Of a stretch of 39,106 nt of DNA, positions 1-39,106 are shown piece by piece. The DNA lies in contig JAFGAZ010000005.1 of NCBI GenBank assembly GCA_016933455.1, forward strand, positions 1-39,106, written 5' to 3'. Positions within the stretch are counted from its first letter, which is position 1; the number at the start of each line of letters is the position of its first letter. A program made the position numbers and the translations under genes. The notes beneath the pieces are model-generated. The model ran no database searches. It was not told the origin of the DNA and was given only the letters and a program-made list of their open reading frames with translations. This stretch comes from Candidatus Aenigmatarchaeota archaeon. GTDB lineage: Archaea; Aenigmatarchaeota; Aenigmatarchaeia; Aenigmatarchaeales; Aenigmatarchaeaceae.

Positions 1-1018
1 CCTTCATCTCAAGAACTATGAGACATTCCTTGTTGCAGAAAAAGTCGCTTCTTAAAATCTCAAAGCCGTTGTGCTCAAGCATTCTTCCCATAGCCTTTGT
101 GCATCTTCTCATTTGGGGATACAATATATCGTCCACAACATTCGGTCTCTTGAAGCTTATGGCAAACCATTTTGTTCCCCTTTGTTTTGCTATGCTTTTT
201 ATCTTGGAAGCAGAATACGGCTTTGTTTTAGGGGCAAAGAAGAGTTCCTTTTTTGGCTTTTTGTTGAATTTCTTGCAAGCATCCACGAACATGTAGAACT
301 TTTCCACTGAAACAGCTGCTGCAACGTTTCTGTTTTTGTCAACAGGGTCTATTACAACAAGAGGCGTCTTGAACAATTCAGCATCATCTTTTGTTGCGTT
401 GCTAAAAGTTATTCTTACTTGCCCAGCTCTCCATTTTGAACCTGCCAAGGCTAAATTTTCAAAGCTGCCATACTTTATTATGAGAAGTTCGCAGAGGTAG
501 CCTGAAAAGCCCAAAGTCTTGACATCTGCCCCGTAGCACTTGCTTGTTATGCAGAACTGCTTTAGCAGCCTTACATGATTTGGTTTCTTGAGATTCTTTT
601 TCACAAACTTTACATGGTGAGGCGTTCTGTCAACTGATGACTTTATCATCTCAGGATTTTCGATTCTGTAGCAAGGCACAATGTCCACGTCAAAGCATCC
701 TATTTTGCTTTTTATGTACGGGTGCTCTGCGAATGCTATCTGGTATTTGCCCTTTAGCTTTTTTACTATGAGTTTGGCTAAGCTTAGGCCCTGTTTTTCA
801 AGCTCTTTCTTGGAAAGTTTTGTATCATACAAAAGAAACAGGTCCAATTCATTTTTTTTCGACAGCCAAGTGTTTTTTTCGGCTGAGCCGCATATTATGG
901 GCTCTGCATCTTTTGAAATTTTCTTGCTGGTTTCTACAAGCTTTTTCTTGAAAGAATCCAATTTTTTGCATTCGTTAAAATTAGGTTTTACTGCGCTTAG
1001 AATAGAGTTTAGGCCCAT
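1..1018 (-). CDS. cca: CCA-adding enzyme (archaeal class I tRNA nucleotidyltransferase), 3' end truncated by window start
   Basis: Reverse-strand reading from ATG at 1018: MGLNSILSAVKPNFNECKKLDSFKKKLVETSKKISKDAEPIICGSAEKNTWLSKKNELDLFLLYD...IGCFDVDIVPCYRI...TPHHVKFV...LLKQFCITSKCYGADVKTLGFSGYLCELLIIKYGSF. GS...ELDLF and FDVD catalytic acidic motifs. Open to the window edge, absent from the ORF track. Confidence 0.93.
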   Translation of the reverse strand, partial: MGLNSILSAVKPNFNECKKLDSFKKKLVETSKKISKDAEPIICGSAEKNTWLSKKNELDLFLLYDTKLSKKELEKQGLSLAKLIVKKLKGKYQIAFAEHPYIKSKIGCFDVDIVPCYRIENPEMIKSSVDRTPHHVKFVKKNLKKPNHVRLLKQFCITSKCYGADVKTLGFSGYLCELLIIKYGSFENLALAGSKWRAGQVRITFSNATKDDAELFKTPLVVIDPVDKNRNVAAAVSVEKFYMFVDACKKFNKKPKKELFFAPKTKPYSASKIKSIAKQRGTKWFAISFKRPNVVDDILYPQMRRCTKAMGRMLEHNGFEILRSDFFCNKECLIVLEMK

Positions 1019-1071
1019 TTTTATCAAGTAAGTTTATAAATAAGGAAGTAAATAAAGTTTTAGGTGAAAAA

Positions 1072-1704
1072 ATGGTAATGATAGAACAAGCACTTCTGAC
1101 CCTTTGGAACAGTTTTTTGATAGTTCTGCCTTCCATACTTTGGGCATCAATCGCTTTGGTTGTTGGCCTTGTCGTGGGTAAGGTATCGGGCTGGATAATA
1201 AAACAGTTCCTAGTTAGAGTAAAGCTTGACCAGTACGTATTCGAGAAGGAAAAGTTCAAGATGAAACTTTCCGATGTATTCTCAACTTTAGGAAGATGGG
1301 TGATATATCTCGTTTTCGTGCAGGTCGCTGCAGGTCTTTTGGGAATAGCAACAGTGATAAACCTTGTAAACAGCGCCATAGCATTCTTGGCAGGTGCCAT
1401 AGAAGCAACCGTGATTATAGTCATAGGTTACAGCTTGGCTTACTACATAAAAGACAAGGTGATACACTCAAAGACATTCTACGGAGATCTTGTGGGTAAG
1501 GTGATATTCTTCCTTATGCTTTACGTGTCGATAGCACTCGCACTGCCTTTCGTTGGCATTGACGCCACATTGATAAACTGGATGCTTCTGGTTATTGTGG
1601 CATCTGTTGGTGTGGGTATTGCAATCGCATTAGGGTTGGGAATGAAGGACGTAGTCAAAGACGTAGCAAAGGGCTATTCCAAGAAGTTCAACAAGAGAAG
1701 GTAA
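1072..1704 (+). CDS. Multi-TM membrane protein resembling MscS/conserved-TM-helix family
   Basis: ORF with several hydrophobic helices and Gly/Ala-rich segment ASVGVGIAIALGLGMKDVVKDVAKGY typical of MscS-like TM3 regions; TATA-like AAGTTTATAAATA upstream. Confidence 0.7.
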   Translation: MVMIEQALLTLWNSFLIVLPSILWASIALVVGLVVGKVSGWIIKQFLVRVKLDQYVFEKEKFKMKLSDVFSTLGRWVIYLVFVQVAAGLLGIATVINLVNSAIAFLAGAIEATVIIVIGYSLAYYIKDKVIHSKTFYGDLVGKVIFFLMLYVSIALALPFVGIDATLINWMLLVIVASVGVGIAIALGLGMKDVVKDVAKGYSKKFNKRR

Positions 1705-1708
1705 TTGA

Positions 1709-2140
1709 ATGTTTGTCAAAGAAGTTATGTCAACAGATGTTAAAACAGTGAGATCCACAGATACTGTAAAGGATGCCGCATGCGTTATGAACGACAGCAT
1801 GATAGGGTGCCTTATGGTACTGTCGGGGAACGGTGGCATAGAAGGCATTGTGACAGAAAGGGACATATTAGTTGACGTTGTCGCAGAGGGAAAGGATCCG
1901 TGTTCAGTTAAAGTTGGTGACATAATGACCAAAGACCTTGTTGTGATATCGCCAGAAAACACGCTTGAAGAGGCGGCCGATGTCATGACACAAAAGACAA
2001 TAAAGAAACTGCCCGTTGTTCAGGGCTCCAAACTTGTTGGTATAGTTACTGCCACAGATCTTGTTGCATATGAAAAGGACCTTATAGAAAAAGTGGCTGA
2101 CCTTTTGACAATATCCCCCATGAAAAGAATTGGCGGATAA
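1709..2140 (+). CDS. CBS-domain pair protein
   Basis: VKEVMSTDVKTVRSTDTVKDAACVMND...GIVTERDIL and VGDIMTKDLVVISPENTLEEAADVMTQ...LVGIVTATDLV: two CBS motifs. Confidence 0.9.
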   Translation: MFVKEVMSTDVKTVRSTDTVKDAACVMNDSMIGCLMVLSGNGGIEGIVTERDILVDVVAEGKDPCSVKVGDIMTKDLVVISPENTLEEAADVMTQKTIKKLPVVQGSKLVGIVTATDLVAYEKDLIEKVADLLTISPMKRIGG

Positions 2141-2170
2141 TCTTTTTCTTTTTTATTTTAATACAAACAA

Positions 2171-2782
2171 CTAGCCGTAGAACTCTTGTTCTTTTGATTG
2201 GTAGAGCCAAATGGCAATGTCTAGCTCTTCTGGGGAAATTTTTGCCTCTTTGGCAAGGTCAAGAAATATTTTTTCAAGTTCAAGATACCTCTTTTTTGTC
2301 AGGCTCTTGTTTTCCTTTATCTTTCCTAGCTTTCTAAGAAAATTCTGAATGTGAACGTCTATTATCGCCATGTCCCTAAAGCCTATGTTTCGCATAAAGT
2401 GTGTGGATTCCTTCATGCCAAGGCCCTTTATGTTCTCTGCCAGCCAAAGCCTTAGTTCCCACTGGTTTATGCCAAGTCTTTTCTTTAGCTCCGGGAACTT
2501 TTCCCTGGCACTAATTATTCTCTGCGCCTTTGTCATAGGAAACCTAACACCCGTCATGTATGTTAATAGCTCTTTTTCGCTTGCCTTGAAAAGCTTTTTG
2601 TCTTTCTTTAGTTTTTCCACAGCAGCTCTGCAGTACTTTGCCCTTGATTGAGGCGTCATTATGCAAAAGCAAAGTTCTCCAAAAAGGCAGTTATCGTCCT
2701 TTATGCTGCACGAATTTACAAACGATCTTATCGAGCCTTTTCTTTTCTCATATAGAATCTTTAGATTTTCCAGTTCTTCCAT
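2171..2782 (-). CDS. ogg: 8-oxoguanine DNA glycosylase/AP lyase, Ogg2 family
   Basis: HhH-type core GLGMKESTHFMRNIGFRDMAIIDVHIQNFL with conserved Lys and Asp of archaeal Ogg2. Confidence 0.87.
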   Translation of the reverse strand: MEELENLKILYEKRKGSIRSFVNSCSIKDDNCLFGELCFCIMTPQSRAKYCRAAVEKLKKDKKLFKASEKELLTYMTGVRFPMTKAQRIISAREKFPELKKRLGINQWELRLWLAENIKGLGMKESTHFMRNIGFRDMAIIDVHIQNFLRKLGKIKENKSLTKKRYLELEKIFLDLAKEAKISPEELDIAIWLYQSKEQEFYG

Positions 2783-2826
2783 AAGAACTATTAATTTTAA
2801 GAGTTTTAAACTGTATCTAAAATAAT

Positions 2827-3510
2827 ATGAAACCGGTTCTTGAGCTACGCAATGTTACTAAAACGTACTGTAAAACAGGAGTTCCAGTGCACGCTTTAAA
2901 GAAGGCCAATCTGAAAATAAACAAGAACGAGTACATGTCGATAATGGGTCCTAGCGGTTCTGGAAAGTCGACGATGTTGCATATGATTGGCTGTCTTGAC
3001 AGGCCCACAACAGGCAAGATACTAATAAACGGCAATGACATATCCAAGCTTGACGACAATCAGGTGGCAAAGATAAGAAGAACCACTATAGGCTTTATTT
3101 TCCAGTTCTTTAACTTGATACCTAATTTCACTGCCAAGAAGAATGTTGAGCTTCCCATGATATTTAGCAAGAAATCAGGCAGAGAAAAAAGAGCTCAGGA
3201 ATTGCTTGAAGCCGTGGGTCTTGGGCATAGGCTTGACCATTATCCTTCTCAAATGTCTGGTGGGGAGATACAAAGAGTCTCCATAGCAAGGGCAATGGCA
3301 AATGATCCTGATATAATCTTGGCAGACGAGCCCACGGGCAACCTGGATTCCAAGTCAGGCGCTGAAATACTGGATATACTAAAGAGGCTAAATAAGGAAA
3401 GAGGCGTTACAGTTGTTATGGTGACCCATGACAAGAAGACCGCTTTGCAGACAAAAAGATTGATTTATTTAAAGGATGGCGAAATAATAAAGAGAGGTGT
3501 TAAAAGATGA
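2827..3510 (+). CDS. ABC transporter ATP-binding protein (MacB/LolD type)
   Basis: Walker A GPSGSGKST, signature MSGGEIQRVSIARA, Walker B IILADEPTGNLD. Confidence 0.96.
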   Translation: MKPVLELRNVTKTYCKTGVPVHALKKANLKINKNEYMSIMGPSGSGKSTMLHMIGCLDRPTTGKILINGNDISKLDDNQVAKIRRTTIGFIFQFFNLIPNFTAKKNVELPMIFSKKSGREKRAQELLEAVGLGHRLDHYPSQMSGGEIQRVSIARAMANDPDIILADEPTGNLDSKSGAEILDILKRLNKERGVTVVMVTHDKKTALQTKRLIYLKDGEIIKRGVKR

Positions 3511-4640
3511 GAAAAATAATTTTTATGATAACTAGTTTGATTCTAATGGCTGCAATTGCAGAGGCTGCCTTGACCTTGAGTGTTAGTTGGACCTTGTCTG
3601 CTGATACTATAATGCCGGGAAGCCAGACAATACTTACGCTTACTTTTACCAATGCAGGGACAAGCGAGATTACCAATGTTTTCGTGGAGCAGATCGCAGG
3701 GCCTTCTCTTAGCCTTCTTTCAGATGCGACACAGGAGCTGGGAGCAATTGCTTCGGCATCCTCGCAGCAAACATCCATAATAGTAAAGGCTAATGAAGAC
3801 GCAAAGACTATCAATTCCTTTGTTTTGGTCAATGTCGAGTACTATAGCGGCACAACAAAGTATTCAAAGTCGATATCAGTACCAGTCCAGATAAAGAGGT
3901 ATCCCATACTCCAGATAGAGAATGTGGCTTACGACAAGACTCCCGAAGCTGGCCAAGATATTGTATTGTCTTTTGACATAATGAACGTTGGCGATGGGGC
4001 TGCAAAGTACCTGAAGATATCTTTGAACCAAAGCAGCGTCTTTTCAGTTGAAACATCCGGGGGAGAAACTGTCATACAAACCCTTGATTCAATGGGAAGC
4101 CAGAACGTTAAATTTCCCATAATAATTGATCCGGACGCCTCTGTTGGAATAAACAACATACCGGTTATCTTATCATATCAAGACGAGGCCAGGATAAGCA
4201 ACTACAGCCAGACAGTCAATATAGGCATGACAATAACAGGCAGCGCCGATTTTGTGGCATCGTTTGAGCCTGGTGACAATTTTTATTACGGCACTGTGGG
4301 CGAGGCCGAGATAACAATATCTAACAAAGGCAGCGGGCCAGCAGAGTTTGTTACTGTAAAGGCAATTTCTGATCATGGTTCCAAAGATTTCTATGTGGGT
4401 AGCCTTGATGTTGATGATTCGGAGACAATAGACCTTTCACAGAATCTGGCAGGAGTTTCTGAAGATTATCCGATTATTCTAGAGATTTCCTACAGGGACA
4501 AGTTCCAAAACAGCTATTTCGAGACAATGGTTGTTCAGGCTGTTCCAAACAGGGCACCGGCCGATTACACCATGCTTTTGGTGCTATTGGTTTTGGGTGC
4601 TGTTGTTTTCTGGTACTATAGAAAGAAAAAGAAAAAGTGA
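3507..4640 (+). CDS. Secreted/membrane-anchored protein with CARDB/COG1361-like Ig-fold repeats
   Basis: N-terminal signal, repeated beta-sandwich segments (TITGSADFVASFEPGDNFYYGTVGEAEITISNKGSGPAEFVTVKA), C-terminal TM + Lys-rich tail; within ABC operon. Confidence 0.72.
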   Translation: MRKIIFMITSLILMAAIAEAALTLSVSWTLSADTIMPGSQTILTLTFTNAGTSEITNVFVEQIAGPSLSLLSDATQELGAIASASSQQTSIIVKANEDAKTINSFVLVNVEYYSGTTKYSKSISVPVQIKRYPILQIENVAYDKTPEAGQDIVLSFDIMNVGDGAAKYLKISLNQSSVFSVETSGGETVIQTLDSMGSQNVKFPIIIDPDASVGINNIPVILSYQDEARISNYSQTVNIGMTITGSADFVASFEPGDNFYYGTVGEAEITISNKGSGPAEFVTVKAISDHGSKDFYVGSLDVDDSETIDLSQNLAGVSEDYPIILEISYRDKFQNSYFETMVVQAVPNRAPADYTMLLVLLVLGAVVFWYYRKKKKK

Positions 4641-4644
4641 ATAA

Positions 4645-5832
4645 ATGTTCAGGGAAAGCCTAGAACTTGCCACTAGTAGCCTAAAACACAGGAAAATAAG
4701 TTCTGCCCTTACTGTTCTTGGTATTGTCATAGGCATAACTGCTATTTTGTCTCTTCTTTCAGTTGGAGAGGGCCTTCAGCGTACTGTTGAAGACCAACTA
4801 AATGCTGTTGGCAATGATAAAATAATAGTATCTTCTGGTTCGAATGTTTTCTCTTCTTTTTCCGGTGAGGGTCTTGTTGAAGACGATATAGACATGGTAG
4901 ACGATGTCTACGGCACGGAGACGGTTGTGGGAATACTATACAAGACAGTTCCCATGAGTTACAGGAAAGACAATCTAATAGGTCGAGTAGTGGGTGTTAG
5001 GACAAAGGATGCCAAAAAGATGTTTGACGAGCTAAATGTTTTTGAAGTAGACAACGGCAGGTACTTTGAAGACGGTGAAAAAGGCGTTGCTGTTGTTGGA
5101 AAAACAGCTGCAGAAAAACTTTTCGAGAGAGAAATAAGCGTTGGGGATTCTGTTTTCATAATGGGTGAGCGCTTTAAGGTCCTAGGAATTCTAAAGTCTT
5201 CTGCTAACGCGCAAAGAGACAATTCTATAATAATACCCCTGGAACAGTTGAGGACCATGACTGATACAAAGGATTCTCTAACTGTCATGTTTGTGAAAGT
5301 TTCTGATGTAAATGCTGTTGAAGATATTGCCGAGGATATCGAAGAGGAGCTAGATGACCGATACGGCGAGGGTTATTACCAAGCTTCAACCAGTCAGCAA
5401 ATAGCCGATAGCGCAGGTTCTATAATAGATTTGCTCTCCTTTGTTTTGGGTGGCATAGCGTCTATTGCTCTTGTTGTGGCTGGTTTTGGTATTGCAAATA
5501 CAATGTTTACTGCTGTTATGGAAAGAACCAAGGAGATAGGAATTATGAAGGCAATAGGGGCAACCAACTATGACGTTATGGAGATATTTTTGATAGAATC
5601 TAGTCTGCTTGGATTCTTTGGTGGCGTTTTGGGTTGTGTTTTGGGCTTTGTTATATCCGAAGTGATAACGGTTTTTGCTGGGAGTGTGATACCTGTTTCC
5701 TTTAGAGCTGTTGTTTCAATTGATATGATAATTTTGGCTCTTTCCTTTTCCGTTGTTGTGGGTATGATATCAGGAATATGGCCAGCTAGGAGAGCAGCAA
5801 AACTGCAGCCGGTTGATGCTTTGAGGAGATAA
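4645..5832 (+). CDS. ABC transporter permease, MacB/FtsX family (copy 1)
   Basis: LKHRKISSALTVLGIVIGI N-terminus, periplasmic-type domain, C-terminal ERTKEIGIMKAIGATNYDVMEIFLIES and GIWPARRAAKLQPVDALRR. Confidence 0.92.
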   Translation: MFRESLELATSSLKHRKISSALTVLGIVIGITAILSLLSVGEGLQRTVEDQLNAVGNDKIIVSSGSNVFSSFSGEGLVEDDIDMVDDVYGTETVVGILYKTVPMSYRKDNLIGRVVGVRTKDAKKMFDELNVFEVDNGRYFEDGEKGVAVVGKTAAEKLFEREISVGDSVFIMGERFKVLGILKSSANAQRDNSIIIPLEQLRTMTDTKDSLTVMFVKVSDVNAVEDIAEDIEEELDDRYGEGYYQASTSQQIADSAGSIIDLLSFVLGGIASIALVVAGFGIANTMFTAVMERTKEIGIMKAIGATNYDVMEIFLIESSLLGFFGGVLGCVLGFVISEVITVFAGSVIPVSFRAVVSIDMIILALSFSVVVGMISGIWPARRAAKLQPVDALRR

Positions 5833-5833
5833 T

Positions 5834-7036
5834 ATGATAAAAGAGAGCTTCCAAATAGCCATGGACACAATAAAGCACAGAAAGACAAGTTCGATTTTGA
5901 CTATGCTTGGAATAATCGTAGGAATATCATCTATAATAAGCCTTCTTTCAATAGGCGTGGGTTTAGAGCAGTCTATAACAGATCAGCTTGAGGGAATGGG
6001 AACAGATAAGATAATAATAATGCCAGGTTCCGACGGGGGAATGTCTTCATTTTCTTCATTCACATCAGAAAGTCTGACAGACGATGATGTCGATATAATA
6101 GAGAATGTAAACGGTGTGAAGATGGCTGTTGGGTTGCTTATGAAATCATTGCCTGTAAGATATGGTGATGAGGTTATAACCACCTATGTTATGGGAGGAA
6201 CAGCAGAAGCGTATAACAGAATGTTTCTTGAGATGAAGTTGTTCGAGATAGATGAAGGTAGGTCTCCAAGAAAGGGCGAAAGGGGCACTGTTTCCGTGGG
6301 CTTTAGGATCGTTGATGATGTTTTTGAGGATGAAGTTAACGTTGGGGACACTATTTACATAAAGGATTTGAAGTTTAAGGTCATAGGCAGCCTAAAGTCC
6401 ATTGGCAATACGCAAGACGATCAGAATCTATACATAAGTCTTGACGATCTAAGAGATATGGCTGGTGGCAAAAACTCGCTTACCATGATATATGCACAAG
6501 TTGTTGATGTTGACGACATAGAGGATGTTGCGGAAAAGATCGAGAAAAAACTTGAGAAAAAATATGGCGACAATACCATTTCAGCTATAACAAGCGAGCA
6601 GCTAGCAGAGATGACATCCTCCATATTTTCTGTTATAACTTTCTTTTTAGGGGGCATAGCTTCAATTTCTCTTCTTGTGGCTGGTGTGGGCATAGCAAAC
6701 ACCATGTTCATTTCAGTTATGGAAAGAACCAAGGAGATAGGCGTGATGAAGGCAATAGGGGCAACCAACTATGACGTTATGGAGATATTTTTGATAGAAT
6801 CTAGTCTGCTTGGATTTTTGGGCGGGGCCTTTGGATGTGTTGTTGGCTACATTATATCTAGAATCATTAACGTTTTTGCCGTTGGGGCTTTGCCAATCAC
6901 TTTTGAGGCTACTGTGACTCCTGAGATGATAGTGCTTGGCATTGGCTTTTCCCTTGTCATAGGCATAATTTCCGGTCTTTGGCCTGCTAGGAGAGCAGCA
7001 AATCTAGAGCCTGTAGAAGCTTTAAGATACGAATAA
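5834..7036 (+). CDS. ABC transporter permease, MacB/FtsX family (copy 2)
   Basis: Paralog of the preceding ORF; same MacB/FtsX motifs. Confidence 0.92.
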   Translation: MIKESFQIAMDTIKHRKTSSILTMLGIIVGISSIISLLSIGVGLEQSITDQLEGMGTDKIIIMPGSDGGMSSFSSFTSESLTDDDVDIIENVNGVKMAVGLLMKSLPVRYGDEVITTYVMGGTAEAYNRMFLEMKLFEIDEGRSPRKGERGTVSVGFRIVDDVFEDEVNVGDTIYIKDLKFKVIGSLKSIGNTQDDQNLYISLDDLRDMAGGKNSLTMIYAQVVDVDDIEDVAEKIEKKLEKKYGDNTISAITSEQLAEMTSSIFSVITFFLGGIASISLLVAGVGIANTMFISVMERTKEIGVMKAIGATNYDVMEIFLIESSLLGFLGGAFGCVVGYIISRIINVFAVGALPITFEATVTPEMIVLGIGFSLVIGIISGLWPARRAANLEPVEALRYE

Positions 7037-7426
7037 TTACTTTGTTTGAACAAGCATCTTTCTTCCCATTAGAATCCAGTAAAGAATTTCTCCGCCTTGT
7101 TCTAACTTGCCTTTGAATTCTTCTGGTATGGGCGCTTCGAATGTTTCGTATGATTCCATGTCCATTATCTGAACACTGTTACCTGTTATTGCGATTATTT
7201 GCCCTGTTCTCTTGTCCACTATTGGAACTTCAATATCAGAATCTGCTGGTTTTACTACTGACCTTTTCTTGTTGTCAAAAATGCCCACAGCGTCAAGTCT
7301 TGCCTTTGCTCCCCCGTGCTTTCCCGGGTGAGAGGTCGTTAGATTAAGAACTTTGCAGGGCTCGTCGTCTATGACGCAGAATCTGCCAGGTTTTAGGTTT
7401 TTTATTGTTGTTCTTGTTGTTGTCAT
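7037..7426 (-). CDS. Translation initiation factor 5A (aIF5A)
   Basis: VIDDEPCKVLNLTTSHPGKHGGAKARLDAVGIFDNKKRS: hypusine-site loop PGKHG. Confidence 0.95.
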   Translation of the reverse strand: MTTTRTTIKNLKPGRFCVIDDEPCKVLNLTTSHPGKHGGAKARLDAVGIFDNKKRSVVKPADSDIEVPIVDKRTGQIIAITGNSVQIMDMESYETFEAPIPEEFKGKLEQGGEILYWILMGRKMLVQTK

Positions 7427-7458
7427 GAAAAGAATAAGGTAAAAAGAACAATATAAAA

Positions 7459-7659
7459 CTAACCCTTGTCAGCAATAAGCCTTATGTCTTTCCTAAAAAG
7501 CGTCTTTCGTTTGGCGTGTTTTGCAGTCTGGGAGGCCTCAAGCGCTATTTCCAAGCCTATTTCCTCTGTTGTTTTGGCAAGTTCCTTTATTGCCTTGGCA
7601 GATATCCTTCTGGCTCCTGCCTTTCTGGCTATTCTCTCGATGCATGCCAAGGGTATCAT
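7459..7659 (-). CDS. Archaeal histone
   Basis: MIPLACIERIARKAGARRISAKAIKELAKTTEEIGLEIALEASQTAKHAKRKTLFRKDIRLIADKG; start moved to the internal ATG at 7659 on family length and a TTTATAAA box at 7690-7697. Confidence 0.92.
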   Translation of the reverse strand: MIPLACIERIARKAGARRISAKAIKELAKTTEEIGLEIALEASQTAKHAKRKTLFRKDIRLIADKG

Positions 7660-7748
7660 AATATCTGATATATTATTGGTTAGGGCTCGTTTATAAAGTA
7701 GCGAAAGCTTTAAATACACCTAGAATTATAAATAATAATAACAAGTTT

Positions 7749-7774
7749 GTAGTAATTTACTACTTTACAGTAAA
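7749..7774. promoter_or_regulatory. Two abutting perfect inverted repeats upstream of tfb
   Basis: GTAGTAA-T-TTACTAC (7749-7763) directly followed by TTTAC-A-GTAAA (7764-7774); TATA-like CTTTAAATA at 7708-7716. Confidence 0.5.
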
Positions 7775-7831
7775 TATGATAAAAATAAGATACGCTACTT
7801 GCTTGATGATAATATTGTTAAGGGTGATTGA

Positions 7832-8818
7832 TTGCCAAGAAAAACTGCGAAAAAAGCAAAGGTTTGTCCGGATTGCGGTTCCAAATACTTTAGAGAGGAC
7901 CCGTCAAGAGGAGAGACTGTTTGCGCAAAATGTGGTCTGGTTTTAGAAGCCGAGATGATAGACACCTCTCCTGAATGGAGAGCTTTTGACGAAGAGCAGA
8001 TGTCAAGAAGGACAAGAGCCGGAGCTCCTTTGACCTTTACCAAACACGACAAAGGTCTTACAACCGAGATAGGCAGGGGTAGAGGAGAGCTATTCAAGGT
8101 GGCCCCTTCCAAAAGAGCCCAGTACTACAGATTGACAAAATGGCAGAAAAGGCTAGTCGAGTCAAAAGATAGGAACCTATCTTTTGCCCTTTCAGAGCTT
8201 CAAAGACTAATTTCTTTCCTAGGCCTTCCAAGGTCTGTTCACGAGGAAGTTGCCAAAAAGTACGAGCAGGCAGTTGACAGGGGACTTGTGAGAGGAAGAT
8301 CAATGGAGTCTGTTATAGCTGCTTTGCTATACACAGTTTGCAGGGAAATGGGAACTCCCAGGACTTTGGAGGAAATAGCAGAGGCTTCTGGTGTTGAAAG
8401 AAGGGAAATTGGAAGAACCTACAGGTACATAGCAAGAGAGCTTGGTATGAGAATACTTCCTGCTATGCCCAAGGACTATGTCCCAAGGTTCGCATCAATG
8501 CTCGGTCTTACAGACACTGTCCAGGCAAGAGCCATAAGGTACCTTAAGAAGGCAAAGAAGATAGAGGCATCCTCAGGAAAAGGTCCAACAGGCGTTGCAG
8601 CAGCAGCCTTGTACATAGCCGCTGTGCTTGAGGGCGAGAAGAGGACGCAAAGGGAAATTGCCGATGCCATAGGCGTAACTGAGGTTACCATAAGAAACAG
8701 GTTCAAGGAACTTGTTGAAAAGCTCGGTTTGGAAGAGGAAGTCGAGAAGAAAGTCAGGGAAGAGAGCTCGGAGAGAATAGAAAGAAAAGCCAGAAAGTTA
8801 GCAAAGAAGAGAAAGTAG
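7832..8818 (+). CDS. tfb: Transcription initiation factor B (TFB)
   Basis: Zn ribbon CPDCGSKYFREDPSRGETVCAKCGLVLEAEMIDTSPEWRAF, B-finger region, two cyclin-fold repeats; TTG start. Confidence 0.97.
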   Translation: MPRKTAKKAKVCPDCGSKYFREDPSRGETVCAKCGLVLEAEMIDTSPEWRAFDEEQMSRRTRAGAPLTFTKHDKGLTTEIGRGRGELFKVAPSKRAQYYRLTKWQKRLVESKDRNLSFALSELQRLISFLGLPRSVHEEVAKKYEQAVDRGLVRGRSMESVIAALLYTVCREMGTPRTLEEIAEASGVERREIGRTYRYIARELGMRILPAMPKDYVPRFASMLGLTDTVQARAIRYLKKAKKIEASSGKGPTGVAAAALYIAAVLEGEKRTQREIADAIGVTEVTIRNRFKELVEKLGLEEEVEKKVREESSERIERKARKLAKKRK

Positions 8819-9088
8819 TCAGTACCTTTTCATTCTTTCTTCTATAAGCTTGAGCCTGGTGTCTATTGTATCCAGTTTTTGCAGCACTAGGTCCATCTTA
8901 TCCGCACTGCCCCTAAACTCGCTGACCGGAGCTTCTGGGATTTGCAAAGGCTTGTCATAAAAGTCCGATCTGGGCTCTTCTGGTTGCGGAAGCCTGAATC
9001 TTTCAAGGTCATCCGGCAGACCTGTTGATAATTCTGGGGACAATCTCACTTCTTCTTTTTTCTTTTTGAATCTATCTAGCATACTCAT
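8819..9088 (-). CDS. Small hypothetical protein, Pro-rich linker plus C-terminal coiled coil
   Basis: ...ADKMDLVLQKLDTIDTRLKLIEERMKRY heptad-like C-terminus; overlaps next upstream gene by 4 nt (ATGA). Confidence 0.75.
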   Translation of the reverse strand: MSMLDRFKKKKEEVRLSPELSTGLPDDLERFRLPQPEEPRSDFYDKPLQIPEAPVSEFRGSADKMDLVLQKLDTIDTRLKLIEERMKRY

Positions 9089-9579
9089 TCAATCACCATT
9101 TTTTGCAATTCTTTTTTTAACTCGTTTTCTAATTCTTCCATGTTTCTTCTTGCTTTTACTATATAACCTCTTCTTTGTTCTGAATAGAAAAGGCGCGAGT
9201 ATAGCAACATAAGACTTTTTTCCAATAAATTAGAATATTCAAATTTAGTCTGTAATATGGCAGAAAGTTCTATGTTTATTTTTCCCATCTTGTCACTGTT
9301 CTGGGAACCGAATACCTTTACTTTGACCCACACACTTGTTTTGTTATCTTGGGGATCGTTGCCTCTCCATTCGCCATAAAAATCAGTGTTTGGTGTTGAA
9401 GTGTCCCATTTTATCTTGTCCTCATAGAATTTTGACCCGGAAAGCCTAAAGATGCTCTTCATAAGACCTGGTATTATTTTCAAGAACCTTGAAGGATGAT
9501 GACCTGTGAAGCTTAATTTCTTTATGCTATCCGGAGCCAGCACATCGGCCTGAAGCTTTATGCTAACCATTTTGGACAC
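9085..9579 (-). CDS. Hypothetical protein, paralog of 9563..10066
   Basis: Intact ORF translationally overlapped with both neighbours; residue pattern alignable to the neighbouring ORF. Confidence 0.78.
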   Translation of the reverse strand: MSKMVSIKLQADVLAPDSIKKLSFTGHHPSRFLKIIPGLMKSIFRLSGSKFYEDKIKWDTSTPNTDFYGEWRGNDPQDNKTSVWVKVKVFGSQNSDKMGKINIELSAILQTKFEYSNLLEKSLMLLYSRLFYSEQRRGYIVKARRNMEELENELKKELQKMVIE

Positions 9580-10066
9580 TTGACAAAACTCTTATTTCGT
9601 TTACAAAACTTGAAAGAAGGTACCTTCCTTCTCTTAGATATTCGTCCCTTTTCGAGGAGTAGAATGAAGAGTGCCACAGCATTCTTAGGAATTCGTAAAG
9701 AAGACTCTTTTGCCATTTCGTGTCTTGCGGATACTCTGTTCTTAGAGCTCCTTCCACGCTTATTTGTGCGCTTCCCGAAGATCCGGAGGCTTCGCCTTCC
9801 AATGAAACCTCAACCCAATAGAAAGAGAACTTGTCCAGGTCCTTGTTTAGCTCCCATTTTATTTTGAATTTTTCAGTCTTTCCTTTGGACCAGCTAAATT
9901 CCTTTTCCTGAACAGAATGTTCATGAACCCTAAAGTTTGCAAGCAAAAGATTGTATATTTCTTTGTAAAACTTTCTCGAGTCTACTCCCTTAAAGCTCAT
10001 CTTCATTTTAGGGACAGGCCTTAGTAAGTCGTCATGTATCATTAGCTTGCTTCTTGCCCAAACCAT
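9563..10066 (-). CDS. Hypothetical protein, paralog of 9085..9579
   Basis: Shared pattern KMSFKGVDSRKFYKEI../KLSFTGHHPSRFLKII.., WVEVSLEGEASGSSGSAQISVEGALRTEY/WVKVKVFGSQNSDKMGKINIELSAILQTKF, RMLWHSSFYSSKRDEYLREGR/SRLFYSEQRRGYIVKAR. Confidence 0.78.
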   Translation of the reverse strand: MVWARSKLMIHDDLLRPVPKMKMSFKGVDSRKFYKEIYNLLLANFRVHEHSVQEKEFSWSKGKTEKFKIKWELNKDLDKFSFYWVEVSLEGEASGSSGSAQISVEGALRTEYPQDTKWQKSLLYEFLRMLWHSSFYSSKRDEYLREGRYLLSSFVNEIRVLSSVQNG

Positions 10067-10088
10067 ACCTATTAATTAGATAAACGTT

Positions 10089-10096
10089 TTTATAAA
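10089..10096. promoter_or_regulatory. Palindromic TATA box TTTATAAA in a 50-bp divergent intergenic region
   Basis: Centre lies about 25-27 bp from both divergent start codons (10066 - and 10117 +), matching archaeal TATA-to-TSS spacing. Confidence 0.6.
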
Positions 10097-10116
10097 CTTT
10101 ATATCAATTATTAATT

Positions 10117-10281
10117 ATGATTTTAAGAATCCTGGGCCTGTTATCTATTTTCTTTGGTTTTCTTGTACTAAAGTATTTCCCTGGCATGTCTGATTATCAG
10201 CAAAACGGCATGACCTCGTTTGGTATTTTGATAGGTATTGTATTATCTATAATAGGAGTAATATTGTTAATAGCAGGATGA
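10117..10281 (+). CDS. Small two-TM membrane protein (54 aa)
   Basis: MILRILGLLSIFFGFLVLKYFPGMSDYQQNGMTSFGILIGIVLSIIGVILLIAG; below the ORF-track length cutoff; 4 nt upstream of the next gene; leaderless-promoter spacing. Confidence 0.72.
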   Translation: MILRILGLLSIFFGFLVLKYFPGMSDYQQNGMTSFGILIGIVLSIIGVILLIAG

Positions 10282-10285
10282 TTTT

Positions 10286-11968
10286 ATGGATAAGCCTATA
10301 TTCGAATTAAAGAAGCTCGTTAATGTAAAAAAACCTGATACCCTAGGTTTGTATCTTTGCTCTGGTCCATCGGAAGAACCTGGGCTTGAGGAGAATGTAA
10401 ATCAAATCACTTTATTGAATTTCACAGGAAAACCCGGTTCTGCGTCAGCGCTTTATTACTTACTTTTCTTTCAGTTGGACAAGTTGGGATGGAAGGTGGT
10501 GAAAGCCGATGAGTGGATAGATGTTTCTCCAACAAATAGGGAATATTATGATAGGACAGTATCAACAAAGCAAATGCTAGAGTCATCGATAAAAACAGGC
10601 CTTGCAACAGCTGCCCAGTCTGTTGCCGACTATGAGCTCATGAGCCATGATCTAAGAAAGTATCAGGAAATAATAGGATACTTTGCCAGCAAGGACGAGC
10701 ATGTCTTAAGGTCTATGTTTGTTGACCAGGTTGATGTTCACACTGATTTGCCTGGGCAGCCTCTTAGCATGAGGTCCATAGCCCCAAGATGGCCAACCAT
10801 AATTGCAGATTTCCTAAGCCTTGACGAAAGTGATATCGAAATAAAGAAAGTTTCTGACAAATTAAGAATTTCGAATGCAGAGGCTGTTATACTTGTTACC
10901 AAAAACAAGCTCTATCTCGAATGGAAAAAGACCTTCGAAGTGGCTGCCAAGGATAGATACAAATATCTGAGAGGTTTGGTCCATGGCAGGAAAAAATCAA
11001 TAGAAGAGTACAGAAATTGGCTAAAGCCCTACATTACAAGATTTAGGATGACGCGTCTTGGCGGGGAAGGTAGCCGTTCTAGGGGGGAATCCATTAAATC
11101 ATTTTTTGATATAACAGGTCAGTCCACATTTTCCAATTTTATAAGGTTGTTTGCATGGAAGCCGTTCAAGACTGTCGAGAGAATGAAGCCGGCTGCCGAG
11201 TTAAAAAATGGATTCATTGTAAATCCATATGATAAATATACAAGAAATAAGCTTATTCTTGGAAGCAAAGGTCTTGCCAAGACTTACAAATGGTTGGCAA
11301 ACAAAAGAGATTATTGTATAAAATGTGGTAATTACTACCCATCTGGTGTTGTGAGATGTCAAGATCCTGATTGTAAATCAACACAGCTCGAAGAAAGAAC
11401 TCTTGCTGACGAGATTGTTGAAAAGGAAATATTGGAAACATGGAAGAGTAGAGAGATGAATCTTGATCCTTATGAGCTTTATTACATGTTTTTGGATTTT
11501 GATGTTTTCAGGTCTGGATCAAGGCTGCAAGTTGGAGAATTGGAGGACATTGCGTTTACTGTAAGAAATTTTGTTATATCACAAAATGTATTGTTGGTTA
11601 AATTGCTTGAAATGAAATGCAGAGAAATTGAACTTGAACGATACATAGACGAAATGTTAGGCGTAGGGATAAATGGTGTTTCTTTCGACGAGATACTCAC
11701 AGCTGATTTTCCAGCGTTCAAGAAAAAAGAGGAGCTCAACGAATTTGAAAAGTTCAAAAAAGGTTTCAAAGAAAACCGAGAAGCATATACCAACTTTACA
11801 AAAAAATTCAAATTGCCGGAAGTTTCAAAGAAAAAATTCATGTTTTTCAAACATGGCCCCTATGAAAGTGATTTCAAGGACAGAGTTACAAAGAACTATC
11901 TTAGCATTGCGGGTGCCCAATACGGCGGTATAGTGGGTTTTATCAAATCTCAGATGGGTGTTAGCTGA
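10286..11968 (+). CDS. Uncharacterised 560-aa protein with internal Zn ribbon
   Basis: CIKCGNYYPSGVVRCQDPDCKS four-Cys motif; no confident family assignment by eye. Confidence 0.8.
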   Translation: MDKPIFELKKLVNVKKPDTLGLYLCSGPSEEPGLEENVNQITLLNFTGKPGSASALYYLLFFQLDKLGWKVVKADEWIDVSPTNREYYDRTVSTKQMLESSIKTGLATAAQSVADYELMSHDLRKYQEIIGYFASKDEHVLRSMFVDQVDVHTDLPGQPLSMRSIAPRWPTIIADFLSLDESDIEIKKVSDKLRISNAEAVILVTKNKLYLEWKKTFEVAAKDRYKYLRGLVHGRKKSIEEYRNWLKPYITRFRMTRLGGEGSRSRGESIKSFFDITGQSTFSNFIRLFAWKPFKTVERMKPAAELKNGFIVNPYDKYTRNKLILGSKGLAKTYKWLANKRDYCIKCGNYYPSGVVRCQDPDCKSTQLEERTLADEIVEKEILETWKSREMNLDPYELYYMFLDFDVFRSGSRLQVGELEDIAFTVRNFVISQNVLLVKLLEMKCREIELERYIDEMLGVGINGVSFDEILTADFPAFKKKEELNEFEKFKKGFKENREAYTNFTKKFKLPEVSKKKFMFFKHGPYESDFKDRVTKNYLSIAGAQYGGIVGFIKSQMGVS

Positions 11969-13512
11969 TGAGTTACGTTGTTGGCATTTCTAGCGGTGCT
12001 TTTGGTCTTGTGGACCAGAAGGAAAAGCAGAACCTTATGACCATAACAAGAAAGATTTTCGCCGGAGGTCTTGAGGGTGTTAATTTTACTCAAGTAGATT
12101 TGGAAGCTATTACTGAATTCAACGAGCCTAATGTGAAAGAGAATTTGAGAAAGATTAAGGACTTGGGCATAACCTTCGGTTTTCACGGAGAGTTCTATGG
12201 TGGCTCTGAAAGGCCTTTGGAAATGCTTGATTCTGCAATAGAAGCCGATTACTACCATTCCCATGACAGATTAGTAAGACATATCGAAGGCTGTGGTGAT
12301 TTAGGAGGAAAGTATGTTAATTTTCACCCTTCACAGACAACACCTTTCATAAGACTTGGAAAGGATTTGCAGCCTACCAAATTGGTCGATCCTTGGGGAA
12401 GGCCTATGAAGAAATTCTTGGAAGAAAACAAGTGGCTTAAAGATTGGATAATGGAAGAAGATAACGAGTTTTTGTGGGAATTCATGCACACCACGCCCAA
12501 GATTGCTATAAAAAGCTGGTTACGTGATGAAGTAAATGATTACAAGAAACAATATGGTGGAAAGGAGCCTTCAGAAGGTGAGAAAGAAAAACTAAAAAAA
12601 GAAGTTATTGAAAGGCTTAAAGAGGCCTTTATCAACAGAATAAGTACAAGCGATCTTTCTTACGGTCCGGAAAGAGTAGCATATTACATAATTGCAAAAT
12701 GGATGCAAAAAAATAATGATTCTTTATGGAATAGTATCGTAGGAGAAAAAATAAAAGACAAAGACCTAACAAAAAGAGACAACTTTCAAAAGTGGGTTCC
12801 TGCTGTTTCTGCAAAGTACATACTGGGACATTTCCAGCCAAAGAACGGTTTGGACAATCCTAGCAAGCTTATGGAAAAGCACAAGATATACTGCATATTC
12901 GAATGCGAGATGGGTCGTGGCGGTACTCAGGGAATGTCTAGAATCATAAGACCTAGGGATTTCATATTCTTATGTCAGGCAATCAAATCCAAATGGGCTG
13001 CTGTTTGCATTGATTTCGAGCATGTGTTATCTCAGAATATTGACCCTAAAAAAGAAATAGAATCATTTCCTCCTGGTGCAGCTGAGCGTGTGAAACTTTT
13101 GCACTTAGGTTTCCCAACTCCTCATGTTCCAGCGCACATGCCAATACCTTTGGGTTCAAAAGAGCAGCTTTGGATATACGAGAGGCTATACGAGCTAAGG
13201 CAAAAGGGAATGGATGATGCCTGGATGATATTTGAAAGGGCAGGCAATCCAAGAGAGCAGGTAATTCTTGTTCTTAGATTAATCAAGCAGTTCCTTGAAA
13301 AGGGCATTGCTCCAAAGGAGCTGCCTTTGGAGTTCTATGGCATAAGGCCGGACGGACCTGAGATGAGAAGACAAGAGCTTGCTGTAAGAGAGCACGCACT
13401 GGATCCTTTGAAGGGACTGTTTTCTGTTCCTGAAGAGGAGTACACTTTCCTTGGCACTGCTGCCAAGAACAAGGGCAAGGCTGAGCTTTGGGGCAAGGAA
13501 AGGTTTAAATAA
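11968..13512 (+). CDS. TIM-barrel protein, xylose isomerase/AP endonuclease family 2-like, with large insertion
   Basis: FHGEFYGG, NFHPSQ, IFECEMG, CIDFEHV, LLHLGFPTPHVPAHMPI, MIFERAG resemble strand-end metal ligands; overlaps upstream stop (ATGA). Confidence 0.72.
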   Translation: MSYVVGISSGAFGLVDQKEKQNLMTITRKIFAGGLEGVNFTQVDLEAITEFNEPNVKENLRKIKDLGITFGFHGEFYGGSERPLEMLDSAIEADYYHSHDRLVRHIEGCGDLGGKYVNFHPSQTTPFIRLGKDLQPTKLVDPWGRPMKKFLEENKWLKDWIMEEDNEFLWEFMHTTPKIAIKSWLRDEVNDYKKQYGGKEPSEGEKEKLKKEVIERLKEAFINRISTSDLSYGPERVAYYIIAKWMQKNNDSLWNSIVGEKIKDKDLTKRDNFQKWVPAVSAKYILGHFQPKNGLDNPSKLMEKHKIYCIFECEMGRGGTQGMSRIIRPRDFIFLCQAIKSKWAAVCIDFEHVLSQNIDPKKEIESFPPGAAERVKLLHLGFPTPHVPAHMPIPLGSKEQLWIYERLYELRQKGMDDAWMIFERAGNPREQVILVLRLIKQFLEKGIAPKELPLEFYGIRPDGPEMRRQELAVREHALDPLKGLFSVPEEEYTFLGTAAKNKGKAELWGKERFK

Positions 13513-13542
13513 AACTTAAAATAATTACTAAATAGTGGTTAA

Positions 13543-14787
13543 ATGGCTAAGAGTGTCGGGAAGAAACTAAAAAAATTCTCTGTTGAGACAAGGCTAAAAT
13601 CCGCAGAGGAGTTTAAAGACAGGGTTCTTGGCATGTTCAAGGCCTATGTAAAGTCTGTTATTGTTTTCGGGTCATTCATGTTCGGCAAGGGCACAGGCAA
13701 ATCGGATGTCGATGTCTATATCATATTTGACGACACCAAGATGCCTTTGAAAAAGTTTGACGACATACGAGAGAAGATAAATGCCGACCTATACAAGGTG
13801 GCTTCTTCTATTGATCCAAGGCTTCATCCCCAGCCAATTCTTGCGCTTACCGAGTTCATCAAGGGCACAAGATACACCAATCCCTTGTTTTTCAATATAA
13901 TAAGGAACGGCTATGCCATCTACGACACCGGCTTTTTCATACCCATGAGAAAGCTTTTGGAATGGGGCGAGTTCCCAATAACCCCTGAGGCTGCCCACAT
14001 GAGAATGGAGGGAGTTCCCAAAAGAATAACAAGGGTAAAGAGCGTCAAGCTCTACATAATAGCAGAGGACCTCTACTATGCCATGCTTGATGCTGCTCAG
14101 GCTGTTTTAATGTATGTCGGCGTGGGACCCCCGTCTCCTAAGAATTCTGCCAAAGAGGTAAGGGAGCATCTTGTTGAGACAGGGCTTTTGGAGGAAGAGT
14201 ACGCCCAGATGCTTGAGGATGTCAATGTCTTTAGGAAGAAGGTCGAGTACAAGGAAGTAAAAGACATTTCCGGGAAGGAAGTTGACGAGTGGATAAAGAA
14301 AACCGAGAAATATGTCAAAAGATTTGAGAAACTCCTTAAAAAACTGGAAACCGACAGGAAGACGTACGCCATAAAGAAGAACTATGATGTTATGGTCAAT
14401 GCCTCTGCTGCGGCTTTAAAAAATCTAAAGAAGCTGCCCAAGGAGCCTGAGAAACTGCCCGAGGCCTTCAAGAAATATCTTGTTGAAAGCGGGCTTGTTA
14501 ATCCCAATTATTCTGAGCTTTTCGGCAAAGTCATTGAGATGAGAAGAAAGCTTGAGGACAATGAGCTAGAAAAGATATCAGACAAGGAAATTTACATGAA
14601 CAAGGAGTATGTTAGAAGGTTTGTTTCAGATGTTTCCAGGATAATTGAAAGCCCAATGCCTAAAACTCCTGATGATGTGATGGAATCTGCAAAAAACGAG
14701 CTTGAAACAGCAAAAGAGGTTAGCAATGTTCCAAAGAAGGTCAAAAAGGCCAGAAAAACCAAAAAGAAGCCTCAAAAGTCGAAATGA
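13543..14787 (+). CDS. Nucleotidyltransferase (MNT-like) fused to two HEPN-like helical repeats
   Basis: VFGSFMFGKGTGKSDVDVYIIF (GS-x10-DxD); two internal repeats HLVETGLLEEEYAQMLEDVNVFRKKVEYKEVKDISGKEV / YLVESGLVNPNYSELFGKVIEMRRKLEDNELEKISDKEI. Confidence 0.78.
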   Translation: MAKSVGKKLKKFSVETRLKSAEEFKDRVLGMFKAYVKSVIVFGSFMFGKGTGKSDVDVYIIFDDTKMPLKKFDDIREKINADLYKVASSIDPRLHPQPILALTEFIKGTRYTNPLFFNIIRNGYAIYDTGFFIPMRKLLEWGEFPITPEAAHMRMEGVPKRITRVKSVKLYIIAEDLYYAMLDAAQAVLMYVGVGPPSPKNSAKEVREHLVETGLLEEEYAQMLEDVNVFRKKVEYKEVKDISGKEVDEWIKKTEKYVKRFEKLLKKLETDRKTYAIKKNYDVMVNASAAALKNLKKLPKEPEKLPEAFKKYLVESGLVNPNYSELFGKVIEMRRKLEDNELEKISDKEIYMNKEYVRRFVSDVSRIIESPMPKTPDDVMESAKNELETAKEVSNVPKKVKKARKTKKKPQKSK

Positions 14788-14856
14788 ATTTAACTATACT
14801 TCTATAGTAAAAAACTTAGCTTTAAATATTAATAGGGACTAATTATTGAGTACGAT

Positions 14857-14908
14857 TTCACGTGAAGGGAAGTATAAATATCGTAACGTCTTTTATCTTA
14901 AAGGACGT
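14857..14908. promoter_or_regulatory. Promoter region of L35Ae gene with two inverted repeats flanking the TATA box
   Basis: TTCACGTGAA (14857-14866); GTATAAATA (14872-14880); ACGTCTTTTA-TCT-TAAAGGACGT hairpin (14886-14908). Confidence 0.5.
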
Positions 14909-14928
14909 AGTGATGAGTTGGTTAAAAC

Positions 14929-15195
14929 ATGGTGTTTGTAATGGATCCGACAGGAGTTATAGTAAATTACCACATAGCTTATACGAAGGAAGTTCTAGTA
15001 GATGTTCCTACTGTTAAATCTAAGAGAGACGCAGGCAAGTTCATAGGCAAAAAAGCAGTCTGGACCGATGCAAAGGGCAAGAAATACGTTGGTCATGTCA
15101 CAGGTCTTCACGGTAGAAAGGGCACTTTGAAGGTAAAATTCAAAAAACCTCTTCCTGCCAATGCTTTGGCAAAACCTATCATGATAGCTGATTAG
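14929..15195 (+). CDS. rpl35ae: Ribosomal protein L35Ae (start possibly 14941)
   Basis: GVIVNYHIAYTKEV...KFIGKKAVWTDAKGKKYVGHVTGLHGRKGTLKVKFKKPLPANALAKPI. Confidence 0.85.
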   Translation: MVFVMDPTGVIVNYHIAYTKEVLVDVPTVKSKRDAGKFIGKKAVWTDAKGKKYVGHVTGLHGRKGTLKVKFKKPLPANALAKPIMIAD

Positions 15196-15228
15196 ATTTA
15201 TATAGAAGGTTTCTAATAATTTCTTAAT

Positions 15229-15963
15229 ATGCCAAAAAAGAAAGCTTCCGACAAAGGTTCTTCTAGCAGTTCAGACTTTGACAGAATGCCATCTGGTATT
15301 CCTGGTCTGGACGGTCTGATGGAGGGCGGCTTTTTCAAGGGTTCTACTACTCTGGTTTCTGGTGCAGCAGGTACTGGAAAGACAATATTCTGCTCTCAGT
15401 TCATCTGGGAGGGCCTACAGAAGGGCGAATCTTGCATGTTTATCACATTAGAGGAAAGGCCAAAGGACATCATGGACGATGTCAAAAGGTTTGGTTGGGA
15501 TTTCCAGCCGTTTATTGACGACAAGAAGCTGTTTTTGGTTTACCAGGACCCTTTCCAGATGACGGATGTTACTTCTCCTTTACTTGACGAGATAAAACAA
15601 AAGAACGTTCAAAGGGTGGCAATCGACTCCACTGCTATTTTCGGTATGTACTACCAGGAGCCCTTTGAGATAAGAAAGCAGCTATTCAAGCTTCTTAACG
15701 GTTTGAAAGATATCGGGGTTACAAGCGTTATTACCTCAGAGTTGCCAGAGGAGGCAACCCAGCTAGCCAAGTTTGGTGTGGAAGAGTTTGTAGTTGACGG
15801 TGTTATTATTTTGAGATATGTTGGCATAGGCGGAGAGGAATTTGTTAATTTGCAGGTTAGGAAGATGAGAAGAACTAATCATGCTAATGCTTGGTTTCCT
15901 ATGAAAATATCCAACAAAGGCATAGAAGTTAAAAGAGAAGAAAGAAGAGTATTAATGAAGTGA
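15229..15963 (+). CDS. KaiC-like RecA-superfamily ATPase (single domain)
   Basis: SGIPGLDGLMEGGFFKGSTTLVSGAAGTGKTIFCSQF (Walker A), VQRVAIDSTAIFG, VDGVIILRY. Confidence 0.93.
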   Translation: MPKKKASDKGSSSSSDFDRMPSGIPGLDGLMEGGFFKGSTTLVSGAAGTGKTIFCSQFIWEGLQKGESCMFITLEERPKDIMDDVKRFGWDFQPFIDDKKLFLVYQDPFQMTDVTSPLLDEIKQKNVQRVAIDSTAIFGMYYQEPFEIRKQLFKLLNGLKDIGVTSVITSELPEEATQLAKFGVEEFVVDGVIILRYVGIGGEEFVNLQVRKMRRTNHANAWFPMKISNKGIEVKREERRVLMK

Positions 15964-16598
15964 AGGAAATGGGCATTTCCTTAATAACAAAACTATTAGT
16001 TTCTAAACAGCTAAAATTCGAAGAAGGCAGAATCGTTTTTCTAGAGGAGCCCATGGTTTTTGTTCCAATAGAATTCTATATTCATTTGACAAAAGAAATA
16101 GCCAAAAAAAGGCGTGATAAAATGGAAGTTTATTTGGATGCGTGGAAAGCGGGCGTTATTTTCATGAGAAACGTGGCGCAGCGTTATTCCATGAGCAGGT
16201 TTGAGGAAAGATACAACGAAGCGATGGAGATAATTTCTTCTGCAGGATTTGGTGATTATCAGACCTTGGATTTTGTTCCTGCAAAATATGCTTATTTCAA
16301 GATATTAAACAACCCGATAGCAGAAAAGTTTTTCCCTTCAAAAAAGCCCGTTGATCATGTTCTTAGAGGATTCAATGCAGGCGGGGGTTCTCCTGTTCAT
16401 GAAAGAATAATTAACACTATTGAGACTGAATGTAAGGCTGTTAATGGTAAATACTGCATACACCTAAACGGTGCCACTGAAGTTTTGAAGCAGAAAAAAT
16501 TCAGCAAATTTGTCAAAGCTCAGCTTGATTTGCCTTATCTTCTCAAAGAGCAAAAGAAGTTTATCAAAGAGATAAATTACAAGGAAATAAAGCCCTAG
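15960..16598 (+). CDS. V4R-like domain protein
   Basis: GTG start overlapping the KaiC stop by 4 nt; C-terminal half resembles V4R (YLDAWKAGVIFMRN...IISSAGFGDYQTLDF...FNAGGGSPVHERIINTIETECKAVNGKYC). Confidence 0.62.
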   Translation: MKEMGISLITKLLVSKQLKFEEGRIVFLEEPMVFVPIEFYIHLTKEIAKKRRDKMEVYLDAWKAGVIFMRNVAQRYSMSRFEERYNEAMEIISSAGFGDYQTLDFVPAKYAYFKILNNPIAEKFFPSKKPVDHVLRGFNAGGGSPVHERIINTIETECKAVNGKYCIHLNGATEVLKQKKFSKFVKAQLDLPYLLKEQKKFIKEINYKEIKP

Positions 16599-17479
16599 AA
16601 AACAAAAAGACTCAGAAGAAAGAAAAGAAATATTAGCCTTCCCATTCCCCAATATTTTTCTCCTGTTTCTTGTGTCGGATTTTTGTATATCTTTGTTAAT
16701 GGTATTAGTATTAACAAAAATATTACACTTGAGATTAAAACAAAAAAATAATTCTGGAATGACGTAAGATAAAAAATAAGAATAGTTGTTAGGAAGAAAA
16801 CAGAAGTTCCCAATATATTTAGCATTGATGCTTTTTTCGCTCCTAGTCTTGTTACAACTGTTTTCTTACCGTGTATGTTATCCCCTCCTATATCCTTGAA
16901 ATCCTTTAGTATTGAGAAGAAGGAAAACAACAAAGTCAAAGAAGTTGCCTGAAGCAAAAGTTGGCTGCTCATTATCAGACTGTTTGTGGACATAACATAA
17001 CCTGCATATAAAGTAGTGAACATTGAGACAAACCCTAATCCGAGATTGCCTAGAAATATTCTGTCTTTTAGTGAAATTGGGGGAGCAGAATAGAATATGC
17101 TAACAGTGCTCATTATCAATATTGAAACAAAGAAATTAAACGATATCAATAAAGCAATAGCGTTTCCTAAAACATAGCATAATGCACAGAAAATCATGAC
17201 ATCTTTTGCCTTTATCGAACCTCTTTCAAGGGGTCTGAATGGCATGTTTATGGAATCCACTTTCATATCAAAAAGGTCATTGATAGCAGAACTACCGTTG
17301 TAAATTAAAAAAACCACAACAGTTAAAACAAAAACAGACCATAGTTCGATAGAAGAAGAATATAGTATGAAGCCCAGAAGCGACAAAAGAATGACACTGA
17401 GGCTATTCCAAGGTCTTCCCAGTTCTAGAAAAGCCGTTATTTTATTCCTTTTCATTAATTTGGAAAAAAACCTTTCCAT
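16595..17479 (-). CDS. UbiA-family prenyltransferase
   Basis: LELGRPWNSLSVILL...NGSSAINDLFDMKVDSINMPFRPLERGSI (NDxxDxxxD) and second motif FKDIGGDNIHGKKTVVTRLG; start moved to ATG at 17479. Confidence 0.9.
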   Translation of the reverse strand: MERFFSKLMKRNKITAFLELGRPWNSLSVILLSLLGFILYSSSIELWSVFVLTVVVFLIYNGSSAINDLFDMKVDSINMPFRPLERGSIKAKDVMIFCALCYVLGNAIALLISFNFFVSILIMSTVSIFYSAPPISLKDRIFLGNLGLGFVSMFTTLYAGYVMSTNSLIMSSQLLLQATSLTLLFSFFSILKDFKDIGGDNIHGKKTVVTRLGAKKASMLNILGTSVFFLTTILIFYLTSFQNYFFVLISSVIFLLILIPLTKIYKNPTQETGEKYWGMGRLIFLFFLLSLFVF

Positions 17480-17531
17480 GTATTCTATTTTGAATAAGTC
17501 GGTATATAAAACAAGAAGTAATTTGTTCGTA

Positions 17532-18287
17532 TCAGAATTTCTTTGCCTTGTTCCAAAGCTCGTTAAAATAAGTTCTAAAGACATTGATCATGGCAGGTGA
17601 GTTGCTCCAGAAAAAGTCTGATTCCAAGGGGTTGTCTATTCTCATGCACATCTCCTTTTTGTCAACAATGCCGATTCTTGGATGCACATCCATTGGAAGT
17701 ATTCTTATCTTGGCTCCCTGCTTTTTGTACCACTTTGCCCTGGCAATTTTTGACTCGTCAAGCTCTGATGTCCCTATTATCCTTATCTTAATTCCCCTTT
17801 TCAGAGCCTTTGAATAGGCACTATCTAGCAAAGAATTTCGAGAGAACCTGGAGGTTGTTGCCATTCCCTCCTTTTTTGACCTTAAGACCATATCGGCTGC
17901 TTTGTCAAGAAATGCCTGCCTGCCCCTGCCCGTCCACATGCCAAGGTTTTCCTTTTTCTTCTGGAACGGCTTTAGCTGGCTTACTATCATGCTGGTTTTC
18001 TTGTTTAGCTTCTCTATCTCGCTTTTTCTGGCATCTATCATTTTCCTGAAGGCAAGCTCGGTTTTAACTGCCCTAAAGCGCTGGGGCTTGGAGCTTTGGC
18101 CCTCTGCTAGGGACTTGTTTACAAGCTTTCTCATGACGTTGTATATCTTGGACTGGGGTATCCTGCTTTTCTGGGAAAGAATAGAAGCAGAAAGGGGGCC
18201 GTGGATGGAAAGGGCTAGAAAGGCCCTTGCCTCGTATTCGCTCAGGCCGAAAATTCTGAGGTCTGATATAAGCTCCTGTTTTAACAT
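17532..18287 (-). CDS. TrmB-family transcriptional regulator
   Basis: LISDLRIFGLSEYEARAFLALSIHGPLSASILSQKSRIPQSKIYNVMRKLVNKSLA wHTH; alternative ATG at 18305. Confidence 0.9.
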   Translation of the reverse strand: MLKQELISDLRIFGLSEYEARAFLALSIHGPLSASILSQKSRIPQSKIYNVMRKLVNKSLAEGQSSKPQRFRAVKTELAFRKMIDARKSEIEKLNKKTSMIVSQLKPFQKKKENLGMWTGRGRQAFLDKAADMVLRSKKEGMATTSRFSRNSLLDSAYSKALKRGIKIRIIGTSELDESKIARAKWYKKQGAKIRILPMDVHPRIGIVDKKEMCMRIDNPLESDFFWSNSPAMINVFRTYFNELWNKAKKF

Positions 18288-18415
18288 CGTAAACCATAAG
18301 GGCATTCTTGAAAACAGTAAGATGTATCTATTTTACCGTTTTGTTTGTATTTGGCTATTTTTTTATTTGGACAAGTAAATGGTCCGCCGTTGCCACTGCT
18401 GTAAGTATTTTTCAT
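18281..18415 (-). CDS. 44-aa four-cysteine small protein
   Basis: MKNTYSSGNGGPFTCPNKKIAKYKQNGKIDTSYCFQECPYGLRC; SD-like AAGGT upstream of ATG; stop overlaps the TrmB start (ATGTTAA). Confidence 0.5.
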   Translation of the reverse strand: MKNTYSSGNGGPFTCPNKKIAKYKQNGKIDTSYCFQECPYGLRC

Positions 18416-18424
18416 TGAATTACC

Positions 18425-18598
18425 TTAGCAAAATATGTTCTTGCAGACATTGCTGCAGAACTCCTTTTTTAGTTCCTTTGTGTTCATGCTGATTTTTCTG
18501 TTGTAGAAGCTTTCGATCTGGAGCCTCATGAATTCGTTTTTGTTTCTCAGCTTCAAAAGAGGACACGTTCCACCGAATCTCATGAAAACACTGTGCAT
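18425..18598 (-). CDS. 57-aa small protein, function unknown
   Basis: MHSVFMRFGGTCPLLKLRNKNEFMRLQIESFYNRKISMNTKELKKEFCSNVCKNIFC; TATA-like GTTTATAATT upstream; 9 nt before the 44-aa ORF. Confidence 0.45.
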   Translation of the reverse strand: MHSVFMRFGGTCPLLKLRNKNEFMRLQIESFYNRKISMNTKELKKEFCSNVCKNIFC

Positions 18599-18703
18599 TC
18601 TTTCGGCCCGAAGATATTTATTGGTTCGTCCAATTATAAACCTAACCACGACAAAAAACGATTGAGAAACAAGAAAAATGTTTGTTACCACCAAGGGTTG
18701 CAA

Positions 18704-19261
18704 CTATATTTTCTCTTTTGTTATTATCTGCTTTTCCTCTTCTGGTATGAAAGCTCGTCCACCCTGCCACTGGCCCTTGTACATGTTGGCCTTGCCGTCC
18801 ACCTTGTGGAACACCATGCACGCTATTCTTGCGCCCATCTCGACCTCAAAGTCGCTTTTCGAGTTGTTGGTCATGATAAAGGTAAAGTTGCCGCAATAAC
18901 CCGGGTCTGTTCTTATGCCCTGCACTGTTATGCCGCACTTGTAGAGTGTTCCTCTTGGTATGAACCAGCCCATCAAATCTTCTGGTGTGTTTATCTTTTC
19001 AATTGTCTTTGCAGAATACGTTTTGCCCCTTTCCAGCTTTATTTTTGCTGGGTTTTTTTCATCGAACTTTGCTATGAGCTTGAAATTCGGGGACTTTCTA
19101 GTGTTGATGTGCAAAAAGCCGTCGCCTTCCTCCATCTCGTAGAGCTCCCCTATTCTTACGTCAACACCACAGCCCTCAAAGTTCTGGTTGTTTGGGTCTA
19201 TTCCTTCTATTAGGTTTTTAGATTTTATCAGCTCAAGAACCTTGTCAATTCCCAGAATCAT
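18704..19261 (-). CDS. dcd: dCTP deaminase/dUTPase family
   Basis: GCGVDVRIGELYEM, MGWFIPRGTLYKCGITVQGIRTDPGYCGNFTF, FEVEMGARIACMVFHKVDG. Confidence 0.9.
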   Translation of the reverse strand: MILGIDKVLELIKSKNLIEGIDPNNQNFEGCGVDVRIGELYEMEEGDGFLHINTRKSPNFKLIAKFDEKNPAKIKLERGKTYSAKTIEKINTPEDLMGWFIPRGTLYKCGITVQGIRTDPGYCGNFTFIMTNNSKSDFEVEMGARIACMVFHKVDGKANMYKGQWQGGRAFIPEEEKQIITKEKI

Positions 19262-19303
19262 AAAATAAATTCCGTTTTTATAGATTTAAAACTTATCAGA
19301 GAT

Positions 19304-19804
19304 ATGGAAAAGGGAGATATTGTAAGAAAAGGCATTGTGCTAATAAAGCCCTTCGCCTTTCCTAGAAGGGATGAAATAGTAGAAGACATAGAAGAAAGCG
19401 AGTTTGACCTTAGTGTTGACCAGCGCATTGCTCAAAGGTGGACAAAAGAAAAGATAGAAGGCACGTATAGGCCGATGAAATACAATAAAAAGTGGCCTAT
19501 GGTAAACAAGCTGGCTGACATATATTTTGATTTTTTCGGCAAGGAACCTATGGTGGAAGCGTTAATGGTTTCTTCTGATAAAAATACCATAAAAAAGCTC
19601 AAAAAACTTGTTGGACCTTTGGATGCTGCCTATGCGAAAAGGCCCGAAGATTCCAAGACATTGAGAAAAAAATATGGTTGTCCTATTAGAATAGAGGAAA
19701 TAGTAGATGAAAAGAAATGTTATTTTTTTCCTAACGGAATTCATGTTAGTTCAAAAGAAGAATTTCCAAGACAGAGAAATTTGTACCTTCCCAGGACTAG
19801 GTGA
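19304..19804 (+). CDS. Divergent nucleoside diphosphate kinase-like protein
   Basis: IVLIKPFAFPRR, MVEALMVSS, LKKLVGPLDAAYAKRPEDSKTLRKKYG, NGIHVSSKEEFPRQRNLYLP aligned by eye to NDK (VLIKPD, GETNPADSKPGTIRGD, NIIHGSDS). Confidence 0.7.
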   Translation: MEKGDIVRKGIVLIKPFAFPRRDEIVEDIEESEFDLSVDQRIAQRWTKEKIEGTYRPMKYNKKWPMVNKLADIYFDFFGKEPMVEALMVSSDKNTIKKLKKLVGPLDAAYAKRPEDSKTLRKKYGCPIRIEEIVDEKKCYFFPNGIHVSSKEEFPRQRNLYLPRTR

Positions 19805-19825
19805 TAAAAAATAAAGAACGGAGAA

Positions 19826-19999
19826 TTACTCCTTGTCTTTCTTTTTGGCAACCCACTTTGTGTGCTTGGACTCTCTTCCAAGGAAGATCATGTTCTTTTC
19901 GCATTTCTTTGAGCAAAAGTAGAACACTTTGCCGTCTGTCTTTACGTACATCTTTCCAGTTCCCTGCTCAATTGTTTCTTTACAAAACGTGCATTTCAT
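19826..19999 (-). CDS. rpl24e: Ribosomal protein L24e (57 aa)
   Basis: [57 protein letters not shown]; CxxC...CxxxC zinc site; below ORF-track cutoff; ATG overlaps S28e stop (TAATG). Confidence 0.95.
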   Translation of the reverse strand: MKCTFCKETIEQGTGKMYVKTDGKVFYFCSKKCEKNMIFLGRESKHTKWVAKKKDKE

Positions 20000-20214
20000 T
20001 ATCTCACATCCAAAGTTCCAGACGACTCCATCTCAGTTTCCCTAAGCATCAAAACGTCCCCTAGTGCTACTGGTCCTACGACGTTTCTTACAAGGACCTT
20101 GCCCTTGTCTTTGCCGTCAACGACCTTGCATCTTACCTGGGATACGCCCTTTATGCCAGACCTTCCAAGTAGCTGAACTACTTCTGCTGGGATTGCGTCG
20201 CTTGGTCCTGCCAT
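19999..20214 (-). CDS. rps28e: Ribosomal protein S28e
   Basis: [60 protein letters not shown]. Confidence 0.96.
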
Positions 20215-20219
20215 TTAAA

Positions 20220-20531
20220 TCACTTTTTTAGAGCCTCGATGTCGCTTTTGGCATCCCCTGCTTCTGCAACAGCTATTGCTGCTGTGGAAACGTCTATGCC
20301 TGCTGCTCTTCCGAGCTCTAGCTTGCTTTTTACGTGTAAGAACGGGATCTTTTTCTCGTTGCAAAGTGGCTCCAAGTGCATTACAACCTCTTTGGGCTGC
20401 ACATCGTCTGCTATTACAATGAGTTTGGCTATGCCTCTCTCGATTGCCTTGGTTGCCTCGTTTGTGCCAATCCTTACCTTTCCCGTATTTTTAGCTATCT
20501 CTACTATGTGTAGAGCCTTGTTATCATCCAT
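20220..20531 (-). CDS. rpl7ae: Ribosomal protein L7Ae (K-turn binding)
   Basis: TGKVRIGTNEATKAIERGIAKLIVIADDVQPKEVVMHLEPLCNEKKIPFLHVKSKLELGRAAGIDVSTAAIAV. Confidence 0.97.
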   Translation of the reverse strand: MDDNKALHIVEIAKNTGKVRIGTNEATKAIERGIAKLIVIADDVQPKEVVMHLEPLCNEKKIPFLHVKSKLELGRAAGIDVSTAAIAVAEAGDAKSDIEALKK

Positions 20532-20591
20532 ATCATCACCTCATTTCATTAGTTCATTTTTTAATATCATCTATTTGTAAAGTATTTAAAT

Positions 20592-22217
20592 TTACTTGTG
20601 GGCAAAGTAGAAAAGACCTTTTCTCTCGCATCTTGCAAAGCCGACTCTTTCGAACTGCACTGTTTGATTTGGTTTGACAACATCTACTTCAGGCTCTGCT
20701 AAGCCTTTAACTTCCTTGCCGTCCGCCATTATTATTCTTATCTTGACGTTGTCGGATACCCAGTGCAGCTTTGGAACATCCTTTAGCTCAGTTCCCGTGA
20801 CTTTGGCTTTCTTGTCTAAAATCACATTACATAGGTGCATGAGCCTAACTTCCTCGCCTTTGTTTTGGTCGTAATCCTCTTTTTCAACAAAAATTCTATC
20901 GGAAACCGGAATGCTTCTCATATCTTCCTTGTCTGGAAGAAGAGGCGCCTTGACAAATTTTTCCAATACCTTGTCTAGCTTTATTTCAACTGGCTCTTTC
21001 ACAAAAAAATACCTGTTGGAAATTGAATCTATCAGCTGGCGGTTGTATTTTTCCAGCTTGTCAAAGCTTATGTTGACATCGTTCTTGCTTGGGCCGATTT
21101 CCTCTATTAGCCTTTTGATGGTGTCTGGCCTAAAGCCTTTCTTTATCAGGTTTCTTGGAGTTGGTATCCTTATGTCCTCAAATCCGCTTAGTTCTCCTGC
21201 CTTTATCATTTCTATTAATTTCCTTTTCTTCATGGGAATTCCGGCAACTGTCTTTAGCCTACCGAACTGGATATTTTCCGGAATCTTCCATTTGAAAATT
21301 TTATAGATAAACTCCTGCACCTTTGCATCGTTCTCAAAGCCCTTGTCTCTCATAACATGCGTTACCTCAAGCTCGTGGTCCATGACAGTGCAAGCAAAAT
21401 TATACATCGGATACACCCTGTATTTGTTGCCTTTCAAAGGATGGGCGGCATCAATTATCCTTAGCATGCTAGGCTCTCTCATGGCGGGATTTCTGTGCGC
21501 AGGGTCTGTTTTTAGCCTAACTATCATTGATCCCTGCTTTGCGTCCTTTAGCATGCTTTCCCAAAGCTTGAGATTTTCCTCAACGCTTCTTTTTCTGCAA
21601 GGACAAGCTTTCGCTTTTGCTCTTGATTCCTTTATTTTTTCCTGCGGGCATGTGCAAACATAAAAATGACCTTGTTCGAACAGATCTTTTGCGTATTCGT
21701 AGAACTTTTCCATATAGTCAGACTCGAGGACCTTTTTTTCGAACTTTAATTCGAAAGTTTTCAGGTCCTCTCTTATGGCATCATAATATTCCTTCTTTTC
21801 CTTTACCGGATTGGTATCATCAAATCTCAGGAAGGCTTTGCCATCGTATTTTTTTGCGTAAAGATAGCTTAGGAATGCTGATTTTAGATGGCCCAAATGA
21901 AGATAGCCGTTGGGTTCTGGCGCAAATCTTGTCACAACCTTTCCCATTACAGCATTCGGTAGTTCTGGAAGACCTTCTCTTTCCTCTTTCTTGGGCTTTT
22001 CTATCTTGCCAAATTTTGCTAGTTCCTCTTGCTGCTTTTCTAGTGGCCAAGAATTTACTTCCTTTACTATTTGTGAAACTGTCTTGCCTACCTTAGCTAT
22101 CTCTTTTTTTAGCTCAGGCTTTTCAGCTAGCACCTTGCTCAAAACAGCCTGGGTGTTTGCCTTGCCGTTGTATTCAGAAGCGTTAATTAAAGCGTGCTTT
22201 CTTATCAATTCTTCCAT
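20592..22217 (-). CDS. gltX: Glutamyl-tRNA synthetase, archaeal type
   Basis: RFAPEPNGYLHLGHLKSAFLSYLYAKKYDGKAFLRFDDTNP; GIPMKKRKL; C-terminal beta-barrel anticodon domain. Confidence 0.96.
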   Translation of the reverse strand: MEELIRKHALINASEYNGKANTQAVLSKVLAEKPELKKEIAKVGKTVSQIVKEVNSWPLEKQQEELAKFGKIEKPKKEEREGLPELPNAVMGKVVTRFAPEPNGYLHLGHLKSAFLSYLYAKKYDGKAFLRFDDTNPVKEKKEYYDAIREDLKTFELKFEKKVLESDYMEKFYEYAKDLFEQGHFYVCTCPQEKIKESRAKAKACPCRKRSVEENLKLWESMLKDAKQGSMIVRLKTDPAHRNPAMREPSMLRIIDAAHPLKGNKYRVYPMYNFACTVMDHELEVTHVMRDKGFENDAKVQEFIYKIFKWKIPENIQFGRLKTVAGIPMKKRKLIEMIKAGELSGFEDIRIPTPRNLIKKGFRPDTIKRLIEEIGPSKNDVNISFDKLEKYNRQLIDSISNRYFFVKEPVEIKLDKVLEKFVKAPLLPDKEDMRSIPVSDRIFVEKEDYDQNKGEEVRLMHLCNVILDKKAKVTGTELKDVPKLHWVSDNVKIRIIMADGKEVKGLAEPEVDVVKPNQTVQFERVGFARCERKGLFYFAHK

Positions 22218-22240
22218 AGCCTAATATTAGAAAAAGGAAT

Positions 22241-23083
22241 TTAATAAATTGCTATTCCCGCATAGCCCACTATAGCCTCTTTGTTCTTGGAAACGTCAAA
22301 GCTGGTGGAATAGTCCAAGAGCTTGCCGCTTTTTGCTCCCAACTGTTTTGCAGCAAAAAGCATGGCGGCTATTGGGCCATAGCCGCATACAGTCATTTTG
22401 TTTTTTTCCACAAAATCTATCACACTTTCTGGTCTTAGCTTTGTTATAAGATCCACCAAAGCCATGTCGTTTTCCTTTATTTTTTCCAAAACATTCTTAG
22501 AGCCTCTGTACGGCTCAAAGCCGTAGGATGCTCCGTAGTGGGTAAAGTCGCTGCTTGCAACCAAAAGAGCTTTTCTTCCAAGTTTTTTTACAGCAAAAGC
22601 CACCTTGCTGCCAACATACTCACAAGATTCAGAATCAAAATAGTAAGGGTTCATTGATATCGGGACTATTTTTACATCGCCGAAAACATGCTTGATGAAC
22701 GGAAGTTGCACTTCTATCGAATGCTCTATTTGGTGGGGAGCATTGCTTTGCTTTATAGAAAAATCCTTTGTAATTTCTTCTATTAGTTCTATGTCAGGCT
22801 CTAGTATTCCAAGCGGCGTTTCCCAAGCTTCATTTGAAACATCGATTGAACCTAGACTGTTATGGTTGGTTCCAAAAAGAATGATCGTGTCGAAATCTTT
22901 CTTAACAGCGCTGTATGCTATGCAAGCTGTCTTTCCAGAGAAAATATATCCTGCATGGGGAACAACAAGTCCTAGAGTTTGCCTTTTTTCGCAGTTCGAA
23001 ATAAAGCTGTCAATTGTTTTTTTGAGCTTTATTGGATTGTCATTATAGAAGCTTCCAGAAAAAACAGCATTTCTTAAATTCAT
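22241..23083 (-). CDS. MEMO1 family protein (AmmeMemoRadiSam system protein B)
   Basis: VVPHAGYIFSGKTACIAYSAV, GTNHNS, VASSDFTHYG, MTVCGYGPIAAML: conserved His/His/Cys positions. Confidence 0.93.
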   Translation of the reverse strand: MNLRNAVFSGSFYNDNPIKLKKTIDSFISNCEKRQTLGLVVPHAGYIFSGKTACIAYSAVKKDFDTIILFGTNHNSLGSIDVSNEAWETPLGILEPDIELIEEITKDFSIKQSNAPHQIEHSIEVQLPFIKHVFGDVKIVPISMNPYYFDSESCEYVGSKVAFAVKKLGRKALLVASSDFTHYGASYGFEPYRGSKNVLEKIKENDMALVDLITKLRPESVIDFVEKNKMTVCGYGPIAAMLFAAKQLGAKSGKLLDYSTSFDVSKNKEAIVGYAGIAIY

Positions 23084-23109
23084 AATAAAAAATAGGTAGA
23101 AAACAAATT

Positions 23110-23517
23110 TTAAGATTTTGTTTTTTTCTTTTCTTCAAGAATTTTTTTAATTTCCATATTTTCTATGTTAGAATCACAAATCACACCATATCGATTTTGG
23201 TCATGCAAATCTAATTTCAAAAAGATTTTATTGCCACTTTCTACAAGTTTAATAGTTTTATCATAAGATTTTTCTTCTACTATTTCCTCATTTTTTCTAA
23301 TCAAACCCTTTTCTTTTGGTACCTTTTTTTTATACATTAGACGATTGAAATAGAAATCGTCTTCTTTTTCAAAACCGACAGGAAGGTTTTTGTGACCTAA
23401 TTCCTCAAGAGCATTCTTCACTGCTTGAAATGCTTCTTCTTGAGTTTTATACTCAATGAATGCCCATCTTGCTTGTATAATATCCTTTTTACCATCTTCC
23501 CAATATACTTCACTCAT
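23110..23517 (-). CDS. Hypothetical protein (135 aa), possible RRM-like N-terminal segment
   Basis: ARWAFIEYKTQEEAFQAVKNALEELG resembles an RRM RNP1-helix stretch; weak. Confidence 0.6.
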   Translation of the reverse strand: MSEVYWEDGKKDIIQARWAFIEYKTQEEAFQAVKNALEELGHKNLPVGFEKEDDFYFNRLMYKKKVPKEKGLIRKNEEIVEEKSYDKTIKLVESGNKIFLKLDLHDQNRYGVICDSNIENMEIKKILEEKKKTKS

Positions 23518-23567
23518 TTTATCACTGTATAATAATTAAAAACACAGCTTTAAATATTTAGAAAAAA

Positions 23568-24164
23568 TTACTCTTCGCGTCTCTTGCGCCTGTCCTCGGT
23601 TTCGAAATCCTCTGGCTTGTGGGCGAATTCCTCGTCTTCCTTTATCTTGCCCCTGCACTTTTCTATTTCCATTGCAAGAAGATAATACACCATTGCCAAG
23701 GATTTTCTTCCCTTGTTGTTTATGGGTATCACAAAATCAATAAGCCCTGTCTCGTTGCATGTGTCGCTTAAAGCAATAATCGGTATTCTCATTTTGCCTG
23801 CTTCCTTTATTGCCTGCGCATCCATTAGGGGATCTGTAACAAGCAATACCTCTGGCTCATAGTAACCAGGGAATGCGGGGTTTGTTATTGTTCCTGGCAA
23901 AAATCTTCCAGTCAATTCCTTTGCGCCAACAACCTCTGCGAACTTTGTTGCAGGCTTCCAGCCCACGAACTTTCTGGAAACAACCATTATCCTATCGAAT
24001 CTTGAGAGGAACTGTGCTGCTAGCTTTATTCTTTTCTCTATTGTTTTAAGGTCAAGAACTGCTAGTCCGTCGTCTCTTAACTTGTAGACGAATCTTTCCA
24101 TGTCCTTTGTTTGCTGCTTCATGCCGATGTGCATGCCAGCTGAAAGGAATTGTTCATAAGGCAT
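23568..24164 (-). CDS. rps2: Ribosomal protein S2
   Basis: YEQFLSAGMHIGMKQQTKDMERFVYKLRDDGLAVLDLKTIEKRI...DPLMDAQAIKEAGKMRIPIIALSDTCN. Confidence 0.96.
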   Translation of the reverse strand: MPYEQFLSAGMHIGMKQQTKDMERFVYKLRDDGLAVLDLKTIEKRIKLAAQFLSRFDRIMVVSRKFVGWKPATKFAEVVGAKELTGRFLPGTITNPAFPGYYEPEVLLVTDPLMDAQAIKEAGKMRIPIIALSDTCNETGLIDFVIPINNKGRKSLAMVYYLLAMEIEKCRGKIKEDEEFAHKPEDFETEDRRKRREE

Positions 24165-24281
24165 AGCAATTTTTTTGCTTTAACTTTTATAAAGCTTTAC
24201 ATTGGTCACATGTTTTGGGGCTTTTTCATATTTGAAAAAGATTTAAATATATAACAGTGTTATAATTTGTTAAGTGGAAAA

Positions 24282-25436
24282 ATGAAAAAAATCTATCTGG
24301 ACTATGCTGCCACAACTCCTGTTGACCAAAGGGTTCTTGAGGAGATGAAGCCTTATTTTAACAAGGATTTTGGCAACACCATGTCTGTCCATTCTTCGGG
24401 AAGAGCAGCCAAATCGGCAATAGATGATGCAAGAGAAAGGGTTGCAAAGCTTATGGGAGCCAAACCGCTAAGAATCATATTTACAGGCAGTGCCACAGAG
24501 TCAAACAACACTGTTTTGAAAGGAATTGCCTTTGCAAACAAGGACAAGGGCAATCACATAATAACTTCCAAAATAGAGCATGACTGCGTTCTCAATTCCG
24601 CTCGCTGGCTGGAAAAAAGAGGCTTTAAGGTCACCTATCTTGATGTCGACAAGTACGGTCTGGTTGATCCAAATGACGTGGAAAAGGCAATAACAGACAA
24701 GACAATACTTGTTTCCATAATGCATGCCAACAACGAGATAGGCACAATCGAGCCAATAGAGGAGATAGGCAAGATATGCAAGAGGAAAAAAGTTTATTTT
24801 CATACAGACGCTGCGCAAAGCTTTGGCAAGATACCGATTGATGTTGATAAGATGAACCTTGATTTGGTCACAGTCAATGCGCATAAGATGTACGGTCCCC
24901 AGGGCGTTGGGGCTCTTTACATAAGAGAGGGTGTCAAGATAGATCCGATCTTGCATGGGGGCGGACATGAATTCGGGCTTAGGTCGTCAACATCAAATGT
25001 TCCTGGCATTGTGGGTTTTGGAAAGGCAGCTGAACTAAGAATGAAAGAAATGAAAGATGAAGCCAAGAAGTTAACCAAGCTAAGAGACAGGTTAATAGAG
25101 GGCGTTTTGAAAATAGAAAATTCAAGGCTTAACGGTCATCCCACCAAAAGGCTTCCAAACAATACCAACTTTTCATTCTCATTTATAGAAGGCGAGGCGC
25201 TTGTCTTGCATTTGGATATGAAAGGCGTTGATGCTTCAACAGGTTCTGCGTGTTCTTCTAAATCTTTGGAACCATCCCACGTACTAACTGCCATTGGTCT
25301 TAAACACGACCAAGCGCACGGTTCGCTTAGGCTTTCGCTTGGCAAAGATACGAAAGATAAAGACATCGATTATGTATTGGAAATTCTGCCAGGCATAGTA
25401 AAAAACTTAAGGATGATAAGCCCATTTAAGGATTGA
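24282..25436 (+). CDS. iscS: Cysteine desulfurase (IscS/NifS)
   Basis: MKKIYLDYAATTPVDQRVLEEMKPYF, FTGSATESNN, HTDAAQSFGKIPIDV, NAHKMYGPQGVGALY, STGSACSS. Confidence 0.96.
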   Translation: MKKIYLDYAATTPVDQRVLEEMKPYFNKDFGNTMSVHSSGRAAKSAIDDARERVAKLMGAKPLRIIFTGSATESNNTVLKGIAFANKDKGNHIITSKIEHDCVLNSARWLEKRGFKVTYLDVDKYGLVDPNDVEKAITDKTILVSIMHANNEIGTIEPIEEIGKICKRKKVYFHTDAAQSFGKIPIDVDKMNLDLVTVNAHKMYGPQGVGALYIREGVKIDPILHGGGHEFGLRSSTSNVPGIVGFGKAAELRMKEMKDEAKKLTKLRDRLIEGVLKIENSRLNGHPTKRLPNNTNFSFSFIEGEALVLHLDMKGVDASTGSACSSKSLEPSHVLTAIGLKHDQAHGSLRLSLGKDTKDKDIDYVLEILPGIVKNLRMISPFKD

Positions 25437-25441
25437 TTGTT

Positions 25442-25804
25442 ATGGTGTTTTTTTGCATACCATGTCTTGTATTGCTTGCATATTTTGGTGTAATGGGTAT
25501 TTTCTTTCCAAAATACAGGAGCTACATAAAGGACGGGTGGAGATGTTTTGTTGACAAGTTAAAGAGAAAGGACTGCTCGGCATCCTTTGATAACAGGATG
25601 AGGCTTGCTGTTTCCATGTGGTTTACTGAAAGAAAGATGCCAAGAATAGGCAGGTTTCTTCACAACAAGAGAAATTTTGAGATAACTCTCATAGTCATAG
25701 GGGTTGTGACAACCATAATTTCAATATACCTTTTTGTTTTGTTTATTTCATTCATGATAGAATCCCCTTGTGAAACAGGAGATACATGTTCAATAGATGT
25801 TTAA
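25442..25804 (+). CDS. Small Cys-containing two-TM membrane protein between iscS and iscU
   Basis: MVFFCIPCLVLLAYFGVMGIFFPKYRSYIKDGWRCFVDKLKRKDC...ESPCETGDTCSIDV; CxxC at N-terminal TM edge; start moved to ATG at 25442. Confidence 0.72.
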   Translation: MVFFCIPCLVLLAYFGVMGIFFPKYRSYIKDGWRCFVDKLKRKDCSASFDNRMRLAVSMWFTERKMPRIGRFLHNKRNFEITLIVIGVVTTIISIYLFVLFISFMIESPCETGDTCSIDV

Positions 25805-25813
25805 AGTGATAAT

Positions 25814-26305
25814 ATGAACGGACCATACCCAAAAGAGATAATGGAGCATTTCAAGAATCCGAAAAATATCGGCACGATAAAGGATGCTGACGGTATCGGT
25901 AAGGTCGGCAATCTTGTATGCGGGGACGTGATGATGTTTTACATCAAGGTAGACAAGAACAAGATTTCCGACATAAAGTTCCAGACATTTGGCTGCGTTG
26001 TTGCCATAGCTGTTAGCAGCATGCTAACCGAGATGGTCAAGGGCAAGACCTTGAACTATGCTATAAAGACCACAAGCAAGGACATACTCAAAAAGTCCGG
26101 CAAGGTCCCTACGATAAAGGCGCACTGCTCTGTTCTGGCAGCTGACGCTTTGCATGAGGCGATTTACGATTACATGTTAAAGCAGAAAATGAAAATACCT
26201 GCAGGTTTGGAAAAAGAGCACAAGAGAATAAAGAAGAATCTTGAAAATACGGAAAAGAAGCACAAGACCACCAAGCTTGAGGAAGAGCTTTTGAACAATT
26301 TCTGA
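25814..26305 (+). CDS. iscU: Iron-sulfur cluster scaffold IscU/NifU N-terminal family
   Basis: PYPKEIMEHFKNPKNIGTIKDADG...LVCGDVMMFYIKV...FQTFGCVVAIAVSSMLTEMVKGK...KAHCSVLAADAL: three conserved Cys. Confidence 0.95.
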   Translation: MNGPYPKEIMEHFKNPKNIGTIKDADGIGKVGNLVCGDVMMFYIKVDKNKISDIKFQTFGCVVAIAVSSMLTEMVKGKTLNYAIKTTSKDILKKSGKVPTIKAHCSVLAADALHEAIYDYMLKQKMKIPAGLEKEHKRIKKNLENTEKKHKTTKLEEELLNNF

Positions 26306-26344
26306 TTTCAATAGATTTATAAATTGCAAAGCGGTAGAATAAGC

Positions 26345-26557
26345 ATGTCAAAAGTAATTCACGAAAAGGAAAAATGCATTGGATGCGGAGCTTGCGCTGC
26401 TGTATGCCCTGACTTTTGGGAGATGGCAGACGACGGCAAGGCTCATTTGAAGGGTTCTAAGAAATCTGGTGACAATTTCGAGCTTTCAGTTGATGATGTT
26501 GGTTGCAATGAGGATGCGGCCAACACTTGTCCTGTGCAGTGCATAAAGATAGAGTGA
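26345..26557 (+). CDS. Ferredoxin ([4Fe-4S], single cluster)
   Basis: EKEKCIGCGACAAVCPDFWEM...AANTCPVQCIKIE. Confidence 0.95.
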   Translation: MSKVIHEKEKCIGCGACAAVCPDFWEMADDGKAHLKGSKKSGDNFELSVDDVGCNEDAANTCPVQCIKIE

Positions 26558-26561
26558 TTTT

Positions 26562-26765
26562 ATGGCAAAGATAACAAAAGACATGAATCTTGGGGATGTT
26601 GTAAAAAAGCATCCAGAGTCTGTAGAGGTCTTTATGATGAGCGGCATGGGATGCGCAATGTGTCATTTGGCTCCAAGTGAGACAATAGAGGACGGGGCAA
26701 ACGCTCACGGTGTTGACGTTGACAAATTAGTCAAAGACCTAAACAAAGCAATTGCCAAGAAATAA
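26562..26765 (+). CDS. DUF1858 redox disulfide domain protein
   Basis: ITKDMNLGDVVKKHPESVEVFMMSGMGCAMCHLAPSETIEDGANAHGVDVDKLVKDLN. Confidence 0.92.
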   Translation: MAKITKDMNLGDVVKKHPESVEVFMMSGMGCAMCHLAPSETIEDGANAHGVDVDKLVKDLNKAIAKK

Positions 26766-26861
26766 TAAACTAGTTCTTTTTCCATTCTTCTATTTTATTT
26801 TTATTGCAAAATATTCTTGACAGAAAAAAAGAGAATAATAAAAGAAAAGGGTAAAAAAGAA

Positions 26862-27890
26862 CTAACAAGTGGCGCCTGTGTCGCTTCCAGTTCCTGCGCC
26901 TATTGCTCCGGCTCCTGCCTGCTCTGCTACTGTGCTAAGTGTTTGATCACATGCTGCTGGAGGCTCGATGAAAGCTGAGCATATAGCCTGCTTTATGGCT
27001 TCTGCGGATCTGCTGACGCTTACTGTTACTCCGTTCAAAACGAAGGTAGGGGAACCGCCAACTCCGAACTGATTTGCCAAATCTGCGTCAACAAGGTACG
27101 GGGGATATGTGCTTTCGCTTTCTTGGATATTTTTGGTTATATCAAAAAGCTCGTCTGTTTCTTCCATGCATGTGTTTAGCATGCCTTCGTCTATGCCCAC
27201 ACTTGTTATACATGACGCAGAATCTGTTGCCTCAACAAAGCATCTTAGATAGTCTGTGAATTTTTCACTTTGCTCATTTTGTATGCAGTACATTCTGGTG
27301 TTTTCCGTTACTTCCTTCTCACCATGCATTATGTAGTGCACAAAGTTGACTTGCAAATCAGCCTCGTCGCCTAGAAGCTCGATTACAGGCACGTAAGCCT
27401 TGAGGAACTGTAGACCATATGGACAGTAAGACATTACAAAGGCGTTAGCCGTTGGTCTTGCTGTTGGTGTGACCTCAGTTGCCTGTGGCTGCGTTGTTTC
27501 TTCTGTTGTTGATAGGTCCTCAGACAAATCCAAAGGAGCTGACAAGAACATGTACTTTCCGTCCTGTGTCACGTAGACCGGTATCTCATTTTCCAAATAA
27601 TATACCGTAACGTTATACAAGCCGTCTCCTGTTTCCTCTATTGCAAGGAAGGATGCTTCTGTTCCTGCTTGAACTAGGTTGTTGTTTATGTAATCAACAG
27701 CCATGTCAGAAGCTTCTTCAGAACTTATCTTTGACATTGATCCGCTGGTGCCAAGTCCTACTGTGACAAAAACACTCACGCAGAGCAATACTATCAATGA
27801 CAAAGAAATTATCTTCCACTTGTTTACATTTTTTTTCGGTTTGTGTGTTGTATTATGTGATTTGTTTTCCGATTTTTTATTTTCTGCCAT
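26862..27890 (-). CDS. DsbA-like thioredoxin-fold protein, membrane anchored
   Basis: N-terminal TM; FVMSYCPYGLQFLKAYVPVIELL; cis-Pro loop GVGGSPTFVLNG; C-terminal Gly/Ala/Thr tail ending in Cys. Start at second Met (27890) or 27899. Confidence 0.87.
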   Translation of the reverse strand: MAENKKSENKSHNTTHKPKKNVNKWKIISLSLIVLLCVSVFVTVGLGTSGSMSKISSEEASDMAVDYINNNLVQAGTEASFLAIEETGDGLYNVTVYYLENEIPVYVTQDGKYMFLSAPLDLSEDLSTTEETTQPQATEVTPTARPTANAFVMSYCPYGLQFLKAYVPVIELLGDEADLQVNFVHYIMHGEKEVTENTRMYCIQNEQSEKFTDYLRCFVEATDSASCITSVGIDEGMLNTCMEETDELFDITKNIQESESTYPPYLVDADLANQFGVGGSPTFVLNGVTVSVSRSAEAIKQAICSAFIEPPAACDQTLSTVAEQAGAGAIGAGTGSDTGATC

Positions 27891-27992
27891 TTTTATCATT
27901 TCTCTAACTCGTTAAACATATTTCTAGATAAAGTTGATACCTATAGTTGCTAAAAAAAGTATTTAAAGATAATTAAAAATTAAGAAAAAAAC

Positions 27993-28301
27993 CTAATCTT
28001 CGTCCTCTTCGCCTTGCAAATCCTCTTCAAGATGACCGCTTCCATAGCCCAAATCTTCGTCGTCAATTTCTTCTACGCCCTTGTCGACTTCATCTTCTGT
28101 TTGGGTATCTCTTTCACTTTCGTCTTCTAGCATTTTTTCATTTTCCTCTTCTGATGCCATCTCTCCTAGAACCTCGTGCGTTGATTTCTTCTTTTCTATT
28201 TGCTTTTCGTTGTAGCATTCCAAACAAAGATCATAATCCTGTTTTGCTTGCCAGTCCTTGAGCGGAACCCCGCATTCTTTGCAGTCCTTCTTGATTTTCA
28301 T
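27993..28301 (-). CDS. Zinc-ribbon protein with highly acidic tail
   Basis: CKECGVPLKDWQAKQDYDLCLECYNEKQ then Glu/Asp-rich C-terminus. Confidence 0.75.
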   Translation of the reverse strand: MKIKKDCKECGVPLKDWQAKQDYDLCLECYNEKQIEKKKSTHEVLGEMASEEENEKMLEDESERDTQTEDEVDKGVEEIDDEDLGYGSGHLEEDLQGEEDED

Positions 28302-28331
28302 AAGAATAGTTGTTATTGGAATGTCTTAAGT

Positions 28332-29198
28332 CTATTTACTTGTCTTTTCAAGAGCAAAAATATAAGCTCCCAAAAGACCTATTGTGTCTCCAAGCTTTGT
28401 TGGAACAATTTCTGGGACTTTGATGTACGTATATTTTTCTATTTCTTTCCTATTCGGCACTATTTTTTTGAACTGCTCAATTCCCATGGAGCCCATTATA
28501 ACTATTTTGTCTACAGAGAAAGCGTTGAGCATGTTTCCTATTCCGTGAGCGTTATAGTCTCTTACTTGTTTTGTTATCTTTTTGTTTTTTTTGTAAAAGT
28601 CTTTCCAAGATTCGTTAGGTTTTTTTATCTTTTCCAAAGCATAGCCGCTTGCCATAGCCTGCCAGCAGCCTTTCTTTTTGCAGTTGCAAAGCCTAGCCTT
28701 TTTTGGGTCCCTTTCCAACACATCGTGTCCGAATTCCCCATAGAAATTATTTACAACTTTTTTGTCCAAAACAAGACCTGAGCCTATGCCCGTGCTTATT
28801 GTCAAAACGTAAAAGTTTTTCGTTGTTTTTCCTATCCCGAATTTTAACTCGGCCCTTGTTGCAGCTTTCACGTCGTTTATTATGAATATAGGCTCTTTTA
28901 TTTTTCTTTTCAGTTTTTTGGCAACATCCAAATTTTTTATGCCAAAAACCGGAGCATTTATCAGAATGTTTTTTTCAACATAACCCGGAAGCGCTATTGT
29001 CACAAGTTTTATTTTACAGTTCTTGGAAATACTTTTTCTTAGGAGCTCGGACATCTTTTCTATTTGCTTTATGAAAGAAAGCTTGTTTTTTCTTATTGTC
29101 TTGCAACGCGATGTCATTAGAACTTTTCCGCTGCTTTCAAAAATAGCCCCCCTGATGTTGGTCCCGCCGACATCATAACACTCTATCAGGTTTGCCAT
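28332..29198 (-). CDS. ROK-family sugar kinase
   Basis: DVGGTNIRGAIFE; LTISTGIGSGLVLD; GHDVLERDPKKARLCNCKKKGCWQAMASGYAL zinc motif. Confidence 0.92.
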   Translation of the reverse strand: MANLIECYDVGGTNIRGAIFESSGKVLMTSRCKTIRKNKLSFIKQIEKMSELLRKSISKNCKIKLVTIALPGYVEKNILINAPVFGIKNLDVAKKLKRKIKEPIFIINDVKAATRAELKFGIGKTTKNFYVLTISTGIGSGLVLDKKVVNNFYGEFGHDVLERDPKKARLCNCKKKGCWQAMASGYALEKIKKPNESWKDFYKKNKKITKQVRDYNAHGIGNMLNAFSVDKIVIMGSMGIEQFKKIVPNRKEIEKYTYIKVPEIVPTKLGDTIGLLGAYIFALEKTSK

Positions 29199-29251
29199 AA
29201 TAATTATTGAGCCTGCTTATAATTATATAGCCGGAAGAAGATAACTAAAAT

Positions 29252-30436
29252 ATGAAATATGCTGACCGCATAAAAAGGATGAAAGCATCCGAGTTAAGGG
29301 AGATGCTAAGGCTTCTGCACAAGCCGGGAATGATATCCTTCGGAGGCGGCATGCCAAGCCCTGATTCTTTTCCTGTAAGCACGATAAAAAGACTTTCAAA
29401 CAAGGTTCTAAATGAGCACGGTCCTGATGCTTTGCAATACTGTTCCACTGAAGGCTACTATAAACTAAGAGAAGAGATAGTCAAGAAAAGCAGAAAAGAT
29501 GGAATAAAATGCGATGTTGAAAACGTCATTGTGACATCTGGCTCACAGCAGGTCTTGGATTTAACAGCCAAGATATTTCTAAATCCCAATGATTATGTTT
29601 TTTTGGAGTCCCCCACATATTTGGGAGCTCTTATTGCTTTCAACTGCTACCAGCCAAAATACATCGGCATTCCAATGGATGAAGAAGGTATGATAACAGA
29701 AAAGTTAGAAAAAAGCCTCAAGGGAATAAAAAGGCGCAAGATGGACTTTGTATACACTGTGCCCACTTTCCAAAACCCAACAGGAGTTACAATGTCTAAT
29801 GAGAGAAGAAAGCATCTTTTGGAGATTGCAGATGAGCATGACCTGTTTATTTTGGAGGACGATGCCTATTCTGACCTTAGATACTCTGGAAAGCCTGTTA
29901 GGTCCATAAAGAGCATGGACAAGAACAACAGAGTTATCTACACACACACCTTTTCAAAGACCCTAGCTCCTGGTTTTAGGTTGGGATATGTTATAGCCGA
30001 TATTGAAAGGATAAAGAAGATATGCATTGCAAAGCAGGCAGCGGATCTTTGCACAAATTCCTATGTTCAGTACATAGCCTACGAATACATAAGAGAGGGC
30101 CTTATAGAAAAGCAATTGAAAAAAATAAAGAAAATGTACAAAAAGAAAATGGATGTTATGCTAAAATCCATTGAGAAACATTTTCCAAAAGGATGTGAAT
30201 GGACAACTCCTCAGGGCGGAATGTATGTGTGGGTGACCCTTCCCTCGAAAATAGACACAAGGGAGCTTTTTGACGACTCTGTTAAGAATAACGTTTTGTT
30301 TGTTCACGGTTCTGTATTTAGGCCTGACGGTAAGGGGCATAATACGATGCGCCTTAACTTTACAAACCAGATCGAAAGAAAGATAGAAATCGGCATAAAG
30401 AGGCTTGGAAACATAATAGAGAAGCGTGTGAAATAA
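29252..30436 (+). CDS. PLP-dependent aminotransferase, class I (LysN/aromatic aminotransferase-like)
   Basis: MISFGGGMPSPDSFP; TSGSQQVLDL; PTFQNPTGVTMS; EDDAYSDLRYSG; YTHTFSKTLAPGFRLGYVI. Confidence 0.95.
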   Translation: MKYADRIKRMKASELREMLRLLHKPGMISFGGGMPSPDSFPVSTIKRLSNKVLNEHGPDALQYCSTEGYYKLREEIVKKSRKDGIKCDVENVIVTSGSQQVLDLTAKIFLNPNDYVFLESPTYLGALIAFNCYQPKYIGIPMDEEGMITEKLEKSLKGIKRRKMDFVYTVPTFQNPTGVTMSNERRKHLLEIADEHDLFILEDDAYSDLRYSGKPVRSIKSMDKNNRVIYTHTFSKTLAPGFRLGYVIADIERIKKICIAKQAADLCTNSYVQYIAYEYIREGLIEKQLKKIKKMYKKKMDVMLKSIEKHFPKGCEWTTPQGGMYVWVTLPSKIDTRELFDDSVKNNVLFVHGSVFRPDGKGHNTMRLNFTNQIERKIEIGIKRLGNIIEKRVK

Positions 30437-30464
30437 TTTTATATAACCAATGTGTATTAATTAT

Positions 30465-32333
30465 ATGCATTATGTCCTTGGAAAGGAAAAGAGCAAAGTT
30501 CTTCTACTTGGAAACGAAGCCATAGTAAGGGGCGCTTTGGAATCTGGTGTTGGCCTTGCTTCAACATATCCTGGAACCCCATCTTCTGAGATAGGCTCCA
30601 CGTTTGCCAAGGTAGCAAAGGATGCAGGAATTTATTTCGAGTATTCTACTAACGAGAAGGTGGCTTTTGAGGTGTCAGCAGCAGCAGCCCTTTCTGGAGT
30701 TAGGTCCATGACATTCTTCAAGCATTATGGTCTTAACGTTGCATCTGACAGCGTTTTGCCAATGGCGTATTTGGGAGTAAAGGCGGGAATGGTAATTGTT
30801 GTCACAGACGACCCTTCATGCCACAGCTCAGTTCAAGGAGAGGAAGACACAAGATATTTTGCCAGATTAGCGCACTTGCCAATGCTTGAGCCAACGGACG
30901 CTCAGGATTGTGTAAATGTTGTCAAGGAGGCATACAAAATTTCAGAGAGCGTCAATCTTCCTGTTTTTGTTAGGACAACCACAAGGGTTTCTCACATGCG
31001 AGGCATTGTTGAATACAACAAGATAGTAAAGGGAGAAACAAAGGGCAAATTCAACAAGGGAGCATCTAAAAAGGCTTCCCCTGCTCTTGTTTTGGAAGAG
31101 CATAAAAACTTGCATGAAAAATTAGAAAAGCTAAAGAAAGCCTCTGAAAAATCAAAACTTAATTTTATGATAAACGAGAATACAAAGAGCGACATAGGAA
31201 TTATAGTAAGCGGCGTTTCATACAACTATCTAATGGACGCATTAACTGACTTGGGCTTGGAACTACCTGTGTTGAAATTAGGATTCACGTATCCCATGCC
31301 CGATGGTCTTGTAGAAAAGTTCATTGGAAAATACAAAAAGGTTCTCATAGTCGAGGAGCTAGAGACTCTTGTAGAAGAACATGTCAAGCTTTTGGCAAAG
31401 GAAACCAAGCCTGATTTAATAGTTATGGGAAAGGGTGACGATTTATTCCCGCAGCAGGGCGAATATAACGAAGAGATAATAGTTAATGTTTTATGCAAGG
31501 TTTTTGGAAAGAAATACAAGTTCGATCTCAATTCCCATGCAAGCGAATATCAAAAGATAAAGGTTATAAAAAGAAGCCCACTTTTCTGCGCAGGCTGTCC
31601 TCACAGGGCAACATTTTATGCTGTAAAGCAAGCAACAAAGGGAATGGATGTTGTATACGGAGGTGACATTGGCTGCTACCTTCTTGGCACATTCAAGCCT
31701 TATGAGGAGCAGGACTTTTCAATTTCAATGGGAGCAAGCATTGGCATATGCCACGGCGTAAAGAAAGCAACAAACCAAAAGGCCATCGCCTTTGTTGGGG
31801 ACTCGACCTTCTTCCACGCATCCATGCCCGGAATTGTTAATGCTGTTTACAACAAATCCAACATATTGGTTATAATTCTTGACAACAGAATAACAGCAAT
31901 GACAGGTCATCAAAACAATCCTAGCACAGGCATCACAGCCATGGGCGAGGAAACAAAGCATCTAAAGATAGAGGACATTGTAAAGGCAATGGGCGTTGAG
32001 GATGTTAGGGTTGTTGATCCGTTTAATGTTAATCTCATGACAAAGTCTGTCAAGGAAATGCTTGAGAACAAGACAGTTTCTGTTCTTATTGCCAAAAGGG
32101 ATTGCCAGCTCTTGGTTATGAGGGAAAGAAAAAGAAAGGGCACAAAGACAGTAAAGTTCGAGATAGACGAAACAAAGTGCAAGAACATAAGAGAGTGCCT
32201 AAAGGGTCTTGCATGCCCTGCAATAATGGAAAAGAATGGCAAGATAATAATTGATAGGAACCTTTGCACAGGATGCTCTGTTTGTTCGCAGATATGCCCT
32301 GCAAAAGCAATAAAACCGGTGATCGAAAAATGA
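30465..32333 (+). CDS. iorA: Indolepyruvate ferredoxin oxidoreductase alpha subunit
   Basis: LLGNEAIVRGALESGVGLASTYPGTPSSEIG; FCAGCPHRATFYAV; GDIGCYLLG; C-terminal ferredoxin CTGCSVCSQICPAKAI. TATA at 30438-30448 supports leaderless ATG at 30465. Confidence 0.95.
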   Translation: MHYVLGKEKSKVLLLGNEAIVRGALESGVGLASTYPGTPSSEIGSTFAKVAKDAGIYFEYSTNEKVAFEVSAAAALSGVRSMTFFKHYGLNVASDSVLPMAYLGVKAGMVIVVTDDPSCHSSVQGEEDTRYFARLAHLPMLEPTDAQDCVNVVKEAYKISESVNLPVFVRTTTRVSHMRGIVEYNKIVKGETKGKFNKGASKKASPALVLEEHKNLHEKLEKLKKASEKSKLNFMINENTKSDIGIIVSGVSYNYLMDALTDLGLELPVLKLGFTYPMPDGLVEKFIGKYKKVLIVEELETLVEEHVKLLAKETKPDLIVMGKGDDLFPQQGEYNEEIIVNVLCKVFGKKYKFDLNSHASEYQKIKVIKRSPLFCAGCPHRATFYAVKQATKGMDVVYGGDIGCYLLGTFKPYEEQDFSISMGASIGICHGVKKATNQKAIAFVGDSTFFHASMPGIVNAVYNKSNILVIILDNRITAMTGHQNNPSTGITAMGEETKHLKIEDIVKAMGVEDVRVVDPFNVNLMTKSVKEMLENKTVSVLIAKRDCQLLVMRERKRKGTKTVKFEIDETKCKNIRECLKGLACPAIMEKNGKIIIDRNLCTGCSVCSQICPAKAIKPVIEK

Positions 32334-32926
32334 AAGATTTCAACATTATAGTTACAGGAGTCGGGGGCCTTGGAGCCATGACATTGGGTGCTGTGATAGC
32401 CCAAGCAGCGCTAAGGCAGGGTCTTGACGTTAGGACATCGGAGCTTCACGGCCTTGCGCAAAGGGGAGGCAGCATGCTGTTCCATGTGAGAATGGGAGAG
32501 AAGCTATATTCTCCTCTTATAATGCAAGGAAAGGCTGATGTTGTTATTGCTCTTGAACCTCTGGAGGCTCTTAGGACAACCTACTTTGGTTCAAAGGAAC
32601 ATGACACGACCTTTATTATTGACAGCAATCAACTTTCCCCCACGGCGGTTTCTGTTCTAGGGGAAAAGTACCCGACAATGGAAAGCATAATTAAGAATGT
32701 TGAAAAGTTCTCAAGCAAGATAGACATAGTAAAGGCAACAGAAATCGTGGCAAAGGAGACCGGTTCTGATGTTGCTGCAAACATATTTGTTTTCGGGTAT
32801 GCTGTCGGCAAGAAGCTAATTCCAATAGAAAAGAAGTTCGCAATTCAGGCACTTGAAGAGATTGTTCCAGAGAAATATCTTGATATGAACAAGAAAGTCT
32901 TTGAGATGGGCTTTAATCACAAATAG
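32330..32926 (+). CDS. iorB: Indolepyruvate ferredoxin oxidoreductase beta subunit
   Basis: MKDFNIIVTGVGGLGAMTLGAVIAQAALRQGLDVRTSELHGLAQRGGSMLFHVRMG; ATGA overlap with iorA stop. Confidence 0.95.
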   Translation: MKDFNIIVTGVGGLGAMTLGAVIAQAALRQGLDVRTSELHGLAQRGGSMLFHVRMGEKLYSPLIMQGKADVVIALEPLEALRTTYFGSKEHDTTFIIDSNQLSPTAVSVLGEKYPTMESIIKNVEKFSSKIDIVKATEIVAKETGSDVAANIFVFGYAVGKKLIPIEKKFAIQALEEIVPEKYLDMNKKVFEMGFNHK

Positions 32927-32928
32927 TA

Positions 32929-33159
32929 TTACCAGCTATCTTCTGTCTCGTTTTGCAGCTCTTCTACCATTTCCTTTAGCTCTTCTTTTTCCATCTCGTC
33001 AACGTCGTCCTTTCTTTCCAAAAGAGATGCGCTAATGTCGCCGTATTTTTGCATGGGCCGATCGCAGCAAACCAAAGTGCCGCCCCCGACATTTACCATT
33101 TCAACAACATTGCCGCACACGTTGCACTTGAACTTGTCGCCCACTTTCTTATCGCTCAT
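32929..33159 (-). CDS. Desulforedoxin-like (desulfoferrodoxin N-terminal) domain protein with acidic tail
   Basis: KFKCNVCGNVVEMVNVGGGTLVCCDRPMQ: CxxC...CC iron site. Confidence 0.88.
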   Translation of the reverse strand: MSDKKVGDKFKCNVCGNVVEMVNVGGGTLVCCDRPMQKYGDISASLLERKDDVDEMEKEELKEMVEELQNETEDSW

Positions 33160-33298
33160 AATAGAAGATTTTCTTTATCATTCTTAAAATTTGCTGTTAG
33201 CTTTAAATGGCGGCTTTGCAATAATTTTATTATGGAAAATCTTGAATTTGTAGAAGAATTAGAGGATCAAGAGCTTTTGATATTCCATTACTAGTTTC

Positions 33299-33943
33299 TC
33301 AGTCATAATAGGAATCTTCCAAATCACCGCTGTTGCTATATCCCCTTGATTCCCAGTAACCCTCATATTCAGAGTTGTCAGAAAGCTCTATTTTTGTTAT
33401 CCATTTTATCCACTTGTAGCCCCATTTCTGCTCTGCCACCAAGGTAAACGGAAAGCCCGCCGAATCAGTAAGCGTTACATTGTTAACCTTGTATGCCATT
33501 AGTATGTCGTTTTCTGTTATGTAATCTAGCGGGAACGATGTGGTATAGCCATCCGATGCATGGAATATGACAGTATTCGCTTCACTTGATGGAATTGCAT
33601 CGTAAAGCAAATCTTTGACTAGTATTCCTTCCCAAAGAACTTTGGCATCCCAACCCATAACGCACTGAAGCTCGACTACTTTGGAATACTTTTGATTTTC
33701 CAAAACCTCTTCATAAGTGTATTTTTTTGGCGTTTCCACCAAACCAAAAACCTCTAGAAAATAATCATTTATTTCAATTTCTTGAGGACCGCTTATGGAA
33801 ACGTCCCTTAGGTCGTTTATAGAAGATAGGTCCTCTCCTTCGTATTCTCTTATTTCAACACCATCAAGTTCTATTACTTCATTGCCTATGCAGCCACAAA
33901 TAATAATAGAAGCAAAAATAACCAAGAAAAATAATGTTTTCAT
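33299..33943 (-). CDS. Molybdopterin-dependent oxidoreductase domain (sulfite oxidase/YedY fold) lipoprotein
   Basis: Lipobox-like IIICGCIGN; FLEVFGLVETPKKYTYEEVL; VELQCVMGWDAKVLWEGILVKDLL; SFPLDYI; GFPFTLVAEQKWGYKWIKWITKIEL. Confidence 0.85.
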   Translation of the reverse strand: MKTLFFLVIFASIIICGCIGNEVIELDGVEIREYEGEDLSSINDLRDVSISGPQEIEINDYFLEVFGLVETPKKYTYEEVLENQKYSKVVELQCVMGWDAKVLWEGILVKDLLYDAIPSSEANTVIFHASDGYTTSFPLDYITENDILMAYKVNNVTLTDSAGFPFTLVAEQKWGYKWIKWITKIELSDNSEYEGYWESRGYSNSGDLEDSYYD

Positions 33944-34197
33944 TTTTTGACCAAACCCTTTGTCATAACAACTAGCCATTTCCAATGCAATACAAGATGG
34001 ATCAAAACCAAAAGGCTCATTACTATGCCCATCCAGTCATGCAACAGATTTATCTCGTATATAGGAAGAGAACTGTGCCTTATCCCCAATTTTTGAACTA
34101 GTCCTGGGAATTTGATTAAACCTGTTGTAAAAATAAAAAAGAAAGAAATGATCAGGCCTATGTCAACAATGTACAAAAACCTGCTTTTTTCCATCAA
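33940..34197 (-). CDS. DUF4405 cytochrome b-like membrane protein
   Basis: Two TM helices with His residues: LLHDWMGIVMSLLVLIHLVLHWKWL. Confidence 0.82.
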   Translation of the reverse strand: MMEKSRFLYIVDIGLIISFFFIFTTGLIKFPGLVQKLGIRHSSLPIYEINLLHDWMGIVMSLLVLIHLVLHWKWLVVMTKGLVKK

Positions 34198-34198
34198 A

Positions 34199-34576
34199 TC
34201 ACTTTGTCTTCCAGCTGCCGTGAACGCTGCAGTATTCTCTTGCTTGCACGTTTTCTGCCTTTATTTCAAACTCTGCTTCCGGCTTGTCTCCTGGTTTTAG
34301 GAATTTTTTGCAGCTTTTTCCATTGGCACTTACCTCTATCCATTCTATGTAGTGGTTTTCGTCCATGGGATGTTCGATTGAACCCACTTTCACTTTGGCT
34401 CCACTATTAGTTTTTTCTATAACCGGTATGTGCTTTTCTTTGCCTTGGTCCTCGGTTTTTTCCAACATGAGGTTCATGGGCTGACCGCAGCATACAAGAT
34501 CCCCTACACCTGCATGCAAAACTTCTGTTATGTTGCCGCATATGGCGCACTTGTACACTTGCTTTTGCATTGTCAT
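34199..34576 (-). CDS. Desulfoferrodoxin-type superoxide reductase
   Basis: [63 protein letters not shown]. Confidence 0.96.
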
Positions 34577-34577
34577 A

Positions 34578-35162
34578 TCAAAACTCCTCGCATTTAAGCT
34601 GATAGTAGCTTCTTGGATGGTCGCATGAAGGGCATTTCATCGGAGGCTCTTTTCCAAAGTGTGCATAGCCGCATTCCCTGCATATCCACCAAACTTCCTT
34701 GTCTTTCTTGAAGAAGGTGCCATCTTCTAGCTGCTTTAATATCTTCATGTACCTTTCTTCGTGGTGCTCTTCAGCTTTTGCTATGAATCTTAGCCTTGCT
34801 GCAATGTCTTGTAAGCCTTCTTTTTCAGCAATCTCTGCGAATTCAGGATACATCTTGGTGTGTTCGTGGTTCTCTCCTGCTATTGCTGACTTTAGATTTT
34901 CGATTGTTGTTCCTCTTGTTGTTGGAGCCGAAGCTTCGACTGTTATCTCGTCTAGCTTTTCACCACTCTTGGTCTTTAGCTGGTTTATCAGCTTGAAAAG
35001 CCAGCTGGCATGCTCTTTCTCGTTGTCTGCTGTTATCAGAAATATCTCTGCAATCTGCTCGTAGCCTTCCTTTTTTGCGATACTTGAGTAGAAGGTGTAT
35101 CTGTTTCTTGCCTGGCATTCTCCGATAAAAGCTTTTGTTAGATTTTTTATAGTTTCGTTCAT
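34578..35162 (-). CDS. Rubrerythrin
   Basis: [53 protein letters not shown]; rubredoxin domain [30 protein letters not shown]. Confidence 0.97.
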
Positions 35163-35232
35163 TTATTCACCTACCTAATTATCATAAGAAAATATAGAAT
35201 AATACTTGTCTTTCAGAGTTTTTATAATTTCT

Positions 35233-36327
35233 TTATAGCCATCCCATTAGCATAGCAATTCCCATTCCAAGCATCAGAAGGCCTGCCACCCAGTGAAGCT
35301 TCTTTAGGTTCTTTTCCCTCCAGCCGCCAATGTCCTCGACTGCCATGAAGCCAAAGTAAACTATTAGTGTTATTGCAATCATTGGCGATATGAAAACGCA
35401 CATGTATATCAACAGATACGGAATTGCTGTGATTAATGCCATTTCCGAAAGTATTCCACCTGCCACGAAATACGGTCCTCCTGTGCACGGCGTTAAAAAG
35501 AAGCTAACTATTAGACCCACTATAAAGGCTCCTCCAATGGAAGTTGTACCGTTTATTATCTCCTTCATCTTGGGCCTCCATCTCATCGGGACCTCCATTA
35601 TAAAGCCTCCTCCTCCGTACCATATGGCATCCTTGATGTTAAGCAATCCCATGAGTATGGCAAAGCCTGCCAACAGTTTGTAGAACCACATGCCGCTAAG
35701 CTGTGTAAAGCCCGTTACAAACTTGAAGCCTGTTATTAGAAGAATGCCGAAAAACAGGTACATGATAAATATGGCCGCGCTAAAAGAAAGGCCTGATTTC
35801 AAAGCCTTGTTTTTGTTTTTCGGAAACTTTGTAAGAATGGCCGTCATAAGTATCACAAGAACAGCCAGCTCGCAAGGGTTTATTGCATCAACCATTGCAA
35901 GGCTCAAAAGCTGAATTAGAGAAATATCGTCTGTTTCACTGTTTGTTTCTATTTTACTTAACGGATCTATGCAACCGTTTTCTACGCAGTTAGCTATTGC
36001 TTCTTCTATGAAAATTCCTGTATTGTCATAGTTGCCATAACCTACAAAGAACTCATCGCCTACGAATGTCATCGGCACGCCGCCTGCGCTTGTTCCGTAA
36101 GCTTGAGCCATGCTGTTGAATAACTGGGCACTTTCCTGGGAAGACACCTCTATGCTTTGCACTACCAAGTCAGCGTATTTTTCTTGCATGTCTTCGATAA
36201 AGGGCTTTTCAGCTGCGCAATGCGGGCAGCCATTGCCCCAGAAAAAATAAACAACGGTTTCCTCTGCATAAACAGAACTAATACTGACCAAAAGAATTAT
36301 GATTGTTAAAAAAACTAATCTTTTCAT
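35233..36327 (-). CDS. Thioredoxin-like domain fused to CcdA/DsbD-like TM domain
   Basis: TVVYFFWGNGCPHCAAEKPFIEDMQ; NPCELAVLVILMTAIL; FLTPCTGGPYFVAGGIL. Confidence 0.9.
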   Translation of the reverse strand: MKRLVFLTIIILLVSISSVYAEETVVYFFWGNGCPHCAAEKPFIEDMQEKYADLVVQSIEVSSQESAQLFNSMAQAYGTSAGGVPMTFVGDEFFVGYGNYDNTGIFIEEAIANCVENGCIDPLSKIETNSETDDISLIQLLSLAMVDAINPCELAVLVILMTAILTKFPKNKNKALKSGLSFSAAIFIMYLFFGILLITGFKFVTGFTQLSGMWFYKLLAGFAILMGLLNIKDAIWYGGGGFIMEVPMRWRPKMKEIINGTTSIGGAFIVGLIVSFFLTPCTGGPYFVAGGILSEMALITAIPYLLIYMCVFISPMIAITLIVYFGFMAVEDIGGWREKNLKKLHWVAGLLMLGMGIAMLMGWL

Positions 36328-36662
36328 TATAGGTAACCTTTTATCTTGGAATTTAGAACTTCGTAGGGCATAGCTCCTATTATCTTGTCAACTAATTTGC
36401 CTTCCTTAAAGACCAAGAGAGTTGGTATACTCATTACCTCGTATTTTCCCGGTATCATGCTGTTCTCATCTATATTAAGCTTCCCGAAAACTATCTTTCC
36501 TTTGTGCTCTTCTGCTAGCTGCTCTATCATAGGCGCTATCATCTTGCACGGCGGGCACCATTCCGCCCAGCAGTCTAGAATGAAAAGCGGGTATTTGCTT
36601 AGTTCTTTCTCAAAAGAAACGTCTGATACCTTTACTGCACCTTCTGGAAACTCCAAATCCAT
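36327..36662 (-). CDS. Thioredoxin
   Basis: LDCWAEWCPPCKMIAPMIEQLA...SIPTLLVFKEG. Confidence 0.94.
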   Translation of the reverse strand: MDLEFPEGAVKVSDVSFEKELSKYPLFILDCWAEWCPPCKMIAPMIEQLAEEHKGKIVFGKLNIDENSMIPGKYEVMSIPTLLVFKEGKLVDKIIGAMPYEVLNSKIKGYL

Positions 36663-36688
36663 AAAAAATACCTATACTTTCTTGTGTT

Positions 36689-36988
36689 TTAGCTTTTAAA
36701 AAGCTTATAATTGCCGCCCTCTATTCTTATGGCCTTGCCCTTTACTATTGCTTCTGAAACCTTTTTTCTTGCTGAACTAAGCAGCCTAAAAAAGGTGGGC
36801 TGTGAAATGTTCATTTTCTTGGCAGCGGTCTCTTGGTCGTTGCTTTCCATATCCTTTAGGCGAAGAGCCTCGAGCTCCTCGACTTTTAGGACAATTTCTT
36901 CCAACTCGACAACTGGTATGCCTGCTGGTTTGAAATAGGTTATGTCAGGTCTGAACCTGACATGCCTGCACATTCTCGGTCTTGGCAT
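36689..36988 (-). CDS. UPF0251/DUF134 predicted DNA-binding protein
   Basis: [25 protein letters not shown]...[62 protein letters not shown]. Confidence 0.95.
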
Positions 36989-37005
36989 AAACCTATTTCT
37001 TATTT

Positions 37006-37019
37006 TGAATATATATTTA
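37006..37019. promoter_or_regulatory. Degenerate TGAAT-N4-ATTCA site upstream of UPF0251 gene
   Basis: TGAATATATATTTA; one mismatch to the perfect sites at 37462 and 39085. Confidence 0.4.
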
Positions 37020-37262
37020 TTTCAGTTCTTCAAGTCTTTTCTCAATGTCTGCTAAATCCGCTTTGATTGCTTCTTTGTCAGCTTTGAGCATTTCTATTTC
37101 TTCTTCTTTTGTAGGTCTTCTATAGTCCCAGTATCCAGACCTTCTAAAGCCCATACCTCTTCCAAAGCCTCCGCCCCTTGCAAATCCTCTTCCGCAAGGT
37201 CCAAGACCCCTTCCTGTTAATGGACCTCTACCTTCCGGTCCTGTCCCGTCTCTAAATGGCAT
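37017..37262 (-). CDS. DUF5320 family protein
   Basis: [31 protein letters not shown]... then C-terminal coiled coil. Confidence 0.9.
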
Positions 37263-37263
37263 T

Positions 37264-37416
37264 TCATTTCACCTCCTTTTTATTTTGTTTGTATAAAACA
37301 CAATCTTCTGTACCACCCAATGGTCCTGTTCCGTTAAAACGCCCGCCTCCTAATCTTCTTCCATCTCTAGGGCCACAACGTCTTCCTCTTCTGCTTTCGT
37401 ATCCTTCATTCGTCAT
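37264..37416 (-). CDS. Small Gly/Arg-rich protein, DUF5320-like N-terminal part (50 aa)
   Basis: MTNEGYESRRGRRCGPRDGRRLGGGRFNGTGPLGGTEDCVLYKQNKKEVK; GGGAGG SD-like upstream; 1 nt before DUF5320 ATG; missed by ORF track length cutoff. Confidence 0.65.
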   Translation of the reverse strand: MTNEGYESRRGRRCGPRDGRRLGGGRFNGTGPLGGTEDCVLYKQNKKEVK

Positions 37417-37434
37417 CTAATCAACCTCCCTTTT

Positions 37435-37483
37435 AATGAATATCAATTCATTATACTATATTGAATATATATTCATTATAGTA
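37435..37483. promoter_or_regulatory. Two perfect TGAAT-N4-ATTCA palindromes, second within a 30-bp near-palindrome
   Basis: TGAATATCAATTCA (37437-37450) and TGAATATATATTCA (37462-37475); TACTATAT-TGAATATATATTCA-TTATAGTA spans 37454-37483; adjacent TATA-like CTTTAAATAC on minus strand. Confidence 0.65.
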
Positions 37484-37508
37484 TTTAAAGAAATACGTTT
37501 CGAAAAAA

Positions 37509-38375
37509 TCACATATCATGTATTTTTTCTATTATGTTGTTGAAAATTTTAGAATATTTTTTGTTTATCTTTGACACAGGCTTCATGCTCACAGTGGACT
37601 TTATGAAATCCTTCCTGTAAGGTATTTTTCCCAAAATCGGTATTTTTTTCTTTTTTGCAAAGTCCTCTATTTTCGAGCAGAATTTTTTGTCTATGTTGCA
37701 TTTGTTTATTACAATGCCACTGTCTATTTTGAAATGATCTGCCAAATACAAGACCCTTTTCATGTCATGAAGAGCGGAAGGTGTCGGCTCTGTGACAGCT
37801 ATTACAAAATCAGTCCCTGTTATGGAAGCTATGACAGGGCAGCCTATGCCTGCTGCAGAATCTATCAAAACAAAATCGTGTTTTTTCTTCGTGTCTATTT
37901 TTTGTGAATTCTTCCTAAGCTCTGCCACAACTTCACCGGAGGCGAGTTCTCCTAGCTTTAGCTCTCCCGATACAAGCAGGATTTTATAGTTTCTTCCTGT
38001 GTAAACAGAACCTATTATCTTTTTGGATTTTCCTATTGCATTGTTTGGACAAGAAACCATGCAGGCTCCGCAGCCTATGCAGACGTCCTTTACAAAAGCA
38101 GGATACCTGTTCTTTACAAAAACTATGGCGTTTTGCTTGCATACCAAAGCGCATTTTCCGCATTTGGTGCATTTTGAACGGTTCCATTTCGGTATCATTT
38201 GCTTTATGTCTTTGTACTTTTTTCTTTTAACATTCAAAAGAAGATGATCATTGGGACATTCTGCATCAGCATCAATAAGCATGGTTTTGGTTTTTTTCCC
38301 AAGTTCGACTGCCAAGGATGTGGCTACCATGGACTTGCCCACTCCGCCCTTGCCGCCTGTTACTGCTATAATCAT
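37509..38375 (-). CDS. MinD/Mrp-superfamily P-loop ATPase with inserted 2[4Fe-4S] ferredoxin domain
   Basis: MIIAVTGGKGGVGKSMVATSLAVEL; CTKCGKCALVCKQNAIVF...CIGCGACMVSCPNNAI; start moved to ATG at 38375 with upstream AGGTGTG. Confidence 0.95.
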   Translation of the reverse strand: MIIAVTGGKGGVGKSMVATSLAVELGKKTKTMLIDADAECPNDHLLLNVKRKKYKDIKQMIPKWNRSKCTKCGKCALVCKQNAIVFVKNRYPAFVKDVCIGCGACMVSCPNNAIGKSKKIIGSVYTGRNYKILLVSGELKLGELASGEVVAELRKNSQKIDTKKKHDFVLIDSAAGIGCPVIASITGTDFVIAVTEPTPSALHDMKRVLYLADHFKIDSGIVINKCNIDKKFCSKIEDFAKKKKIPILGKIPYRKDFIKSTVSMKPVSKINKKYSKIFNNIIEKIHDM

Positions 38376-38403
38376 ATTTTTCACACCTCTGATATGCAAT
38401 TTA

Positions 38404-38757
38404 TTAAGAATGCACCTTGCAAGAATCTTTCGGGTCTGCCCTTTTGATTTTCCCGTTTTTCCAAAATTCTATTGCTTCTTTTACGGTTTGAGAATTTGCA
38501 ACATAAACATCTATTCCCAAATCTTTGCACAAGGCAATTGCTCTTGGTCCTATGTCCCTGCATATCAGAATATCTGCTCCAATATTTTTTATGAATTCAG
38601 GAGGCATACCGAATCCTCCCTTGTGCTCGCTTTTGTTGTCTAATACCTTTATTTTACCATTTTTTTCATCAAACAGAGTGTATGTTTTGCATCTTCCGAA
38701 ATGCTCTGCTACCTTTTCTTCAAGACCCAGTTTGCCTTCTGTTGGTATTGCTATCAT
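38404..38757 (-). CDS. NifX/NifB C-terminal-like dinitrogenase iron-molybdenum cofactor family protein (COG1433)
   Basis: MIAIPTEGKLGLEEKVAEHFGRCKTYTLFDEKNGKIKVLDN...GADILICRDIGPRAIALCKDLGIDVYV. Confidence 0.94.
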   Translation of the reverse strand: MIAIPTEGKLGLEEKVAEHFGRCKTYTLFDEKNGKIKVLDNKSEHKGGFGMPPEFIKNIGADILICRDIGPRAIALCKDLGIDVYVANSQTVKEAIEFWKNGKIKRADPKDSCKVHS

Positions 38758-38758
38758 T

Positions 38759-39082
38759 CTATATCTCTTTTAGTTTGTTTTTTATGAAATCGTCAATAAC
38801 CTTGTCTACACTGCCTTTTCCTGTATAAATTTTAACTTTGAATTGCTTTAGAACAGCACAAGCTCTTGGTCCCAAATTTACAACAATCAAAGCTTCTATG
38901 CCTTTTTCCACCAAAGATTTTGCAGTTGATAATCCAGCTCCAGTGTTTTGCTGACTAGACAAATTATTTATTATATCCTTTTTTGTGATTTTGTTTTCTT
39001 TTATTTCTACCAATAAGAACTTTTCAGTTCTGCCAAAGAATTCGTTAACCTCTTTTTCTTTCAAAGGTATGGCCACTTTCAT
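38759..39082 (-). CDS. NifX-like family protein, second copy
   Basis: MKVAIPLKEKEVNEFFGRTEKFLLVEIKENKITKKD...LVEKGIEALIVVNLGPRACAVLKQFKVKIYTG. Confidence 0.9.
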   Translation of the reverse strand: MKVAIPLKEKEVNEFFGRTEKFLLVEIKENKITKKDIINNLSSQQNTGAGLSTAKSLVEKGIEALIVVNLGPRACAVLKQFKVKIYTGKGSVDKVIDDFIKNKLKEI

Positions 39083-39084
39083 AA

Positions 39085-39098
39085 TGAATAATTATTCA
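39085..39098. promoter_or_regulatory. Perfect palindrome TGAATAATTATTCA directly upstream of NifX-like gene
   Basis: TGAAT-AATT-ATTCA, 2 bp upstream of the start codon at 39082 (-). Confidence 0.6.
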
Positions 39099-39106
39099 AA
39101 ATACTA

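Follow-up and report, generated by a model that had tools for sequence, protein, structure and literature searches.

Conserved palindromes at a NifX/MinD locus of an Aenigmatarchaeota archaeon as probable operators of the DUF134 (UPF0251) family

The stretch of DNA considered here (39,106 nucleotides from a Candidatus Aenigmatarchaeota archaeon; hereafter the window) ends in a run of minus-strand genes which, read from 39082 downwards, encodes two NifX/ORP-domain proteins, a MinD/Mrp-like ATPase, a 50-aa reading frame, a DUF5320 protein and a DUF134/UPF0251 protein, and past these a thioredoxin, a DsbD-like protein, a rubrerythrin and a desulfoferrodoxin. The NifX/ORP-domain proteins (38759..39082, PF02579 E 2.4e-17, and 38404..38757, PF02579 E 5.5e-20) each match the C-terminal part of the MrpORP model, and the ATPase (37509..38375; PF01656, PF10609, PF00037), which carries two 4Fe-4S motifs, matches the model partially; together they make up an ORP/MrpORP-type gene set. 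MrpORP is an iron-sulfur biogenesis protein of Desulfovibrio (PMC6345978), and its equivalog cut-off is not reached by any of the three window proteins because the domains sit on separate proteins. The 50-aa reading frame (37264..37416) is without a match in a Pfam scan and is followed by the small DUF5320 protein (37017..37262, PF17253 E 2.1e-16) and by the 99-aa DUF134/UPF0251 regulator (36689..36988), whose match to PF02001 over residues 3-95 (E 2.8e-26; 92.4 bits against a cut-off of 27) places it within that family. PADLOC returned nothing for the DUF134, DUF5320 and 50-aa proteins. The four genes directly behind DUF134 (34199-36662) form an oxygen/redox-defence set, and no perfect TGAAT-N4-ATTCA palindrome was found among them.

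Three perfect TGAAT-N4-ATTCA palindromes and one site with a single mismatch lie within 2.1 kb at this locus, confirming the positions given for them in an earlier note on this DNA. The first, O1 (TGAATATATATTCA, 37462..37475; site conserved in relatives), stands just downstream of the TATA box that serves the 50-aa, DUF5320 and DUF134 genes (TTTAAATA, 37482..37489, minus strand), which starts 14 bp upstream of O1, at the distance most often seen in relatives. The same note had set this site in a near-perfect palindrome by a TATA box, and indeed O1 is the centre of a 32-bp near-palindrome (37453-37484) that is symmetric at 30 of its 32 positions. A reading in which TGAATATATATTCA would itself be the TATA box and the second palindrome would cover the start site was given up in view of the separate TTTAWA box upstream. 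O2 (37437..37450), also perfect, is the second site of the O1 promoter and falls in the expected 5' untranslated region, 25 bp from O1; equivalent pairs in relatives are 23-25 bp apart. Genus g24 (L096, L103, L114, L118, L120, L091) has paired sites that are 56 bp apart, centre to centre, rather than 23-25. O3 (TAAATATATATTCA, 37006..37019), the degenerate site, lies upstream of the DUF134 ATG with no TATA box in front of it and overlaps the DUF5320 stop, the codon TAA forming the first three bases of the site on the gene strand, an arrangement which recurs in G002 and G005. O4 (TGAATAATTATTCA, 39085..39098) is perfect and spans -16 to -3 relative to the ATG of the first NifX-like gene; its TATA box is out of view because the site adjoins the contig end (39106).

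Shuffling of the 39-kb window gave an expectation of 0.18 perfect sites, compared with the 3 found, and 3 was reached in none of 100 shuffles; similarly, none of 2000 first-order Markov copies of about 36989-39106 held more than one. The whole genome (694 kb) contains exactly three perfect sites, all of them at this locus, and no copy of the reversed control pattern. If the palindromes were chance matches in A+T-rich intergenic DNA, then a genome total of three would be near expectation, which is about 3 when the window shuffle is scaled up, and single copies do turn up by chance in relatives. The clustering of all three in one locus, unlike their genome total, is beyond chance, and the spacing and promoter position of the sites are fixed. 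We give the chance reading virtually no credence, since phylogenetic footprinting, described below, refutes it.

The DUF134 protein of the window has the recognition helix ISQPTFFR (S62, Q63, R68), and the confidence of its structure model is good (pLDDT 87.8). By sequence, the closest solved structure is the DNA-binding domain of DeoR (7bhy, E 2.5e-5), and the DeoR DNA-binding domain on its operator is likewise the top Foldseek match, with an rmsd of 0.7 over about 40 columns; no Foldseek E-value fell below 0.001, these values being weak because the DUF134 domain is short. The protein is thus predicted to contain a DeoR-like helix-turn-helix of the SorC/DeoR type.

DUF134 is present in 56 of the 156 genomes of the window's class. 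A search of this class for two palindromes separated by a spacer of 10, with at most two mismatches, matched 12 genomes, every one of which has DUF134, and in 10 of the 12 the pair lies near the DUF134 gene. Among the class loci read, most Q-type loci uncut by a contig end have a site upstream of DUF5320 or DUF134; the few cases of DUF5320 without DUF134 are at contig ends or weak, and one (G143, L227) bears paired sites. The wider sample comprised 80 named DUF134 loci (556 kb) from several DPANN phyla, Methanosarcinales, Methanomicrobia, Altiarchaeota, Patescibacteria, Deltaproteobacteria and Clostridia, and it holds 90 perfect sites compared with 2 for the reversed pattern; in the footprinting check that the earlier note proposed, the motif is thus conserved upstream of UPF0251 orthologues. 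The gene directly behind the site is most commonly DUF5320 (50 loci), with DUF134 itself in 18. An unbiased count of palindromes with 5-bp arms in 110 Q-helix loci ranked TGAAT with a gap of 4 first (68/110), the runner-up occurring in at most 11 loci once overlapping frames of the TGAAT palindrome were set aside. Of 186 SQ-type DUF134 genes, mostly SQPTF, 139 have a perfect TGAAT site in the 1.5 kb upstream of them, compared with none of 45 R-type genes over the same distance; some of the 47 SQ-type genes lacking one do so owing to a short contig or sequence stretch.

The position of the palindrome relative to the core promoter is also conserved. In archaea, about half of 182 sites have a TTTAWA box that begins 12-17 bp upstream, 14 bp being the most frequent distance (60/182), and the archaeal palindrome therefore falls behind the TATA box and ahead of the expected start. 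Many DUF134 genes carry one palindrome only, spanning -16 to -3, which fits a leaderless start. At DUF5320 promoters there is often another one 23-25 bp downstream of the first, still ahead of the ribosome-binding site. The deltaproteobacterial site comes after TTGACA and overlies the -10 region. Sites between TATA and start, or over the -10 region, usually block transcription. Since the operator holds the same blocking position in both promoter grammars, repression is the simplest reading, and a conserved operator that overlaps the core promoter of the gene's own regulator is the arrangement expected of an autoregulated repressor. DUF134 is, then, a likely repressor of the genes behind the palindrome. 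It may instead be that DUF134 binds the sites and activates, or that it is a metal-dependent switch with both roles, given that site position has been read from sequence only; the blocking positions found in both domains speak against this, and we consider it rather unlikely.

The strongest link between palindrome and protein comes from their joint variation. Across a covariation set of 257 distinct DUF134 proteins, the letters of the recognition helix and of the palindrome change together, with the N4 spacing and the place of the site constant. SQPTF and related helices pair with TGAAT, HQSTF with TGCAT-N4-ATGCA, archaeal SRPTF/SRTTF (SR[PT]TF) helices with TGAAC-N4-GTTCA, SRGTF with TGTGC, and deltaproteobacterial SRATF/SRPTF helices with TGAGC-N4-GCTTA. 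In the bacterial class, a perfect TGAAT site accompanies 24 of 25 Q-type genes, the remaining one having a single mismatch, compared with none of 28 R-type genes; all 28 of the latter have a TGAGC-N4-GCTTA-like palindrome at -23 to -27, matching 7 to 9 of the 10 template positions. Many of these Q- and R-type cases are paralogue pairs showing the operator switch, and because such pairs share one genome, genome-wide composition or another shared regulator is disfavoured as the cause. Two DUF134 paralogues per genome are common in this class (that of G157; L280-L351), the first a fusion of DUF134 to NifX (about 255 aa) behind a TGAAT operator, the second a stand-alone DUF134 (about 100 aa) behind a TGAGC operator. 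For residue 63 against arm position 5 the counts were 67 for Q with T, 6 for Q with another base, 1 for R with T and 30 for R with another base (Fisher p 5e-19, uncorrected for descent). On a tree from 89 columns R requires 4 changes and well-supported branches force only 1, so the covariation is partly confounded by descent. For the clostridial genes with an SRPTF helix (L150, L163, L200, L212), no clear N4 palindrome was seen near the start.

Many helix-turn-helix families read palindromes of this type and linkage alone is no proof of binding, so one could suppose that some other co-inherited regulator occupies the sites, with DUF134 as a mere neighbour. This seems improbable to us, since the operator letters track the recognition-helix residues of DUF134, even between paralogues of one genome, and the site goes with DUF134 from DPANN archaea to Deltaproteobacteria. 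We consider it probable that a recognition code applies, in which residue 62 would set arm position 3 and residue 63 arm position 5 of TGnnn-N4-nnnCA, and that DUF134 proteins in both domains are autoregulated repressors of NifX/ORP-type metal-cluster genes, their operator refitted to archaeal TATA and bacterial -10 promoters.

A more specific candidate for another regulator is the arginine repressor, in which case the palindromes would be ARG boxes. Their TGAAT arm and 14-bp core match the ARG box, whose half-site is near-identical. The pairing of sites is a further likeness, as E. coli ArgR binds two 18-bp boxes with 3 bp between them, their centres lying about 21 bp from each other (PMC6640053), compared with the 23-25 bp seen here. 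No Arg_repressor match was found in the window's own genome (89% complete), and the same search was positive in 9 of 14 control genomes. The sites, moreover, go with DUF134 and DUF5320 rather than with arginine genes, and their letters vary with the helix of DUF134, a protein of a different family. An ArgR-type regulator is accordingly a very improbable owner of these sites.

Turning to the extent of the regulon, the wider enrichment of the motif that had been proposed, upstream of Mo/Fe-S/redox genes, was not seen beyond the locus. Besides the three sites in the window's own genome, a complete Methanosarcinales genome gave three matches, only one of which has an A+T centre, and this is DUF134's own; the operator thus appears local and autoregulatory rather than spread over such genes. 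When one mismatch was allowed, the own genome gave 26 extra sites compared with 9 for the reversed control pattern. A wider regulon was not convincing from the two one-mismatch sites closest to O4: C20:23999, close to O4 in sequence, lies inside a gene, and C2:26137 precedes a long reading frame by 29 bp, with no clear TATA box there. The additional site pairs of G002 and G062 are not followed by any consistent gene. The regulon looks to consist of DUF5320 and DUF134 and, in the window, also NifX/MinD, where the NifX promoter site was seen in no other locus compared. In one genome of the class (G059, L088:5400-5413) an encapsulated-ferritin-like gene (EncFtn-like, PF22277) has a perfect TGAAT palindrome 6 bp upstream and may be an additional member.

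The neighbouring genes (NifX, MinD/ORP) and the DUF134-NifX fusions, which occur in Deltaproteobacteria, suggest that the system may respond to metal or Fe-S status. Peptoclostridium has the gene run DUF134-NifX-ATPase-ATPase-MrpORP. On a conjugative Klebsiella plasmid (NZ_CP034132.1, L458:4001-4757) a DUF134 gene with the helix SRQTL adjoins a NifB/NifX-family gene and has TTGCATATGCCA and TAGCATATGCCA just upstream; DUF134 is found in 180 plasmid records, mostly from Klebsiella and Citrobacter. About 70 of the 257 DUF134 proteins (L097, L358, L394, L401 and others) carry a C-terminal zinc-ribbon-like extension (CxCPxCG...CPxCG), and many archaeal DUF134 proteins have a C-terminal extension that holds two or more CxxC motifs; the window copy has no extension. 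Such an extension could possibly act as a metal or redox sensor.

Given that the site accompanies the protein across archaea and bacteria and varies with its helix, DUF134 very probably reads the palindrome, and we regard it as highly likely that the palindromes are DUF134 operators, bound by a DUF134 dimer which would repress its own genes and NifX-MinD. The earlier proposal that UPF0251 binds TGAATNNNNATTCA and controls its own cluster is therefore strongly supported by conservation, promoter position and helix-operator covariation; a genome-wide regulon is not supported. We infer the following sequence of events. A DUF134 dimer with a DeoR/sigma-region-4-like helix-turn-helix would place each recognition helix on one TGAAT arm, Q63 specifying arm position 5. 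On O1, between TATA box and transcription start, the dimer would block recruitment of RNA polymerase or opening of the promoter, and binding would be strengthened by another dimer at O2, some 25 bp further downstream. Occupancy of O1 and O2 would repress the 50-aa, DUF5320 and DUF134 genes, amounting to autoregulation, and occupancy of O4 would repress the NifX-MinD genes, until, as we propose, the ORP/NifX-type machinery for metal or Fe-S clusters sends a signal that relieves repression.

A family of unknown function with a wide distribution, from DPANN archaea through Clostridia to Klebsiella plasmids, DUF134/UPF0251 gains from these data a probable DNA target, a likely mode of action, candidate target genes and a prediction at the level of single residues, together with an example of one operator used in archaeal and bacterial promoter grammar alike. 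Among the papers of an open full-text library, we found none on the function or operator of DUF134, UPF0251 or COG1342, and none that contains the sequence TGAATATATATTCA.

The closest structural comparison is with DeoR of B. subtilis (SorC/DeoR subfamily), a repressor acting at the dra operator (PDB 7bhy, 8r7y), whose operator has the form ATTGAA...TTCAAT, with the left half-operator ATTGAACAAAATTTCAAT (PMC11229326). This half-operator and the DUF134 palindrome share TGAA-N6-TTCA, and the recognition helices are alike (ISRPTVSR in DeoR, ISQPTFFR in DUF134). In DeoR, R34 and R39 contact T12 and G4/T14 (PMC11229326), although these contacts are tentative because the structure is at 3.7 A. On alignment, Q63 and R68 of DUF134 take the places of these two arginines, which are five residues apart, and both the alignment and this spacing suggest that the residues are equivalent; T12 corresponds to arm position 5 of the second arm, the base that varies among DUF134 palindromes. 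DUF134 differs in having Q in place of R34, with T rather than C or A at arm position 5, and in having its own N- and C-terminal parts without the sugar-phosphate effector domain of DeoR, which Pfam scans found neither in the 99-residue window protein nor in longer DUF134 proteins.

In terms of target genes, the likeness is to the orp operons of Desulfovibrio vulgaris, which encode MinD-like ATPases with ferredoxin motifs and ORP/NifX-domain proteins (PMC6345978) and are controlled by sigma54 with DVU2106 and IHF. DVU2106, too, is a palindrome-binding protein that represses its own gene (PMC3897727). Through DUF134, the ORP/NifX metal-cluster machinery of anaerobes, itself poorly understood, would come under a non-sigma54 regulator, unlike in Desulfovibrio: there the regulator is a sigma54 activator, whereas here it would be a small DUF134 protein with a different operator, acting at archaeal promoters.
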